This document shows, in pieces, positions 1 through 64,000 of a DNA stretch of 64,000 bases (position 1 is its first letter; each line of letters starts with the position of its first letter). The DNA is from Bacteroidota bacterium (GTDB lineage Bacteria; Bacteroidota; Ignavibacteria; Ignavibacteriales; Melioribacteraceae). Under the pieces are notes generated by a model that saw only the letters and a list, made by a program, of their open reading frames with translations, had not been told where the DNA came from and ran no database searches. A program made the position numbers and the translations under genes. The stretch lies in contig JAHISP010000002.1 in NCBI GenBank assembly GCA_018818165.1, positions 1-64,000 of the forward strand. Reading direction: 5' to 3'.

Positions 1-108
1 ATTTTTTACTAACTAAAATATTATTGATTTTTGTTAAGTAAGCAGAATTTGGTAATTTTACACCGCAAAAGAATTAAGACAAAGTTTTATAATCTATAGG
101 ATTTACTA

Positions 109-972
109 ATGGCAAAAATACTCTATAAGGAACAATTATCAGCAGATGTATATTTAATGCGAGTTCATGCACCGCTAATTGTTGAAGAAAGAAAAGCTGG
201 ACAGTTTATTATACTTCAAACAAATGAAGAATTTGGCGAACGTATTCCACTAACAATTGCGGATGCAAACGAAGCCGAAGGTTCAATTACGCTTATTTTT
301 CAAGTTGTTGGAAAAACCACTACAGAACTTTCACAATTTAATGTTGGTGATGATTTACCTGTTTTAGTTGGACCTTTGGGAAAACCAACACATATTGAAA
401 ATTTTGGAAAAGTTGTCTGCGTCGGTGGCGGAATTGGTGTTGCTCCTTTGCATCCAATTGCGCAAGCATTAAAAGCTGCTGGAAATGAAGTTACAACAAT
501 AATTGGTGCAAGAAATAAGGATTTAATTATTCTTGAAAAAGAAATGAAAGCAATTGCTGATAATTTAATTATTTGTACTGATGACGGTTCTTATGGAAGA
601 AAAGATTTAGTTACTGCCCCACTTAAAGAAATTTGCGAAAATGAAGCTACAAAACCAAATATGGTAATTGCAATTGGACCTCCAATTATGATGAAATTCT
701 GCTCTTTAACAACAAAACCTTATGGAGTTTTTACGCAAGTTTCGTTAAACACAATAATGGTTGATGGCACTGGAATGTGCGGCGGTTGCAGAGTTAATGT
801 AGGAAATCAAGTAAAATTTGTTTGTGTTGATGGACCAGAGTTTGACGGACATTTGGTTGATTTTGATAACATGATGGCACGTTTAAGTTCATTTAAAGGA
901 CTTGAAACCGAAGCACTTCATAAATGTAATGTTGATAAAGAATTTGAAGCAAAATTAGAGGAGAAAAAATGA
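109..972 (+). CDS. nfnA: NfnA, FAD/[2Fe-2S] subunit of ferredoxin:NADP oxidoreductase
   Basis: This is the small subunit of the electron-bifurcating NADH-dependent reduced ferredoxin:NADP+ oxidoreductase. The family is also annotated as sulfide/dihydroorotate dehydrogenase-like FAD/NAD-binding protein (SudB). The N-terminal half is a ferredoxin-reductase FAD barrel (RIPLTI near residue 46), followed by a nucleotide-binding fold with GGGIGVAP at about 106-113. The C-terminal iron-sulfur motif is DGTGMCGGC plus a later Cys, with D219, C224, C227 and C239. One Asp with three Cys is the unusual [2Fe-2S] ligand set known for NfnA. The length of 287 residues is normal. The stop overlaps the start of nfnB by four bases (ATGA), so the two are one translationally coupled operon. 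The ATG has no strong Shine-Dalgarno sequence. Confidence 0.9.
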   Translation: MAKILYKEQLSADVYLMRVHAPLIVEERKAGQFIILQTNEEFGERIPLTIADANEAEGSITLIFQVVGKTTTELSQFNVGDDLPVLVGPLGKPTHIENFGKVVCVGGGIGVAPLHPIAQALKAAGNEVTTIIGARNKDLIILEKEMKAIADNLIICTDDGSYGRKDLVTAPLKEICENEATKPNMVIAIGPPIMMKFCSLTTKPYGVFTQVSLNTIMVDGTGMCGGCRVNVGNQVKFVCVDGPEFDGHLVDFDNMMARLSSFKGLETEALHKCNVDKEFEAKLEEKK

Positions 973-2465
973 GTCACCTTTCACAAGCAGAAATTAATGA
1001 ACAAGTAAAAATATTATTTGACCAAATTTTTAATAGAACTACTCCATTAACTAAAAAAGAGCAATTAGCAATTCCTCCACAAATGATGCCTGCCCAAGAT
1101 GAAAATATTCGCAGATACAATTTAGAAGAAGTTGCTGTGGGTTATTCTGCTGAGCAAGCGCGAGTTGAAGCAATGCGTTGCATTCAATGTGCAAAACCAT
1201 CTTGTATTTCTGATTGCCCCGTTTCAATAAATATTCCTGGATTTATAAAACACGTTGCCGAAAATGATTTTCAAAGCGCAATTGATGTTATAAAAGAGAC
1301 TTCCCTGCTTCCTTCAATTTGCGGAAGAGTTTGTCCTCAAGAAACTCAGTGCCAACTTAATTGTGCAACTGGAAAATTCAACAAAAGTGTTGATAAAGCT
1401 GTTGCAATTGGTAGGCTTGAAAGATTTGTTGCCGATTGGGAACGTGAGCAAGGCACAATTAAACCTCCAATTGTAAAACCAGAAACAGGCAAAAAAGTGG
1501 CTATTGTTGGAAGTGGTCCAGCAGGACTTGTAGTTGCAGCCGATGTTCGCCGCGAAGGTCATGATGTTACTCTTTTTGAAGCATTCCACAAACTTGGTGG
1601 AGTTATGCGTTATGGAATTCCAGAATTTAGACTTCCAAATGATATAATTGACCAAGAGGTTTCCACACTTGAAAAAATGGGTGTAAAATTCCAGAAAAAT
1701 TTTGTGGTTGGAAGAACTCGTAAATTACTTGATTTAATGAAAAAAGATGGTTTTGATTCTGTATTTATTGGTACTGGTGCAGGACTTCCAATGTTTATGG
1801 GTATTGCAGGTGAAAATCTTGTTGGAGTTTTTTCTGCTAACGAATATTTAACTCGCGCTAATTTAATGAAAGCTTATGACGAAGAACATTCCGATACTCC
1901 ATTTTTCCATTCCAAAAATGTTGCTGTTCTTGGTGGTGGAAATGTGGCGATGGATTCTGCACGAATGGCTCTTAGACTCGGTGCCGAAAATGTTTATGTT
2001 GTTTATCGCCGAACGGAAGTAGAAATGCCAGCTCGTGTTGAAGAAGTTGAACATGCAAAAGAAGAAGGCGTTCAGTTTTTATTCCTACAAAATGCAAAAA
2101 GTATAAAAGGTAATGAAAAAAGTCGTGTTGTTGGAATGGAATGTTTGCGATATGAACTTGGTGAGCCAGATTCATCAGGTCGCCGCCGTCCAGTTGTAAT
2201 TGAAGGCAGTGAATTTATGCTCGATGTTGATACTGTAATTGTCGCAATTGGAAATGGAAGTAATCCATTAGTCAGCCAAACAACTCCAGAACTTACAGTA
2301 AACAAATGGGGAAATTTGATTGTTGATGATAAAATGAAAACCTCAATTGATGGAATTTATGCTGGTGGCGATATTGTACTTGGAGCCGCAACCGTAATTC
2401 TTGCAATGGGCGAAGGAAGAAAAGCAGCTGCTGCAATTAATGAGTATTTATTAGAAGAAAGATAG
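969..2465 (+). CDS. nfnB: NfnB, large flavin/[4Fe-4S] subunit (GltD-like)
   Basis: This is the large subunit of the Nfn complex. It is homologous to the small subunit of glutamate synthase and is often annotated as homotetrameric NADPH glutamate synthase (gltA). Residues 71-83 (C71, C74, C79, C83) and 118-132 (C118, C122, C128, C132) are the two N-terminal [4Fe-4S] cysteine groups. GSGPAG at 181-186 is the FAD dinucleotide-binding loop, and GGGNVAMDSAR near 320 is the NADP-binding loop. The start overlaps nfnA by four bases. A paralogue, gltD, lies at 54.4-55.8 kb beside gltB, so the copy here, paired with NfnA, is best read as Nfn rather than GOGAT. A hairpin terminator follows. Confidence 0.9.
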   Translation: MSHLSQAEINEQVKILFDQIFNRTTPLTKKEQLAIPPQMMPAQDENIRRYNLEEVAVGYSAEQARVEAMRCIQCAKPSCISDCPVSINIPGFIKHVAENDFQSAIDVIKETSLLPSICGRVCPQETQCQLNCATGKFNKSVDKAVAIGRLERFVADWEREQGTIKPPIVKPETGKKVAIVGSGPAGLVVAADVRREGHDVTLFEAFHKLGGVMRYGIPEFRLPNDIIDQEVSTLEKMGVKFQKNFVVGRTRKLLDLMKKDGFDSVFIGTGAGLPMFMGIAGENLVGVFSANEYLTRANLMKAYDEEHSDTPFFHSKNVAVLGGGNVAMDSARMALRLGAENVYVVYRRTEVEMPARVEEVEHAKEEGVQFLFLQNAKSIKGNEKSRVVGMECLRYELGEPDSSGRRRPVVIEGSEFMLDVDTVIVAIGNGSNPLVSQTTPELTVNKWGNLIVDDKMKTSIDGIYAGGDIVLGAATVILAMGEGRKAAAAINEYLLEER

Positions 2466-2542
2466 TAGATTCTAGAATCAAGAATCAAGACACAAGATGT
2501 TAGACTTAAGATGTTAGGAACAAATAAATTAGTTTATTTAGC

Positions 2543-2572
2543 AAAATGGCAAAGATAAAACTTTGCCATTTT
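2543..2572 (+). terminator. Hairpin terminator after nfnB
   Basis: A perfect 12-bp stem, AAAATGGCAAAG (2543-2554) with CTTTGCCATTTT (2561-2572), has a six-base loop and ends in T-rich DNA 78 bases after the nfnB stop. It fits a Rho-independent terminator for the nfnAB transcript. Confidence 0.8.
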
Positions 2573-2576
2573 CTTT

Positions 2577-2875
2577 AGAGGCTGTGTGAAAAATAAAGAA
2601 CTCACCCTAAATCCCTCTCTTAAAAAGCAATGCTGTCAACTTAATGATCCAAATGTGGCTAAAGCCATTATAATTTTTGTTTTTCTAAAATCAGTTTACT
2701 AAAGTAAACGGCAATTGCCGTCGCTTTTAAGCGACTGGAGAAAAATAAATAGAGAAGAAATGGCTTTAGCCACATTTGAAATGATGAATAGTCTTAAGTT
2801 GACAGCATTGCTTTGTAAGAGAAGGGGCCGGGGGATGAGTTCTAGTGCTTGACTTAAAATTATCACACAGCCTCT
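2577..2875. repeat. Outer inverted repeat enclosing MITE copy 1
   Basis: AGAGGCTGTGTGA (2577-2589) is repeated inverted and exactly at 2863-2875 (TCACACAGCCTCT). It encloses the whole MITE copy 1. Just inside, CCCTCTCTTA and TAAGAGAAGGG form a further imperfect pair. The block is therefore a nest of inverted repeats about 300 bp long, suggesting that one small element inserted into another. Confidence 0.7.
2628..2810. mobile_element. MITE-like element, copy 1 (183 bp, distinct interior)
   Basis: The terminal inverted repeats are CAATGCTGTCAACTTAA at the left and its reverse complement at 2794-2810; the perfect arms run to 2624-2644 and 2794-2814 (21 bp). Inside is a second perfect 20-bp inverted pair (2650-2669 with 2759-2778), then three small adjacent hairpins at 2694-2709, 2710-2719 and 2720-2735. 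The terminal repeat is shared with elements at 17.9 and 41.6 kb, but the interior is unlike theirs. It has no coding capacity. The flanks CTTAAAAAG and CTTTGTAAG could be a decayed 9-bp target duplication (6 of 9 match). Confidence 0.75.
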
Positions 2876-3145
2876 TTAGTAAACGTATTGTTAAATCCAA
2901 AACCTTAAAAATACCCGCAATCTCAAACTAAAAAAAGCGATGCTTACAAAATTATATTGCTCAAAACTAACATATTGAGGAAATTTTGCTTTCTATCTAA
3001 ATAAGTTTTATAATATCTGAAAACAAATCAAATTGCACGTTTTATTGCATATTTTAGTTTTTATAGTAATTAAGTTTTTATAATTTAGTTTACAAAATAT
3101 TTATAATATTAGATATTCTTATCAAGTTAATAATATGGAGAAGTA
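2876..3145. other. Gene-free stretch before the binding protein
   Basis: This is AT-rich sequence between the repeat nest and the next gene. I see no open frame, hairpin or recognisable promoter consensus strong enough to report. GGAG at about 3138-3141 is the ribosome binding site of the following gene. Confidence 0.5.
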
Positions 3146-4375
3146 ATGAAAAGAGTAATTTATTTGTTTTTAGTTTTTAGTATATTTTTAATCAGTTGTA
3201 ACGATTCCAAAATTGTTGACCCGCCAGCTAAACAAAATGAAATTACAATTGGTGTTTTAGTCTCGCTAACAGGAAATTGGTCATCACTTGGAATTACTAC
3301 AAAATCAGCCTTAGAAATTGCCGTAGATGAGATAAATCAAAATTATATGGAAAATGATATAAATCTAAAATTTGTTTTAAAAGTAATTGATACAAAACTT
3401 GACCCAGAATTGGCATATTCCGCAACTCAAGAGCTAATTACTGATGGAGTAGAAATTATAATTGGTCCTCAATCCAGTGCTGAATTATCGAAAATTAAAC
3501 CTTTACTTGATGCAAATAATATTTTCGCTGTTAGTATGAGCAGTACGGCAAGTTCTCTTGCTTTAGCTGGCGACCATATTCTGCGCATTTGTCCTGATGA
3601 TAAACCTGAAGGCGTTGCAATTTCTGCGCTGATGTGGTCAAAAGGAATTAAAAAAGTTATTGCGGTTTATAGGGATGATGATGGTAATATTGGATTAAAA
3701 AGAAGTATGACAAAAAGTTTTATAAATCTCGGTGGAACTGTAATCGATTCGATAAAATACTCAAATGACGATAATATAACAGCAAATCTAATTGACGAAA
3801 TTGTGACAAGTTTAAATACATCAACCAATGCTTCTGAAACTGCAATTTATCTTGCTGGATTTGATGAAATTACTGACATATTTACAATTGCTAAATCAAA
3901 CACTCAACTTTCTTCAACACTTTGGTTTGGAAGTAACGGTTCAGCAATGAGTTCAGCAATTGTTTCAAATGCTGATGCAGCAAGTTTTGCAAATGAAGTT
4001 GAATTTTGCACACCATTATTTGCTCTTTCAGCAGAAAATGAAACAGAATGGAATTCCCTATTCACAGCTATTGAACAAGCAACAGAATTAAAACCAGATG
4101 CATATACTTTTGCAGCTTACGATGCTATTAAAATAGCTTCACTTGCATATGAATCATCCGATAATGGGTTTACAAATTTATTTTCCAATTATGTTACTAT
4201 TTCTACAACTTACAACGGATTAACAGGCTTAACAGAATTTAACTCCGCCGGTGACCGCAAATTTGGAAATTTTACTTTTTTTGAGATTTGTGGAATAAAT
4301 CCAAATTTTTCTTGGGTTTCTGTCGGAAGCTACAATACCTCTACAAATCAACTATTATATACTGGCTGTAATTAA
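3146..4375 (+). CDS. ABC-type branched-chain amino acid-binding lipoprotein
   Basis: This is a Leu/Ile/Val-type periplasmic binding protein (Peripla_BP_6 family) of 409 residues. The N-terminus is a lipoprotein signal with the lipobox LISC (Cys18). The mature part opens with the family's typical GVLVSLTGNWSSLG and later has IIIGPQSSAE and VSMSSTASS, the ligand-binding strand-loop pattern. GGAG lies just upstream of the ATG. No permease or ATPase gene is near, so it is an orphan receptor; the ligand cannot be told. A convergent terminator at 4398-4425 separates it from the permease gene on the other strand. Confidence 0.85.
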   Translation: MKRVIYLFLVFSIFLISCNDSKIVDPPAKQNEITIGVLVSLTGNWSSLGITTKSALEIAVDEINQNYMENDINLKFVLKVIDTKLDPELAYSATQELITDGVEIIIGPQSSAELSKIKPLLDANNIFAVSMSSTASSLALAGDHILRICPDDKPEGVAISALMWSKGIKKVIAVYRDDDGNIGLKRSMTKSFINLGGTVIDSIKYSNDDNITANLIDEIVTSLNTSTNASETAIYLAGFDEITDIFTIAKSNTQLSSTLWFGSNGSAMSSAIVSNADAASFANEVEFCTPLFALSAENETEWNSLFTAIEQATELKPDAYTFAAYDAIKIASLAYESSDNGFTNLFSNYVTISTTYNGLTGLTEFNSAGDRKFGNFTFFEICGINPNFSWVSVGSYNTSTNQLLYTGCN

Positions 4376-4397
4376 ATATCTCAATTCAATATTTTTA

Positions 4398-4425
4398 ACC
4401 GATGGATTGAAAAATATCCATCGGT
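4398..4425. terminator. Bidirectional terminator between convergent genes
   Basis: A 10-bp perfect stem, ACCGATGGAT (4398-4407) with ATCCATCGGT (4416-4425), has an A-rich loop and AT-rich flanks on both sides. It sits between the converging binding-protein gene and codB and can serve both. Confidence 0.75.
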
Positions 4426-4443
4426 ATAAATCTTAACCCAAAC

Positions 4444-5700
4444 TCACTTTTTGATTTTTACTTTTAACCAGTCGAAAAATATATAAAACCAAAAGCCAAA
4501 AATTATTCCAACAATTGGTGGAACAAATGGACTAAAATATGCAGCGCTTGATGCCAAAATGTATGAAATAATTCCCACCCAATTAAATTGTGAAAGATTT
4601 GCATTTTTTAAAAGTGGATAGTTGAATTTATGCTTTACGAAAAAATCCGCCATAATTATTCCTCCAATTGGTGGAATAAAAGTGCCAAGTAAAATAATAA
4701 ATGGAACAAGCCATTGGTACATTCCCAAAATGGCGAGTAAAGTTCCAAACGCTGCACCGATAAAAGTGACTAATTTTCTCTTTTCGGTACGAACAAAATT
4801 ACATCCCGCCACAGAAAAATTGTAAACTGTGTTATCTTGAGTTGTCCAAATGTTTAGAAATAACATAATAATTCCTAAACTTAACAAACCTTGAATTTTA
4901 ATTACATTGACAATATCTGCTTCTTGATACACCAAAGCACCAACTGTTCCAATTAAAATCATAAATCCATTACCGACAAAAAAAGCAATTAAACTTGAGA
5001 AAATGGCAGATTTTCCCGACGAAGCAAATCTAACCCAATTTGTAGCTTGAGTTCCACCACTTGCAAAAGTTCCAAAAACGAGAGTAATTGCAGCACTAAA
5101 AGTAAGTTCGGTTGTTGGAATTACATCTAAAAGTCTGCTAAATCCACCAACATCATTTATTGAAATATAAATGCTAATAAAAATTAGAATAATCATCATT
5201 GGAACGGCAATTATTGATAATTTTTCCAATCCTTTGTAGCCGATTATTGCTGTCCAACAAAATGCGAATCCAAAAAATATCATTAAATAACTCGAATATG
5301 ACTTATCAATTTGCAAGAATTCAGTTAAAATTATTGAAATTGTAGCCGTTCCCCAAGCGTACCAGCCAATTTGAGTAATTCCTAAAACCAAATCAACAAT
5401 TTTGCTTCCAAACTCGCCAAAAGAAAAACGTCCCATCATAACAGTATTTAAACCACTTTTGAACGAAATGTAGCCAAGTGCGGCAACATAAGCCCCAAGC
5501 AACAAATTTCCTAAACCAATAATTAGCAACAAATCGGGAAACAATTTGAAAGCCGTTCCCAAAGTTCCGCCCGCCCACATAGTTGCGGTAAAAAATGTAA
5601 ATCCCAATAAAACGGAGGTTAATGACCAAAAACTTTTCCTGTTTTCTTTTGGAACTTCTTCAAGAGGAAAATCCTCAACCAAACTTTTTTCTTTATTCAT
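4444..5700 (-). CDS. codB: CodB-type nucleobase (cytosine) permease, NCS1 family
   Basis: This is a nucleobase:cation symporter-1 protein of 418 residues, the same size as E. coli CodB. The N-terminal stretch FTFFTATMWAGGTLGT and the following GNLLLGAYVAALGY and GRFSFGEFGS are the CodB signature regions of TM1 to TM3. About twelve hydrophobic segments follow, and the C-terminus is basic. Cytosine is the likely substrate, but other nucleobases are possible because no codA-like deaminase is adjacent. It is transcribed toward the convergent terminator. Confidence 0.85.
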   Translation of the reverse strand: MNKEKSLVEDFPLEEVPKENRKSFWSLTSVLLGFTFFTATMWAGGTLGTAFKLFPDLLLIIGLGNLLLGAYVAALGYISFKSGLNTVMMGRFSFGEFGSKIVDLVLGITQIGWYAWGTATISIILTEFLQIDKSYSSYLMIFFGFAFCWTAIIGYKGLEKLSIIAVPMMIILIFISIYISINDVGGFSRLLDVIPTTELTFSAAITLVFGTFASGGTQATNWVRFASSGKSAIFSSLIAFFVGNGFMILIGTVGALVYQEADIVNVIKIQGLLSLGIIMLFLNIWTTQDNTVYNFSVAGCNFVRTEKRKLVTFIGAAFGTLLAILGMYQWLVPFIILLGTFIPPIGGIIMADFFVKHKFNYPLLKNANLSQFNWVGIISYILASSAAYFSPFVPPIVGIIFGFWFYIFFDWLKVKIKK

Positions 5701-5808
5701 AAACTCTAATTGATAATTGATAATTAAAAATTAGAAATTTTATTTATTATTTCATAATTCATGAGTTTGGTCTGAAAAGGCAATTCTTTTAATTTTAACC
5801 TATAAAAT

Positions 5809-5911
5809 AAACCGTTAAAACGATTATCTCTTAGCCTAAGTTATTATTAACCCACAAGTTAAGTTGTGGGTTAATGGTAAATGAACAAAAATTTTAACGG
5901 TTTTAACCGTT
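5809..5911. repeat. Nested palindromic element
   Basis: The outer arms AAACCGTTAAAA (5809-5820) and TTTTAACGGTTT (5892-5903) are perfect 12-bp inverted repeats. Between them is an 11-bp hairpin, TTAACCCACAA (5847-5857) with TTGTGGGTTAA (5864-5874). The right arm continues into a self-palindrome AACGGTTTTAACCGTT (5896-5911). It lies between two minus-strand genes, downstream of the DUF5916 gene and upstream of codB. It may act as a terminator, but its nested form also resembles a small mobile palindrome. Confidence 0.65.
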
Positions 5912-5967
5912 TACGACCTTTTTAGAATAGCCTAATTAATAATTTGGCTTTAAGTTTTGGTGATATT

Positions 5968-8616
5968 TTACATATTAATCCAATAAGAGAACTTAATTAG
6001 AAAAATGTTATCTGCTTCAGATTCCCAAAGATTTGAGAAATCTTTTCCAAGATGAAATTGACCAGGGTCCTGGAAATTCATTTTGTCGTGAGTCCACACA
6101 AAATAAAGCACCGATCCAGGAAGCACTTCCCATCTCAAAACCGCATTTCCGCGTAGTGACTTAAAATTAAAGTTGGGATTTCTGAACGAAAATGAATCAT
6201 TTGAATTAATATCTGGATTTACCGTGTATTTATCATTTGTTGATTCATAATTAATTGTTGAACCATTTTCGCCATACAAATTTGTTTTGCTTGTGTTTGG
6301 TTCTGCCAATTCTTTGAAATTATCATAATTTCCTACAGAAAATAATGGCTGAATATAAAATTGCAGACTAAATTTTGAATTTAACGTCCAATCGACTCTA
6401 ATATTAGCAGTAATTGTCCTTTGATCCATTTGTCCGAAAATATAGCGCGAGCCAAATGTTGCGGTTGCATTTTCGTCCTTTACTGCAGTAACCCATTGAT
6501 AAACTGAATTAGTATAATAATATTCTGGTTCAACAGAAATATTTAGTTGAGAATCTGGTTTCCATTCAACTTCAAAACTAGCTGAAAAGTCATAACTTCC
6601 AAAAGCATCTTTCCAAAATCCAATTCCTGGCGAAACTACAACTTTCTCTCTTGAATCCGAACTTACATTTAACGCAAAGAACAAGTTATCAGCTAAAGAC
6701 ATTCTTGGTCCGCCACGAGTAATAGTTGTGGAAGTACTTCCAAAATCGTAACCAGCTTCTGCCTGTAAATTCCAATAATTAACAAATTGGACACTTCCAT
6801 TTGAGTAAAATCCGAGTCGAGAAACATTTCCGTCATAATCAGAATTTCTATTAAATCCTAAAAATATGTTTTTATATCTTGTTAAATCATCAGGTTCAAA
6901 CCAGCGATAACCAGTAACAATGTGACCATTAATTCTATCAGCAAACCATTGATAACCCATATCGTTAAATTCAAAACCTGGCGTAGCAGTTCCGATAGCA
7001 GAATTTAAATAGAAATTTCCTTTTTGCTTATTTATTGCAAATCGTGTAAACATTCCAGATAAAGAAGTTAAATTTTCGTCGAGACGCATATTAACTCTGT
7101 CAGGTCTTTGAAAATATCGATATGGCTGCCTTTGAATATTAACAAGAGCATCTTTTGAACCGTGAACGAAAGAGCCAGCAATCATTCCAGTTAAAACATA
7201 CATTTCGTCCTCATCCAAAAATGTCCAGCCATCAACTCCATAAGAATAAGCCTGATCTGTTAATAATGATTTTAGATTTTTGTTTGATAAATCGCGATTA
7301 ACAGCTGTAAAAATCATCCCAATTGCTTGATTTCCTTCATTAAATTCCTTTCTAGTTCTCAAAACGCCATAATGAGTAAGTGGTTCAACTTCCTCTTTAA
7401 TTATATCGTTAGTATTTGTGTAAATTCTTGCGTTTGTTTTTTCGGTAACGGCACTTAAAAGTCCAATTGACCAAGTATCGTCAATTTTTCCAGTCAATTT
7501 TCCCGCACCTAAAATTCGTGTATCAATTGGCTGGTCAACAATTCCGTCAGTTGTTGGATAACCTTGCGGGGTTCTTCCAATTCTTCTGGAATAAAATAAT
7601 GTCGGGTTTCCAAAATTAAATCCCCAATTGCTATTTGTTCCACCAGAACCAAATTGAAAAATATTTTCACCTTCAATGAAAAAAGGACGTTTTTCGTTAA
7701 AATATATTTCATTTGCAGATAAATTTACAACAGCTGGGTCAACTTCAACTTGTCCAAAATCTGGATTTATAGTAACATCAACATTTAAATTACTACCAAT
7801 TCCAAATTTAACATCGGCACCTAAAGATGTTTGATATTGATTTCCTGCATAAAATGGGTCGCCTTCTTTTCCGTGCAAATACTGTCCTTTTTGAACAATA
7901 TAAGGTAAAAATTCAAATCGTTTTTTAGGAATAATTCCGTCTAAACCAGTTAAATCGGCAAAATGTGAAACAAATCCACTTTCCTTTTTAGGTACCATTA
8001 CAAGAAATGACATTTCGTGTTTACGTTTTATATCACGATTTAAATTTATTCCCCAAACCATTTCTTTTGCTTCATTAAATCTTAATTGTGAAAATGGAAT
8101 TTTAATTTCGGCAGTCCAACCTTCTTTATTTACTTCAGTTTTAACTTCCCAAATTCCATCCCAAGAATCGCTCATTCCACCATCATTAAAAAGAGTTCCG
8201 TCACAAATTGAGCCACCTGGATTAACAGCAAAATAATTTCCAGTTCTGTTATCGTTATATGGGTCAATATAAATCCAGAACCAATCAGATTCCACAACAT
8301 TATCTCGACGCATTAAAGTAACATCAATCGAATCTGGGTTTGAATCATAGAATTTTCCACTAAAATACAAATTTTCGCTATCGTGTGAAATCCAAATTTC
8401 GGTCTTTTCGCTTGTAGGTTTGCCTTCATCCGGATCTTTTTGAGTAAATTCTGATAAAGGAGAATTCTGGTAAACCGATTCGGTTAATTTTCCATCAATA
8501 ACCAATGGAGTTTCTATTTTATATGATTTTACTGATTTAGTAGAATCGTCCAATTTTGACCCAAATAAAATACTTGAGAACACAAGAAGAGTAAATAAAG
8601 TAAGATGTTTTTTCAT
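5968..8616 (-). CDS. DUF5916 outer-membrane protein with CBM9-like N-terminus (paralogue 1)
   Basis: This secreted or outer-membrane protein of about 882 residues has a signal peptide (MKKHLTLFTLLVFSS), then a carbohydrate-binding family 9-like domain (IDGKLTESVYQ onward, about 40-230), then a long DUF5916 region whose alternating pattern and aromatic C-terminus (FSYWINM) suggest a beta-barrel. An open frame extends upstream to a TTG at 8646, but the ATG at 8616 has AAGG spaced correctly before it and begins the signal peptide. A close paralogue lies at 41.9-44.6 kb, about four of five residues identical in the first 200. Its function is unknown; binding or import of a glycan is an inference from the CBM9-like domain. 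Confidence 0.8.
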   Translation of the reverse strand: MKKHLTLFTLLVFSSILFGSKLDDSTKSVKSYKIETPLVIDGKLTESVYQNSPLSEFTQKDPDEGKPTSEKTEIWISHDSENLYFSGKFYDSNPDSIDVTLMRRDNVVESDWFWIYIDPYNDNRTGNYFAVNPGGSICDGTLFNDGGMSDSWDGIWEVKTEVNKEGWTAEIKIPFSQLRFNEAKEMVWGINLNRDIKRKHEMSFLVMVPKKESGFVSHFADLTGLDGIIPKKRFEFLPYIVQKGQYLHGKEGDPFYAGNQYQTSLGADVKFGIGSNLNVDVTINPDFGQVEVDPAVVNLSANEIYFNEKRPFFIEGENIFQFGSGGTNSNWGFNFGNPTLFYSRRIGRTPQGYPTTDGIVDQPIDTRILGAGKLTGKIDDTWSIGLLSAVTEKTNARIYTNTNDIIKEEVEPLTHYGVLRTRKEFNEGNQAIGMIFTAVNRDLSNKNLKSLLTDQAYSYGVDGWTFLDEDEMYVLTGMIAGSFVHGSKDALVNIQRQPYRYFQRPDRVNMRLDENLTSLSGMFTRFAINKQKGNFYLNSAIGTATPGFEFNDMGYQWFADRINGHIVTGYRWFEPDDLTRYKNIFLGFNRNSDYDGNVSRLGFYSNGSVQFVNYWNLQAEAGYDFGSTSTTITRGGPRMSLADNLFFALNVSSDSREKVVVSPGIGFWKDAFGSYDFSASFEVEWKPDSQLNISVEPEYYYTNSVYQWVTAVKDENATATFGSRYIFGQMDQRTITANIRVDWTLNSKFSLQFYIQPLFSVGNYDNFKELAEPNTSKTNLYGENGSTINYESTNDKYTVNPDINSNDSFSFRNPNFNFKSLRGNAVLRWEVLPGSVLYFVWTHDKMNFQDPGQFHLGKDFSNLWESEADNIFLIKFSYWINM

Positions 8617-8646
8617 AAATGACCTTGTTCCATAAAATATTTTCAA

Positions 8647-9185
8647 CGTTCTTTAGATGTATTTGTTATTAAAAAGTTCATGTTTTTTTCTAAGTAGCAA
8701 GATATAAGATTAGAGACAAAAGATAAATAACTAAACTTTGCCGTTCACTTTAGAGGCTTTGGGAAACAAACTTATCCCAAAATTTTCGCAATCTCTCAAC
8801 AAAAAGTTATACTTTAAAATTTTACTCCAAAAGAGAGTGTCTCACATTTTCATTAGTAACAAGTAATAACCTTTCATATTATAATTTTACTCTTTTAATT
8901 CCTTATTTATTTCACATATATTATTGTATTTATTAAGGATATTTAATAATTTTTCGAGTGAAATAAATGTTTGTAATTTGTTTTATGTTTTGGGATAACA
9001 AATAAATAAATTTTTTAATTATGATTAACTTTAGTCTTTTTTATAAAAGACATATTTTCACAGTATTTTAAGGTTTTTATTGATAAATGCTTTATTGAGT
9101 AGTTTAATTTAAGTTGGAATTTTTAACACATTTGGAGAATTGAAGAAGCAAGGCTTCTCAAAAACAAACAATATAACAACAATCT
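8647..9185. other. Intergenic region, divergent promoters expected
   Basis: This is about 540 bases between two divergent genes. At 8747-8762 it has CACTTTAGAGGCTTTG, which resembles the outer repeat end near 2.57 kb. A short hairpin GTCTTTT/AAAAGAC occurs at 9035-9052. The rest is AT-rich with no open frame of note. Promoters for both flanking genes must lie here, but none can be assigned with confidence. Confidence 0.5.
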
Positions 9186-9197
9186 ATGGAGAAAAAC

Positions 9198-9719
9198 ATG
9201 AAGAAAATTTATTCAATTTTGTTAATTAGTCTTTTAATGGCTAGTTTCAGTTTTGGACAAAGTGGTATTAAAGTTGGTGTTGGTGGCGTTGTTGGTTTAC
9301 CAATGGGAACTTTTGGTGATGTAGTTGGAATGGGTTTTGGTGCTGCAGTTGTTGGCGAATACAAAGTTGCTGATAATATTATTGGTACTTTTACTACAGG
9401 TTATTTAATGTTCTCTGGAAAAGAAGATATTTATCCTGATTATTCAATTATTCCATTAATGGTTGGTGGAAAATATTTTTTTAATGAAAATATGTATGGA
9501 ACAGTTCAACTTGGTCTAAACATGGTTTCTTATACTGTTCCAGCTATTGATTGGGGTTTCTTTACTTCTCCTGAAACCACAGAAAGTGGAACTGAATTCG
9601 GATACGCAATTGGCGCTGGCTATGAAATGGGCGACATCGATGTATTAGTAAAATACGGTAGTTTCATGACTGATGCTAACTATATTGGTTTAACTGCTGT
9701 TTACAAGTTCTCATTATAG
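9198..9719 (+). CDS. Small outer-membrane beta-barrel protein
   Basis: This protein of about 173 residues has a signal peptide (MKKIYSILLISLLMASFSFG, cleaved near GQS). The mature part is glycine- and aromatic-rich with short alternating strands, and the C-terminus ends in KFSL, as in eight-stranded OmpA/OmpW-like barrels. An in-frame ATG at 9186 exists, but the ATG at 9198 has GGAG correctly placed (inside the upstream MEKN codons) and starts the signal peptide. The gene stands alone, is followed by a strong terminator, and has unusually glycine-rich codon content. Its function is unknown; abundant small porin-like proteins look like this. Confidence 0.75.
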   Translation: MKKIYSILLISLLMASFSFGQSGIKVGVGGVVGLPMGTFGDVVGMGFGAAVVGEYKVADNIIGTFTTGYLMFSGKEDIYPDYSIIPLMVGGKYFFNENMYGTVQLGLNMVSYTVPAIDWGFFTSPETTESGTEFGYAIGAGYEMGDIDVLVKYGSFMTDANYIGLTAVYKFSL

Positions 9720-9755
9720 TTAATATTTGCTTATTGAAAAATAATCATAATTATT

Positions 9756-9790
9756 AATCCCACCAATCCCCATTGGTGGGATTTTTTTTT
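9756..9790 (+). terminator. Strong Rho-independent terminator
   Basis: A 12-bp perfect stem, AATCCCACCAAT (9756-9767) with ATTGGTGGGATT (9772-9783), has loop CCCC and is followed by a run of T. It lies just after the small barrel gene. Confidence 0.92.
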
Positions 9791-9897
9791 CTAGGTAATG
9801 AGCCAATTTTGTTGCAAGTAGTAAAATATTTAACCACACATACAGCAGCAATTATTTCTAATAAATATTTTAGCTAATTTGTTGCTTTAGATACTAA

Positions 9898-10815
9898 TTA
9901 TTTTCCATTCAAATTTTTTGTAGACCAGTAACAGGCAATTAGTGATCCTGATATATTATGCCAAATGCTAAATATTGCTCCAGGCAAAGCTGATAAAGCT
10001 GGGAAATATTTTGTAGCTAACGCAACAGCAAGCCCACTATTCTGCATACTAACTTCTATTGAAATAGTTATACAAACTTTCTTGTTGTAACCAAGCAATA
10101 ATGAAATATAATATCCAAGTATAAGTCCCACTAAATTGTGACTTACAACCGCAATTATAAGTGTACCACCAATTGTTAAGAGCAAAGCACTATTTAATGA
10201 AACTACTATTGATATAATTAATACAATTGCCAACATAGAAATAAGTGGCAAATAATCTTTAAATTTTGCTACATTTTTTGCAAAATAACGATTCACTAAA
10301 ACTCCACACAAAGTTGGAAGTAAAACAATTTTAAGAATACTAAAAAGCATATCTAAAATTGGCACTGGAATATACTCGCCAGCATAAAATGATGTTATTA
10401 AAGGAGTTAGAATAAATGCAAGTAATGTTGAAACTGTAGTCATTGTAACCGAAAGGGCAACATCTCCGCCAGCTAAATAGCAAATAACATTTGAAGCTGT
10501 TCCACCTGCAACACTTCCTACTAAAACCATTCCAACCAATAATTCATCATCAAGACCATATATTTTTGAAATAATAAAAGCTGCGGCTGGCATTATAAGA
10601 TATTGCAAAAGCACGCCAACAAAAATTATAGTTGGACTTTTCAAAACTCGTATAAAATCATCAAGCGTGAGAGTAATTCCCATTAAAAACATTATCAATA
10701 CCAAAAGTGGAATTATTAATGATTTATAACCAGAAATAAATTCAGGAGATAGAAGTGCAATAATTGCAAACAGAATTGCCCAGATTGGAAACATATTTGT
10801 AATTTTTTTAATCAT
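9898..10815 (-). CDS. Bile acid:sodium symporter (BASS/SBF) family transporter
   Basis: This integral membrane protein of 305 residues has about nine or ten hydrophobic segments. The two family signatures are present: GSVAGGTASNVICYLAGGDVA (about 94-114), the first crossover region, and EVSMQNSGLAVALA near 257-270, the second. Bacterial BASS proteins move organic anions with sodium. The substrate is unknown here (keto acids or pantoate are known for relatives). ATG 10815 is the only sensible start. The gene stands alone on the minus strand, convergent with the barrel gene. Confidence 0.85.
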   Translation of the reverse strand: MIKKITNMFPIWAILFAIIALLSPEFISGYKSLIIPLLVLIMFLMGITLTLDDFIRVLKSPTIIFVGVLLQYLIMPAAAFIISKIYGLDDELLVGMVLVGSVAGGTASNVICYLAGGDVALSVTMTTVSTLLAFILTPLITSFYAGEYIPVPILDMLFSILKIVLLPTLCGVLVNRYFAKNVAKFKDYLPLISMLAIVLIISIVVSLNSALLLTIGGTLIIAVVSHNLVGLILGYYISLLLGYNKKVCITISIEVSMQNSGLAVALATKYFPALSALPGAIFSIWHNISGSLIACYWSTKNLNGK

Positions 10816-10970
10816 AATTGTATTTTCATTCGCAATTTTTTTAAAATATTATTCAATAATAATATAATTTAATTTTTAACTCTTGTATTTTTTTAATTTT
10901 TTACTACATTTTTTGAAAAGCTTAAAAGTGATTTCTTTTTTACAAATAATTAATCTTTGTATATTGCAAA

Positions 10971-11552
10971 ATGAAAAAATCAATTCCAATATTATTGCTT
11001 TTAATTTTAATTTCATGTAATTCGGAAATTAAACAAGAACCTGGTGTATTAGCGAAAGATCCACCTAAACAAACTCCACTAATACAATCTCAGGTTTGGG
11101 AGAGGGATGAATATTTTATAAACGCAATTGCACAATTTGAGTTAAAGGCAAAAGTACTTGGCAAAGAGCATTATATTTTTGATAGAGTGTCCGATCTTGC
11201 GCCTTACGATTTGGCTTTAGGTTGGGGACAAATGTCTGACCAAACAATAGTTGATAAAATTGATATTTCTCAAAGGTCAAGATGGTTTTTCTGGAATGTA
11301 GATTTATATCCAATTCCAAGAAAAGAAATTGAAATGTCGGCTTCAAACATGCATATAATTTCATCTAATGACGAAGTTAAAAATCAATTAGATGATATTA
11401 TTGTTGGTGAAATTATTTATTTAAAAGGATATTTAGTCTCGGTAATGTCTCCCAAAGATGGTTGGCATTGGAAAAGTTCTTTATCAAGAAATGACACAGG
11501 AAACGGGGCTTGCGAAGTAGTTTGGGTTGAAAAATTACTGAGATTAAAATAG
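10971..11552 (+). CDS. Conserved lipoprotein of unknown function
   Basis: This lipoprotein of 193 residues has lipobox LISC (Cys16). The mature domain carries a motif set I know from a widespread uncharacterised family: DLALGWGQMSD, then ISQRSRWFFW, PIPRKEIEMSASNMH, IYLKGYLV, and the end DGWHWKSSLSRNDTGNGACEV. Homologues occur in many proteobacteria without an assigned role. The Trp, Arg and His residues are the conserved ones and could form a binding pocket, but nothing shows a reaction. The start is the ATG at 10971, without a clear Shine-Dalgarno sequence, and the gene is monocistronic. Confidence 0.75.
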   Translation: MKKSIPILLLLILISCNSEIKQEPGVLAKDPPKQTPLIQSQVWERDEYFINAIAQFELKAKVLGKEHYIFDRVSDLAPYDLALGWGQMSDQTIVDKIDISQRSRWFFWNVDLYPIPRKEIEMSASNMHIISSNDEVKNQLDDIIVGEIIYLKGYLVSVMSPKDGWHWKSSLSRNDTGNGACEVVWVEKLLRLK

Positions 11553-11800
11553 TTTTTCATCATTATTCCATAATTCCCATGTTTTCCGCACAATTTCCAA
11601 AAAGACTGTAACTAGTTTAATTTGTAAAGATATTTCAAAATATGGGTGCTCAGGTTAATTTGTAAATGTATTTATGATAAAAGGGAAATATATATTGCAA
11701 GTATTTCATTACAGATTATCTTAAAATAATATGGCAAATAAAGAATACAAGACAATTGGTTTTTTGATAAAAAAGACAAGATAGATGTGTCATATTAATT

Positions 11801-11920
11801 TTTGTAGTGTTAATAGCAAACTTGTAAATGGCAAAGTTCTCGAATCAGCGATTCGAGCTACAATGTTGGGCGATTCACCTAATCGCAAAGCTGATACCGA
11901 CAAACTTGTAGAATTGTATT
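11801..11920 (+). repeat. Double-hairpin repeat family B, copy 1
   Basis: Two hairpins lie in tandem: CTCGAATC/GATTCGAG (11839-11846, 11850-11857) and GCGATT/AATCGC (11870-11875, 11881-11886). The linker CTACAATGT and the flanks (TTAATAGCAA at the left, ACAAACTTGTAG at the right) are found again, inverted, at 41440-41562. It is a non-coding dispersed repeat of about 120 bp. Confidence 0.7.
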
Positions 11921-12058
11921 AGTAATCGGCTTAATTACAACAATTTGTTTAAAAAAGTTGAGGTGTCCAAATACTGAAAACATGAATAGTTTTTTCATCA
12001 TTCCATTATTCACTTTTCCATCATTCCCTTTTCCATCATTCCATTATTCCCTTTTCCA
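11921..12058. repeat. Low-complexity TTCCATCATTCC-type tandem tract
   Basis: From about 11992 to 12066 the sequence repeats variants of TTCCATTATTCCCTTTTCCATCA, running into the last codons of the MscS gene. It is imperfect, looks like slippage-prone DNA, and has no coding potential of its own. A related tract occurs at 11560-11590. Confidence 0.6.
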
Positions 12059-12985
12059 CTATTCCTCAGTTATGTGCTTCCCTTCAATTTTATTGTCATA
12101 ATAACGTGTTGTTGGGTAAGCAAAATCAATATCTTTATACTTTGCAAACTCCTCAAGAACAGTTTCCCAAATAACCTCTTCTGTTCCCCTTCTCTTTCTA
12201 ACATGACAAATGTAACGCATAGTTAACATTATTCCACTATCTTTAACAGAAGTATAAACTATTGGAGTTAAAGTATGATAAAAAATCATGAATTTTTTAG
12301 AAGTATCCTTTATTTGCTTTTGTGCTTCCGATGTTAAACTAATTGTCTTCTCGTTAACAATCTTAGTAAGAATAGTTTTTGCTTTTTTCCAGTCACTTTC
12401 AAATGTAAGTAAAACTGGAATTTCATTCCAAATGTATTCGAAACCTTCTGTGTAATTTGCCTGCCATAAAGTAAAAACTAATCCATTTGGAATGTGAATA
12501 ATTCGTCCTGTACTTTGATCAGCATCAACCCAATTGCCAACTTCAATAACTGATGACTGGAATAAACGGATGTCAATTACATCACCTGTAACATCACCAA
12601 TCTGAATTCTATCACCAATTTTGAAAGGCTTTCTTGTTGTAATAAATAACCAACCACCAATATTTACCAACAAATCTTTAAAAGCAATTGCTAAACCTGC
12701 GGATAGAAGTCCAATAAAAGTACCAACAGATTCAAATATGCCGAACCAAATTCTTGAAAGAACTAAAATAGCAAGTATAACTGTAACGGTTTTTAATGTT
12801 TTGCCCCAAAAATATCGCTCTTTATAATCCTCTAATCTATCAATTATTAATTTGTTTGAAATTCTACGTGCTATCCAAATAAAGATGAATAGAATAATTG
12901 ATAGTAATAATTGCTCTTGCGTTCCAGTAGAAATTCCAAAAATGTTTTCAATAACTTCATGAATATTAGATTTTATATTACCCAT
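12059..12985 (-). CDS. MscS-family mechanosensitive channel
   Basis: This small-conductance mechanosensitive channel homologue has 308 residues. Its membrane segments are at about 24-43, 65-85 and 88-115. The last carries the glycine/alanine-rich pore helix (GLLSAGLAIAFKDLLVNIGGW), followed by the beta domain start PFKIGDRIQIGDVTGDVIDI. The C-terminal cytoplasmic part has IHIPNG in the usual place. The channel relieves turgor on osmotic downshock. The stop codon lies inside a low-complexity tract, so the C-terminal tail may vary between strains. The gap to the upstream ROK gene is short (17 bases), so the two may be cotranscribed. Confidence 0.85.
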   Translation of the reverse strand: MGNIKSNIHEVIENIFGISTGTQEQLLLSIILFIFIWIARRISNKLIIDRLEDYKERYFWGKTLKTVTVILAILVLSRIWFGIFESVGTFIGLLSAGLAIAFKDLLVNIGGWLFITTRKPFKIGDRIQIGDVTGDVIDIRLFQSSVIEVGNWVDADQSTGRIIHIPNGLVFTLWQANYTEGFEYIWNEIPVLLTFESDWKKAKTILTKIVNEKTISLTSEAQKQIKDTSKKFMIFYHTLTPIVYTSVKDSGIMLTMRYICHVRKRRGTEEVIWETVLEEFAKYKDIDFAYPTTRYYDNKIEGKHITEE

Positions 12986-13002
12986 CTTATATACTTTTAT
13001 TG

Positions 13003-14163
13003 CTAGTGGACAAAGAATTTTTGAAATATCAATGAAGCTCCACCCATTGCACCGCTTAATGATTTAAATTGCGAAAATTTAAGTCGTGTATTTTGTGCAA
13101 ACTCAGAGATTACATCATTAAGAATACATTTACGAATTATAGGTTTAATAAATTCTTCAGCTTCACAAATATCACCGCCAATAATCACTAATTCTGGATT
13201 TAATAAATCGACATATTGAACAATTCTTTTTCCAAACTCTTTTGCAATTTCTTTAAGAATATAAATTGCACCAGAATCTCCAGCTTTTGCAGCCTTAATA
13301 ATATCAGATAATTTAATATCTTCACCATCATTATGTCTTTGACAAATATTACATTCACCTTTATGAATTTTTACTGCGTCTTTAATAACATTCTTCAGAA
13401 ATCCTTCTGGAAGAAATGTTCTAACTTCACCAGCAGCACCATTTGCACCTCTGTGAAGCTCGTGATTAATTATAAATCCAGCACCCATTCCAGTAAAATT
13501 TTGATGGATTACAAGATATAACATATCTTTCACCATGTTTTCACTTTTAGATAACCATTTTACACCTAAGGCACCCGCATTAGCATCATTCTCTATCCGA
13601 ATATCAAAATTTAATTTTGGCTCCAATATTTCTTTAAAGTTTACATTGTGAAGATCAAAACCCATTGAATATAAAATTCTACCTTTATCACAATCAACTG
13701 TACCTGGCATTGCCAAACCTAAACCTAATATTTTTTTTCTTGGAACCTTAAAATCCTTTATTACTTTTTCAACAATCTCTTGAATTTGTACCGCCAATTT
13801 TTCTGGATCAGTTGTATATTCAACCTTATAAGCCTGTTGAAAAATAATTTCACTTTTGAAATCCAACAGAACTAAACTAACTTGTTTTGACAACAATTCA
13901 ATTCCGAAAGTAAAACCATAATCCGAAGATATATCCCATAACACAGGTGGTTTTCCACCTTGAATTGTTGTACCACCCATTCCAATTCTTCTAATGTAAC
14001 CTTTTGATTCAAACTTTTTTAAGGTATAAAGAACTGTGGATATTTGGAGACCTGTTATATTACTAATTTCTCTTGCAGAAATTGAAGAATTCATTCTAAC
14101 AAGATTAATAATATGCTGTCTGTTTAATTGTTTAACTAATTTTGAAGAGCCGCTAGTGAACAT
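13003..14163 (-). CDS. ROK-family transcriptional regulator (NagC/XylR type)
   Basis: The protein has 386 residues. Residues about 8-65 form a winged helix-turn-helix (SAREISNITGLQISTVLYTLKKF), and 85-380 form a ROK sugar-kinase-like domain with DANAGALG and RGANGAAGEV. The usual ROK zinc site is C-x-C-G-x-x-G-C; here it is altered to ECNICQRHND, a CxxC followed by His. Such regulators bind a sugar or sugar phosphate and control carbohydrate genes. A TIM-barrel-like protein and pgi lie upstream on the same strand, which suggests a sugar role but does not identify the effector. Confidence 0.82.
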   Translation of the reverse strand: MFTSGSSKLVKQLNRQHIINLVRMNSSISAREISNITGLQISTVLYTLKKFESKGYIRRIGMGGTTIQGGKPPVLWDISSDYGFTFGIELLSKQVSLVLLDFKSEIIFQQAYKVEYTTDPEKLAVQIQEIVEKVIKDFKVPRKKILGLGLAMPGTVDCDKGRILYSMGFDLHNVNFKEILEPKLNFDIRIENDANAGALGVKWLSKSENMVKDMLYLVIHQNFTGMGAGFIINHELHRGANGAAGEVRTFLPEGFLKNVIKDAVKIHKGECNICQRHNDGEDIKLSDIIKAAKAGDSGAIYILKEIAKEFGKRIVQYVDLLNPELVIIGGDICEAEEFIKPIIRKCILNDVISEFAQNTRLKFSQFKSLSGAMGGASLIFQKFFVH

Positions 14164-14328
14164 TTTTATATCAGTTTATGAATAATATTTAATTTTAAAG
14201 TTTTATTGTGTATTCGAAAATACAATATTTTTTTTATAATAACCTAATATATTTTTAATAAAATAAGTTTATAACACTATATTTAACAATTAGTTAGGTT
14301 AATAGAACTGAATATATAACTATTTCTA

Positions 14329-15321
14329 TTAAATTTTTGTTGTATGAATTGTATCTAAAATATTTTTCCAAACAACTTCTGGATTATCGCAAACTAACCA
14401 GCTTTCTTGCGAACTTCCCTCATAACCCCAAATTGCAATATTTTCTATTCCAGCATTAATTGCAGAAGAAATTGCTTTGGAAACTTCATGCTCTCTTCCA
14501 TCAGTTATTTTAAAGCCTTGAATCCATATTTGAGATTGTTTGTTCTTTTTTAAAGTCAATTCATGGAGAGCTTTCGAAAAATCTGCTACTTTTTTTACAG
14601 TGGCTTTTTCCCAAATCCAATAAGGACCAGTAGCAACTGTTTTAATTGAACTAATATCAAAAAACTTTTCCCATTCCTTTTCTATTTGTTCAACTTTAAT
14701 ATTTGCAGTTAAATATAGCGTATTTTTCACTCCACCTTTTGATGCTTTTTCTGATAATCTCGTAATAAAATGGAAAAGGCTATTTTTTTTAAATAGTTTT
14801 ACATCATCTGTTTCTATTGCTGGTAAAGGATAATTAAATTCTTCTTCAAATTTTGATTTACAATATTCGCAACGGCAACCCCATCTTCCAGGAACGCTTG
14901 CTAAAAATCCTTGTTCATGAAAGTGCGGTTCATCCCATAATATTTCATCAACATTGGAATCGATTATCATTTCAATCCATGAATCCATAAATTTATTAAA
15001 TTCTGGTGAATTTGGACACGCTATAGGAGTTGGCTTTCCGTCATCCAAAACTTGACATGAATTAAAGATATTTTTACTTGCAAAATTTGAAAATGGCTCA
15101 CCTCCAAAAACATTTCCAACTCCCCAAGGATTAACCCAAACATCCAAACCTTCGTCATGAGTTATTTTGAAAATCTCCTTCATTGTTCCAGAATTAAACA
15201 TCAAATCAAATTCCGAATATGTATGAAGCACAAATGTAAATCCGTTTTGCTTAAGTTCATGCATATCGGATTTTACATGCTTTAATATTCTGTTACCGTA
15301 GTATGAAACGCCTATTTGCAA
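14329..15321 (-). CDS. Predicted TIM-barrel glycosidase-like protein
   Basis: This cytoplasmic protein of 330 residues has no signal peptide. The pattern resembles glycoside-hydrolase-like TIM barrels: VSYYGNR at the first strand, VWVNPWGVG, then EILWDEPHFHEQG, where Asp-Glu could be catalytic, and a late IWGYEGSS. A CRCEYC cluster near residue 150 could bind a metal. I cannot name a family with certainty. The first codon is a TTG preceded by AAGGG at the right distance, giving MQIGVSYYG; no ATG fits better. It sits next to a ROK regulator, so a carbohydrate substrate is likely but unproven. Confidence 0.6.
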   Translation of the reverse strand: MQIGVSYYGNRILKHVKSDMHELKQNGFTFVLHTYSEFDLMFNSGTMKEIFKITHDEGLDVWVNPWGVGNVFGGEPFSNFASKNIFNSCQVLDDGKPTPIACPNSPEFNKFMDSWIEMIIDSNVDEILWDEPHFHEQGFLASVPGRWGCRCEYCKSKFEEEFNYPLPAIETDDVKLFKKNSLFHFITRLSEKASKGGVKNTLYLTANIKVEQIEKEWEKFFDISSIKTVATGPYWIWEKATVKKVADFSKALHELTLKKNKQSQIWIQGFKITDGREHEVSKAISSAINAGIENIAIWGYEGSSQESWLVCDNPEVVWKNILDTIHTTKI

Positions 15322-15350
15322 TTGATTTTCCCTTCTAATTTCCTAAATTT

Positions 15351-16004
15351 TTAAGACTCATTTTTATACATCATTAATTGATTTTCATTTAAAGAATAAT
15401 AGTATTTCACTTCACAATATTTGTTTAAGCTATTGTAATATGATAAAATAAAGTGGAATTCTTTTTCACGATTATTATCAAAGACAAATTGGAAATACCC
15501 ACTTCCCTTTTCTTCAAGATAATTTTGTGGCTCAATTGTTATATTGACACCATTCTTCGATTTTATCTTAATATCACGAATAGCACCGCCGTCATTAACA
15601 AAATAATAAACAATTTCATTCGATGTTCTTTTAACTTTAAGTGACCTAAAAATTGGTGGCAGTTGATTTATCTGTGAAATATCGCTTCCGAGAATACCAT
15701 CTAATTGAGTATTGTTATCTAATTCAATATTATTATATTCTTGTAGTAAATTATCAACTTTATTCTCTAAATCTTTTTTTGCTAATTCTGAAATATCTGT
15801 TTTCAGTAGTCCAAACAAACCACCAAATGGTGATATATCATTTTTATTATTAGAGAATCCATATTTAAGAAATAGAGCAACTTGATAGCGATTAATGTAA
15901 ATAATTATAATCACAACTACTATTAGGGATATTCCAATAATATCTTTCCCATCAGACATTAAGTCAAATATTACTTCTTGAGTCAAATTTGGATTATCCA
16001 ACAT
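15351..16004 (-). CDS. Single-pass membrane protein of unknown function
   Basis: I do not recognise this protein of 217 residues. It has one strong hydrophobic segment at about 22-42 (IIGISLIVVVIIIIYINRY) and then a soluble, probably mostly beta, domain. There is a short helical linker rich in Asp, Glu and Asn (ISELAKKDLENKVDNLLQEYN) at about 72-95. It has no cysteine pairs or catalytic-looking motif. The gene lies 29 bases upstream of the TIM-barrel-like gene on the same strand and 113 bases downstream of pgi. Confidence 0.65.
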   Translation of the reverse strand: MLDNPNLTQEVIFDLMSDGKDIIGISLIVVVIIIIYINRYQVALFLKYGFSNNKNDISPFGGLFGLLKTDISELAKKDLENKVDNLLQEYNNIELDNNTQLDGILGSDISQINQLPPIFRSLKVKRTSNEIVYYFVNDGGAIRDIKIKSKNGVNITIEPQNYLEEKGSGYFQFVFDNNREKEFHFILSYYNSLNKYCEVKYYYSLNENQLMMYKNES

Positions 16005-16068
16005 TTATAATTCTATTTCTCCATTAATTTAGATTAAATGAAACTTGGGAATCAAAATATTCTATTAT

Positions 16069-16098
16069 ATTTGAGGTGCTTTTCACAACACCTCAAAT
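16069..16098 (-). terminator. Terminator after pgi
   Basis: A 10-bp stem, ATTTGAGGTG (16069-16078) with CACCTCAAAT (16089-16098), begins 20 bases after the pgi stop. It is followed, in the minus-strand sense, by an AT-rich run. Confidence 0.75.
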
Positions 16099-16117
16099 TA
16101 TATTAAGAACAAACAAC

Positions 16118-17806
16118 CTAAAACAATTTGCGAATATCATCTTTCACATTTTCAGAAATATCAAAGCGGATTACATTTCGTTTATTATCAAGTAATGCCT
16201 GTCTATCACCAAGAGCTTGCGCATTCACTAAAACATTAAAAGTCATATCAGATTTATCATTTCCAGCTTCATTTGGAATTTCAACATCAGTTCTATTTTT
16301 GGAAACGATTTGGATAAACAAACCATTGCCAGAGTCACCTTTGTGTAATTGTCCTGTTGAATGCAAAAAGCGTGGACCGAAACCGACAGTAGTTGCTACT
16401 TTATATTTTTTTTGAATATTTGTTCTTAGTTCTCGAAGTGCAGCTTCAGCTTCATCATTCATATTTACATATGCTTGAATAGAAACATAACTTCTTCCGC
16501 TAATATTATTTTCACCAGAATTAAGTTTGTTCATAAATTCTGGAATTACTCCTAATAAATTATGCGTATTCACATCACCATAAACTTTAATTCCATTATC
16601 TTCAAGATTTGGAGTGAGTTTTGCAATTTGACCTTCTTCAAGATATTGACTCATCATTTTTCGTCCAATTATTTTTGCTTGTTCAACATTTGGCTGGTCG
16701 TATGGCTGAATATCAATTATCCAACTTGCAATAACTGTTGCCATTTCCCAAATAAAAAATTGAGCACCCAATTCATAAATGCTGTCCAATTCCAATTCTA
16801 GTACTGAAAAACCAGCATCGGTTAGATTTGATATAAAATTAGCATTTTTGCTATCGTCTTTTAGATGAATATTTACAAATAATCTGTCAAAACTATAATT
16901 TTCGGGTAAAAGATTTTCTTCGCCTTCAATTGGTAAAATTCCCTTTCCTTCTTTTCCTGTACTTTCGGCAATTAATTGTTCAGCCCAAGCTCCAAAAGGT
17001 TTTAAATTGTCAGAAAGAATAAAAGTTACTTTATCGACCCCTTGTTTTGCAAGAGTGCCAATTGCAACTCCGATTTTTGCAATTACATTGTTTTCAATTA
17101 TCGATTCCGCAATTGCAACATCTACTAATGAAATAAATTCGCTTAAATTAACTCCAAGTAAAGCTGCTGGAACAAGTCCAAAAAGTGACAACGCAGAATA
17201 TCTTCCCCCAATATTTGGATCATTTATAAATATTTTTCGAAATTTCAAATCCTTTGCCATTTGCTCCAATCCACTGCCTGGATCAGTAATCGCGATAAAA
17301 CGCTGTCCAACAATTTCATTTCCAACAATATTAAGAGTTGAGTTGTAAAAGCGTTTCATAAATGAAATTGTCTCAACAGTGCCACCCGATTTTGTTGAAA
17401 CAATGAAAAGTGTTTTTTGTTTACTGTATTTATCAATCATAGCTTGTACTTGGTCAGGATGTGTACTATCGAGAATTGACAAATCCAAATAGCCCGTTTT
17501 TACTCCAAATACTTTTTTGAAAACTTCTGGCGCCAATGAAGAACCACCCATTCCCAACAATAAAGCGTGAGTGAAACCTTCTGATTTCACTTGCTCAACA
17601 AATTCATTTATTTCATTAAATTTTGTGTTTGCAACATCGGAGCAATCAAGCCAGCCGAGTCTATTGCTAATTTCTGTTGGATTTTCCCGCCAAACTGTAA
17701 AATCCTTTTTCCAAATTCGCTGCATTATTTTTTCATTATTAAATTCAACAAGTTTTGCAGAAAACTCATTTTCGTATTTTCCAAGATTTAACTTTACATT
17801 ATTCAT
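16118..17806 (-). CDS. pgi: Glucose-6-phosphate isomerase
   Basis: The enzyme interconverts glucose 6-phosphate and fructose 6-phosphate. It has about 562 residues and belongs to the type found as the C-terminal half of transaldolase/Pgi fusions. Recognisable parts are GMGGSSLAPEVF (phosphate-binding loop), LDSTHPDQV, STKSGGTVETISF, GGRYSALSLFGLVPAAL and, late, HSTGQLHKG with the conserved His and Gln. The open frame extends to a TTG at 17818, but ATG 17806 has GAGG six bases upstream and begins MNNVKLNLG. A terminator follows. The gene stands apart from other glycolytic genes. Confidence 0.93.
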   Translation of the reverse strand: MNNVKLNLGKYENEFSAKLVEFNNEKIMQRIWKKDFTVWRENPTEISNRLGWLDCSDVANTKFNEINEFVEQVKSEGFTHALLLGMGGSSLAPEVFKKVFGVKTGYLDLSILDSTHPDQVQAMIDKYSKQKTLFIVSTKSGGTVETISFMKRFYNSTLNIVGNEIVGQRFIAITDPGSGLEQMAKDLKFRKIFINDPNIGGRYSALSLFGLVPAALLGVNLSEFISLVDVAIAESIIENNVIAKIGVAIGTLAKQGVDKVTFILSDNLKPFGAWAEQLIAESTGKEGKGILPIEGEENLLPENYSFDRLFVNIHLKDDSKNANFISNLTDAGFSVLELELDSIYELGAQFFIWEMATVIASWIIDIQPYDQPNVEQAKIIGRKMMSQYLEEGQIAKLTPNLEDNGIKVYGDVNTHNLLGVIPEFMNKLNSGENNISGRSYVSIQAYVNMNDEAEAALRELRTNIQKKYKVATTVGFGPRFLHSTGQLHKGDSGNGLFIQIVSKNRTDVEIPNEAGNDKSDMTFNVLVNAQALGDRQALLDNKRNVIRFDISENVKDDIRKLF

Positions 17807-17829
17807 TTTTAACCTCAATTTATGATACT

Positions 17830-17856
17830 TTCTTAATCTTACTCTTAATTTTTAAT
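17830..17856. repeat. Short dispersed repeat, TTCTTAATCTTACTCTTAATT
   Basis: A 27-bp tract is shared with 36637-36663 with one mismatch. At 36.6 kb it forms the left arm of an 18-bp inverted repeat; here the right arm is missing. It lies in the pgi upstream region. Confidence 0.55.
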
Positions 17857-17921
17857 CTAAATCTTCTGCACCTCAATCAAAATAAACACACCCCTGATGC
17901 TTCGCATCTTCCCCTCTCTAG

Positions 17922-18052
17922 CAATGCTGTCAACTTAAGCAATTGTCATTCCGTGATGTTCTTACACGGAATCTAATTTATGGCTAAGATTCCCAATAAA
18001 ACCATTCGGGAATGACGCTCTAAAAAAATATCACCTTAAGTTGACAGCATTC
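17922..18052. mobile_element. MITE-like element, copy 2 (131 bp)
   Basis: The left end CAATGCTGTCAACTTAAG (17922-17939) is mirrored by CTTAAGTTGACAGCATT (18035-18051). Inside, GTCATTCC/GGAATGAC and CCGTG/CACGG form hairpins. The interior matches the reverse complement of the 41.6 kb copy for most of its length. The nine bases CCCCTCTCT occur on both sides (17911-17919 and 18052-18060), a possible target duplication one base out of register. The right flank continues into a GAGGGG hairpin with a T run, so the element probably split an existing terminator. Confidence 0.82.
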
Positions 18053-18074
18053 CCCTCTCTTGAGGGGATTTTTT
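18052..18074 (+). terminator. Short terminator-like hairpin beside MITE copy 2
   Basis: CCCCTC (18052-18057) pairs with GAGGGG (18062-18067) over a four-base loop and is followed by ATTTTTT. It has terminator form on the plus strand, though both neighbouring genes read on the minus strand. Confidence 0.5.
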
Positions 18075-18121
18075 AAGGATGAAAACAATCTTCGTTACAA
18101 TTATTTTTCAATAAACCGTAT

Positions 18122-18577
18122 TCACTCAATTCCAAAAAGCTTTTTCATTTCGTTATTACTAATACTTTGAGCAATTTTTTCCTCGTTCTCAAAACTATCA
18201 ATTTTATTCATTTCACGCGCAAAATCTTCCGATTTTATAATTGTGCAACTATTTACTCTTGCAAAATCCAATACATTTTGATCTGAACTTACAACAGTAA
18301 TTAGCTTTGGATTATCAGTAATTGAAATTTCATCTTTAATCTTATTATCAGCAGTAGTATTTTCAGAATATGTTATTTTAATTCCCTTTCCTTTAATTGC
18401 TTCGTTTGGATGTCCATCAAAATGTAAAGAAACACCAATTTTCTTTTGATGAAAATATCTTTCGAGTTGGAAAACTAATCCAGTGCGCGAAGACTGTTTT
18501 TCCTTCTTCTGCATATTCCAAAGTTTTGGAATTTTTCCAATTAAATTATTTCCATCAATTATGTATTTTCTTTTCAT
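18122..18577 (-). CDS. NYN-domain (YacP/Rae1-like) ribonuclease
   Basis: This small PIN-fold protein has 151 residues. The N-terminal IDGNNLIG carries the first acidic metal ligand of NYN domains; later VVSSDQNVLDFAR is the second conserved Asp region (SSDxxV). YacP-type proteins such as B. subtilis Rae1 cut mRNA or rRNA. The C-terminal tail ends NNEMKKLFGI, similar to the tail of YacP relatives. It is the last gene of the envelope operon, three bases after the thioredoxin-like gene. Confidence 0.75.
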   Translation of the reverse strand: MKRKYIIDGNNLIGKIPKLWNMQKKEKQSSRTGLVFQLERYFHQKKIGVSLHFDGHPNEAIKGKGIKITYSENTTADNKIKDEISITDNPKLITVVSSDQNVLDFARVNSCTIIKSEDFAREMNKIDSFENEEKIAQSISNNEMKKLFGIE

Positions 18578-18580
18578 TTT

Positions 18581-19768
18581 TCAATTATTAAAATGTTTTG
18601 AAATTACTTCTTCAATATTCTTATCTCCAAAAGTATCTTCATTTTCCACAATTATTCCATCAGGTGAGATAAGCAGCAAATTTGGAATAGCTGTAACTGA
18701 AAATGATTTAGAAATATCATCATTCCAATTATTTGTTAAACTAACATTATACCAAGGCATTGTCCATTTACTTTTCCAAAATTTATCAAGATTTACCTGA
18801 CTATCACCTATTGAAAAACTTAGAATTTCAAAATTTTTATTTTTATATTTTTCGTGAATCTTATGGATTTCTTTCATTTCAGCTACACATGGTGGACAAG
18901 TAATTGACCAAAATTGTATTAAATAATATTTGCCGTTAAAAATATCTGGAGTTAATTCTAATGATGATCTAGTGTCTTTTCCACTAAAGAAAGGTACATG
19001 ATTGCCTATTGTAGTCGGTTTATATGGAGCGAATCTATTTAATGTAAATTCAATCTCTTTAACATCAGAAAAACTATTTTCAAGTATTGTAAAGTATTTG
19101 TTTGCCTCATCAATATTATTATGAAGATGTAAAAACCCAATATAATTAGCCAGCGCAACTGCTTTTACTCCTCTATCTGGATTTTCCTTATATAAGCCTA
19201 GATAAAATTCTTTGCTTTTACTCATCATCATTTCTTTTGACTTCTCTTGAATATCTCCTGTTACAAACAAGTATAAACCCTTTAACGAATAAACATATTC
19301 TTCAATAGCAATATTTGTATTCCAATTTGAAAAGAATAAAATAGCTTGAGTATCTAATGACCACATTATGTCGTTAAATTTAAACATTTTAAGGATTTCT
19401 TTTTTTGTATTAGTATCAATATTCTCATGATAACCATTTAGCATAATTTTAGGAATTTGCATAGCAGCATATTGCTTAACTATCTCATCTGCATTACTCA
19501 AAATATAATTTTCAATAAACTTGAATTGTTTTTTATTATCAAATTCAAATCCAATGCTATTACCATTTATTTTATAGTATTTCTCTATTTTACTTTGAAA
19601 ATCCAGATTATATATTTCCATATTATTATGAATAGTCTCAATTTCCTTTAATGACTCGTCTGATGGATTCTTTATCGTAATCATTTCTGGAGATAATATT
19701 GTGCTAACACTCACTTGTGCAAGAGTAATATTAACAAAAACAAATAACACTAAAATTATACGAATCAT
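18581..19768 (-). CDS. Secreted TlpA/thioredoxin-like protein
   Basis: The protein has 395 residues. A signal peptide (IRIILVLFVFVNITLAQ) is followed by a helical region of about 220 residues with no known match, then a TlpA/peroxiredoxin-like thioredoxin fold. The redox motif is CPPC (C291 to C294) inside FWSITCPPCVAEM, with the cis-proline region AIPNLLLISPDG. It likely reduces or isomerises periplasmic disulfides or serves cytochrome maturation. The ATG has GAGG six bases upstream. It lies between lptD and the NYN gene, so maturation of envelope proteins is a fair guess. Confidence 0.83.
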   Translation of the reverse strand: MIRIILVLFVFVNITLAQVSVSTILSPEMITIKNPSDESLKEIETIHNNMEIYNLDFQSKIEKYYKINGNSIGFEFDNKKQFKFIENYILSNADEIVKQYAAMQIPKIMLNGYHENIDTNTKKEILKMFKFNDIMWSLDTQAILFFSNWNTNIAIEEYVYSLKGLYLFVTGDIQEKSKEMMMSKSKEFYLGLYKENPDRGVKAVALANYIGFLHLHNNIDEANKYFTILENSFSDVKEIEFTLNRFAPYKPTTIGNHVPFFSGKDTRSSLELTPDIFNGKYYLIQFWSITCPPCVAEMKEIHKIHEKYKNKNFEILSFSIGDSQVNLDKFWKSKWTMPWYNVSLTNNWNDDISKSFSVTAIPNLLLISPDGIIVENEDTFGDKNIEEVISKHFNN

Positions 19769-19786
19769 TTTATCCTCATTTAATAA

Positions 19787-22390
19787 TTAAAATCCAGAAT
19801 AAATATCTTTCGATTTAGAAAGTTTAATATCTCTAAATTCTGGAGCTTTTAATCTAATCTCGAATTTAAATCCTGTATAAGTTCCAATTGGAGTCCAAGC
19901 CAAATTTGCTTCCCAAGCGTGTAAATCTCTGTATATTGTAACATTTGGAGCACTTATTTGCTTGTCTTTTATATTGTAACTACATCCAAATGTAAACTTC
20001 CACTTTTGAGTTAGATTGAAACTTAAATCTGCACGAAGATTTGAACGGTCACTTTTATAACCAACACCTCTATTAGAATAATTGTAGTTATATGAAAAAT
20101 CAAAATTCCAAGGGATTTCAAAATCGGTTTCTTCGTCCTTGTATAGCTCAATATAATCATCACTTTTATTATTACTACCTAGTTGATCTGATTCAACGTT
20201 ATCTGGTCCTTTATCTTTATCTTTCTTTTTTTCTTTCTCCGACTTAAATAAATCAGCCGAAAGTGAAGATGAAAGTGTTAAATCAAAACTTCTCATACGT
20301 AAAAGAGAGCCAGTACTATTTACCAAAAATGTATTAGTTGCTTCTCCTTTGGAAAAGACATAAGGTGAAAATATTGTACTCCCATTTAATTTTAGTATAC
20401 TTCCAATTTGAGTATTGAAGCTAACATTAATTGGATATATATTTACCGAATCTGCAACAAAATTATAGCTAGACGATACCGCCAAATGAAGAAGTTTTAT
20501 TTTGTGAGATTCGGATGTAGTATCAGTTGGATCTTTTATCGTTTTAATTTCAAAATCATTTCCAAGTGTAAGAGAAAGTCTTTGATCTTCTCCAGAACCA
20601 GCACCACCAAATATTTGATTTCCAAATTTATCATATTTTATTAGCTTTCCAGTTGTGTCAATATAAGAATCGAAGTAACCCCAAGAATCCGTTGAGAAAT
20701 CTGGATTATATGAATAAGTTAGTGAAGGTTGAAAAGTATGACGGAATGCAGAAATTCCAAGCATTTGCGGTTGCATCATTCCATAAATTTTGGTAGAAGT
20801 GGATAAATTTAGACTATATGTGTTTACAGTATTCAAATCATTTATGTCATGGGAAATAAAAACCAAACTATCTTCCCCAGTAGAATTGAGAACATTTTCA
20901 TATTCCTTCACTTGTCGTTTATTATACCATTTTGAATTTATTTGTAAACTTGGTGATAAACTAAAATGTCCAAATTTTGGAGAAGCCGAAACATTTACGG
21001 AATGGTTAAGCCCACCATGTATTGTTGATTCACCATCATATTTTTTTCTATTATTTTTAAAACTACCAGAGTAACCGTAACCAATATATTCGTACCAACT
21101 TTTATCCTTGCTGCTTCCACCATTTCTTTGGAACGGATAAACACGTGATTTTGATAATGAAATATTTGGTAAATCTTCTGTTATATCACCTGTCTCTAAA
21201 TTTTGATTTCTGCTATAGCTCATAGATAAATTTATTCCGCTTTCATCCCAGCGTTTTGAAAATGTTGCATTAGAAATAATTTCTTGTCGCACTCTATCGT
21301 TAATATTTGGACTATTATTATTTATATAATTACCAGACATAAATTTAAGGCTAACATCAAGCTGCGTGGATGGATTTATTGTTTGATTATGATTTACATT
21401 TATATTCCAATCAAATGCTTCTCTATAATCGAGATCATCAATTTCATTAGAAATTTTATTGGAAAATCCACCATTTATATTTCCAGTATAGTCATAACGC
21501 TTATTGTACCTCATTCTACCGCGAAGACCGTAACTACCTTTAAAATAATAATCGCCAGTAAGAGTTGCATCGGCATAATCATTAATAACATAAAAATAGC
21601 CCATATTTCGAAGATACCATCCTTGAGTTTTTGTATAACCATATGTTGGAGCAATTATGCCAGAAGCTCGTCCAGTTTTATTAGGAAAAACTCCCCAAGG
21701 CAATGGAATTGGAAATGGAACGCCACCGATATACATGAAAATCCATTTAGCAATTATTTGTTGCCCTTGAATTACTTTCATTTTTTCAGCGCCAAAATAA
21801 TAATGCGGAGTATCGGCATCACATGTAGTAAACTTTCCATTTTCTATGAAAAATATTTTTTTATCTACCTTTTTAACTTTTTCGCCATAATAGGTCTTAT
21901 TTTCTGCATTGTTTTTTGCAACTGAAATAAATCCATGCTGAGTTTTAAAATTGTATTTAATACTTGTGCCTTCGTAAGTATCACTAGCTTCAACCAAAAC
22001 TGGAGTTTCTACTAACTTTGTATTTAGAGAATCCGTTTTATCCTCTCTTCCAATAGCCTCAAGGTCGCTGGTTTCAAAGTTAATTTTAATATTAGCGCTT
22101 TTCAAAGATGTCTGTTTGTATTTTATATCGCCTTCACCATAAAGGTACATCTCTTTTTCTTTCACTTTAAATACTAACGAATCTTTTGCGTTTGCAAAAA
22201 CAATAGCATCAATTTCATCTTTTGGTTTTTGTTTTAGAGAATCTAAAATACTTAATGAATCAGAAATGCCAAGTGAATCACTTAAGGAAGTGAATAGCGA
22301 ATCGGAAAATATTTGAGTTGAAACAGAATCAATATTCTGTGCAAATATCTGAATTGTGAATAGTAATATTGCAAATAAAAATATTTTCAT
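19787..22390 (-). CDS. lptD: LptD-like LPS-assembly outer-membrane protein
   Basis: This large outer-membrane protein has about 867 residues. The signal peptide is followed by a Ser/Asp/Leu-rich stretch (25-55), then an OstA/LptA-like periplasmic domain (about 60-215; LYGEGDIKYKQTSLKSANI is the typical first repeat). A long barrel follows, with the LptD landmark GVPFPIPLPWGVFPNKTGRASG at about 227-248. The C-terminal half has alternating strands and charged loops. The open frame starts at TTG 22399; ATG 22390 (MKIFLFAILLF) starts the signal peptide. LptD inserts lipopolysaccharide into the outer leaflet. It is in one operon with the T9SS plug homologue and the dehydrogenase. Confidence 0.85.
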   Translation of the reverse strand: MKIFLFAILLFTIQIFAQNIDSVSTQIFSDSLFTSLSDSLGISDSLSILDSLKQKPKDEIDAIVFANAKDSLVFKVKEKEMYLYGEGDIKYKQTSLKSANIKINFETSDLEAIGREDKTDSLNTKLVETPVLVEASDTYEGTSIKYNFKTQHGFISVAKNNAENKTYYGEKVKKVDKKIFFIENGKFTTCDADTPHYYFGAEKMKVIQGQQIIAKWIFMYIGGVPFPIPLPWGVFPNKTGRASGIIAPTYGYTKTQGWYLRNMGYFYVINDYADATLTGDYYFKGSYGLRGRMRYNKRYDYTGNINGGFSNKISNEIDDLDYREAFDWNINVNHNQTINPSTQLDVSLKFMSGNYINNNSPNINDRVRQEIISNATFSKRWDESGINLSMSYSRNQNLETGDITEDLPNISLSKSRVYPFQRNGGSSKDKSWYEYIGYGYSGSFKNNRKKYDGESTIHGGLNHSVNVSASPKFGHFSLSPSLQINSKWYNKRQVKEYENVLNSTGEDSLVFISHDINDLNTVNTYSLNLSTSTKIYGMMQPQMLGISAFRHTFQPSLTYSYNPDFSTDSWGYFDSYIDTTGKLIKYDKFGNQIFGGAGSGEDQRLSLTLGNDFEIKTIKDPTDTTSESHKIKLLHLAVSSSYNFVADSVNIYPINVSFNTQIGSILKLNGSTIFSPYVFSKGEATNTFLVNSTGSLLRMRSFDLTLSSSLSADLFKSEKEKKKDKDKGPDNVESDQLGSNNKSDDYIELYKDEETDFEIPWNFDFSYNYNYSNRGVGYKSDRSNLRADLSFNLTQKWKFTFGCSYNIKDKQISAPNVTIYRDLHAWEANLAWTPIGTYTGFKFEIRLKAPEFRDIKLSKSKDIYSGF

Positions 22391-22464
22391 TAATGACAAT
22401 TTTATAGAGAAAAAACCAGTTGTAAATATAGTGTTTTGTTATTTTGGATAAAACAGAATATCTG

Positions 22465-23082
22465 TTACCTAAACTCATAATCCACTATTTTTATTTTGTC
22501 TGGATAGGTAATATTTCCAATAAAAGTCCCTATTACTGGCTTTGCAAAGAGCGAAACTTTATTAGTTGAAGAATGCTGCCCACCAAGTTCTAATGATGTT
22601 TTTAATAATTCATTCATATTATTATTGCTAATTACATCAAAAAGATTAAAATATATTTGGAGACCAATTTTATCTTGCGCCTCTATACTGGAAAGTTTTA
22701 TTGGCTCAGAAATATTTCCAGATAATATACTTTTATCATTAAAGTAAAACTCCCAAGGGAATTCAACTATTTCAAGATTCAAATTGTTGGAATTATTTTC
22801 ACTAGCATTGGGATTTTGCACATCAATATTTAACGTAAATGAAGCAATTAATTTTTCTTGATTAAAAGCCTGTACTAATTTTAGTATTTCACTCGGTGAA
22901 AAATCGCAAAGCTGACTTTTCGCATTTATTGCTATTTCTTGAACTTCAAAATCAGAAATTGAATCTATTTTGAATTGAAGCTTAGTTATATTATCCAAAG
23001 TTTTTAGTGCTGAACAACCTGATATTATAATAGAGAACAATAATAGAGTTATAACACTTTTTACATTTACAAACGTTTTCAT
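22465..23082 (-). CDS. Lipoprotein with LEA14-like fold
   Basis: This lipoprotein of 205 residues has lipobox ISGC (Cys23). The mature part resembles LEA type 2 (water-stress/hypersensitive response) domains: strands such as FTLNIDVQNPN and SLFAKPVIGTFIGNITYP. I assign the fold only, by pattern. Its start overlaps the end of the dehydrogenase gene by four bases (ATGA). Together with lptD downstream it is likely an envelope component. Confidence 0.65.
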   Translation of the reverse strand: MKTFVNVKSVITLLLFSIIISGCSALKTLDNITKLQFKIDSISDFEVQEIAINAKSQLCDFSPSEILKLVQAFNQEKLIASFTLNIDVQNPNASENNSNNLNLEIVEFPWEFYFNDKSILSGNISEPIKLSSIEAQDKIGLQIYFNLFDVISNNNMNELLKTSLELGGQHSSTNKVSLFAKPVIGTFIGNITYPDKIKIVDYEFR

Positions 23083-24068
23083 ATAAATTTCGATTCTTTT
23101 ATTTTAGTTATTATCATTTCAGCAACTTTTAGCGCTTTAAGTCCGTCTTTACCAGAAACAATTGGAGTTTCATTATTTACAATGGCATTAATAAAAAGCT
23201 GTTGCTCATACTTTAAAGCGTTAATTTCTTTTTGTTCCGGTTGTTCATAAATAACTGCTTTTTTCCTATCTCCAATTCCCATTTCGCCAAATGAGATAAA
23301 ATCTTTTAGACTTTTGTCATCGGGTGAAACAAGGCGATATATTTCTGATACACCAGAATTAAAATCAACCGCAATATATGCATCTCGTTGAAATATTCTC
23401 ATTTTTCTCATTTTCTTTTGAGATATTCTGCTGGCTGTAACATTTGCAACTGCTCCATTTTCAAATTCAATTCGAGCATTTGCAATATCCAAACTATCGG
23501 AAACAACATTAACACCACTTGCGCTAATATGCTTAACTTCGCTTTTAACAAGACTTAAAATTATATCAATATCATGAATCATTAAATCGAGAACAACAGC
23601 TACATCAGCCCCACGAGGATTAAATTGCGCAAGTCTATCTGTTTGAATAAACATTGGATTCAAATTAAATTTTTCGAGAGAAACCAACGCACCGTTGAAA
23701 CGTTCAATATGTCCAACTTGGAGTTTAAGATTTTTATCGTCAGCCAATTTTACAATTTCTTCTGCTTCCCAAATTTCGGATGTAATAGGTTTTTCAACAA
23801 ATACATGAACACCAAAATTAAGAGTAGCTTTTACCAATTCGTAATGTGCTTTTGTTGATGCAACAATAATTACTGCATTCACATATTGCAATAAATCATC
23901 TAATTCTGGAAAAACTCTCGTTTTAAACTCTAACGCAACAAGTTCAGCAGCCGAAAAATCTTTATCATAAACGCCTATTAAATCAGCATTATCAACATCT
24001 CCAATAAGTTTTGTGTGAAGCTTACCCAAATAACCAGTTCCAATAATTCCAACTTTAATTTTGTCCAT
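23079..24068 (-). CDS. Gfo/Idh/MocA-family NAD(P)-dependent oxidoreductase
   Basis: The protein has about 329 residues. The Rossmann start IGTGYLGKLHTKLIG (about 8-22) is followed by EKPITSE, the conserved Lys-Pro motif, and a C-terminal alpha/beta domain with DLMIHDIDIILSL. This family oxidises or reduces sugar or sugar-nucleotide hydroxyls. Being in an operon with lptD suggests a lipopolysaccharide or surface-sugar substrate, which is inference. The start is best placed at ATG 24068, where the upstream stop and this start overlap as TGATG; an in-frame TTG lies one codon earlier. The stop overlaps the next gene. Confidence 0.85.
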   Translation of the reverse strand: MDKIKVGIIGTGYLGKLHTKLIGDVDNADLIGVYDKDFSAAELVALEFKTRVFPELDDLLQYVNAVIIVASTKAHYELVKATLNFGVHVFVEKPITSEIWEAEEIVKLADDKNLKLQVGHIERFNGALVSLEKFNLNPMFIQTDRLAQFNPRGADVAVVLDLMIHDIDIILSLVKSEVKHISASGVNVVSDSLDIANARIEFENGAVANVTASRISQKKMRKMRIFQRDAYIAVDFNSGVSEIYRLVSPDDKSLKDFISFGEMGIGDRKKAVIYEQPEQKEINALKYEQQLFINAIVNNETPIVSGKDGLKALKVAEMIITKIKESKFI

Positions 24069-25285
24069 CAATTACCGCTCCGTATCTTTTTGTATGCAAT
24101 TATTTTATCGTAACCACCTAGTTCATCGGTTTTATAAAATAGGAAAATATTATATTCGCGCACTGTTGACCAAGAATTCCCTTCCAATTCAATCCAATCA
24201 ATATTGGTTAAATAGTTGTTTTCAACATTCGCGACAACATATTGATAATCATAAACTCCGCGTTTTAACTCAACATTAGCTGAATATATTCCATCTTTTT
24301 CTATTAACTGAAAATCAGGATAAATATCCCAGTTTGTAAATGCTCCAACTAGAAAGATATTTTCATAATATTCTTCTGGTGGTCTTAAACGGAACTCAAC
24401 ATCAAGATATTCTGAATTAACATTTTTGTAATTCATTATTTTTGAACCACCAAGATAATCATTACTACCTGGTCTAAATTTGTTTGATATTTCAATTCCA
24501 TCAAAATGAGCAAAAGTTTTTGGAGCCTGATGTTTTGTTTTGTTCATTAAATCCACTTGTCTATATGCACTGCCAGGTTGAATGTTTTTCACAAAAAAAG
24601 AATATGAATTATAACTATCTATTTCATAATACTTAAATTCATCATCATAGGATTTATCAATTAAAATTGGATACTCAATCTTCCTATTTTCAATCAACTC
24701 AACACAATCCACTTTATCAACAAACAACGATTCTGGAACTGTAACAGATACTTGAAGATCAAATATTTCTCCAAAAACTGCTGGAACAATATTTTTGCCA
24801 TGCATTCTATTTTGTTCTAGCGAGGTTTTTAAATTGGTAGCAGTTTCATTAACAACATAAAATTTGCCTTCACCATATATAACATCGGGCTCGTAACTAT
24901 CTCTAATAAAAAACATCCACTTACCTGAAAATGGAAACTTAACATTTTCATTTGGGAAAGAATTAACATAGTGATAATCAGCACTTTCACTTCTGAATGG
25001 CAAATTTTCAAACCAAAGATTTCTTTCAGTATTGTAAATCTCGTCAATTAACAAACCACTATCGTATGGTTCCCAATTTTTATCGCACAACATAAATTTG
25101 ATTTCCCAATTTGGCAAATCATCACATTTTAGGTCAAATTCAATGGTAAGTTTTGAGCCATAAATGGAAACTGGAAATGACGTTTCATCATTTATTTGAA
25201 ATATTCTTAGCGATTTTATTTCATAATCGTCTTGAGCAAATATTGAACTAAACGAAAACAGAATAATTAAAAGTGCCCACCTCAT
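24068..25285 (-). CDS. DUF5103 / T9SS plug-protein homologue
   Basis: This secreted protein of about 405 residues has a signal peptide (MRWALLIILFSFSSIFAQ) and belongs to DUF5103, now called the type IX secretion plug family after the Flavobacterium protein that occludes the SprA translocon. It has an N-terminal beta domain (about 20-125), a middle domain, and a C-terminal early-set/glycogen-binding-like domain (FLVGAFTNWDIYPDFQLIEK). The open frame reaches a TTG at 25294, but ATG 25285 starts the signal peptide. It heads the minus-strand operon running to the NYN gene. The window also encodes a T9SS cargo protein (48.9 kb). Confidence 0.8.
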   Translation of the reverse strand: MRWALLIILFSFSSIFAQDDYEIKSLRIFQINDETSFPVSIYGSKLTIEFDLKCDDLPNWEIKFMLCDKNWEPYDSGLLIDEIYNTERNLWFENLPFRSESADYHYVNSFPNENVKFPFSGKWMFFIRDSYEPDVIYGEGKFYVVNETATNLKTSLEQNRMHGKNIVPAVFGEIFDLQVSVTVPESLFVDKVDCVELIENRKIEYPILIDKSYDDEFKYYEIDSYNSYSFFVKNIQPGSAYRQVDLMNKTKHQAPKTFAHFDGIEISNKFRPGSNDYLGGSKIMNYKNVNSEYLDVEFRLRPPEEYYENIFLVGAFTNWDIYPDFQLIEKDGIYSANVELKRGVYDYQYVVANVENNYLTNIDWIELEGNSWSTVREYNIFLFYKTDELGGYDKIIAYKKIRSGN

Positions 25286-25398
25286 AATGTGCAAATTGTT
25301 AGATTTTTTGGTAAATATTTTTTCATATTAACCCTCAAAGTTTAATAATTAGTTAAATGATAGCTTTAGTTTATGAATATCATATTTAAATTTGATTC

Positions 25399-25638
25399 TT
25401 AAAAAATATCAACTGATTTAATTGATTCGTATGGAATAAATGATTTGTAGATTTGACCATCTCTTACTGCTTCAAGCAATAATCCTTCATCAAAAACTTT
25501 AATTAAGATACCAGTTTTAAATACTATTTCATAAAAAGCCGGTTCATCATCCTTTTTAAGGCTATAAACTACACCGTAATTTTCTTTCATTGTAATATTA
25601 ATTTGCCTATCAACAAATTCATTCCAATCAATCTTCAT
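25399..25638 (-). CDS. Small conserved-looking protein of unknown function
   Basis: This protein of 79 residues is acidic, with a compact predicted beta fold (YGVVYSLKKDDEPAFYEIVFKTGILIKVFDEGLLLEAV). I do not recognise a family. It has a plausible start context (GGAGTAGTAATG in the minus-strand sense) and normal codon use. It lies between the envelope operon and the accessory region, with no obvious partner. Confidence 0.6.
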   Translation of the reverse strand: MKIDWNEFVDRQINITMKENYGVVYSLKKDDEPAFYEIVFKTGILIKVFDEGLLLEAVRDGQIYKSFIPYESIKSVDIF

Positions 25639-25914
25639 TACTACTCCAACTACAATTATAAGATATTACTTTAAAATTACTGATAAGTGTTGAGTTTTAC
25701 AATTGAAACACTAGTCAAAAAATTAGAATACTGCAATTTAGCGTATTTATAATTTTTAGTGATATATTGATTTCAATAAACATTTTATCTTCTCTCAATA
25801 CCAAATATGAGAGAATCGATTATTGAAGGAGTTAATACTAAAATTGAAGATTATTCTGAGGAATTAAATTGGCAAAGTATAAAATAGTTAATAATAAAAA
25901 AGTGGAAAACTCTG
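25639..25914. other. Gene-free stretch at the edge of the accessory region
   Basis: This is AT-rich DNA. A 26-codon open frame at 25807-25887 on the plus strand begins MRESIIEGVNTKIEDY; it could be the tail of a lost gene but is too short to call. Nothing else is seen. Confidence 0.5.
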
Positions 25915-26115
25915 CTAATTTAACATTTGAGCAATATTAATATTTTCTTTAATAAGTTTATTAACTATTGTATTTAAATCTAAATTCTTTTCTTTAGCAA
26001 TTTTTTCAACATATTTTAAGTTTTCTTCTTCAAGGTAAACAGGTAAATTTATTTTTCCATCTTTCTTGTAAAATTTACCTCGCTCACCTTTTGTAAAATC
26101 ATATTCCTTTTCCAT
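25915..26115 (-). CDS. BrnA-like/CopG-type antitoxin
   Basis: This protein of 66 residues has a basic, disordered-looking start and a C-terminal helix pair (VYLEEENLKYVEKIAKEKNLDLNTIVNKLIKEN) typical of ribbon-helix-helix antitoxins. It starts four bases after the stop of a BrnT-type toxin remnant, in the toxin-then-antitoxin order of brnTA operons. The toxin is truncated, so this antitoxin is an orphan. The antitoxin frame itself is intact. Confidence 0.7.
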   Translation of the reverse strand: MEKEYDFTKGERGKFYKKDGKINLPVYLEEENLKYVEKIAKEKNLDLNTIVNKLIKENINIAQMLN

Positions 26116-26119
26116 TTTA

Positions 26120-26310
26120 CTATTCCTTGTATTGTTTTTTTTCTTTTTGCGTGGCTTTTCTTGCGGAAATTATTCTGATGCTTACCGTTTCATTAATTTC
26201 TTTATATGTATGAACAACAACAATTAAGTTGCCATTGCTTGCTATACCCATTGTTATCCATCTATCTTCATCCGAACTATGCTGAACATCAAAAATTGAA
26301 AGAGTTCCGA
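26120..26310 (-). pseudogene. brnT: Truncated BrnT toxin
   Basis: Read on the minus strand, the frame gives TLSIFDVQHSSDEDRWITMG, then IASNGNLIVVVHTY, then SIRIISARKAT and KKQYKE with a TAG stop at 26120. These are the conserved middle and C-terminal motifs of BrnT (DUF497) ribonuclease toxins. The first 40 or so residues expected in the family are missing: in-frame stops and unrelated sequence begin at 26311. The fragment is about 63 codons. The antitoxin follows immediately. The breakpoint coincides with sequence like the 3-prime end of the RAYT gene (26311-26355). Confidence 0.75.
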
Positions 26311-26355
26311 GGTTTTTTCAAAATTCATAACCAACTTTAATTTTCCAAACTGGTG
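26311..26355 (-). mobile_element. Remnant of a RAYT gene end plus half palindrome
   Basis: The plus strand here is AGGTTTTTTCAAAATTCATAA followed by a sequence matching, with few differences, the block at the 3-prime end of the RAYT gene (about 32956-32995). On the minus strand it encodes KIKVGYEF-stop, against KINVDYEF-stop in the intact RAYT. The GAGG half-palindrome next to it is the same as that beside the RAYT stop. It sits exactly at the brnT breakpoint. About 35 bp of similarity, so the assignment is tentative. Confidence 0.5.
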
Positions 26356-26373
26356 ATAGTTTTTATCTGGAGT

Positions 26374-26768
26374 TTATCCAACCCAATTTTCTATTTTAAT
26401 ACCATCAAATCTATTAAATTCTGTAACATTTCTTGTTACCATAATCAATTTGTTTGCAACAGCAGTTGCGCCAATTAATAAATCAAAATCACTTATTATT
26501 TTGCCTTTCTTTCTTAGCTTCGCTTTCTCTTTTGCAAATATTTTAATTCCGTCAAAAATTGGTAGAATAGATATTTGGTCAGTAAATTTTTCAACTATTG
26601 CCAGATTCTTTTCTGGAAACTGACTTTTTTCGGCACCATAAACTAATTCTGCTAAAGTTATTTCTGAAATTGCACAATTTTGAAGACCAATTTTTTCAAT
26701 TTTTTATCTAGATGATACAAACCCTTGAAAAAATAAATACAAATATTAGTATCTAATAAATACTTCAT
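26374..26768 (-). pseudogene. vapC: VapC-type PIN-domain toxin with a one-base frameshift
   Basis: On the minus strand the gene begins MKYLLDTNICIYFFKGLY, overlapping the antitoxin stop as TAATG. After about codon 24, at a run of six A (GATAAAAAATTG), the frame changes. In the other frame the protein continues with ISEITLAELVYGAEKSQ, ISDFDLLIGATAVANKL and TRNVTEFNR to a TAA at 26374. All PIN acidic residues are present. The length is 395 bases, one short of a whole number of codons, so one A appears to be lost. With seven A the product would be 131 residues, the family's normal size. This could be a true mutation, phase variation or a sequencing error. Confidence 0.85.
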
Positions 26769-27010
26769 TATAATTCTTCTATAACTCTGTTATTAAAACG
26801 TGATTTTTCTATATCGTCAATAATATCTTCGGCTGTTCTTATGTCTTGCCAAGCACCGAAAATATTTTTAATATTTGATTTTGATTTTGGTTTGGAATTG
26901 ATTGATTTAGTTAATTTAATAATTAAATTCTTTTTTGAATCGACATCTAAATTTTCAAGAATCCCAAAATACTTTTTTAGTGTTCCATTATTTAAAGCAA
27001 GATTTCCCAT
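26768..27010 (-). CDS. Antitoxin partner of the VapC-like toxin
   Basis: This protein of 80 residues has a Lys-rich middle and a C-terminal part, IFGAWQDIRTAEDIIDDIEKSR, that resembles the toxin-binding tail of VapB-like antitoxins in Bacteroidota. The stop overlaps the toxin start (TAATG), the usual coupling. The N-terminal DNA-binding type is not clear to me. The gene is intact while its toxin is frameshifted. Confidence 0.7.
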   Translation of the reverse strand: MGNLALNNGTLKKYFGILENLDVDSKKNLIIKLTKSINSKPKSKSNIKNIFGAWQDIRTAEDIIDDIEKSRFNNRVIEEL

Positions 27011-27118
27011 TAATATTTCCTTCCTAAAACTTAATCAATGCCATTGTTTTTACACTTCAATTTACTTGTTTTCGTTATCGCTGTCAAATGTAATTGTAAC
27101 CAAATTTTTCAATAAATC

Positions 27119-27155
27119 AAACTGCTGAGGTTTTTGGAAACCTCGGCAGTTTTTA
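27119..27155 (-). terminator. REP-like hairpin acting as terminator
   Basis: AAACTGCTGAGGTTT pairs with AAACCTCGGCAGTTT around a short T/G loop with one mismatch, just after the stop of the DUF6261-like gene. The core GAGGTTTTTGGAAACCTCG is nearly identical to the core of the palindromes at 28.7, 29.05 and 32.93 kb, so it is probably a member of that family. T runs allow it to terminate. Confidence 0.7.
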
Positions 27156-27159
27156 AGTC

Positions 27160-27879
27160 CTAAACTATAGGTTCTGGTTTCTTTTTCCTTTTTTTCACTA
27201 TAATGTTATTGTCGTCAATTATTTGGGTAGTGGTACGCGTTAACTCGCCATATTTTGTTTCATCCACCTGTATCATAGCCCTTAAATAAACAACCAATTT
27301 TTCGTTAATTATTACTACAACTTCCTTTTTAATTGCACTAGCATTTTCCTTTGTTCCCTCTTCCGCTTTTTCCTCTTCGTAATTAACACTTGCAGCCTCA
27401 AACTCGGTTTGTGCCGCAGTAAGTTCCATAATAAGCTGATTTAAACCTGGAAGTGCCGCAATTGATGGTTGCAAACTTGTGTTTGAAAATTCAATAAGTA
27501 ACGATGCAACAAGCGAACTTTCTGTTGCATAGCTTTGGTTTATAAGTTCAAGACCAAAATGCTCAAATACTTTATCAACTTCTTGAGCGGCAGTTTTAAT
27601 TGCTAAATCTGGATGATGCATAAAACCTAAAATTATGTAATATACTGAGCGGATTTTTTCGTCACGTATCTCGTCCTTCTCCTCAAGATCACTTTCGGCT
27701 TTTATTCTGTTTATGGCACCGGTTAGTATTTCGTTTTTGGGTTTTAGCAAATTGAATATTCCCGTTAAATGCGTATCACTGCTCCAATCGGTTTTTTCGT
27801 ACTCAGCAATAATTCTGCCAGCTACTGCGTTTACTTCTGTTGTTCTACTAATTGATGTTAGGTTGTTTAGTGGATTCAT
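27160..27879 (-). CDS. DUF6261-like helical protein
   Basis: This soluble protein of 239 residues is almost entirely alpha-helical by sequence. It has a glutamate-rich coiled segment at about 160-190 and a highly basic tail (VKKRKKKPEPIV). The overall pattern (MNPLNNLTSISRTTEVNAVA, an AAQEVDKVFEHFGLEL middle) resembles the Bacteroidota DUF6261 family, whose role is unknown. I am not certain of the match. The gene stands alone. Its upstream region holds six 41-bp palindrome repeats 120-365 bases before the start, which may regulate it. Confidence 0.65.
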   Translation of the reverse strand: MNPLNNLTSISRTTEVNAVAGRIIAEYEKTDWSSDTHLTGIFNLLKPKNEILTGAINRIKAESDLEEKDEIRDEKIRSVYYIILGFMHHPDLAIKTAAQEVDKVFEHFGLELINQSYATESSLVASLLIEFSNTSLQPSIAALPGLNQLIMELTAAQTEFEAASVNYEEEKAEEGTKENASAIKKEVVVIINEKLVVYLRAMIQVDETKYGELTRTTTQIIDDNNIIVKKRKKKPEPIV

Positions 27880-27998
27880 AAAACCCTCCTGTTTAGTTTG
27901 TTAAATAATTGGTTAGTGTTACTATTATTAGTGAGACAATCTCACTATTTAAAAACATTACTTTTTTTGTTTATAGTTAAAAAGCTTAATTCACTTGC

Positions 27999-28244
27999 AA
28001 TGTACAAAGTATATTATGCCAAAAATCAATTTTTCATGTAACGTACAAAGTACATTAGCCCAAAAACCAATTTCCCTTGCAATGTACAAAGTACATTAGC
28101 TCAAAAACCAATTTCTTTTGCAATGTACAAAGTACATTAGCTCAAAAACCAATTTCTCTTGCAATGTACAAAGTACATTAGCCCAAAAACCAATTTCTCT
28201 TGCAATGTACAAAGTACATTAGCCAAAAAATCAATTTTGCTTGT
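27999..28244. repeat. Array of six 41-bp tandem repeats with palindromes
   Basis: Units start at 27999, 28040, 28081, 28122, 28163 and 28204, exactly 41 bases apart. Each begins with the 17-bp palindrome AATGTACAAAGTACATT, followed by a 24-base spacer like AGCCCAAAAACCAATTTCTC plus TTGC. The spacers are conserved too, so it is a tandem array and not a CRISPR. The first and last units are the most diverged. The period is not divisible by three, so it is non-coding. Four helical turns between centres would place all palindromes on one face of the DNA. Confidence 0.95.
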
Positions 28245-28647
28245 AATATTTATATTTATATGTTTTAGAAACTTGAATTTGCTACAATTGAGATGATAAG
28301 AGAGGTTCCAGAAATTTGACACATTTACTTTAGGATACGACCCGAATGGATAGTAATTGGTGGAATTAGAATAATATAATTTTTCAAAAATGCTCACGTG
28401 CCTCAACTAAACAGTTTTTGTTCTTAATAGTTATGTTAATCCGTTTATTCAAAGCTAATTATTATATTTTAAGTTTTCAACTAAAGATTGTAAATAATTA
28501 ATTTTTAAGAAATGTTGAAAATCTTAACTTGGGTAGCATTAAGATTCCCGCAATTTGTCAATAATAGCCATATTCCCTTACAAAATATTGCTTTTGGATT
28601 ACAAAATTGCGGGAATCTATTTGGGAATAATTTAATTTGAGGAAAGC
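28245..28647. other. Gene-free stretch with one 15-bp inverted repeat
   Basis: This is AT-rich DNA. AGATTCCCGCAATTT (28542-28556) and AAATTGCGGGAATCT (28604-28618) are perfect inverted repeats 47 bases apart, and TTGGG/TTTGGG flanks extend the similarity. There is no supported gene. A minus-strand open frame running from 28406 into the repeat array has no coding features. Confidence 0.6.
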
Positions 28648-28790
28648 AAACCTCCAAGGTTTGCACATCTTATTGTTGTTTTTCAAACATTTAATTCCAT
28701 TCTCAAAACTATTTTACAATGCTTAAAACCTTGGAGGTTTTTGCACTATAAAGACTCAAACCTTCGAGGTTTTGGAAACCTCGAAGGTTT
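28648..28790. repeat. REP-like paired-palindrome element, copy 1
   Basis: The outer stem is AAACCTCCAAGGTTT (28648-28662) with AAACCTTGGAGGTTT (28726-28740), enclosing about 63 bases (CATCTTATTGTTGTTTTTCA and onward). The inner hairpin AAACCTTCGAGGTTT (28758-28772) with AAACCTCGAAGGTTT (28776-28790) has a three-base loop. The spacer between stems is TTGCACTATAAAGACTC. The same layout recurs at 28943 and 33544. Confidence 0.9.
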
Positions 28791-28792
28791 TT

Positions 28793-28930
28793 TAGGATGC
28801 TTCTATTATTTTTATTTCTTCGGGAGTTAGGTTGTATAGTTCGTAAACTAGTTTATCTATCTCTTGCTCCATCGCGCTTGTGTCTGCGTTTGGATTATCT
28901 TTTTTAGCGGTTATGATTTGATTGAACTTG
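28793..28930 (-). pseudogene. Vestigial duplicate of the type IIG gene tail
   Basis: On the minus strand this encodes QIITAKKDNPNADTSAMEQE and ends in ELYNLTPEEIKIIEAS before a TAA. It matches the last 42 residues of the intact gene that stops at 29087. Of about 130 bases, about 14 differ, and most changes are silent or conservative. It is placed exactly 295 bases from the true tail. It is a remnant and has no start or upstream frame. Confidence 0.88.
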
Positions 28931-28942
28931 ATTCAATGCTGT

Positions 28943-29085
28943 AAACCTCCAAGGTTTGCATATCTTATTGTTGTTTTTCAAACATTTAATTCCATTCTCA
29001 AAACTATTTTACAACACTCAAAACCTTGGAGGTTTTTGCACTGTAAAGACTCAAACCTTTGAGGTTTTGGAAACCTCGAAGGTTT
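28943..29085. repeat. REP-like paired-palindrome element, copy 2
   Basis: It has the same structure as the copy 295 bases upstream: outer stem 28943-28957 with 29021-29035, inner hairpin 29053-29067 with 29071-29085 (one mismatch, CTTTG for CTTCG). It ends one base before the stop codon of the type IIG gene, so it is also likely its transcription terminator. Confidence 0.9.
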
Positions 29086-29086
29086 T

Positions 29087-32000
29087 TTAGGATGCTTCTA
29101 TTATTTTTATTTCTTCGGGGGTTAGGTTGTAAAGTTCGTAAACTAATTTATCTATTTCATGTTCCAGTGCGGTTGTATCTGCGTTTGGATTGGCTTTTTT
29201 GGCGGTTAGGATTTGATCGACAAGATTTTCAATTACAGTTTTGTCTTTAATCATTACCCTTACAATTGGTAATTTCGAAATATAGACTGTTTTGAGCCTT
29301 AACCTTCCTCGTTTTTTCTCTGACCCTATTACTGGACATTTTTTGCTCAAATAAAACCATATTAATTTACTATTTAATACTCCTAATAAAAATTTATCTT
29401 CTAAGGGTATTACAAACAATGTTGCATTTGGATAATAATTTTCATAATCAAGCGTGAACCTTGGCTCTAAAGCAATATCAGGATAAAGAATTTTAGGTTT
29501 CTCAAATATATCATAATAAGAGCATGATCTTAATTCATACCATTTTTTCCCCTTATCAGATCTATTGACTAGATTTTCTTTAAATCTAATCAAGTGGTTA
29601 TATATTTCTGGGAATTGTTCAATTTCAATCCCAATTTTAGCTGTAATTAAATACTTGCCAGCAAAATTACTGGAATATTTCCTAACATCATTTCCATTTA
29701 AAAAAGGTTTAATAACTTCCTTTGATTTGGGATATAGTTGCACAAAATAATCTCGTTCTGATTGGTTAATTATAAATGCTTCATTAAATCCGGTTTTTAT
29801 TCCAAATTTTATTTGTCCTTTTGTATACTCGTCTAACGAAATACTATTTTTATACATCTTTTGGAAAATTAAATTTTGATTATCGTTTAATAAATTCCAA
29901 TTAGAAGAATCCGAATTAAATTGCTTAAATGATTGCCTATTTTCAATGACCTCAATATTTAGGCTTTCAAAATTTAGATTATCTATTTCCGAATATAATA
30001 TTGGCAAAACGTTAATATTATCGTCAATTGAATTTGAGAACATAAAAATCATTGGGAATGTAGAGGCATCTTCAAAGACAGGTAACTCACCAAAATCAAT
30101 TATATTATGGATATAAAGTTTACTCAGAAATAACCGAAGCTCAACACCATAATTTGAACGTATAAATTTGTTTGAAGTTATGAAAGATATTTTAGCAAAC
30201 TCTTTAGAAATTTGTACTGCCCTTTCATAGAAATAAGTATAAATATCACCCGTGCCATTAAATACTAAATATGAATTTTTAAAATAGTTCTTCATATTTG
30301 TAATTTCATCACCCCTGATATAAGGCGGATTTCCAATAACAACATCAAAGCCAATAAATTCCCCTTCATCATCTAGTACTTCGGGGAATTCAAAACGCCA
30401 TTCAAAAGCATCTTTAAAAAGCTTTGCGTACTCATTTTCTTTTTGCTTTATGCTTACACTAAGTTTTTCAATTTCGTGTTCAAGTTTTAGCTGTTTTTCT
30501 TTAGTTTTTTCATTATCCGCCCCAAATAACTCACTATTTAAATTGTGCAAATCACTTGCCAATTTTGTTAGCTTCTCCTTTTCTTTCCTTAAAGGGTCAG
30601 AAGCAAAACCAATAAATTTATTTCTAATCTTATCAATAGAATCTTTCAACTCCTTACGAGCAATTCTATCGTTAACATTTTTATATGCTGTTACATACTG
30701 CTTATAATCTTCTAATGTTCTTTTATCACCTCTAGTAAATTTAGTTTCAGTAACATCAAACCTACTAACAAGCGAATTACCCTGCTTAATGTTTATATCA
30801 ATATTAGGCAGTGTTTGCAACTCTTTGTATCCGTTTGAATCAGAATAGTAAGCGTTTTTTAATAACTCAATCCACAAACGCAGGCGACATATATTAACGG
30901 AGTTAGGGTTTATATCAACTCCAAAAAGAGAGTTTTCAATAATGGTTTGTTTTTCGTGAAAAATTGTTTCCTGAAGTTTTTGCAAATGTGGTATCACATT
31001 ATTTTTATTATTAAGGTGATATTCAAAAAATTCTTCCGTCTCAGAATCGGTAATAATTAGTTCGTCATTTTCTATAGTAATATTATAATTCTGTAAACGG
31101 CTACCGTCACAATAAGTAAGCACACCAAGTTCCGATTTAACAACAATAATTTCGTTAAGAGCAGAAACAAGAAAATGACCTGAGCCAACTGCGGGGTCGC
31201 AAATTTTAAGACTGTTAATAATTGAATTTGCTTTTTCTCGCCCATCTTTTGAAATATCAATTTCAGTTTTTAGTTCTTCAAAATCTTTATAATTAACATT
31301 AAGTGTATCATTAAATTTTTGCACAACTGCACGTCGTATTGTTTCGCGTGCCATATACATTGTAATAAAACCCGGTGTAAAGAAGGAGCCTTCCTTGTAA
31401 CCATTTATCTTTTCAAAAATAAGTCCAAGTACAGAAGCAGAGATAAGCGTTTTCCCTTCTTCCTGGATATCGTTTCCTGTACTTTCTGTAGCAAAATCGT
31501 AAGCATCAAGAAATTGTAAAAGATAAGTTAATGAAGAAAGTGTTCCACTTCTTTTTTTGTTTAGGTTATCCTTTAATTTTGTTTGCGCTAAAATGGATAA
31601 GCCCGCATGGTCTTGTAATTGCGAGATTCTAATAGAATCACGTTCAAGTTTACTTATTTCAAAAAGCGAACTATTTAGATAAGGAACAAATTGATATTTA
31701 CTTTTAATTTCTTCATCCCGTTCATCAATACTTAATGCAAGTACTTTATGGAATAATTCGTAAAGGTGGTCATATTCTGTTAGCTTAGTGGCATCAAGGA
31801 ATTTATAATCTTTGTTTCCTTTGTGATATGTTAGTAACTGTCCTTCAAGAAGTTTTAAGAAAAGTATTCTGTTAATCCAAGTAATATTTAGTTCGAGGGC
31901 AAGGCTATAAATTTGTTCTTCTGTTGTTTCGCCAAAATTTTCTCTATTACTTATGTATGAAAGTGAATCTTCTGTTTTAAGAATGTTAATTGTATTTTCA

Positions 32001-32833
32001 AGTAGTGAACCTGATTCACGTTTGCTTTCTTCTTTACGGCTAATTACTTTTTTACTTCCATCCTTTGTTTCTTCAAGACCTATAATATGTAATAGTTCGT
32101 TATAAAATTGTTTATCCAACGAGTTACTATCATTTGCGAAAGATTCTTTAAGTAGATGTGCTCTGCTGAAAACCTTAAATAGTGGTATTAATTTTTTATC
32201 ATCATCTAATTTATTTTGATAATCATAAAGATCGAAGAAAGTGAATGAAATATCATCTTGCAGATTATCAAGAAATGGTTTAGCAATTTCATTGTAAAAA
32301 TGGTTTGTGTTACTACTTACCTTTTGGTTTGTCTTCCAGCTTTCGTAATTAGCTTTAAGTTGTGTGTTTTTATAAAATAGTTTTTCAAACAATTGAGCAT
32401 CAAAAATAAACCACTGAAAATTGTTAGTGATAATAATGTTTTTTATTTCATCATTTTTCCCTTCAATCCTTTCTCTAAGGTAATAAAGGACTGCCTCATG
32501 CATAGCTTTTTTGTTTATATCATCTTTACGTACCATCTCAAAATTGTTTGATGGCTTTTTGGTTTCAATTATAATTCCAACTTTTTTCGTTTTCCCAAGA
32601 TAAACCGCTAGATCAGTCTTCCCTTTTGTGTTAACATTAAATTCAGAATAAAAAGTGTTTAGTAGAAAATCGCGAACAAGATTTTTATTGTATTCTTCAC
32701 TTTCCTTTTCATTAATGCTATGGAGTAGAGTTATTAATTGTAGTTTGAAATTATCAAATTCCGCTCTAAGAGGTTTTTGCTTTCTATAAAGTTTATTTAA
32801 CGCTTTTTGGGGTTCAAGAATGTTTAGTGCCAT
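29087..32833 (-). CDS. Type IIG restriction-modification enzyme (nuclease-methyltransferase fusion)
   Basis: This single-chain protein of 1248 residues combines restriction and modification. The N-terminal PD-(D/E)XK-like nuclease has TDLAVYLG with D74, then E90-T-K92 in IIIETKKPS. A helical connector follows. The adenine methyltransferase has motif I DPAVGSGHFLVSA (D546 onward) and catalytic NPPY at 835-838. A charged coiled coil (about 715-800) separates the two. The C-terminal 250 residues form the target-recognition domain. Eco57I/MmeI-like enzymes cut away from their site and methylate it. No separate specificity subunit or BREX genes are near. The tail has been duplicated downstream with a palindromic element. 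Confidence 0.88.
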   Translation of the reverse strand: MALNILEPQKALNKLYRKQKPLRAEFDNFKLQLITLLHSINEKESEEYNKNLVRDFLLNTFYSEFNVNTKGKTDLAVYLGKTKKVGIIIETKKPSNNFEMVRKDDINKKAMHEAVLYYLRERIEGKNDEIKNIIITNNFQWFIFDAQLFEKLFYKNTQLKANYESWKTNQKVSSNTNHFYNEIAKPFLDNLQDDISFTFFDLYDYQNKLDDDKKLIPLFKVFSRAHLLKESFANDSNSLDKQFYNELLHIIGLEETKDGSKKVISRKEESKRESGSLLENTINILKTEDSLSYISNRENFGETTEEQIYSLALELNITWINRILFLKLLEGQLLTYHKGNKDYKFLDATKLTEYDHLYELFHKVLALSIDERDEEIKSKYQFVPYLNSSLFEISKLERDSIRISQLQDHAGLSILAQTKLKDNLNKKRSGTLSSLTYLLQFLDAYDFATESTGNDIQEEGKTLISASVLGLIFEKINGYKEGSFFTPGFITMYMARETIRRAVVQKFNDTLNVNYKDFEELKTEIDISKDGREKANSIINSLKICDPAVGSGHFLVSALNEIIVVKSELGVLTYCDGSRLQNYNITIENDELIITDSETEEFFEYHLNNKNNVIPHLQKLQETIFHEKQTIIENSLFGVDINPNSVNICRLRLWIELLKNAYYSDSNGYKELQTLPNIDINIKQGNSLVSRFDVTETKFTRGDKRTLEDYKQYVTAYKNVNDRIARKELKDSIDKIRNKFIGFASDPLRKEKEKLTKLASDLHNLNSELFGADNEKTKEKQLKLEHEIEKLSVSIKQKENEYAKLFKDAFEWRFEFPEVLDDEGEFIGFDVVIGNPPYIRGDEITNMKNYFKNSYLVFNGTGDIYTYFYERAVQISKEFAKISFITSNKFIRSNYGVELRLFLSKLYIHNIIDFGELPVFEDASTFPMIFMFSNSIDDNINVLPILYSEIDNLNFESLNIEVIENRQSFKQFNSDSSNWNLLNDNQNLIFQKMYKNSISLDEYTKGQIKFGIKTGFNEAFIINQSERDYFVQLYPKSKEVIKPFLNGNDVRKYSSNFAGKYLITAKIGIEIEQFPEIYNHLIRFKENLVNRSDKGKKWYELRSCSYYDIFEKPKILYPDIALEPRFTLDYENYYPNATLFVIPLEDKFLLGVLNSKLIWFYLSKKCPVIGSEKKRGRLRLKTVYISKLPIVRVMIKDKTVIENLVDQILTAKKANPNADTTALEHEIDKLVYELYNLTPEEIKIIEAS

Positions 32834-32929
32834 TTTCCTATTTTAACTATTTTATAAAGTATTGCTAAAATAGCAAAATTTAATTTAATGGTGAACTAAA
32901 TATATTAAAAGTAATCTACATGAAGATTC

Positions 32930-32962
32930 AAACCTTCGAGGTTTTGGAAACCTCGAAGGTTT
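32930..32962. repeat. REP-like palindrome at the RAYT 3-prime end
   Basis: AAACCTTCGAGGTTT (32930-32944) pairs perfectly with AAACCTCGAAGGTTT (32948-32962), loop TGG, with a T run after it. It lies three bases from the RAYT stop codon. The left flank TGAAGATTC is repeated at the other end of the gene (33624-33632). Confidence 0.92.
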
Positions 32963-32965
32963 TTT

Positions 32966-33520
32966 TCAAAATTCATAATCAACATTAATCTTACTATCTG
33001 TTAAGAACTTAATCATTTGCTCTTCAGATTGAAAGAAAGAGTTTACTTCTTTAAGATTAGTTAAAGTTCCTCTACGCATATTTAGCAAATCCTTTGCGTT
33101 AGAGAATTCCCAATCTGAAATGGTTTGTACCAGTTTTGCCTTAACTGGATTTTCAAGAATATATTTTATTATCCATATAAAATAATGTTCATCTGTAATT
33201 GGTTTGCTTTTAGTTTTACTTTGAAACAAAGTACCACTTCTGTTAAACTTTTTGTTAATCGATTTTACATAAGAGTTTAATAGTGCAGAAATAAATTCGG
33301 AAATTAATAAATCTGTAGTTTCCTGTTTTACAAAAAGATGAAAATGGTTTGGCATTAAACAATATGATAAAACTTCTATTTGATACTTTTCTTTATAATA
33401 TTTGAGTCTTTTTAGAAAATAGAGATAACTTTCTTTGTCAAAAAATATATTACTTTTATTAGCGCCTCGATTATATAGATGGTGATAGGTATTTTGGAAG
33501 TATTCCCTTGGCTTATCCAT
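32966..33520 (-). CDS. RAYT (REP-associated tyrosine transposase)
   Basis: This protein of 184 residues belongs to the IS200/TnpA_REP group. The HUH motif is H59-F-H61 in MPNHFHLF, preceded by YHHLYNRGA, the family's N-terminal signature. A later helix ending in ENPVKAKLV holds candidate nucleophile tyrosines (Y113, Y121). GTLFQSK follows the family pattern. RAYTs nick and join single-stranded DNA at REP palindromes. GGGAG precedes the ATG. The gene is flanked in direct orientation by related palindromes (32930-32962 and 33633-33666), and others cluster within 7 kb, consistent with its being the source of these elements. There is no second ORF, so it is not an IS605 composite. Confidence 0.9.
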   Translation of the reverse strand: MDKPREYFQNTYHHLYNRGANKSNIFFDKESYLYFLKRLKYYKEKYQIEVLSYCLMPNHFHLFVKQETTDLLISEFISALLNSYVKSINKKFNRSGTLFQSKTKSKPITDEHYFIWIIKYILENPVKAKLVQTISDWEFSNAKDLLNMRRGTLTNLKEVNSFFQSEEQMIKFLTDSKINVDYEF

Positions 33521-33543
33521 TTTTCTCCCTTATTGTTATTACC

Positions 33544-33666
33544 AAACCTCCAAGGTTTGTAAATCTTATTGTTGTTCTTCAAACATTTAATCCCATTCTC
33601 AAAACCTTGGAGGTTTTTGCATGTGAAGATTCAAACCTCCGAGGTTTCTGAAAACCTCGGAGGTTT
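33544..33666. repeat. REP-like paired-palindrome element upstream of RAYT
   Basis: The outer stem AAACCTCCAAGGTTT (33544-33558) with AAACCTTGGAGGTTT (33602-33616) has a shorter enclosed spacer than the 28.6 kb copies. The inner hairpin AAACCTCCGAGGTTT (33633-33647) pairs with AAACCTCGGAGGTTT (33652-33666). The stem sequence has changed on both arms compared with other copies (TCC/GGA for TTC/GAA), so pairing is kept while sequence drifts. It also ends the M16 transcript. Confidence 0.9.
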
Positions 33667-33745
33667 TTTAGAATTAAGTTTTATGAAATCTTGTATGTTT
33701 AATTATTTCAATAAAGCATATCAAATTGATGGCAATATTTAATTA

Positions 33746-36523
33746 CTACTTCTTAATTGATTCCACTGGTTTAGGAACTTCCAATTCATCATTAATAATA
33801 TTTCCATCTACATCAATTTCGTGAACTTCAATTCCAGAAGCTTTTAGTTTATCTTCATATTGAGTTTTATCACCAACAATCATCCAAACCATGTTTTCTG
33901 GTTTAAGTGTTTCATTTGCGGCAGATTGAACATTGTTTAAATCAAGATTTCTAACTTTATCAGCATAGGTATCAAAATAATCAATTGGCAATCCAAATCT
34001 TATCATTTCAGATAAAGATCCACCAACTGCTCCGTTAGTTTCCCAAATGCCAGGCAAAGCTAAAGTTTTGCTCAATTTTATTTTATCAAGTTCATCTTTA
34101 GTTGCTGGTTTAGTAGTTAAATATTCATCCAATTCTTTTTTCACTTCGTCGTAGGATTCTTTTGTTTTATCAACTTGAACCATTGCAAACACTATAAAAG
34201 GACGTTGTCCTTTTGCATCAATTATAACACTTTGTGCGCCATATGACCAATGTTTATCCTCGCGTAAGTTCATATTTATCCTTGATGTAAATGAACCACC
34301 AATTATATCGTTCATTGTTTCAATTTCAAGATTATTCTCAACTCCACGTTCTGGCATTACATGTCCTGATAAAATAACAGACTGCGGTGAACTCGGTTTA
34401 TTAATAATGTAAGCAACTGGTTTATCACCTAATGCAACTTTACTAATATTTTTCTTTGGGAAATCGCCACTTTTCCAATCCTCAAAAAGGGATTCAAGTT
34501 TTGGTTTAAGTTCATTCAAAGAAATATCACCTGTTACAACTAAAGTTGAGTTATTTGGTTTAAACCAAGTTGAATGGAAATCCTTTAATGCTTTTTGGTC
34601 TATTTTAACAACTGTTTCCTCGTAACCAGATCCAGTAAATGGCAAGCCATAAGCATGATCTTTTCCATACATATATTTTGGAAATACTCTTAATGCCATT
34701 TGAATTGGAGTTGATTTTTCTCTTTGAATTTGAGCTAACTTTTGTTTTTTCATCCTATCCAAATCAGCTTCGGGGAATGAAGGATTAAGTATTACATCAG
34801 CATAAAGTTCAAGTGACTTATCAAGATTTGATTTAATTGCGGATAATGTTACACTCGAAATATCAAGATTTGAACCAGCACCAATATCTGCGCCTAACAA
34901 ATCAAGTTTATCACTTATTTGAAGTGCATTTAATTTAGTTGTGCCTTCATCAAGCATTGACATTGCAAGTGATGCTGTTCCAGGTAATCCAAATTGATCT
35001 GACGCATATCCAGCGTCAATCATAAGATTAAAATTTACTACTGGTACAGATTTTCGTTCAACAAGCATCACTTTTAATCCGTTGGATAAAGTAGTTTGTT
35101 GAATTTCTGGAAATTTAACTTCAGGCGCAGTTCCAGATTCTGGAAGTTTAGACCTGTCTGCTCCAACAATAGCTTCTTTATAGTCAGGATAAGGATGAAT
35201 TTCCAAAATGTAAACACCATCCGATAACCATTTTTGCGAAGCGTCTTTAATATCTTTAATTGTAGTGTTTTCAATGTAACCAAGATATTTTTTGTAATGG
35301 TCAGGACCATCACCATAAACTGTGGATTGTGCTAAAATATCAGACTTACCACCAAATCCACCAATTCTTTCAATTCCTCTAATAAAGCCAGCAATATGTC
35401 TTGCACGCACTCTATCCAATTCTTCCTGAGTTGGACCATCTTTTAAGAATTTATTAAACTCTTCATCCAAAATTCTTTCAACTTCGGCTAAATCTCCACC
35501 AGGTTTTGCAGTTGCTTCAATAACAAACTGACTTCCAATCTCAGCACCGCCAAAATAAGCTTTTACGCTTGTAGCAATTTGTTCATCATAAACCAATCTT
35601 TTATAAAAACGAGAAGATTTACCCATTGATAAAACGTCGCTTGCTAAATCAAGATAAGCTAATTCTTTATTTCCCCATTCAGGAACGTTCCAAATTTTAT
35701 ATATTCTTGCTTGTGGAACTCTATCTTCAGCAACTTGTCTTTTACTTCCAACCATTTTTGCAATCCATGTTTCGTGTTTTGCAATTGGAGGTCCAGCAGG
35801 AATATCACCGAAATATTTTTCCACTCGCTTTTTAACATCTTCTGTATTAACATCGCCGGCAATAACTAATACAGCATTTGCAGCGCCATAATAAGTTTTA
35901 AACCATTCATGAACATCCTCAAGTGAAGCAGCGGTTAAATCATCCATTGAACCAATTACAGTCCAAGAATAAGGATGTCCTTTTGGATATGTTCCAGTTT
36001 GAATTAATTCATCTGTAATTGCATAAGGCTGATTGTCACCTTGTCGCTTTTCATTTTGAACAACTCCGCGTTGTTCATCCAATTTTTCTTGAGTAACAGC
36101 ACCTAAAAGATGTCCCATTCTATCGGATTCCATCCAAAGTGCAATATCAAAAGCGTTTATAGGAACATTTTCAAAATAATTAGTTCTGTCTTGATTAGTG
36201 GTACCATTTAAATCAGTTGAACCAATTCTTTCCATAACTTGGAAATAATCATCGTCATTATTTTCACTTCCATTAAACATTAAATGTTCAAATAAATGCG
36301 CAAAACCAGTTTTCCCAAATTTTTCATTCTTGGAACCAACATGATACCAAACGTTAACAGCAACTATCGGTGCTTTATGATCTTCGTGAACGATTAACGT
36401 TAATCCGTTATCGAGAGTAAATTTTGTGTAGGGAATGTCAAGATTTTTAACATTTTGTGCGGTTGTAAAGCTGGTTACCAAAAATAAAGCTATAATTATT
36501 TTTGATAAATTCTTTTTAATCAT
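33746..36523 (-). CDS. Secreted M16 zinc protease (two-domain)
   Basis: This protein of 925 residues has a signal peptide (about 1-22). The first M16 unit carries the inverted zinc motif HLFEH (H76, E79, H80), with the remote glutamate in QRGVVQNEK (about 158). Repeats of the M16 fold continue; the second half (from about 480, TLSNGLKVMLVERKSVPVV) lacks HxxEH, as is usual for the inactive lid half. It belongs to the pitrilysin/insulinase-like family that degrades peptides in the periplasm. The gene stands alone. Confidence 0.9.
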   Translation of the reverse strand: MIKKNLSKIIIALFLVTSFTTAQNVKNLDIPYTKFTLDNGLTLIVHEDHKAPIVAVNVWYHVGSKNEKFGKTGFAHLFEHLMFNGSENNDDDYFQVMERIGSTDLNGTTNQDRTNYFENVPINAFDIALWMESDRMGHLLGAVTQEKLDEQRGVVQNEKRQGDNQPYAITDELIQTGTYPKGHPYSWTVIGSMDDLTAASLEDVHEWFKTYYGAANAVLVIAGDVNTEDVKKRVEKYFGDIPAGPPIAKHETWIAKMVGSKRQVAEDRVPQARIYKIWNVPEWGNKELAYLDLASDVLSMGKSSRFYKRLVYDEQIATSVKAYFGGAEIGSQFVIEATAKPGGDLAEVERILDEEFNKFLKDGPTQEELDRVRARHIAGFIRGIERIGGFGGKSDILAQSTVYGDGPDHYKKYLGYIENTTIKDIKDASQKWLSDGVYILEIHPYPDYKEAIVGADRSKLPESGTAPEVKFPEIQQTTLSNGLKVMLVERKSVPVVNFNLMIDAGYASDQFGLPGTASLAMSMLDEGTTKLNALQISDKLDLLGADIGAGSNLDISSVTLSAIKSNLDKSLELYADVILNPSFPEADLDRMKKQKLAQIQREKSTPIQMALRVFPKYMYGKDHAYGLPFTGSGYEETVVKIDQKALKDFHSTWFKPNNSTLVVTGDISLNELKPKLESLFEDWKSGDFPKKNISKVALGDKPVAYIINKPSSPQSVILSGHVMPERGVENNLEIETMNDIIGGSFTSRINMNLREDKHWSYGAQSVIIDAKGQRPFIVFAMVQVDKTKESYDEVKKELDEYLTTKPATKDELDKIKLSKTLALPGIWETNGAVGGSLSEMIRFGLPIDYFDTYADKVRNLDLNNVQSAANETLKPENMVWMIVGDKTQYEDKLKASGIEVHEIDVDGNIINDELEVPKPVESIKK

Positions 36524-36636
36524 TACTCCTCCATATAGTTAAATATAATTAATAATTTTCAAGCCAAGTTAAGACGTATGAAATTATTTTGAGTTCTATA
36601 GATTATTTTTACTTAAATAAATTGGTTTAATTAAAT

Positions 36637-36723
36637 TTCTTAATCTTACTCTTAATTCTTAATTCTATTTTTGTTAACAATTAAAGAAGAGATTATGAGT
36701 AAGAGTAAGAGTAAGATTAAGAA
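36637..36723. repeat. 18-bp inverted repeat with GAGTAA tandem
   Basis: TTCTTAATCTTACTCTTA (36637-36654) is inverted perfectly at 36706-36723, which itself includes three GAGTAA units. The left arm also occurs at 17830-17856. The intergenic stretch 36524-36828 has no other structure that I can support. Confidence 0.65.
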
Positions 36724-36828
36724 AAACAAAATTCATAAAGTTGCAATTCCATGACTATATTTTTATGTTGTCTTTACTCTGCTCGCAATAACACAGCCAC
36801 TTTTTTCGAAACTGACGCATTTGCAAAA

Positions 36829-38094
36829 TCACTTATCGCAATCAACAATTTCAATATTAGTGAAATTACAGAAATCTGTTAAAAGATTTGTAATATCGCC
36901 ATAAACCAGAATTTGGTGGTTGCCCAACGAATTGTTTATCCAAGTTTGAGCATTTACATTTAGTTTAATCTTAACCTGAGTTCTGCATAAGTTGGGATCT
37001 CTCATATCAGTATCAACTATTTTTCCAGTAGAAAAGAGGATTTTATCAAAGTTGCCGCCAATTCTTAAAATTGTAACATCCTGCTTTTTTAATGGTCCTT
37101 GAATTGCCACACTCAGACCAGATTCCATGTGCGTGGTTAATAAAGATTCATCTAAATTACTTAGCATTTTTGATGGAACGGTGCAATGTGCAAGAATTAA
37201 TGTGTTTTCTTCCTTATTTACTGAAGAAGGATTTGCCATCCAAACTGGTTTATTAGTCAATTTATTTGCGACATACATTGTAAAAAGCGCAAAAATATCT
37301 CCTTCGCAACTTGAAACAATATTTTCGTCATTAAGAATACTTAATGCCATACATGCTGTATATTTATGTTTTAGTAAATCAAAACATCGGACAGTTATTG
37401 CATCAACGCCGTTAGTTGAAGCAATATCTTTTAACGCATCATAAACTTTGGATGAATTATCAATCTCGCTTGAGTGAACACATTTATGTTGATAATCATT
37501 TTCAATTTTGGGCGTTGTAATTGACGTTGAAATAGCACCGACTTTTTCACTTACATCATTTATATCAATTTCAATAAGTTTTGTTTTAAAAGAACCACAA
37601 GACTTTATTTGTTTGGAAGTTAATAACCAATCTGACGGCTCACCAATAACTCCAAACGAGGAATTATTAATTGCTTCAATGGCATTATTTACAAGTGAAA
37701 AGTTTTCTATTCCAGAAACAAACTCGTCCATATTCTCATAATAAAATAGTTTAACAAGTTTATTATTTCTGAAAAAAGCAGATATTTCAAGAGATGCTGC
37801 AAGCGAATTATTTTTTGAATTACTAACAATTAAAAATGGATGTTCGTCTACTTCAATTAATATTTTAGCGTATTCTTCTGTTCCTCCAGAAGCAATTAGT
37901 AGTATTGTTGCATTACTATCCGCACTATTAGCTAGAAAGTGAGTGCAATTATCAACAGAATTTATAAATGCAATCTCAATTTTAACATTGCTTATATTTT
38001 TAAAATATGATAATTCAGTTTCTAATCTTTTTTTAATTATAGAAACATCCTCAAATTGCGAATAAAGTACAACAAAACTTATTTTATCCCTCAT
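36829..38094 (-). CDS. L-fucose/L-arabinose isomerase-like protein
   Basis: This cytoplasmic protein of 421 residues has the layout of the sugar-isomerase C-terminal superfamily. An N-terminal Rossmann-like part (LLIASGGTEEYAK) is followed by VDAITVRCFDLL, CMALSILND and SCEGDIFALFTMYVAN, and a C-terminal part has LRIGGNFDKILF. This pattern is known from fucose isomerase-like proteins of uncertain substrate. Some metal-binding residues may be in place (the Glu of CEGD), but activity is not shown. It starts one base after the M28 peptidase stop, so the two are cotranscribed. Confidence 0.7.
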   Translation of the reverse strand: MRDKISFVVLYSQFEDVSIIKKRLETELSYFKNISNVKIEIAFINSVDNCTHFLANSADSNATILLIASGGTEEYAKILIEVDEHPFLIVSNSKNNSLAASLEISAFFRNNKLVKLFYYENMDEFVSGIENFSLVNNAIEAINNSSFGVIGEPSDWLLTSKQIKSCGSFKTKLIEIDINDVSEKVGAISTSITTPKIENDYQHKCVHSSEIDNSSKVYDALKDIASTNGVDAITVRCFDLLKHKYTACMALSILNDENIVSSCEGDIFALFTMYVANKLTNKPVWMANPSSVNKEENTLILAHCTVPSKMLSNLDESLLTTHMESGLSVAIQGPLKKQDVTILRIGGNFDKILFSTGKIVDTDMRDPNLCRTQVKIKLNVNAQTWINNSLGNHQILVYGDITNLLTDFCNFTNIEIVDCDK

Positions 38095-38095
38095 T

Positions 38096-39562
38096 TTATT
38101 TCACCCTTTCAGCTATTACTTCCCTTTCGTATTCACCTTTTGCCAAATTAAGAATTGTTAAATAGGCAAGATTTGTTATCCCCTCGTACAATTTTGGATT
38201 TAGTGTTTTTGGAGTATCGGTTAAACAATGCAAATGTGTATAACTATTTTTTGTAACAAAATATAACGATGGAATTCTTTTTTCGTGGAATGGAGTTGCA
38301 TCTGCTCCGCCTCCTGACCATGTATTAATAATTGACAATTTTGCATTTTCGCTATCTATTTTCTTTGCCATTTGCCACAAATTTGGAGCCGAATTTCCAT
38401 TTCCAAGTTGAATTGAATCCCCATGTGCTATGCAATCCATGTTTAACATTGCAGTGACTTTGTTTGAATCAAATCCGAGATTATTTGCAAGATATTCAGC
38501 TCCTTCTAAACCAGATTCTTCATTTGAAAAAAGGACAAACATTACACTTCGCTTTGTCTCTAATTTATTTTTTGCAAACATACGGGCGACTTCTAAAACA
38601 GAGGCAGAACCTGAAGCATTATCATTTGCTCCCGGAAAATATATTTCGCCAGCTTGTCCGCCAACATGGTCAAGATGAGCACCAAGTATAACAAATTCAT
38701 CTTTTAATTTTTCGTCAGAACCTGGATAAATTCCAATAACATTTACTGTTTCTTTGTCTTTTACATATTCTGTTTCTACAAATATTTTTGCTTCCGATTT
38801 TAATGCAAACGAAAGATTGGTCTTTTCAGAATCGATTTTTGTTTGCAACTCTTTTAATGTGTATTTACTTCCTTCAAAAAATTCGTTTGCAACTGGCAAA
38901 TCAATATGAATTTGTGGAATATTAACTTGCTCACCATTTCCGTGCATTGTGCTTCCAATTGGCTGTTGCGGATTTTTGTCGTTTGGGAATGAAATAAACA
39001 TAATTCCAACAGCACCGTGTTCGCGTGCAACTCGTGCTTTTTCACGTGGCAAACTACTAGGAAAATTTACGCCGTCTATTTTCCATTTTGGATTATACTT
39101 AAAAACTAAAACAATTTTCCCTTTTACATCAATGTTTTTATAATCATCATATTCCTGGATTGAAATTCCATATCCGGCAAAAACCACTTGGGCATTAATA
39201 TCACCAGCTCCCGAAAATCCTCTGAAAACATAATCCTTTCCAAGATTATATTTTTTAATAAAATTTCCATCTTTGTAAATAGAAAATTCCGCTTTCGGCA
39301 ATATTTGATTATACTCAACTTTTAGATTTTGGAAATATGAATTTTTGTTAAATGGTATTAATCCAATTTCAGCAAATTCATTTGCCATAAAATTTGCGGC
39401 TTCAAAATATCCTTTGCTTCCCCCAAGTCTGCCTTGTAATTCTTTGCTTGATAGATATGAAACCGTTTTAATTAAATTTTCTGATGTTATTTGATATTGT
39501 GCATTAACATTTTGGAACACCAAAACGAATAACACCAAAAGTAATAAATACGTTTTTTTCAT
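38096..39562 (-). CDS. Secreted M28 family aminopeptidase
   Basis: This protein of about 488 residues has a signal peptide (MKKTYLLLLVLFVLVFQNVNAQ), a PA domain inserted at about 125-250, and an M28 zinc-peptidase domain. The metal ligands are visible in order: H and D in GAHLDHVGG, then GANDNASGS (Asp bridging both metals), NEESGLEGA (catalytic Glu pair), LNMDCIAHGD and, late, SYTHLHCLTDT (His). It removes N-terminal residues from peptides in the periplasm. An in-frame ATG at 39586 adds eight residues before the signal; ATG 39562 is preferred. It is divergent from the radical SAM gene. Confidence 0.87.
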   Translation of the reverse strand: MKKTYLLLLVLFVLVFQNVNAQYQITSENLIKTVSYLSSKELQGRLGGSKGYFEAANFMANEFAEIGLIPFNKNSYFQNLKVEYNQILPKAEFSIYKDGNFIKKYNLGKDYVFRGFSGAGDINAQVVFAGYGISIQEYDDYKNIDVKGKIVLVFKYNPKWKIDGVNFPSSLPREKARVAREHGAVGIMFISFPNDKNPQQPIGSTMHGNGEQVNIPQIHIDLPVANEFFEGSKYTLKELQTKIDSEKTNLSFALKSEAKIFVETEYVKDKETVNVIGIYPGSDEKLKDEFVILGAHLDHVGGQAGEIYFPGANDNASGSASVLEVARMFAKNKLETKRSVMFVLFSNEESGLEGAEYLANNLGFDSNKVTAMLNMDCIAHGDSIQLGNGNSAPNLWQMAKKIDSENAKLSIINTWSGGGADATPFHEKRIPSLYFVTKNSYTHLHCLTDTPKTLNPKLYEGITNLAYLTILNLAKGEYEREVIAERVK

Positions 39563-39668
39563 TAAATACTCATTTTTCTGAAACATTGCTGTCTAAGATA
39601 ATAATCATTTCTCTCAAATAACTTAGTTTTTTGTAAATTTGGATTCAGTTTTAGAAATAATGGTATTT

Positions 39669-40682
39669 ATGCAATCAACGTTAACATATTCAAATATTCC
39701 AATTTTTATTCCGGAATTGGCATGTCCACATCAATGCGTGTTTTGTGACCAGGCAAAAATAATTGGATTAAACACCATTCCTAAGCCAAATGAAATATCT
39801 AAAATAGTTGAGACTAATCTAACAACTATGGATGAGAATAGAATTATTGATATAGCATTTTTTGGAGGAAGTTTTACTGGAATACCTTTTGAATTACAAG
39901 AAGAATACTTAAAAGAAGCCTTTTCTTTTATCAAAGCTAATAGAATTTCTGGCATACGACTTTCAACAAGACCAGATTACATAGATGTACAAAGATTGGA
40001 GTTGCTTAAAAAATATGGAGTTACAACAATTGAACTTGGTGCTCAATCTACAAATGATAATGTTTTAATTAAATCTGGAAGAGGTCATAGTTTTAAAGAT
40101 ATCCAAAATGCTTCAAAGTTAATCTTGGATTATGGATTTAAACTTGGACTTCAAATGATGATTGGATTGCCAGGCGACACATTTGAAACGGCAATGCAAA
40201 CGGCTAATGATATTATCGAACTTGGTGCTAATAACACACGAATATATCCAACTCTTGTTATAAAAGGAACTGCATTAGAAAAGCTTTATAATAATGGTAT
40301 TTATCAACCACTTTCGCTTGAAGTTGCTGTTAATTGGTCGAAAGAAATTTTAAGAACTTTTGAAAAGAATAATATTACAATTCTTCGTGTAGGTTTGCAC
40401 CCTTCTGAGGAATTAGTAGATGGAAAATCTCTAATTGCTGGTCCTTTTCACCCATCGTTTAAAGAAATGGTTATGACAGAAATATGGAATGATATTATTC
40501 TTGGAAATCTTAATCAAGCAAAATCAAAAAACTTAATTATAAAAGTTAATAGCAAGCAGTTAAATTATGCTGTTGGGTATAAAGGAAAAAACAAGAATCA
40601 ACTTTTAGCAAAAGGCATTAAGGTGAAATTTGTTGGTGATTCAAGTTTTGAAAAATATCAGATAAATGTTAGCAATAATTGA
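39669..40682 (+). CDS. Radical SAM protein (Elp3/MiaB-type)
   Basis: This protein of about 337 residues has the radical SAM cysteines C-x3-C-x2-C in ACPHQCVFCDQ near the N-terminus. They are followed by FFGGSFTGIP (the GGE-like strand), STRPDYI, ELGAQSTND and MMIGLPGD, as in the Elp3/YtqA group, but without an acetyltransferase domain. The substrate is unknown. The frame opens at a TTG (39639) and has ATGs at 39660 and 39669. MQSTLTYSNIPIFIPELACP matches where relatives start, so I use 39669. The 3-prime end overlaps the next gene by 17 bases, so the pair is coupled. Confidence 0.82.
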   Translation: MQSTLTYSNIPIFIPELACPHQCVFCDQAKIIGLNTIPKPNEISKIVETNLTTMDENRIIDIAFFGGSFTGIPFELQEEYLKEAFSFIKANRISGIRLSTRPDYIDVQRLELLKKYGVTTIELGAQSTNDNVLIKSGRGHSFKDIQNASKLILDYGFKLGLQMMIGLPGDTFETAMQTANDIIELGANNTRIYPTLVIKGTALEKLYNNGIYQPLSLEVAVNWSKEILRTFEKNNITILRVGLHPSEELVDGKSLIAGPFHPSFKEMVMTEIWNDIILGNLNQAKSKNLIIKVNSKQLNYAVGYKGKNKNQLLAKGIKVKFVGDSSFEKYQINVSNN

Positions 40683-41355
40683 TTATAGAGCTCCCAAAAG
40701 TGTTATCAATTCACTCAGTAATTATGTGAATGATATTCTATTATTTAAATCTGAAGATATAACTTACAATTCAATTTCGGGACATCCTGATATTTTTATC
40801 TATCAAGATAAGTTAAATCTAATAATTGCACCTAACTCACCAACTACGCTTTTTGATTTTTTGAACAAACATAAAGTTAATTATCAAATTGGAAATTCAA
40901 ATGTTGGCAATCAACTTAAAGATAGTGTGCAATACAATTGTTTAAGCAATGAAAATTATATAATTCATAAATCTGGATTTACAGATAAGCAAGTATTGGA
41001 AGCAAATATCGAAAAGGAATTTCTAAACATTCCACAAGCATATACCCGTTGTAGTTTAACTCATTTAAAAGATAAATTTTTTATTACTTCTGATAAAGGA
41101 ATTGAAAAAGAACTAACTCTTTGCGGATTTAATGTTTTCTTCTTTGCTCCAGATGAAATTAAAATAGTTGATCATAAAAATGGCTTTATAGGTGGAACCA
41201 ATGGAATTAAGAATAATAAAATATTTTTCATGGGTAGTGTTACTAAACACAAAGATGGTGAAGAACTTTTCAAATATCTTGAACAACTTAAATTTGAAAT
41301 AATAAATTTGGGAAATGACTTTCTCTACGATGGCGGAGGTTTGTTTTTTGTGTAA
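40666..41355 (+). CDS. DUF6873-like GME-fold protein
   Basis: This protein of 229 residues resembles the DUF6873 GME-fold group, distant relatives of guanidine-modifying enzymes (arginine deiminase, dimethylarginase). Motifs are QAYTRCSLTHL, ITSDKGI, GFIGGTNG, FMGSVTKHKDGE and the C-terminal DFLYDGGGLFFV. The family's usual catalytic residues are not plain to me. It starts inside the radical SAM gene, so the two are translationally coupled. I recall the two families as neighbours in other genomes, but I cannot verify that here. Together they may form a modification pathway. Confidence 0.65.
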   Translation: MLAIIDYRAPKSVINSLSNYVNDILLFKSEDITYNSISGHPDIFIYQDKLNLIIAPNSPTTLFDFLNKHKVNYQIGNSNVGNQLKDSVQYNCLSNENYIIHKSGFTDKQVLEANIEKEFLNIPQAYTRCSLTHLKDKFFITSDKGIEKELTLCGFNVFFFAPDEIKIVDHKNGFIGGTNGIKNNKIFFMGSVTKHKDGEELFKYLEQLKFEIINLGNDFLYDGGGLFFV

Positions 41356-41439
41356 AAGAATTTATTTAACTAATATAACTGTCCCTTTGTTTACCTATAG
41401 AGCCCTCAATTTTTTAAAAGCATTGTTGTAGTTTAGCTA

Positions 41440-41562
41440 ATTTCTAATACTGGTTTACAACTTTGTTCGTATCTGTTGGGGTTTGCTAATCAGCTAATCG
41501 CACTACATTGTAGCTCGATTAGCTGATTCGAGAGCATTGCTATTCACAATACTAAAAAGTAA
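41440..41562 (-). repeat. Double-hairpin repeat family B, copy 2 (inverted)
   Basis: The reverse complement reads AATAGCAATGCTCTCGAATC, then AGCTAATCGAGCTACAATGT and GCGATTAGCTGATTAGC, aligning with 11801-11920 along its length. Both hairpins are kept with compensating differences. It is therefore a dispersed non-coding element in opposite orientation. Confidence 0.7.
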
Positions 41563-41636
41563 TATATCGAATAAATATTATTTCTTAAGAAATGCAGCCA
41601 AAATTAGTGTTTCTTTTTATTTTAAGTATCTATATG

Positions 41637-41767
41637 CAATGACGTCAACTTAAGGAAATATTTTTATTGGATCTCATTCCAGAATGCTTTTATCGGGAAT
41701 CCTTTCTCTTAAAAAGATTCCGTGTAATAGCTTCACAGAATGACAAAAGCTTAAGTTGACAGCATTG
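41637..41767. mobile_element. MITE-like element, copy 3 (131 bp, 9-bp target duplication)
   Basis: The left end CAATGACGTCAACTTAAG (41637-41654) and the right end CTTAAGTTGACAGCATTG (41750-41767) are inverted repeats with two mismatches. The 9 bases ATCTATATG stand on both sides (41628-41636 and 41768-41776), a clean target-site duplication. The element is 131 bp, the same length as copy 2, and its interior is the reverse complement of that copy with about 80 percent identity by eye. It contains no gene, so it would need a transposase supplied in trans. Confidence 0.9.
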
Positions 41768-41898
41768 ATCTATATGAACACTCATTTATTTTAATATTAT
41801 CCTTTTCTATTTATTTTTTTGAACCCGTCGAGTAAAATATTTTCACTGAAATTTAACCTCGGAATAGAAAACAATAAACTAAAAGAATATAAAATCCT

Positions 41899-44550
41899 TT
41901 AAATATCAATCCAATAAGAAAATTTAACTAGAAAAATATTATCAGCTTCCGATTCCCAAAGATTGGAGAAATCTTTTCCAAGATGAAATTCTCCTGGATC
42001 TTGAAAATTCATTTTTTCATGAGTCCAAACAAAATATAATACTGAACCTGGTAAAACTTCCCATCGTAAAACAGCATTTCCTCGGAGCGACTTAAAATTA
42101 AAATTTGGGTTATAAAATGAAAATGATTTATCTGGAGCATTTTCATCTGGAGTAACTGTATATTTTTCACTTTCTGTATCATATTCTATTGTTGATCCGT
42201 TTTCACCATATGAATTAAACTCACTAGAATTTGGTTTTGCCAATTCTCTAAAATTATTGTAATTACCCACAGATATTAGTGGCTGCAAATATAATTGAAG
42301 ACTAAATGTCGAAGTAAATGACCAATCTACTCTAATATCAGCTGAAATAGTGTACTGATCCATCTCACCAAAAATATATCTTGAACCATAAGTTGCTGTA
42401 GCTTTTTCATCAGCAATTGCACGAACCCATTGATATTTAGAATTTGTAAAATAATATTCTGGACCAACAGAAATGTTAAGTTGTGATTCTGGTTTCCAAA
42501 CTACATCAAAACCAGCTGAAAAGTCATAACTTCCAAAACCATTCCTCCAATATCCAACATCCGGTGATAGAATAATTTTTTCCCTGGAATCTGTTTCAGC
42601 CGATATATTGAACGAATAATTGTCTGCAATAACTACTTTTGGTCCACCTCTAGTAAGTGTAGTTGATGTAGATTCAAAATTGTAACTAGCTTCCATTCTG
42701 GCAGTCCAGTAATTTAAGAATTGAACTCTTCCATTTGAATAAAATCCCATTCGTGAAACGTTATCTTCATAATCGGAGTTTCTACAAAACGCTAAATAAA
42801 TGCTTTTTTGTCGTGATAATTTATCAGGTTCATACCACCTATAACCAGTAACTATGTGCCCGTTAATTCTATCTGCATACCATTGGTATCCAATATCGTT
42901 AAATTCAAATCCAGGTGTCGCAGTACCAATAGCCGAATTTAAGTAAAAGTTGCCTTCCTGTTTATTAATCATAAATCGAGAAAACATACCAGAAAGAGAA
43001 GTTCTTTTAGTATCTAGCGTCATATATGTTTTATCAGGTCTTTGAAAATATCTGTAAGGTTGTCTTTGTATATTCAAAAGAGCTTCTTTTGAACCATGTA
43101 CATATGAACCTGCAACTATTCCAGTTAGAACGTAAGTTTTATTTTCATCTAAAAATGTCCAACCATCTAATCCATAAGAATATGCTTGATCCGATAACAA
43201 TAATTTGAGGTTTTGATTAGATAAATCTCTATTTACTGAAGTAAATATTGCACCAATTGCTTGATTACCTCCATTAAACTCCTTTCTTGTTCGGAATACT
43301 CCATAGTGTGTAAGTGGTTCAACTTCTTCTTTTACTATGTCTTTTGCTTCGGTATAAATTCGTGCATTTGATTTTTCAGTAACCGCACTTAAAATACCTA
43401 TTGACCAAGTGTCATCAATTTTACCAGATAGTTTTCCAGCACCTAATATTCTAGTTTCGTTTGGTTGATCAACAAATCCCTTAGTAGTTGCATAACCTTG
43501 AGGGCTTCGTCCAATTCTACGGGAATAAAAAAGTGTAGGAGTTCCAAAATTAAAACCCCAATTATTATTTGCTCCGCCTGACCCAAATTCAAAAATATTT
43601 TCGCCTTCAATAAAAAATGGACGTTTTTCGTTAAAATAGCTTTCAAATGCGGAAAGGTTTACAACTGCTGGATCCACTTCTACTTGACCAAAGTCTGGAT
43701 TTATTGTAACATCTACATTCAGATTACTTCCAATTCCAAATTTAACATCGGCACCAAAAGAAGTTTGATATTGATTGCCAGCATAAAACGGATCATTTTC
43801 TTTATTGCTTAAATATTGAGCTTTTTGAACAAGATATGGAAGAACTTCTAACCTTTTTTTAGGTATAATTCCATCCAGCCCTGTTAAATCGGCAAAGCGA
43901 GACACAAAACCACTTTCTGTTTTGGGAACCATAACAAGAAATGACATTTCATGTTTTCTTTTAATATCGCGATTAAGGTTAATTCCCCAAACCATTTCTT
44001 TTGATTCATTAAATCTTAATTGACTAAAAGGAATTTTAATTTCAGTAGTCCAGCCATGTTCGTTGATGTCAGTTTTCACATCCCAAATTCCATCCCATGA
44101 ATCACTCATCCAGTCATCATTATAAAGAGTGCCATCGCACATTGACCCACCAGGATTAACTGCAAAATAATTACCAGTTCTGTTATCATTATATGGATCC
44201 ATATAAATCCAGAACCAATCAGAATTCACCATATTGTCTCTTCTCATTAATGTAACATCCATAGAATCTGGTTCGGAATCATAAAACCTACCACTGAAAT
44301 ATAGATTTGCATCATCGTGCGAAATCCATACTTCTGTTTTTTCAGATGTTGGTTTCCCCTCTTCTGGATCTTTCTGAATAAAATTTGAAATTGGAGTATT
44401 TTGATAAACTGATTCTGATAACTTTCCATCTAAAACTAGCGGAGCATCAAGTTTGTAAGAGTGTACTGATTTGTTAGTGTCTTCGGTCTTTGTTCCAAAT
44501 ATCATAGATGTGTAAGTTAGCAATAAAACTAAAGTAAAATATTTTTTCAA
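41899..44550 (-). CDS. DUF5916 outer-membrane protein with CBM9-like N-terminus (paralogue 2)
   Basis: This protein of about 883 residues is collinear with the 6.0-8.6 kb protein: signal peptide, CBM9-like domain (IDGKLSE equivalent LDGKLSESVYQ), then a DUF5916 barrel ending FSYWIDI. Two starts are possible. ATG 44562 gives MGGFLKKYFT with no ribosome binding site. A TTG at 44550 gives MKKYFTLVLLLTYTS, preceded by GGGGGGA, and aligns with the paralogue's start. I prefer the TTG. The two copies are 33 kb apart and in the same orientation. Confidence 0.8.
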   Translation of the reverse strand: MKKYFTLVLLLTYTSMIFGTKTEDTNKSVHSYKLDAPLVLDGKLSESVYQNTPISNFIQKDPEEGKPTSEKTEVWISHDDANLYFSGRFYDSEPDSMDVTLMRRDNMVNSDWFWIYMDPYNDNRTGNYFAVNPGGSMCDGTLYNDDWMSDSWDGIWDVKTDINEHGWTTEIKIPFSQLRFNESKEMVWGINLNRDIKRKHEMSFLVMVPKTESGFVSRFADLTGLDGIIPKKRLEVLPYLVQKAQYLSNKENDPFYAGNQYQTSFGADVKFGIGSNLNVDVTINPDFGQVEVDPAVVNLSAFESYFNEKRPFFIEGENIFEFGSGGANNNWGFNFGTPTLFYSRRIGRSPQGYATTKGFVDQPNETRILGAGKLSGKIDDTWSIGILSAVTEKSNARIYTEAKDIVKEEVEPLTHYGVFRTRKEFNGGNQAIGAIFTSVNRDLSNQNLKLLLSDQAYSYGLDGWTFLDENKTYVLTGIVAGSYVHGSKEALLNIQRQPYRYFQRPDKTYMTLDTKRTSLSGMFSRFMINKQEGNFYLNSAIGTATPGFEFNDIGYQWYADRINGHIVTGYRWYEPDKLSRQKSIYLAFCRNSDYEDNVSRMGFYSNGRVQFLNYWTARMEASYNFESTSTTLTRGGPKVVIADNYSFNISAETDSREKIILSPDVGYWRNGFGSYDFSAGFDVVWKPESQLNISVGPEYYFTNSKYQWVRAIADEKATATYGSRYIFGEMDQYTISADIRVDWSFTSTFSLQLYLQPLISVGNYNNFRELAKPNSSEFNSYGENGSTIEYDTESEKYTVTPDENAPDKSFSFYNPNFNFKSLRGNAVLRWEVLPGSVLYFVWTHEKMNFQDPGEFHLGKDFSNLWESEADNIFLVKFSYWIDI

Positions 44551-44634
44551 AAATCCCCCCATGAATAATAATTAATAATTGTTTTATGATAATTTTTAGA
44601 TGCTTTAAGCTAAAGAAAGTTCATATTTTTTCTT

Positions 44635-44844
44635 TTGTATTTTAGACTACAAATTGGATTTAAACGTTGCAAATTTAACCTTTTATTTCACCCTGATTCA
44701 TTCAGTGTTACTGACATGAAAAATTATCTGGTAAGTTGTCTGGGACAATATAGCATTAGAATACATAATCAATGGAGAATTATTTTTAGTTGGATAGAAG
44801 ACAATGCTTATAACGTACAAATTATTGATTATCACAAAGGTTAA
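44635..44844 (+). pseudogene. higB: Degenerate HigB-type toxin
   Basis: The last 33 codons, from GQYSIRIHNQWRIIFSW to VQIIDYHKG (44743-44841), are a normal HigB/RelE toxin C-terminus. The part before does not align with the family in this frame; another frame gives KLSGKLSG just upstream, which fits the usual sequence before GQYSIRI. Frameshifts and loss have therefore removed the N-terminal half. The antitoxin gene follows after five bases and is intact. Confidence 0.75.
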
Positions 44845-44849
44845 ATATT

Positions 44850-45152
44850 ATGAATAATAAAATTAGTCCCATTCATACTGGGGAAATCTTGCTTGAAGAG
44901 TTTCTTAGCCCAATGGGAATTTCACAATATCGTTTAGCAAAAGATATAAATGTTCCTCCAAGAAGAATAAATGAAATTGTTTTAGGAAAAAGATCTATTA
45001 CATCGGATACTGCATTAAGATTATCTGAGTTTTTTGGACTTACAGAAAATTTTTGGTTGAATCTTCAAATGAAATTTAATCTTGAAGTAGAAAAAGATAA
45101 ACTAAATGGAAGATTAAAACACGAAGTGAAAAAATTTGGCGTAGTGAGTTAG
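44850..45152 (+). CDS. higA: HigA-family antitoxin
   Basis: This protein of 100 residues is an XRE-type helix-turn-helix antidote. PIHTGEILLEEFLSPMGISQ is the family's N-terminal signature, then YRLAKDINVPPRRINEIVLG is the recognition region, then ALRLSEFFGLTENFWLNLQ. It normally binds HigB and represses its own operon. Here its toxin has decayed, so it is an orphan repressor, perhaps acting on the following ABC genes, which is speculation. Confidence 0.9.
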   Translation: MNNKISPIHTGEILLEEFLSPMGISQYRLAKDINVPPRRINEIVLGKRSITSDTALRLSEFFGLTENFWLNLQMKFNLEVEKDKLNGRLKHEVKKFGVVS

Positions 45153-45273
45153 ACCAAACACACCAATTCCAAATTCCACAGGACAATATGAGTGGCGTAA
45201 TTTTCGAGTAGGTTTGTATTAAGTTTTTGTTTTAATTTGTAACTTCAAGTAGAAAACTAAATTTTTATAAAAG

Positions 45274-46380
45274 TTGGTTTTTCGGAAACATTGTTATACA
45301 ACTAAACTCGGAATTGAAATAAATAAAAAGCCATTACATATTACTTTTTCAATAATTAAAAACCACTTTAGATTACTGAATAACTGGCTAATATTTAAAG
45401 AAAATAAAATTGTTTTACTTTTCCTCTTGGTTTTCCTCTTTTTAACCATTCCTCCATATAGTGTTTATTTTGGCGAGCAGTCAGGTACAAATTCACAGAT
45501 AATGAGCATTCTTTTTACTCTAGTTCTTCCAATTTTTACTGCAAGCAAATATTTGATTTTTGTAATAAAAGAAGACAATTTACTATTAGTATTGTTTGAT
45601 AAAAACGATTTATTTGCTTCAAAACAATTACTTCTTTCAATTTTTACGTTATCAATTCTTTCATTTATATTATTATTTGGAATAATTCCTCATTTATGGA
45701 ATATTCCAGCTTTAATAATAATTTTTACCGAAATACTATTATTGCTAATTTTTAGTTTCTTACTCCCTTATTTCACATTGAAAATGGATTTCAAATTTAA
45801 TGTTTCAAAAAGCACTCGGTTTTGGGATTTGCAAATATCAAACAAAAACCTATTTCCTGTTCGTGGAATTTTATTACGAGAATTTCTTAGTCTTTGGCGA
45901 GAAAACAAAATATCTATCGTCAGAATTATTCTAAATGTAAGTTTAATAAACATAGTATTAATGCTTTTTATTGTGAATAATGGAAAATCAGATTTTTTTG
46001 CTTGGGCTATATTTTTACAGGACTTTATATTCCTTACATTTATCATTAATTACTCTACATCAAACAATATAAAGTTAATGAAATCAATGCCTTGCAAGGA
46101 ATACGATATTTTAAAAGGTGAATATGTTTTTTGGCTTATTCTCTACCTTGTATATTTAACATTTGTTGTTATAATTTATAGTTTACTATTATCTCAAATA
46201 GCATTTCTTTCAATAGTAATTTCAATTGTTCTTTTTATTGTTTTACTTTGGTACGTATTGTTGGTGAGACTTGCATATATTGACGAGGAACTAACAAGAA
46301 CTTTAATTTATTTTATGATGTTTATTCCAATTACAATTCCCTTTTATATTTATAATAGCTACAGAAGGCTAAAATGCTAA
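45274..46380 (+). CDS. ABC exporter permease-like membrane protein
   Basis: This hydrophobic protein of up to 368 residues has about eight or nine membrane segments, starting near residue 47 (VLLFLLVFLFLTIPPYSVYF). The cytoplasmic loop (DLQISNKNLFPVRGILLREFLSLWRENK) is typical of transport permeases of ABC-2 type gliding or exporter systems in Bacteroidota. No ATG occurs in the first 70 codons, and a stop codon lies just upstream. The TTG at 45274 is the likely start, with no clear ribosome binding site. The 3-prime end overlaps the ATPase gene by 7 bases, so the two form one transporter. Confidence 0.7.
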   Translation: MVFRKHCYTTKLGIEINKKPLHITFSIIKNHFRLLNNWLIFKENKIVLLFLLVFLFLTIPPYSVYFGEQSGTNSQIMSILFTLVLPIFTASKYLIFVIKEDNLLLVLFDKNDLFASKQLLLSIFTLSILSFILLFGIIPHLWNIPALIIIFTEILLLLIFSFLLPYFTLKMDFKFNVSKSTRFWDLQISNKNLFPVRGILLREFLSLWRENKISIVRIILNVSLINIVLMLFIVNNGKSDFFAWAIFLQDFIFLTFIINYSTSNNIKLMKSMPCKEYDILKGEYVFWLILYLVYLTFVVIIYSLLLSQIAFLSIVISIVLFIVLLWYVLLVRLAYIDEELTRTLIYFMMFIPITIPFYIYNSYRRLKC

Positions 46381-47111
46381 AAATTAAAAATCTCAACAAA
46401 TCATACGATAAGTTAAAAGTATTAGAAAACATAAATTTTGAAATTCCAAAGGGAGAACTTATTGGTATTATTGGTTCCAACGGTGCAGGGAAAACAACGT
46501 TACTAAATTCAATAATGTCTAATTTAGATTTTGATGGAGAGATACTGATAGATAAAATATCCAACGATGAGTTCATAGATAAACATCGTGACGACATTTT
46601 ATTTTTACCTGACCAAGTATTCACCTATTCATTTTTAACCGGTATTGAGTTTATAAAATTCATATTAGATATGAAGAAAATCCCTTTTTCTAAAGTGTCA
46701 CAAAATGTTAATTTGCTTTTTCAACTCTTTAATTTAGATGACCGTCTAGATTCTTTGATTAGAGATTATTCACACGGAATGAAACGTAAAATTGCTTTAA
46801 TATCAGTGCTTGTGCAATCACCTAAAATTCTTCTGTTGGATGAACCAGTATCTGGACTGGACACAATGAGTTTAATTGCACTTAAAAAAGTCTTAGTTTC
46901 AATGTCAAAAAATGGAACAACAATAATTTTTTCAACTCATATTTTGGATTTTGTTGAAAATATGTGTGATTCCATTTTGGTAATAAACGATAAACACGCG
47001 ACAAAAATTGACGGAATTAGCAAAATGGATAAAAAGGAAATTGAGATGAGATTTCTTCAAATTGTGGGAAATGAAATAGATTCAAAAGTTGATGAATTGG
47101 CAATATTGTAG
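46374..47111 (+). CDS. ABC transporter ATP-binding protein
   Basis: This protein of 245 residues has Walker A GSNGAGKTT (about 34-42), the signature YSHGMKRKIA (a variant of LSGGQ), Walker B ILLLDEPVSGLD, and the switch His in FSTHILD. It belongs to the exporter-type ATPases (CcmA-like). It overlaps and pairs with the membrane protein upstream. The cargo is unknown. Confidence 0.9.
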   Translation: MLKIKNLNKSYDKLKVLENINFEIPKGELIGIIGSNGAGKTTLLNSIMSNLDFDGEILIDKISNDEFIDKHRDDILFLPDQVFTYSFLTGIEFIKFILDMKKIPFSKVSQNVNLLFQLFNLDDRLDSLIRDYSHGMKRKIALISVLVQSPKILLLDEPVSGLDTMSLIALKKVLVSMSKNGTTIIFSTHILDFVENMCDSILVINDKHATKIDGISKMDKKEIEMRFLQIVGNEIDSKVDELAIL

Positions 47112-47191
47112 TAATAGCCAATCTAACTGATCATAATGTCCATTCGGAAATTATAATATCCAGCCCATCGAACTGGAGAGCAAGTTTAAAA

Positions 47192-48361
47192 TTATCTCGT
47201 ATGTCTCATGCTTTTTTCAATATCAACGACAGTTCTTTCAAATACTTCTTCAAATGTACCCATTCCGTCAATTTTTTTAAAATCATGAAGCTGCTCATAT
47301 TTTTCAATTACTGGAATGGTTTTTTTTTCATGTTCTTGTAAACGCTTAACAATTTTAGCAGTACTACTATCGTAGGGCATACGTTTATCAGTCTTGCTCC
47401 GCGCATCAAGTCTGTTTATAAGTTCAAGCATTGGTACTTCAAATTCAATTACTTTTGATATTTTTGAGCCATGCTTTTTTAAAAGTCCGTCTAATATATA
47501 AGATTGAACAAGAGTTCTTGGAAAGCCTTTGAATATATAACCCTTCACGCCTTTTGAGTTTTCAAGTTTTTTTTCTATCAATTGAACAACAATTTCATCT
47601 GGCACTAGTTGACCATTTTCATACAGTTCTAATATTTTCATTCCCACTTCGGTTTTCTGTTCAATTTCACTTTCAAGCATTTTACCTGTGGCAATATATT
47701 CAAGACCATATTTCTCAGCAAGCGCTTTACCTTGTGAACCTCTTCCACAGCCTGGATAACCAAAAAGGACAATATTATAAAGTGATTTACTAAGTTCGTC
47801 CTGTAAAATATTTATTATCTTTTTATTAACATTTTCAATTGAGTCGTGTCCATCTACTTCAAAATAAACTCCACGGTCTTTGTAGAACTGCATTACTGGA
47901 CGGGTTTTTACGTCATATTCTACAAGTCTATTTCTAATCACCTTCTCATTATCATCAGAACGTCCAGAAGTTTTTCCTCTGTTCAAAAGACGCGAAACAG
48001 ATTCTTCCTCGTCAACATTAATGTTTATAAGACAATTAAGCGAAGTATTTAATTTTAGCATTAAACCTTCCAGAATATAAGCTTGCACGTATGTGCGGGG
48101 AAATCCATCAAATAAAAATCCGTTTGCGTTTGGATTATCCGTAATTGTTTTTTCAATAATCTGAACAATTATTTCATCAGATACCAATCCACCGGAGGCA
48201 ATAATGTTTTGTGCTTCCAAACCTAATTTAGTTTTTTCGGCTATTTCTTTACGTAATAAATCACCAGTAGAAATGTAAAAGAGATTGAATTTTTTTAAAA
48301 GAAATTCTGATTGTGTTCCTTTTCCAGCTCCAGGAGGGCCAAATAATGCGATGTTTAACAT
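47192..48361 (-). CDS. adk: Tandem adenylate kinase with a degenerate second domain
   Basis: This protein of 389 residues consists of two adenylate-kinase domains. Domain 1 (1-190) is complete: P-loop GPPGAGKGT (8-16), STGDLLR with the AMP-binding Arg37, DGFPRT (85-90) and a short LID. Domain 2 (194-389) keeps the fold, but its P-loop is GYPGCGRGS (201-209; GK-T replaced), STGDLLR has become ATGKMLE, and DGFPRT has become KGFPRT. The second half is therefore unlikely to be catalytic and may be structural or regulatory. The single-domain length would be about 190. Adenylate kinase balances ATP, ADP and AMP. Confidence 0.85.
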   Translation of the reverse strand: MLNIALFGPPGAGKGTQSEFLLKKFNLFYISTGDLLRKEIAEKTKLGLEAQNIIASGGLVSDEIIVQIIEKTITDNPNANGFLFDGFPRTYVQAYILEGLMLKLNTSLNCLININVDEEESVSRLLNRGKTSGRSDDNEKVIRNRLVEYDVKTRPVMQFYKDRGVYFEVDGHDSIENVNKKIINILQDELSKSLYNIVLFGYPGCGRGSQGKALAEKYGLEYIATGKMLESEIEQKTEVGMKILELYENGQLVPDEIVVQLIEKKLENSKGVKGYIFKGFPRTLVQSYILDGLLKKHGSKISKVIEFEVPMLELINRLDARSKTDKRMPYDSSTAKIVKRLQEHEKKTIPVIEKYEQLHDFKKIDGMGTFEEVFERTVVDIEKSMRHTR

Positions 48362-48868
48362 AAGTCCACATAGTTTTAATGATTAAAATTAATTAATGTA
48401 CCTTTACAAAATATATGTTGGTACATCTAAGTACTTTTTAAGTCTACTAATGTTAGCAAATGTAACGTTTAAAATTAAACTTATTTGATGATAAATCCTT
48501 ATTGAAAATACAAGGTTGTAAAAAATAATGCTCACAGAAAGAAATGTATCACTCCAAAATTAGGTGAAAAATATTTTATTTATCTAGTATGACTTAGATG
48601 GCTTATACTTAAAAAAACACCAATCTAATATCTAATTAAACGTTAATTAAACTTCCGCAATCTATTTTGAAGATACATTCCCACTAAAATAAAATTGCTA
48701 AAACTTTCTAAATTGTGAGTCTCAATTTTGTCTTTTGTATTTCATAAAATTTAACGAGTTAATTCTCCTTAAAATTATTATAATTGCCATAAACGGATAA
48801 TAATATTTTTTCAAACCTTTGTTATCCAAATTCCTTAATTTCACACTCAATATTTAATTGAGTTAAAA
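48362..48868. other. Gene-free stretch before the T9SS cargo gene
   Basis: This is AT-rich, divergent intergenic DNA of about 500 bases. I see no repeat family member, RNA or hairpin that I can support. Promoters for adk and for the large secreted protein are expected here. Confidence 0.5.
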
Positions 48869-51800
48869 ATGAAATTTAAAAACAGAATGCTTTTTAAAAA
48901 CGACACTTTTAGAGCAATATTTTTTGCCGTGATATTTTTCGTGACTGGTAATTTTAACGCACAAAGTCTATTTATAAACGAGTTCATGGCTTCTAATGTT
49001 ACATCGACTCCAGAGATTGTTGACTTTGATGCTTATTCCGATTGGATTGAAATTTATAACGATTCAACTTCATCAATAAATATTGGAGGTTATTATTTAA
49101 CCGATAATCTTGGAAACCCCACAAAATGGAGAATTCCCGATGGAACGATAATAGCAAGTAAAGGATTTTTGATGTTTTGGGCAGATGGATTTGATTCTTC
49201 CCCTTCGGCTGGTAGCAATTATTACCATACAAATTTTAGTTTAAGCAAAGATGGTGAAGAACTTGGATTGTTTTCGCCCGAACAAATTATGATTGATTCA
49301 GTCATATTTGGCATTCAAATTTCAGATGTTTCTTTTGGAAGAAATCCAAACTCTGGTAATGATTGGAATTATTTTGGCGAACCAACACCAAATAAAAGTA
49401 ATTTAACAAATGGGACTTTAAGTACCGAGTTTTCAAATAATCCTAATATTTCGTTAGTTTCTGGAATTTATTCTGGTGCTCAAAATATTAGCATTTCTGC
49501 AAATTTTGGTGCAGAAATTAGATACACTTTGGATGGCTCAATGCCAAAAAGTGCATCTTTGAAATATGAAAATCCGATAAATATTAGTAAAACTACAACT
49601 TTAAGAGTCAGAGTTTTTGAAAATGATAAACTTCCAAGTAAAGTAATTACACGAGCATATTTTATTGATGAACCTCAAAATTTAGCTATTTTGTCATTAA
49701 CTGCATTTCCAGAAACTTTGTTTGATGATGAAATTGGAATTTACCTTAACGAGATTAAATCGCGCGAAGTTCCAGTAAATGTACAGCTTTTTGAAAAAAA
49801 TGGTGAGAAAGCATTTGAAGTAGATGCTGGGTTAAGATTAACTGGTCAGGCTTCTTTCCAATATCCACAAAAACCGCTAACAATTGAGACTGATAATAAA
49901 TTTGGCGAAGAGGTAATGGATTATCCAATTTTTGCAAACAGACCTTTTGAAAATTATATTTCACTTTATTTGCGTAATTCTGGAACGCAAGATAACCGTC
50001 ACACAATGTTTCGCGATGCGCTTCAACATACAATTGTAATAAATCAAATGGATTTGGATTGCCAAGCTTATAGACCAGCAGCAACTTATATAAATGGAAA
50101 GTATTGGGGAATTTATAATTTACGCGAAAAATTGGATGATAATTATCTAATTGCTCATCACAATGTTGACCCAAAAAATGTTGATTATTTAGAATATGAA
50201 TTTTCTCCACTACCAAATGTTGTTGAAGGAAGTGCGGATGAATATTACGCTCTTCAAAGTTATTTATCAACAAATAGCATGAACATAAAAGAAAAATGGG
50301 ATTATGTAAAATCACAAATTGATGTAAACGAAGTTATGAATTATCTAATAACCGAAATATATTGCGATAATGTAAACTGGCCTTACACAAATTCAAAATG
50401 GTGGAAGGAAAAATCTGAAAACGGTAAATGGCGATATATTTTCCTCGATTCTGATTATGGATTTGGTGCCCCAAGCTTTTCTTCTCATTATTCCAACAAT
50501 ACTTTGGATTTTTTATATGATCAAGCCCCTTATTCAACTTTTATTTTTAGAAAACTTTTTGAAAATAATGAATTCAAAAATGAGTTTATTCAAAGATTTG
50601 CTACATACTTAAATACAATTTTCAAAAAAGAACGTGTTGTAGGAATTGTTGATAGTCTTAAAAACCAAATTAGTGCCGAAATGGTTTATCATATTGATAG
50701 ATGGGATGATGATACAACTCCAATTTATGGCTATCCACCAATTCCAGATATGGATACTTGGAATATGGAAGTTGAAATAATGCGCGAATTTGCCGAGAAA
50801 CGTCCACAATATATGAAACAAAGTCTGCTGGATTTTTATAGTCTAACTGGTGTTGAAACTTTACAATTTAGTCTTTCATCTGCCGATGCTGGTACAATTT
50901 ATCTTGGCGATATAAAAGTAAACAATGGATTTACTGGAGAGTATTTTAGATATATTCCTTTAAAAATTGAAGCAATTCCAAAAGTTGGCTTCAAATTTGT
51001 AAAATGGTCTGGAGTTGACGATAGTTTATCGCAAGTTGCCAATATTATTCCAACAAGGACTTCCGCAAAAATTATAACTGCTGTTTTTGAAGAAGATAAC
51101 GCAAGCGTTTTGCCTTCAATTGTTTCTGAAAATACGACTTTAACAACTTCTGGCTCGCCATATCTTGCAAAAGGTGATATTATTGTAAATTCTGGAATAA
51201 CTCTAACTTTTGAACCTGGAGTTGAACTTCTAATGCCAGCGGAAGCAAATTTGGTTGTAAATGGAATTTTACAAATGAATGGAACTTTGGAACAACCAAT
51301 AATTATTAGACCAAATGAAACCTCGGGTTTTAATAATTGGGGAATTATTTATCTCGAAAATGCTTCTGGACAATGCTTAATTAACAATGTTAAGTTAATT
51401 GGAGCTACAAATGGAAAAATTCTGCCAAATCAAATGGGAGCAATTTCGAGCTACAAATCCAATATAACTATCGAAAACACAACTATTTTGGATGCTCCAT
51501 TTCCTATTTTTATCCAATATGGAAATGCAATTGTTCGAAATTGTACACTTCATTCCGAAGAAATTTCTGACTTAATTAACATAAAATATGCCGAATCTGC
51601 TTTAGTTGAAAATTGCGATTTTAGAGGAAATAATGCAATCGATTCTGATGCAATTGATTATGACCAGATTACAAACGGCATTATTAGAGGAAATAAAATC
51701 TACAATTTTTATGGATTTAATAGTGATGGAATTGATATTGGTGAAGGTTCCAAAAATTTACTAATTGAAAACAACCAAATTTTTAATATTAACGACAAAG

Positions 51801-54172
51801 CAATTTCTGTGGGACAAGCTTCAACTGTAAGTATTAAACGCAATATAATTGCAAATTGTGCTCAAGGTGTTGGAATTAAAGATGATTCCTCATTTGCTTT
51901 TGTTGATAGAAATACTTTTTCTGGATGTGATATTGGTGTTGCAAGTTTTGAAAAAAATATTGGTGCTGGTGGTGGAAATGCAGAAATTGTAAACTCCATT
52001 TTTACAAATTCAATCACTTCCCCAGTTTTTGTGGATAATTTGTCAAAACTCACTGTTAATTATTCGCTTTCAAATACAACAATTTTGGAAGGAACTGGAA
52101 ATATAAATGCAAATCCTCTTTTAACAAACAATTTTATATTAAACACAAATTCACCCGCAATAAATAGTGGAAATCCGACTACTGAATTAGATGATGACGG
52201 AACTATTGCCGATTTGGGTGCTAAACAATCTACTGGAATTTTTGAACCGCTAGTAATTAACGAAATTCATTACAATCCTTCAAATGGCGATAATTACGAA
52301 TTTATTGAAATTTATAACACAAGCACTGAAAGTATTATCACTTCTGGAATAAAAATTAAAGGTGCAATTGATTTCGAGTTTCCAAGTAATTCATTTATTG
52401 CTCCAAAAGAATATCAAATTATTGCAAAAGATAAATCCGTTTATGAGAACAATGGATTTTTGGCTTATCAATGGAATGAAGGCAATTTGCCAAATACTTG
52501 GGGAAATATTCAAATAATTGATGTTTTTGGAAAGGAAATTGATTTTGTAAGTTACAGTAATAAATTCATTTGGCCAACAGAAGCTGATGGAAATGGAAAA
52601 TCTTTAGAATTTAGAAATCCTTTGGACGAAAACTTAATTGCTACAAATTGGAAAGCAAGTGATAATTTTGGTGGCTCTCCAGCAAGTGCCAACAAACCAA
52701 ATTATGAAAACTTGCTACATATTAACGAATTCCAAGCAGATAATAATAATACGATAAAAGATGAATTTGGCGAAAATGACGATTGGATTGAAATTTATAA
52801 CGCAAGCGATCATCCAATAAACATTGCTGGATTATACATTTCGGATAAGCTATCAAATCCTACTAAACACTTAATTGCAAGTACAAATGCTGAAAAAACG
52901 ACAATTTATGCAAAAGGTTATTTACTACTTTGGGCTGATGGAACAACTGAACAAGGAGAAAATCATTTAAGTATAAAACTTAGCGATACTGGAGAAGATA
53001 TTGGACTTTTCAGCATTTTTGAAAATGATACAACTATAATTAGCTCAATAACCTTTGGAAAACAAAATGAAGATTTTTCTTATGAAAGAATAAATGATGG
53101 CGATGAAAATTGGCAAATTGCAAAAGTCCCAACTCCAGGAAAGCCAAATAATATTCCAAATCTTTTCGAAAAAGGTATTTTATTAGTTAATGGATTTCCT
53201 CTCAACATTGCAGAGGTTGTTGATTCTTATCAAAGTAAAGCTTTTTGGGGAAAATATAACATTTCATTCTGGGATGCTTTTGCTGAACCGAACAACGGAT
53301 ATCCATCCAATTTGCCAGCACCAAATGGACACGGAGTAATTCCTTTTGATACTTTATCAAATTATTCCACAGTTATTTGGACGAGTGAAAACAATTCGTT
53401 GGAGCTAAGTATTTGGCAATCAACTCCAATTTTGGATTACGTTAAACATGGCGGAAATCTAATTTTAATGGTCAAAAATGGAAGAAGCTATTTTAATTCT
53501 GAAATGTTTGAACGTTTAGGAATTACTTGGATTGAACCACAAAATGCTACTATTGCAAATTGTATCCCAGTTTTTGCAAATATGGATTCAATTTCACTTA
53601 AAGCAACTCAATACATAAATGCAATTTTTGATACGACTTTAACAAGCAAAAACAGCAAATTGTTGTTCTCCGAAACCGCAAGCCACGGTAAACCAGTAGG
53701 AATTGGAGTTTGGAACAAACCTCCTTATGGTGGATATTACAGGGAAAATGGTGGACAAATTATCTACTTAAGCGGAAGAGCTTATAGATATAATAATGAC
53801 GATTTGAAAAATAATATTGAATATATGCTTGAATATTTCCTTGAAGAATCAGAACTAGTTTCAGTTGATGATTTTGAGAATAATCAAATAATTACTGAGT
53901 ATAACTTGAGTCAGAATTACCCAAATCCTTTTAATCCAAGTACAATAATTAAATACGATTTGTTGAAAAGTGGAAAAGTAGAACTAAAAATATTCAATAT
54001 ACTCGGACAAGAAGTTAAAACTCTTGTCAATAATTTTGAGGAAAAAGGACGGAAAAGTATAACTTGGAATGGTGAAAATAATTTCAATCAAAAAGTTAGT
54101 TCTGGAATTTACTTTTACAGAATTTCCTCAGAAAATTGGACTGATATCAAAAAGATGATTTTTCTAAAATAG
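48869..54172 (+). CDS. Giant T9SS-secreted CotH/lamin-tail/beta-helix protein
   Basis: The protein has 1767 residues. A signal peptide (1-33) is followed by a lamin-tail domain (LTD, about 36-130; DWIEIYNDS), an Fn3-associated chitobiase-like repeat (195-267), a CotH protein-kinase-like domain (about 300-655; RLTGQASFQYPQKPL, HTMFRDALQ, FLDSDYGFG), an InlB-B/divergent repeat (666-745), a right-handed beta-helix (about 750-1122), and two more LTD domains (1127-1277 and 1282-1430). An unknown domain resembling a class I amidotransferase fold (1434-1667) follows. The C-terminal sorting domain (about 1680-1767) has QNYPNPFNPST and VSSGIYFYRIS, the type A signal that sends proteins through T9SS. 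It is surface-attached or secreted; CotH kinases phosphorylate spore-coat or surface proteins elsewhere. Confidence 0.85.
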   Translation: MKFKNRMLFKNDTFRAIFFAVIFFVTGNFNAQSLFINEFMASNVTSTPEIVDFDAYSDWIEIYNDSTSSINIGGYYLTDNLGNPTKWRIPDGTIIASKGFLMFWADGFDSSPSAGSNYYHTNFSLSKDGEELGLFSPEQIMIDSVIFGIQISDVSFGRNPNSGNDWNYFGEPTPNKSNLTNGTLSTEFSNNPNISLVSGIYSGAQNISISANFGAEIRYTLDGSMPKSASLKYENPINISKTTTLRVRVFENDKLPSKVITRAYFIDEPQNLAILSLTAFPETLFDDEIGIYLNEIKSREVPVNVQLFEKNGEKAFEVDAGLRLTGQASFQYPQKPLTIETDNKFGEEVMDYPIFANRPFENYISLYLRNSGTQDNRHTMFRDALQHTIVINQMDLDCQAYRPAATYINGKYWGIYNLREKLDDNYLIAHHNVDPKNVDYLEYEFSPLPNVVEGSADEYYALQSYLSTNSMNIKEKWDYVKSQIDVNEVMNYLITEIYCDNVNWPYTNSKWWKEKSENGKWRYIFLDSDYGFGAPSFSSHYSNNTLDFLYDQAPYSTFIFRKLFENNEFKNEFIQRFATYLNTIFKKERVVGIVDSLKNQISAEMVYHIDRWDDDTTPIYGYPPIPDMDTWNMEVEIMREFAEKRPQYMKQSLLDFYSLTGVETLQFSLSSADAGTIYLGDIKVNNGFTGEYFRYIPLKIEAIPKVGFKFVKWSGVDDSLSQVANIIPTRTSAKIITAVFEEDNASVLPSIVSENTTLTTSGSPYLAKGDIIVNSGITLTFEPGVELLMPAEANLVVNGILQMNGTLEQPIIIRPNETSGFNNWGIIYLENASGQCLINNVKLIGATNGKILPNQMGAISSYKSNITIENTTILDAPFPIFIQYGNAIVRNCTLHSEEISDLINIKYAESALVENCDFRGNNAIDSDAIDYDQITNGIIRGNKIYNFYGFNSDGIDIGEGSKNLLIENNQIFNINDKAISVGQASTVSIKRNIIANCAQGVGIKDDSSFAFVDRNTFSGCDIGVASFEKNIGAGGGNAEIVNSIFTNSITSPVFVDNLSKLTVNYSLSNTTILEGTGNINANPLLTNNFILNTNSPAINSGNPTTELDDDGTIADLGAKQSTGIFEPLVINEIHYNPSNGDNYEFIEIYNTSTESIITSGIKIKGAIDFEFPSNSFIAPKEYQIIAKDKSVYENNGFLAYQWNEGNLPNTWGNIQIIDVFGKEIDFVSYSNKFIWPTEADGNGKSLEFRNPLDENLIATNWKASDNFGGSPASANKPNYENLLHINEFQADNNNTIKDEFGENDDWIEIYNASDHPINIAGLYISDKLSNPTKHLIASTNAEKTTIYAKGYLLLWADGTTEQGENHLSIKLSDTGEDIGLFSIFENDTTIISSITFGKQNEDFSYERINDGDENWQIAKVPTPGKPNNIPNLFEKGILLVNGFPLNIAEVVDSYQSKAFWGKYNISFWDAFAEPNNGYPSNLPAPNGHGVIPFDTLSNYSTVIWTSENNSLELSIWQSTPILDYVKHGGNLILMVKNGRSYFNSEMFERLGITWIEPQNATIANCIPVFANMDSISLKATQYINAIFDTTLTSKNSKLLFSETASHGKPVGIGVWNKPPYGGYYRENGGQIIYLSGRAYRYNNDDLKNNIEYMLEYFLEESELVSVDDFENNQIITEYNLSQNYPNPFNPSTIIKYDLLKSGKVELKIFNILGQEVKTLVNNFEEKGRKSITWNGENNFNQKVSSGIYFYRISSENWTDIKKMIFLK

Positions 54173-54368
54173 TATCAAATGACCATAGGTAAATTTTTAT
54201 AGAGCAATCCATTAGAAATGAGAAATGCGTCCCAGCAGCTTAAATGGACTATACCTATCAAAGATTGGGTTTTCATTTTTTCTCAATTTTCCATTATATT
54301 TGATGAACTGCTAAAGCCGTTTATCAAATAAGCATTTTGCTTTTTACACAAAATATGGTACAGTTATA
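54173..54368. other. Intergenic region between convergent genes
   Basis: ATAGGTA (54185-54191) and TACCTAT (54253-54259) are inverted about 60 bases apart. It could include a bidirectional terminator, but none of the hairpins is strong. Confidence 0.4.
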
Positions 54369-55790
54369 TTATTTCAAATAATCATCAACACTTGCAGCTA
54401 CTGCTCGTCCTTCGTTTATAGCCCAAACTACAAGCGATTGTCCTCTTCGCATATCGCCGGCAGCAAATATTCCATCAATATTTGTCATAAAATTGTTATC
54501 GGTTGCAATATTATTTCTATCATTTAGTTTTATATCCATTTCATGAATAAGATTATTTTTAACTGGTCCGGTAAATCCCATTGCAAGAAGAACTAAATCT
54601 GCTTCAACTTCAAACTCAGAATCTGGAATTTCCACCATATTTCTTCGTCCAGTTTTTGGATCTGGATTTTCGAATTCAACTCTAACAATTTTGATTTTTT
54701 GAATAATATTTTTGCTACCCATAAATTCTTTTGATAGAACAGAAAATTCTCTTTTACATCCTTCTTCGTGAGAAGTTGAAACTCTATCAACAAAAGCCCA
54801 TTCAGGCCAAGGATTTACAGCACTTCTAACTTTTGGCAATTGTGGCAGAAGTTCCAAATTAAGAACCGATTTAGCACCTTGTCTAATAGATGTTCCAATA
54901 CAATCGGAACCAGTATCGCCACCACCAATAACTACAACATTTTTATCTCTTGCTGAGATTACTTCTTCGCTAAAATCTCTATTTTCATTTCTTCTATTTT
55001 GTTGTTTAAGAAAATCCATTGCATAGTGAACACCTTTTAATGCTCTTCCAATAATAGGTAAATCTCTTGGTTGCTCTGCCCCACCGCAAAGAATAATTGC
55101 ATCGTATTCATCTTTTAATTCTGATAAAGTTTTATCAACTCCTATTTCAGTTTTAGTTTTGAATTCAACTCCTTCAGCTTGCATAATTTGAATTCTTCTT
55201 TCAACAATATTTTTCTCTAATTTGAAATCTGGAATTCCCAGAGCCAGCAGACCACCAATTACTTCATTTTTTTCAAATACTGTAATTGAGTGACCTAATT
55301 TATTTAATTGATCAGCGGCTGAAAGTCCGGCTGGACCTGAGCCAACTATTGCGATATTTTTTCCAGTTCTAACAATTGATAAATTGGGCTTAATTAAACC
55401 ATTTTCAAAGGCTTTTTCTATTATTGATTTTTCAATATTTTTAATTGTAACAGCAGGTGTGTTTATATCAAGCACGCAAGAATTTTCGCAAGGAGCTGGA
55501 CAAACTCTTCCAGTAAATTCTGGGAAGTTGTTTGTGCTTAATAAACGTTTGGCTGCGTCATCCCATTTATTTTTATAAACTAAATCATTCCATTCTGGAA
55601 TTAAATTATCCACTGGGCAACCAGATTGACAAAATGGAATTCCACAATCCATGCATCTAGCACCTTGTAATTTCAATTCATCTTCGGTAAGCTCTTTAGT
55701 AAATTCGTTAAAATGAATTATTCTTGAATCAACATTTTCCTTTGATACTTCCAATCTATCGTATTTTAGAAATCCTTTTACTTCACCCAT
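54369..55790 (-). CDS. gltD: Glutamate synthase small subunit
   Basis: This protein of 473 residues is the NADPH-oxidising, [4Fe-4S]-containing subunit of GOGAT. Cysteines C46, C49, C54, C58 and C97, C101, C105 are the cluster motifs; GSGPAG at 150-155 is the FAD loop; GGGDTGSDCIG is the NADPH loop. It feeds electrons to GltB for conversion of glutamine plus 2-oxoglutarate into two glutamates. AGGTGA is the ribosome binding site. It lies 181 bases downstream of gltB in the same direction. NfnB at 1-2.5 kb is a paralogue. Confidence 0.95.
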   Translation of the reverse strand: MGEVKGFLKYDRLEVSKENVDSRIIHFNEFTKELTEDELKLQGARCMDCGIPFCQSGCPVDNLIPEWNDLVYKNKWDDAAKRLLSTNNFPEFTGRVCPAPCENSCVLDINTPAVTIKNIEKSIIEKAFENGLIKPNLSIVRTGKNIAIVGSGPAGLSAADQLNKLGHSITVFEKNEVIGGLLALGIPDFKLEKNIVERRIQIMQAEGVEFKTKTEIGVDKTLSELKDEYDAIILCGGAEQPRDLPIIGRALKGVHYAMDFLKQQNRRNENRDFSEEVISARDKNVVVIGGGDTGSDCIGTSIRQGAKSVLNLELLPQLPKVRSAVNPWPEWAFVDRVSTSHEEGCKREFSVLSKEFMGSKNIIQKIKIVRVEFENPDPKTGRRNMVEIPDSEFEVEADLVLLAMGFTGPVKNNLIHEMDIKLNDRNNIATDNNFMTNIDGIFAAGDMRRGQSLVVWAINEGRAVAASVDDYLK

Positions 55791-55971
55791 ATATTCACCT
55801 TTAACATTTTCAAACTTTTATTTTTATTAAAAACAAAAATCAATCTCCAAAATTCAAATAAATTCTAAATTCCAAAACTCAAATAGATAAACCACATATA
55901 AAAGTCTGTGATTTATTATTTGGGAATTATGATTCAGTTTTTTTCTTTTTCCTGTTTTTTCCATTTGATGT
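55791..55971. other. gltB-gltD spacer, low-complexity
   Basis: The stretch 55826-55886 is made of variants of CCAAAATTCAAATAAATTCT, a slippage-like tract. It has no open frame. The gltBD transcript probably reads through it. Confidence 0.5.
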
Positions 55972-58900
55972 TTATTTGTTATTTGTCGCTTGTTCATTTG
56001 TCTTTTCAAGTTCAAGTACTCTTCTATAATCTGTTGGATAAACCTTTACAAATTGCGGTAAATACTTTTCCCAATTGGAAAGAATTTTTTCGGCAACAGT
56101 GCTATTAGTATATATTTTATGTTTTTCAATTATTGTTTTTAGCTCATCAATATCTTTTGAGTCTTCAACTTTAAATAATTCAACCATTTCAGAATTATAT
56201 AGTTTATTGAAATTGTCAGATTTATCCCAAACATAAGCTAATCCTCCACTCATTCCAGCAGCAAAGTTTTTACCAACATCACCAAGTACAACAACAGTTC
56301 CGCCAGTCATATATTCACAGCCGTGATCGCCAATTCCTTCAACAACCGCCGAAGCTCCGCTATTTCGTACTGCAAATCTTTCTCCCGCTTTACCTCTTAA
56401 ATAAAGTTCACCTTTAATTGCGCCATAAAGAACCACATTTCCAACAATAATATTTTCTTCTGCAAGAAATTTTGAATCTTCTTGAGGAACTACTATTATT
56501 TTGCCTCCAGATAACCCTTTTCCAACATAATCATTTGTGTCACCTTCAAGGCGGAAAGTAATTCCATTTGCCAAGAATGCTCCAAAACTCTGACCAGCAG
56601 TACCAATAAAATCAATTTGAATTGTATCTTCCTGTAGTCCACGCATTTCGTATTTTTTTACAATATACGAGCTAAGCATAGTTCCAACTGATCTATTAGT
56701 GTTGTTAATATCAACACTAAAACGAACTGGAGCTTGCGTTTGGATTGACTTTCGGCAAGATGATATTAATTTATTATCAAGAGCAAATTCAAGCTCGTGA
56801 TCTTGCTTAAGTGCATGACGAACTAGCGTATTATGAGGAACGTCTGTTCGATGCAAAACATTTGTAATATCTATTCCCTTAAGTTTCCAGTGATTATTAA
56901 CTTCAGCCATTTCAAGTAAATCAACGCGACCAATCATTTCATCAACAGTTTTAAATCCAAATTCTGCCATTATTTCTCTAACTTCCTCGGCAATAAATTT
57001 GAAAAAACTAATTACATGTTCAGGCTTTCCTTGAAACTTTTTTCTCAATTCTGGGTCTTGTGTAGCAATACCAACTGAGCACGTATTTAAATGGCAATTT
57101 CTCTGCAATACGCATCCCATAGTAACAAGTGCCGATGTAGCAAATCCAAATTCATCTGCACCAAGAAGTGCCGCAATAGCAACATCTCGTCCAGTTTTTA
57201 ATTGCCCATCTGCTTGTATTCTAACTCGCTCACGCAAATTATTCATAATTAATACTTGTTGAGTTTCTGCAAGTCCAAGTTCTAAGGGCAAACCAGTATG
57301 TTTAATGGAAGTTTGAGGTGAAGCTCCAGTACCACCATCAAATCCACTAATTAAAATGTGATCTGCTTTTCCTTTAGCCACACCAGCAGCAATTGTTCCA
57401 ACACCAACTTCCGAAACAAGTTTTACACTAATCTCTGCTTCTGGATTAGCGTTTTTCAAATCGTGAATTAGTTGTTTTAAATCTTCAATTGAATAAATAT
57501 CATGATGCGGTGGGGGTGAAATTAATCCAACACCGGCGGTAGTTCCACGTGTTTTTGCAATTTGCTCAGATACTTTATGACCAGGTAGTTGTCCACCTTC
57601 GCCAGGTTTAGCACCTTGAGCCATTTTAATTTGTATTTGATCAGCGTTTACTAAATATTCAATTGAAACACCAAATCTTCCTTGAGCAACTTGTTTAATT
57701 CTGCTGCGTTTCCAATCGCCGTTTTCTTCCTTGCTAAATCGCGATTTATCTTCGCCACCTTCACCGGTATTTGAAAATCCACCAATTCTATTCATTGCTA
57801 CAGCAAGAGTTTCATGCGCTTCTTTAGAAATTGAACCATAACTCATTGCACCAGTTGCAAATCTCTTCATAATAATTTCTGCTGGTTCAACTTCGTTTAT
57901 GTCAATTGGTCTTCTTTTTCTAAATTGCAATAAACTTCTTATTGTTGAAAGATTTTTTTCTCTATCGTTTACTAACTCGGAATACTTTTTAAATATGGAA
58001 TAATCGTTTGCTCTTACAGACTGCTGAAGCAATTTAATAGTTTCAGGATTCCATTGATGATATTCTCCTTTTGCTCTCCATCTGTAATTACCAGATGAAT
58101 CTAAAATATCTTCATTCTTTTTATTACCATAAGCAAGTTCATGTCTTCTTAATGCTTCTTCGGTGATGGTTTTAATTCCTATTCCACCAATTCTTGATGG
58201 AGTTGCAGTAAAATATTTTTTGATAAATTTTACATCTAGTCCTACAGCCTCAAATATTTGAGCAGAGCTGTATGATTGAATAGTTGAAATTCCCATTTTG
58301 GAAATTATTTTATACAATCCTTTACTAATAGCTTTAAGATAATTTTTTTCAGCTATTTCATAATCCGAAATTTTATAATTTCCATTATCCAATTCATTTT
58401 TAATTGTCTCAAAAGCTAAATAAGGATTTATCGCATTTGCCCCATAACCAAGTAAAGTGGCAAAATGGTGCATTTCGCGTGCTTCGCCTGTTTCAACAAC
58501 TAAACTTGTTAAAGCTCTTGTTCCAATTCTTGTTAAATAATGATGCAAACCTGAAACAGCAAGCAATGAAGGAATTGGAACATTATTTTCGTCTACACCT
58601 TTATCTGAAAGAATTATATTTGTATATCCACTATCAATTGCTTTATCAGCTTCCTTAAAAAGTAATTTTAACTTTTTCTTAATTCCAAGCAATCCATCAC
58701 TTTTAGGAAAAAGGATAGAAATAGTTTGCGATTTTAATCGAGTATCACTAATTAATTTAATTCTACTTAATTCACTATTAGTAATTATTGGTCTTTTTAG
58801 ACGCACCCTTTTTGCATGTTCTGGGCTTTCATCCAACAAGTTTTTTTCAGCACCAAGTAGAACATCTTCACCCATTATTATTTCTTCTCGTATTGAATCA

Positions 58901-60498
58901 ATAGGTGGATTTGTAACTTGTGCAAATAATTGTTTAAAATAATTGAATAGCAATTGTGGTTCTTTGCTTAAAATAGCTAGTGGAGTATCAGTACCCATTG
59001 AGCCTGTAGCTTCAATTCCATCCTCAACCATTGGAGCCAAAATAATTTTAATATCTTCATATGTGTAACCAAACGCCTTTTGTTGAGCTTTTATTTCAGC
59101 ATTATTTAACAGAAATTCGTTTTTTATTTTTGGAAGCGAATCAAGCTCCAACATGTTTTCTTTTAACCATTTACCATATGGTCTTTTATTGCTATATTTT
59201 TCTTTTATTTCCGAATCATCAATTATTCTTCCCTCTTCAATATCAATTAAAAACATTTTTCCAGGTTGCAGCCTTCCCTTTTTAATTATATCGCAATTTG
59301 GAACAGGTAAAACTCCAGCTTCTGAAGCCATAATTATTTTATTATCCTTTGTTTCCCAATATCTTGCGGGACGTAAACCATTTCTGTCCAAAATTGAGCC
59401 AATATATTTTCCATCAGTAAAAGCAACAGCTGAAGGACCATCCCAAGGTTCCATAAGTGCTGAATGATATTTATAGAAATCCTTTTTCTCTTGACTCATA
59501 TTTTTATCGCCACTCCAGGCTTCTGGTATCATCATCATTAATGCGTGAGGTAAATCTCGTCCATTTAGAACTAATAATTCCAGTGCATTATCAAAAGTAG
59601 CCGAATCACTTCTGCCTGGTGCAACAATTGGATAAATGTTTTTTAATTTATCGCCAAAGAATTTACTTTTAAATTGTTGTTCGCGAGCATTAAATCTATT
59701 TACATTTCCACGTAAGGTATTAATTTCGCCATTGTGAGCTATCATTCTATAAGGATGAGCTAAAGACCACGTTGGAAATGTATTTGTACTATAACGCGAA
59801 TGAACCAATGCTATTGCCGATTCAACTGTTTCATTATTAAAATCTAAAAAATATTCTCTAAGTTGTATTGCTCTTAACTGACCTTTATATACTAATATTT
59901 TGCTTGAAAGTGAACAAACGTAGAAATGCTTCTTTTGTTGAATTTCAGTTTTTCCAACATTTTGCCATATCTTTTTTCTTATATAAAACAGAATTTTTTC
60001 AAAATCTTCAACTTTTGTATCTTTTCCTCTTGCAATAAGAATCTGTTTCATAACAGGTTCAACCGATATAGCCACATCACCAATATTGGAATTGTCACTT
60101 GGAACGTCTCTCCAACCTAAAAATTTCTGTCCAGATTGATTTACAACATGTTCAAACATAGTTTCAATAATATGTCTATCTTCAGATAATTTTGGAAGAA
60201 ATACAACTCCAGTTGCATAATCGCCCTTTGGTGGTAATTCTATATCACGATATTCACATTCGGCACGCATAAATTTATCAGGTATCTGAATTAAAATACC
60301 AGCCCCATCGCCGGTATGTGGATCAGAACCAGTTGCACCTCGATGTTCCATATTTTCCAAAACCGTGATTGCATCACACACTGTTTTATAAGTTTGTACT
60401 CCTGTTAAATCAGCAATAAAACCAACTCCACAACTATCATGCTCTGTACTAGGAATATATAATCCGTCAGTAACATTACTGTATTGACTATTTTTCAC
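55972..60498 (-). CDS. gltB: Glutamate synthase large subunit
   Basis: This protein of 1508 residues is the full-length GOGAT alpha subunit. A short propeptide is followed by the nucleophile C23 (EHDSCGVGF) and a class II amidotransferase domain (to about 430), a central domain, the FMN/2-oxoglutarate TIM barrel (about 860-1220) with the [3Fe-4S] cysteines in CVLQRNCHLNTC (about 1129-1140), and the C-terminal GXGXG beta-helix (about 1260-1480). The first codon is GTG with GGAG seven bases upstream. It heads the gltBD operon, divergent from nqrA across 400 bases. Confidence 0.95.
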   Translation of the reverse strand: MKNSQYSNVTDGLYIPSTEHDSCGVGFIADLTGVQTYKTVCDAITVLENMEHRGATGSDPHTGDGAGILIQIPDKFMRAECEYRDIELPPKGDYATGVVFLPKLSEDRHIIETMFEHVVNQSGQKFLGWRDVPSDNSNIGDVAISVEPVMKQILIARGKDTKVEDFEKILFYIRKKIWQNVGKTEIQQKKHFYVCSLSSKILVYKGQLRAIQLREYFLDFNNETVESAIALVHSRYSTNTFPTWSLAHPYRMIAHNGEINTLRGNVNRFNAREQQFKSKFFGDKLKNIYPIVAPGRSDSATFDNALELLVLNGRDLPHALMMMIPEAWSGDKNMSQEKKDFYKYHSALMEPWDGPSAVAFTDGKYIGSILDRNGLRPARYWETKDNKIIMASEAGVLPVPNCDIIKKGRLQPGKMFLIDIEEGRIIDDSEIKEKYSNKRPYGKWLKENMLELDSLPKIKNEFLLNNAEIKAQQKAFGYTYEDIKIILAPMVEDGIEATGSMGTDTPLAILSKEPQLLFNYFKQLFAQVTNPPIDSIREEIIMGEDVLLGAEKNLLDESPEHAKRVRLKRPIITNSELSRIKLISDTRLKSQTISILFPKSDGLLGIKKKLKLLFKEADKAIDSGYTNIILSDKGVDENNVPIPSLLAVSGLHHYLTRIGTRALTSLVVETGEAREMHHFATLLGYGANAINPYLAFETIKNELDNGNYKISDYEIAEKNYLKAISKGLYKIISKMGISTIQSYSSAQIFEAVGLDVKFIKKYFTATPSRIGGIGIKTITEEALRRHELAYGNKKNEDILDSSGNYRWRAKGEYHQWNPETIKLLQQSVRANDYSIFKKYSELVNDREKNLSTIRSLLQFRKRRPIDINEVEPAEIIMKRFATGAMSYGSISKEAHETLAVAMNRIGGFSNTGEGGEDKSRFSKEENGDWKRSRIKQVAQGRFGVSIEYLVNADQIQIKMAQGAKPGEGGQLPGHKVSEQIAKTRGTTAGVGLISPPPHHDIYSIEDLKQLIHDLKNANPEAEISVKLVSEVGVGTIAAGVAKGKADHILISGFDGGTGASPQTSIKHTGLPLELGLAETQQVLIMNNLRERVRIQADGQLKTGRDVAIAALLGADEFGFATSALVTMGCVLQRNCHLNTCSVGIATQDPELRKKFQGKPEHVISFFKFIAEEVREIMAEFGFKTVDEMIGRVDLLEMAEVNNHWKLKGIDITNVLHRTDVPHNTLVRHALKQDHELEFALDNKLISSCRKSIQTQAPVRFSVDINNTNRSVGTMLSSYIVKKYEMRGLQEDTIQIDFIGTAGQSFGAFLANGITFRLEGDTNDYVGKGLSGGKIIVVPQEDSKFLAEENIIVGNVVLYGAIKGELYLRGKAGERFAVRNSGASAVVEGIGDHGCEYMTGGTVVVLGDVGKNFAAGMSGGLAYVWDKSDNFNKLYNSEMVELFKVEDSKDIDELKTIIEKHKIYTNSTVAEKILSNWEKYLPQFVKVYPTDYRRVLELEKTNEQATNNK

Positions 60499-60897
60499 AA
60501 ATATTCTCCAATTTTTTAATCCAATAAAACGAAAATTGAATTGTTATTAAGTTGTATTTACAGAAATTTTCAAAATGAGTTACAAAAAATAAAATAATAT
60601 CTTACTTATGCAAGTAATATTTTGAATATAACTAATTTATTAAGGCATATTAGTTGTATCTCATTATAAATAGTGGATATTTATACAAAATATATAAATT
60701 ATTATAATTATTTCATTGGTGGTAAAAAGAATTAACGTTTATCTTAAAATAAGAAGCATATTTTTCATAATTATTTTAATTTTGAAGTTTTTTGTAAATA
60801 ATTCAAATTATTTTACACAAAAAAACTTTTTTTTACACTAACTCTTTTATTAAGTATTTCTTCTTTGTATGTTTACTTTTTTAAAATAAGATAATAA
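60499..60897. other. Divergent gltB/nqrA promoter region
   Basis: This is about 400 bases of very AT-rich DNA, including TTTTTACACAAAAAAAC at about 60810 and TTTTTTACACT nearby. No hairpin, riboswitch or repeat family member is recognised. Both operons must start here. Confidence 0.45.
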
Positions 60898-60903
60898 TTG
60901 TTT

Positions 60904-62253
60904 ATGGCAAAAATGAAAATCAAAAAAGGTTTAGACCTTCCAATAAATGGCTCACCGCAACAAGAGATTTCTAATACAATTTTAACAAAAAAAGTGGCTT
61001 TACTCGGAGATGATTATATTGGGATGAAGCCAACTATGCTTGTTTCAGTTGGGGATGATGTAAAAAAAGGACAACTTCTTTTTACTGATAAAAAGACTCC
61101 TGGCGTTAAATTTACTTCTCCAGCTTCTGGAAAAGTTGTTGAAATAAATAGAGGCGAGCGTAGAGCGTTCAAATCCATAGTTATTGAAAAATTTGGTAGC
61201 GATGAGATAACTTTTAATAGCTATTCTGAAAATGAACTAAAAAACTTAACTCCAGAATTAGTTAAAAACAATTTAATTGAATCTGGAATGTGGACTTCAC
61301 TAAGAGTTCGTCCATTTTCAAAAGTTGCTAATCCTCTAACAACTCCAAATTCGATTTTTGTTACAGCAATGGATACAAATCCTTTTGCGCCTTCAATAGA
61401 AAAAGTTTTAGAAGGAAAAGAAAGAGCTTTTGAAAATGGATTAAAAGTACTAGATAAGTTAATTGCAGGTAATATTTTCCTTTGCAAAACACCAAACTCA
61501 AAAGTTCCAATTATCAGTTCTCCAAAATTAAAGATTGAAGAATTTGAAGGTCCACATCCATCAGGTTTGGTTGGAACTCATATTCATTTTCTCGATTCAG
61601 TAAACTCACATAAAAAAGTTTGGTACGTAACCGCTCAAGATGTTGTTGCAATTGGCAATTTATTTACAACTGGAAAAATATTTACAGAAAGAGTAATCTC
61701 GCTTGGTGGCTCGCAAGTAAAAAAACCTGCATTAATTAAAACAGAAATTGGTGCTTCAATTGATGAACTTGTTAAAGGTTTATTAATTGAGGGTGAAAAC
61801 AGAGTAATTTCAGGTTCTGTTCTTTCAGGGTATCATGCTACCGGTTTTGTGGCTTATCTTGGTAAGTATCATCAACAAATATCAGTAATTAAAGAAGATA
61901 GCCACCGAGAATTTTTTGGATGGGTAAATCCTTTTGGAAATAAATTTTCAGTAAAATCAGTTTTAATTTCATCATTAATGCCAAAGAAAAAACTGGACCT
62001 TTCAACTTCACAACATGGTGGTCATCGTGCTATAGTTCCAATAGGAAGTTATGAAGCAGTAATGCCGTTAGATATTCTTCCAAATTATCTTTTACGTGCA
62101 TTAGCTGTTAACGATATTGAAGAAGCTGAGCAGCTTGGTTGTCTTGAATTAGATGAAGAAGATTTAGCTCTTTGTACATTTGTTTGTCCATCAAAAATTG
62201 ATCATGGTGGAAATTTAAGAAGTAATTTAACTCAAATAGAAAAAGAAGGTTAA
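60904..62253 (+). CDS. nqrA: Na+-translocating NADH:quinone reductase subunit A
   Basis: This peripheral subunit A of the Na+-NQR sodium pump has about 449 residues. The start MAKMKIKKGLDLPINGSP is typical, with VALLGDDYIGMKP and the C-terminal LCTFVCPSKIDHG as family signatures. The open frame begins at TTG 60898; ATG 60904 is more likely. It is the first gene of nqrABC(DEF), four bases before nqrB. The pump oxidises NADH, reduces quinone and exports sodium. Confidence 0.93.
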   Translation: MAKMKIKKGLDLPINGSPQQEISNTILTKKVALLGDDYIGMKPTMLVSVGDDVKKGQLLFTDKKTPGVKFTSPASGKVVEINRGERRAFKSIVIEKFGSDEITFNSYSENELKNLTPELVKNNLIESGMWTSLRVRPFSKVANPLTTPNSIFVTAMDTNPFAPSIEKVLEGKERAFENGLKVLDKLIAGNIFLCKTPNSKVPIISSPKLKIEEFEGPHPSGLVGTHIHFLDSVNSHKKVWYVTAQDVVAIGNLFTTGKIFTERVISLGGSQVKKPALIKTEIGASIDELVKGLLIEGENRVISGSVLSGYHATGFVAYLGKYHQQISVIKEDSHREFFGWVNPFGNKFSVKSVLISSLMPKKKLDLSTSQHGGHRAIVPIGSYEAVMPLDILPNYLLRALAVNDIEEAEQLGCLELDEEDLALCTFVCPSKIDHGGNLRSNLTQIEKEG

Positions 62254-62257
62254 TTAA

Positions 62258-63457
62258 GTGAAATTCTTGAGAAATTTTTTAGATAAGCAAAGTAAACATT
62301 TCGAAGCTGGAGGAAAGTTCCCAAAACTCTTCCCTCTCTTCGAAGCCGTTGATACTTTGCTTTACACACCCGGTAAGGTTACATCTAAAGGATCACATGT
62401 CCGCGATGCATTAGATCTGAAGCGAATGATGTTAACTGTAATTTATGCTCTTATTCCAGCTATAATTATGGCTTTGTATAATACTGGCTTTCAAGCTAAT
62501 ATTGGAATAGCAAGTATTTCTAATTATACACCAACTAGCTGGCAACAACAATTTTTTCAAATGATTGGACTTACATTTGATTCAACCTCAATTTTAAGTA
62601 ATATGGTTTTAGGAGCATTATACTTCTTCCCTATTTATATTGTTACGCTTGCTGTTGGCGGTTTTTGGGAAGTCCTTTTTGCTATAATTAGAAAGCACGA
62701 AATTAATGAAGGTTTCTTCGTAACTAGTATGCTTTTTCCACTAATTCTTCCTCCAGATATTCCCTACTGGCAAGTTGCTATAGGAATTTCTTTTGGTGTT
62801 GTTATTGGAAAGGAAGTGTTTGGCGGTGTTGGAATGAATATTCTAAATCCTGCTTTAACTGGAAGAGCATTTTTGTTTTTCGCTTATCCTGCTCAAATTT
62901 CTGGTGATAAAATTTGGGTTGCTGTTGATGGCTTAAGTCAAGCTACTCCATTAGCTCAACTTGCTGATACATCAATGCATTTAACTTATTCTTGGTGGGA
63001 TTCATTTATTGGCTTAATTCCCGGTTCAATGGGAGAAACTTCAACTCTTGCAATTCTAATTGGAGCTTTCATTTTAATTGTCACTAAAATTGGCTCTTGG
63101 CGAATTATGGCAAGCGTTGTACTTGGCATGGTTCTAATGTCTCTAACTTTTAACTTAATTGGAAGTTCAACAAATCCAATGTTTGCTGTTAGCCCACTTT
63201 GGCATTTAGTTATTGGTGGTTTTGCTTTTGGAACGGTTTTTATGGCTACTGATCCTGTATCAGCTGCAATTACTGAGAAAGGTAAGTTTTATTACGGACT
63301 TTTCATTGGTATTTTGGTGGTATTGGTCAGGGTTGTAAATCCAGCCTTCCCTGAAGGTATGATGCTTGCAATCTTATTCATGAATGTATTTTCACCAATT
63401 ATTGATCGATTTGTAATAAAAGGTAACATTAAAAGGAGGCTAGCAAGAAATGTCTAA
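62258..63457 (+). CDS. nqrB: Na+-translocating NADH:quinone reductase subunit B
   Basis: This membrane subunit of 399 residues has about ten hydrophobic segments. The motif SQATPLAQL carries Thr230, corresponding to the threonine that binds FMN covalently in NqrB (canonically SGAT; here Gln replaces Gly). GTG is the start, with AGAAGG upstream. The late part [16 protein letters not shown] is strongly conserved. It forms the quinone- and sodium-path subunit together with D and E. Confidence 0.95.
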
Positions 63458-64000
63458 AGATAGCACTAAAAAGACTTTATTAGTTGCTCTTGGAGTTTGC
63501 TTTGTTGCTTCAATTTTGGTTTCAACAGCAGCAGTTGAGCTAAAACCAATTCAAGAACTTAATAAAGAATTAGATTTAAGAAAAAATATTCTGTCCGCTG
63601 GTGATTTGTATAAAGACGGAATTGATATAAATAATATTTTCAAAGAAAAAGTATCTGCTCAAATAATTGATTTAGAAACTGGAGATGTTATTCCAGAATC
63701 AAAATATGACGATGTGCTTAATATTGAAAATTTCAATGTGGAAATTATTGCTTCAAGTCCTAAATGGGGTAAAGTAATTCCCTCAAGCGATGACATTGCT
63801 GGAATTAAAAAAATGCCTAAAGTAATGGCTATATACACTGTTAAAGATGATAGCAATAGAGTGGAAAAATACATTCTCCCAATTTATGGCAAAGGACTTT
63901 GGTCTACACTTTACGGATTTATTGCGTTAAATAAAGATTTTGAAACTGTTGAAGGTTTTACTTTCTATCAACATGGCGAAACTCCAGGTCTTGGTGGAGA
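63450..64000 (+). CDS. nqrC: Na+-translocating NADH:quinone reductase subunit C (partial)
   Basis: The ATG at 63450 overlaps the end of nqrB by eight bases and is preceded by AAGGAGG at 63432-63438. The frame stays open to the end of the window (about 183 codons). It has the single N-terminal membrane helix ([21 protein letters not shown]) and the NqrC pattern [20 protein letters not shown], then [12 protein letters not shown]. The covalent FMN threonine (SGAT) lies beyond the window. The C-terminal part is cut off by the window edge. Confidence 0.93.

Follow-up and report, generated by a model that had tools for sequence, protein, structure and literature searches.

In the REP–RAYT systems that have been studied biochemically, a GTAG tag guides both recognition and the position of the cut (PMC8266576), and the spread of REPs is called poorly understood in the portions of the literature drawn on here (PMC2817692, PMC6006769, PMC8266576). 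As described in these portions, the TnpAREP/RAYT enzymes are Y1 HUH transposases with a Y---NP motif (structure 4er8), and REPtrons consist of a gene between inverted palindromes, each lineage having its own palindrome with dispersed copies downstream of genes. These features are shared by the locus reported here, which lies in a window of 64,000 nucleotides (the whole stretch of DNA analysed). It differs from GTAG REPs, as the same portions present them, in the absence of the tag and in its number of copies, about 57 places as against the >100 copies usual for REPs. The best explanation of the full set of observations, including the recognition, cutting and joining steps proposed below, is probably a REP–RAYT system (REPtron) without a GTAG tag in an Ignavibacteria-like bacterium.

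As the initial annotation had recognized, an intact RAYT gene lies between related hairpins (Table 1). Its ORF matches the Pfam family Y1_Tnp (E 4.5e-9), its NHFH and YILENP motifs are invariant or nearly so across an alignment of 6 homologues, and H59 and Y120 are 61 residues apart; the protein thus carries the HUH motif, tyrosine and Y---NP by which Y1 enzymes of REP–RAYT systems in the broad sense are recognized. E. coli TnpAREP (4er8) ranked first in the PDB in a fold search with a model of the RAYT, and was the sole PDB match to the RAYT profile, although the likeness is distant (E 0.0029). Against the NCBIfam RAYT model NF047646, the window RAYT and a copy on contig C22 score 70.2 and 73.4 bits, respectively, under the 80-bit cut-off. 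The bacterium's own genome holds 9 Y1 matches in all and has two close RAYT genes, and the nearest copy of the window RAYT is 83% identical. An IS200/IS605 element (subclass 1.1, with Y---Q and near-identical copies) was ruled out by this identity and by the YILENP motif.

Table 1 Features of the RAYT locus (positions in the window).
Feature	Position	Strand	Remarks
Orphan copy of RAYT 3' tail	26311..26352	-	Diverged copy of the RAYT gene's terminal ~40 nt (34/40 identical); beside half a palindrome
Diverged palindrome	27119..27152		7 nt past stop of DUF6261 gene; both arms changed
295-bp tandem duplication	28648..29220		Copies 28648-28925 and 28943-29220, each with a two-stem element and the PglX-like 3' end
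Palindrome	28758..28790		With long-loop stem 28648-28740, one two-stem copy of the tandem duplication
Duplicate of last ~40 codons of gene 29087-32833	28796..28925	-	115/130 nt identical
Palindrome	29053..29085		1 nt past PglX-like stop; with long-loop stem 28943-29035, the other two-stem copy
Eco57I/PglX-like methylase-restriction gene	29087..32833	-	1248 aa; neighbour of the RAYT, context, outside the RAYT unit
Palindrome	32930..32962		3 nt downstream of RAYT stop
RAYT-type Y1 transposase gene	32966..33520	-	Intact ORF, 184 aa; motifs NHFH (H59, H61), FQ, YILENP (Y120)
Second, long-loop stem	33544..33616		Part of two-stem leader 33543-33672, directly upstream of RAYT start
Palindrome	33633..33666		Upstream of RAYT; outer stem of two-stem leader

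The palindrome of the window RAYT is 33 bases long, with two 15-nt arms and, in the short hairpins, a loop of 3–4 nt; its arms recur in the three long-loop stems. Folded as single-stranded DNA, the five short hairpins reach −9.8 to −16.8 kcal/mol, and for each of them 0 of 200 shuffles was as stable. At least six elements had been counted within 7.4 kb: the hairpins at 27.1, 28.76 and 29.05 kb and those beside the RAYT stand, while the element at 26.3 kb is only half a palindrome. Proximity to stop codons likewise applies to part of the set, namely the palindromes at 27119, 29053 and 32930 (1–7 nt), and not to the remainder. No Rfam family reached its gathering threshold over 25–35 kb. A covariance model at E ≤ 0.001 confined the window matches to 27.1–33.7 kb, consistent with the observation that none lie elsewhere in the window, but the palindrome family itself is genome-wide rather than local: it occupies 57 or more places in the 4.88-Mb draft genome, or about 1 per 86 kb, a density at which finding none in the remainder of the window is no surprise.

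Three two-stem elements of fixed layout had been interpreted as an elaborate REP-like unit. The layout is present, but two of the three elements are the halves of the tandem duplication, which align over 278 nt at 92%, leaving two independent cases (118/151 aligned positions alike), and when the own genome was searched at the DNA level, the complete unit appeared on this contig only. The unit most plausibly represents a copied RAYT leader, and its reading as an elaborate two-stem REP unit is weak.

Palindromes do cluster at RAYTs, but part of the effect is inherent in the count: of the 57 places, 10 fall in a 10-kb stretch surrounding the two close RAYTs, where 0.12 would be expected, and this stretch was chosen afterwards and takes in the ends of the RAYT units and the tandem copy. 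Once these are removed, 3 extra places of 51 remain near close RAYTs (p 0.0002). Of 46 intergenic places, none falls between divergent genes and 34 lie ≤50 nt from a stop, a distribution that, together with the 15-bp hairpins, would be expected if the palindromes were intrinsic terminators of the preceding genes and the RAYT a bystander. We consider this extremely unlikely, since ≥5 T on the gene-sense strand occur in only 11 of 38 stop-adjacent cases, and since 26.0–34.2 kb holds 4 terminator-like sites, close to the 3.2 expected by chance; three of the four fall on palindrome elements. The suggestion that the elements may work as terminators is accordingly not supported; eight palindromes sit in frame inside ORFs, in paralogous secretion-type genes, which also argues against it. 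An integron-like cassette array, with a palindrome after each gene and repeats at C61 and C76, was dropped because the best integrase match (C85) is broken and scores 259.6 bits, below the 265 cut-off, and because the C61/C76 repeats are ~330–370 bp long.

We then compared flanking hairpins and proteins for 36 RAYTs of the source family and named relatives. These derive from 39 loci (a sample taken from 50 listed matches, plus the named relatives), L063 (same locus as L043) and L072 and L076 (<120 aa) being dropped before the flank and Mantel tests. A matching hairpin pair occurs on both flanks of 17/36 RAYTs and of 0/150 random stretches, and hairpins scoring ≥12 occur on both flanks of 20/36 and 0/150, respectively; within the 260 nt searched, the matching pair is absent at 19/36 RAYTs. 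All 6 whole-length named matches have the palindrome downstream, and 5 of them also upstream. Among the 34 of 36 RAYTs having a flanking hairpin, hairpin similarity tracks protein similarity (Mantel r 0.713, 0/5000 permutations as high), a correlation of which vertical descent alone yields some part. Matching pairs and co-divergence of this kind are a further point against terminators. Each RAYT lineage tends to have a palindrome type of its own; those seen with other lineages of the family include AACCTTGAAGG and CCATCTT.

The stems had been noted to vary in sequence while still pairing, and the covariation test proposed at that stage confirmed this: 58 cells are changed on both sides, compared to a shuffle mean of 13.3 and maximum of 22, for sites that were chosen by, or used to build, the hairpin model and with shuffles that ignore relatedness. 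Within a single arm, pairing is possible in 95.5% of cells, but 4 double changes occur (shuffle mean 2.0, maximum 6), and two small hairpins, one per arm, are not supported as the maintained structure, as within-arm covariation did not show. One partial palindrome (C54:59453) was left out of these counts and of the direct-repeat counts below. Reading by eye 11 nt on each side, in either orientation, gave a GT[AG]G or CGTC tag at 0 of 27 palindromes from 11 loci (28 rows, one spanning two palindromes being left out), and the tag of described REPs being absent, we regard the palindrome as a tag-less type. Taken together, flank pairs, covariation and co-divergence support a putative co-inherited REP–RAYT system in which enzyme and palindrome seem to co-evolve as a single mobile unit, and, with the clustering, they bear out the central proposal of the initial annotation, a RAYT with its own palindromes.

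Across family genomes, the association between the presence of the palindrome and that of a close RAYT is loose: the palindrome was found in 6/11 genomes with one and in 20/68 without (p 0.16), so that presence alone gives no strong link. Two other groupings were set aside, one (6/6 vs 20/73, p 0.0008) as too generous in its choice of six genomes because genome G074, which has many such palindromes, has a best RAYT flanked by another sequence, and one (5/5 vs 21/74, p 0.003) as circular because its five genomes were picked by their flanking palindromes. Occurrence in genomes without a RAYT had been named as an outcome that would speak against the association, and the 20/68 genomes partly correspond to it; loss of the RAYT would, however, leave the same picture. 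The same genomes, among them G063, G001, G036, G078 and G003 (36, 20, 19, 12 and 9 palindrome rows on both strands), as well as the further Y1 genes of the own genome, could point to another enzyme or RAYT lineage as the spreader, with the window RAYT unit merely carrying or attracting palindromes. Given that matching flanks are lineage-specific and diverge with the protein, we regard this as very unlikely.

In the REP–RAYT reading, the RAYT would act as a single-strand nuclease and ligase of the Y1 HUH kind, recognizing the long hairpin into which both 15-nt arms may pair in single-stranded DNA, cutting beside it through Tyr120, and joining the ends elsewhere. The gene-flanking palindromes would represent the ends of the RAYT unit, and the scattered ones copies spread by the window RAYT or a relative, with insertions possibly surviving where they are least harmful, i.e., past stops and, in rare cases, within loops of secreted proteins with the reading frame kept. 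That the window RAYT made these copies is, like these steps, inferred from sequence.

Some palindromes lie between copies of a gene 3' end, which hints, though weakly, at continuing movement of the units. The candidate cases are the whole RAYT unit in L047, palindrome C31:113739, the window PglX-like gene, and the RAYT tail at C22. Direct repeats ≥40 nt flank 10/56 own-genome palindromes, several of which share an event, as compared to 10/232 random points (p 0.0014), but in relatives the figures are 8/55 and 19/244 (p 0.12). A search of 79 genomes with the last and first 45 residues of the RAYT turned up three tails lacking the remainder of the gene, two of them at C22 and the third in G002, and one such head (G019:C75); a further head stands at a contig end (G075), and G043 has a longer piece of the 3' part. 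These numbers are so small that we claim no tail bias. Downstream of the M16 peptidase, none of 9 relative loci compared by synteny for an empty site matched the window's next genes. We think it unlikely that this RAYT lineage still moves, in a mode not described for Y1 transposases, by inserting beside a stop and leaving the neighbour's last 60–200 bases copied on the far side. The direct repeats, the 295-bp tandem copy, and the tandem RAYT tails at C22 would also fit replication slippage and template switching alone, which would then have spread the palindromes and kept their pairing, the RAYT cluster being a tandem duplication; this leaves dispersal over many contigs and RAYT-specific palindrome types unexplained and seems highly improbable.

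A tag-less lineage whose palindrome tracks its protein offers natural material on how a cut site is found without GTAG, and the differing RAYT–palindrome pairs inside one bacterial family constitute ready-made specificity swaps. If the movement reading were true, RAYT palindromes would generate 3'-end duplications of genes as well as orphan RAYT tails, which would bear on how REPs spread.

Among described Y1 groups, TnpAY1 subclass 2.6 of Bacteroidetes (PMC6006769, in the portion drawn on) resembles the window RAYT in its neighbouring phylum, its length (179 vs 184 aa), and its untagged "atypical secondary structures", which also occur as copies at other places in the genome. Membership was rejected on motifs (NH[LIV]H/WQ/YIH[QN]NP vs NHFH/FQ/YILENP) and on HUH–Y distance (median 82 vs 61 residues). 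Subclass 2.1/TIRYT shares the NH[YF]H and FQ motifs and the short HUH–Y distance, but in the same portion and that of PMC3733652 it has a longer C-terminus (median 238 aa) and is reported without REPs, whereas palindromes are present here. Among the matches listed for REP, IS200, or palindrome literature on Ignavibacter/Melioribacter, only the Caldithrix abyssi paper was relevant, from which we do not claim absence from print; those listed for three palindrome 11-mers were apparent chance matches to work unrelated by title, and the main text of the RepRanger paper mentions neither "Ignavibacter" nor "RAYT". The 18-nt C. abyssi repeat aAACCGTTgaAACGGTTt is likewise REP-like, with AACC...GGTT ends, and rare between divergent genes; it is shorter than the window palindrome, and no transposase is named for it in the part consulted (PMC5317091). 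Pseudomonas REPINs, as outlined in part of PMC3116915, are also symmetric hairpins of two inverted halves with compensatory changes, forming tandem clusters that include flanks and a cluster beside each RAYT, but differ in that the halves here are just 3–4 nt apart in most copies and showed no covariation that would mark each as a structure of its own.

The RAYT (REP-associated tyrosine transposase) of the window, which corresponds to contig C92 in a draft genome of 4.88 Mb and 105 contigs, is assigned to Y1_Tnp by Pfam and scores 70.2 bits on the NCBIfam REP-associated tyrosine transposase model, below its cut-off of 80. The HUH motif and the tyrosine are invariant across six aligned homologues, and the eight records encoding relatives mostly bear the names Ignavibacteria, Ignavibacteriales or Melioribacteraceae. 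One of these, Melioribacteraceae D96SM.bin.9 (L049), is probably identical with G002, a genome of the same genus, given that an orphan RAYT tail matches at one and the same contig position in the two. An AlphaFold model, built on a shallow alignment of 6 sequences (mean pLDDT 73), had as its top predicted fold match PDB entry 4er8 (E 8.3e-6, TM 0.54), an E. coli-type TnpAREP with its REP hairpin, which outranked IS200-type transposases. The same entry was the sole match (E 0.0029) of a RAYT profile against PDB sequences at E ≤ 0.1; a single-sequence search of the PDB gave no match.

The associated palindrome consists of AAACCTYCGAGGTTT and AAACCTCGRAGGTTT separated by 3–4 nt. The initial annotation counted at least six related elements within 7.4 kb, three of them two-stem units. 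Five palindromes were recovered, all at 27.1–33.7 kb and none elsewhere in the window (covariance model, E ≤ 0.001), while the element at 26.3 kb proved to be half a palindrome joined to ~40 nt of the RAYT 3′ end. Likewise, the two-stem element at 33.54 kb, directly upstream of the RAYT start, indeed combines a palindrome with a second stem of like arms and a 43-nt loop, but a single 295-bp tandem duplication accounts for those at 28.65 and 28.94 kb, one in each half. The same region holds a tandem array (27990–28237; 41-bp unit, 6.1 copies, TGTAC-AAA-GTACA core) upstream of a DUF6261 gene, and an 80-aa ORF (26768–27010) upstream of a frame interrupted after ~20 codons (26340–26767), which looks like a PIN-domain (VapC-type) toxin gene.

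The palindromes are not local to the RAYT region: a covariance model trained on 23 copies gave 109 rows in the same genome at E ≤ 0.1, corresponding to at least 57 places after strand merging, a lower bound with 150 of 5397 first-look candidates scored. Ten of these places fall in 10 kb, a span picked after the fact, around two RAYTs, i.e., that of the window and one on contig C22 (83% identical, frameshifted near its end); when unit ends and the tandem copy are removed, 3 of 51 places are left (p 0.0002). The stems differ yet keep pairing, as suggested initially: both-side arm changes occupied 13 cells in the model set (shuffle mean 1.8) and 58 cells among 58 distinct sequences (100 sites: 56 in the own genome, 44 in relatives), where the shuffle mean was 13.3 and the maximum of 500 shuffles 22. 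Pairing inside a single arm showed no such covariation. Because these sites were found by, or input to, a model of the same hairpin, and the shuffles ignore relatedness, the size of the inter-arm effect is uncertain.

Across relatives, a palindrome lies downstream of the RAYT in all six whole-length named matches (L043–L048; one internal stop in L043, frame disrupted in L048), and upstream as well in five. RAYT lineages in 79 family genomes tend toward their own flanking hairpin, with types AAACCTCCGAGG (window lineage), AACCTTGAAGG, AAAAGCCCAACTT and CCATCTT, and others at NHVH proteins. Compared with 150 random 540-nt stretches, 36 RAYTs more often had a hairpin score ≥14 on some side (27 vs 7) or ≥12 on both sides (20 vs 0), and 17 vs 0 had a matching pair, upholding the view that the RAYT is flanked by related palindromes. 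For 34 RAYTs with a flanking hairpin, hairpin and protein similarity correlated at 0.713 (equaled by 0 of 5000 permutations), part of which would be expected from plain co-inheritance. Presence in a genome is tied less closely: among the 11 genomes whose best RAYT match is close (E 3e-40 or better), 6 hold the window-type palindrome (E ≤ 1e-6), vs 20 of 68 others (p 0.16), and given this loose tie, palindromes in some genomes outlive, precede or do without a close RAYT. RAYTs of the five close-RAYT genomes without this palindrome are 46–52% identical; in three of the five (G022, G053 and G076) hairpins of other sequence adjoin the RAYT, and in the other two (G013 and G014) the RAYT flanks showed no matching pair. 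In genome G030 (contig C19, 1430–2490; L092), a palindrome mosaic resembling BIMEs, repeated twice, follows a secreted-protein gene and comprises a GTAGGGAC...GTCCCTAC type, a window-type palindrome and a GGGGACGA type.

By gene context, 46 of the 57 own-genome places are intergenic, 10 lie within called ORFs and 1 at a contig end. Intergenic copies occupy 32 codirectional, 14 convergent and no divergent gaps, vs 31% divergent (25/116 gaps) for random placements in 12 stretches of the genome using the same simple ORF caller, and 34 of 46 lie ≤50 nt from a stop, vs 25% of non-divergent random placements. Other REPs are also reported downstream of genes (PMC3733652). A role as terminators, raised by the initial annotation, gains no support: a gene-sense U-tract is mostly missing (≥5 T in 11 of 38 cases), and terminator-like sites in the palindrome region show no excess over chance.

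Eight of the ten ORF copies sit in proteins that are paralogues of one another; a type IX secretion sorting domain is present in the one that was scanned in full. All eight share a reading frame and encode a 12-residue loop (e.g., KTSEVFKNLGGF), where paralogues without a palindrome have a shorter stretch; they may descend from few events via gene duplication. Seven of these ORFs hold a second, different palindrome-like stretch in a neighboring loop, read VAQISNLC or nearly; in L003, with the DNA sequence GTAGCACAGATTAGTAATCTGTGCTAC, it looks like a GTAG double-foot REP. The remaining two ORF copies lie in possibly spurious ORFs (104 and 118 aa).

Location of RAYT- and palindrome-associated features
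Feature	Location	Strand	Detail
RAYT gene, intact	window 32966-33520	minus	184 aa, ORF call
Paralogous two-palindrome ORFs	own genome C15, C41, C68, C105 (L118, L119, L123, L122)		
Duplicated 3′ end around palindrome, PglX-like gene	window		
Duplicated 3′ end around palindrome	gene at C31:113739		59 nt at 93%
Duplicated 3′ end around palindrome, RAYT itself	C22		
Duplicated 3′ end around whole RAYT unit	L047		62 nt at 97%

Some palindromes stand between two copies of one gene's 3′ end (see table). Duplicated flanks were found at 10 of 56 own-genome palindromes, several from a shared event, vs 10 of 232 points placed at random (p 0.0014), and at 8 of 55 in relatives, four from one array, vs 19 of 244 (p 0.12). 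Since REPIN clusters in tandem including flanks are already known (PMC3116915), these copies may have arisen by ordinary tandem duplication at the palindromes. In genome G019 (C75:1940-2779; L064, L208), a RAYT head (residues 1–70) sits immediately in front of a complete RAYT, and both have a palindrome before them; this is one more case of partial tandem copying at a RAYT unit. Elsewhere in the own genome, C61:46570-49534 (L156) and C76:4311-7380 (L155) carry array-like repeats of ~330–370 bp, 90–92% alike, between different genes, with long-loop versions of the window palindrome's arms. Separately, short ORFs of the GIY-YIG type (86 aa; E 6.4e-18 to PF01541) split a broken integron-integrase gene (C85:104874-106200, L219; TIGR02249, 259.6 bits vs cut-off 265). 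They are bordered by inverted CCCGTGAGATA, an 11-mer whose five exact genome sites all lie in C85, and may represent a small mobile element of the GIY-YIG kind.

Among described RAYT subclasses, several have GTAG REPs (Quentin 2018, PMC6006769), and Bacteroidetes subclass 2.6 is reported with untagged “atypical secondary structures” (PMC6006769). The motifs and spacing of the window RAYT do not fit 2.6; it resembles subclass 2.1, which is however longer and reported there without REPs (PMC6006769). Neither GTAG nor CGTC tags occur at the palindromes examined. Given the absent tags and the failed fit to 2.6, we file the system as RAYT-palindrome in the broad sense, outside the tagged REP families. 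The literature listings and passages searched gave no description of it for the source organism's class, and we infer the steps beyond recognition by analogy. Overall, a real RAYT-palindrome system of a known kind, in tag-less form, is well supported.
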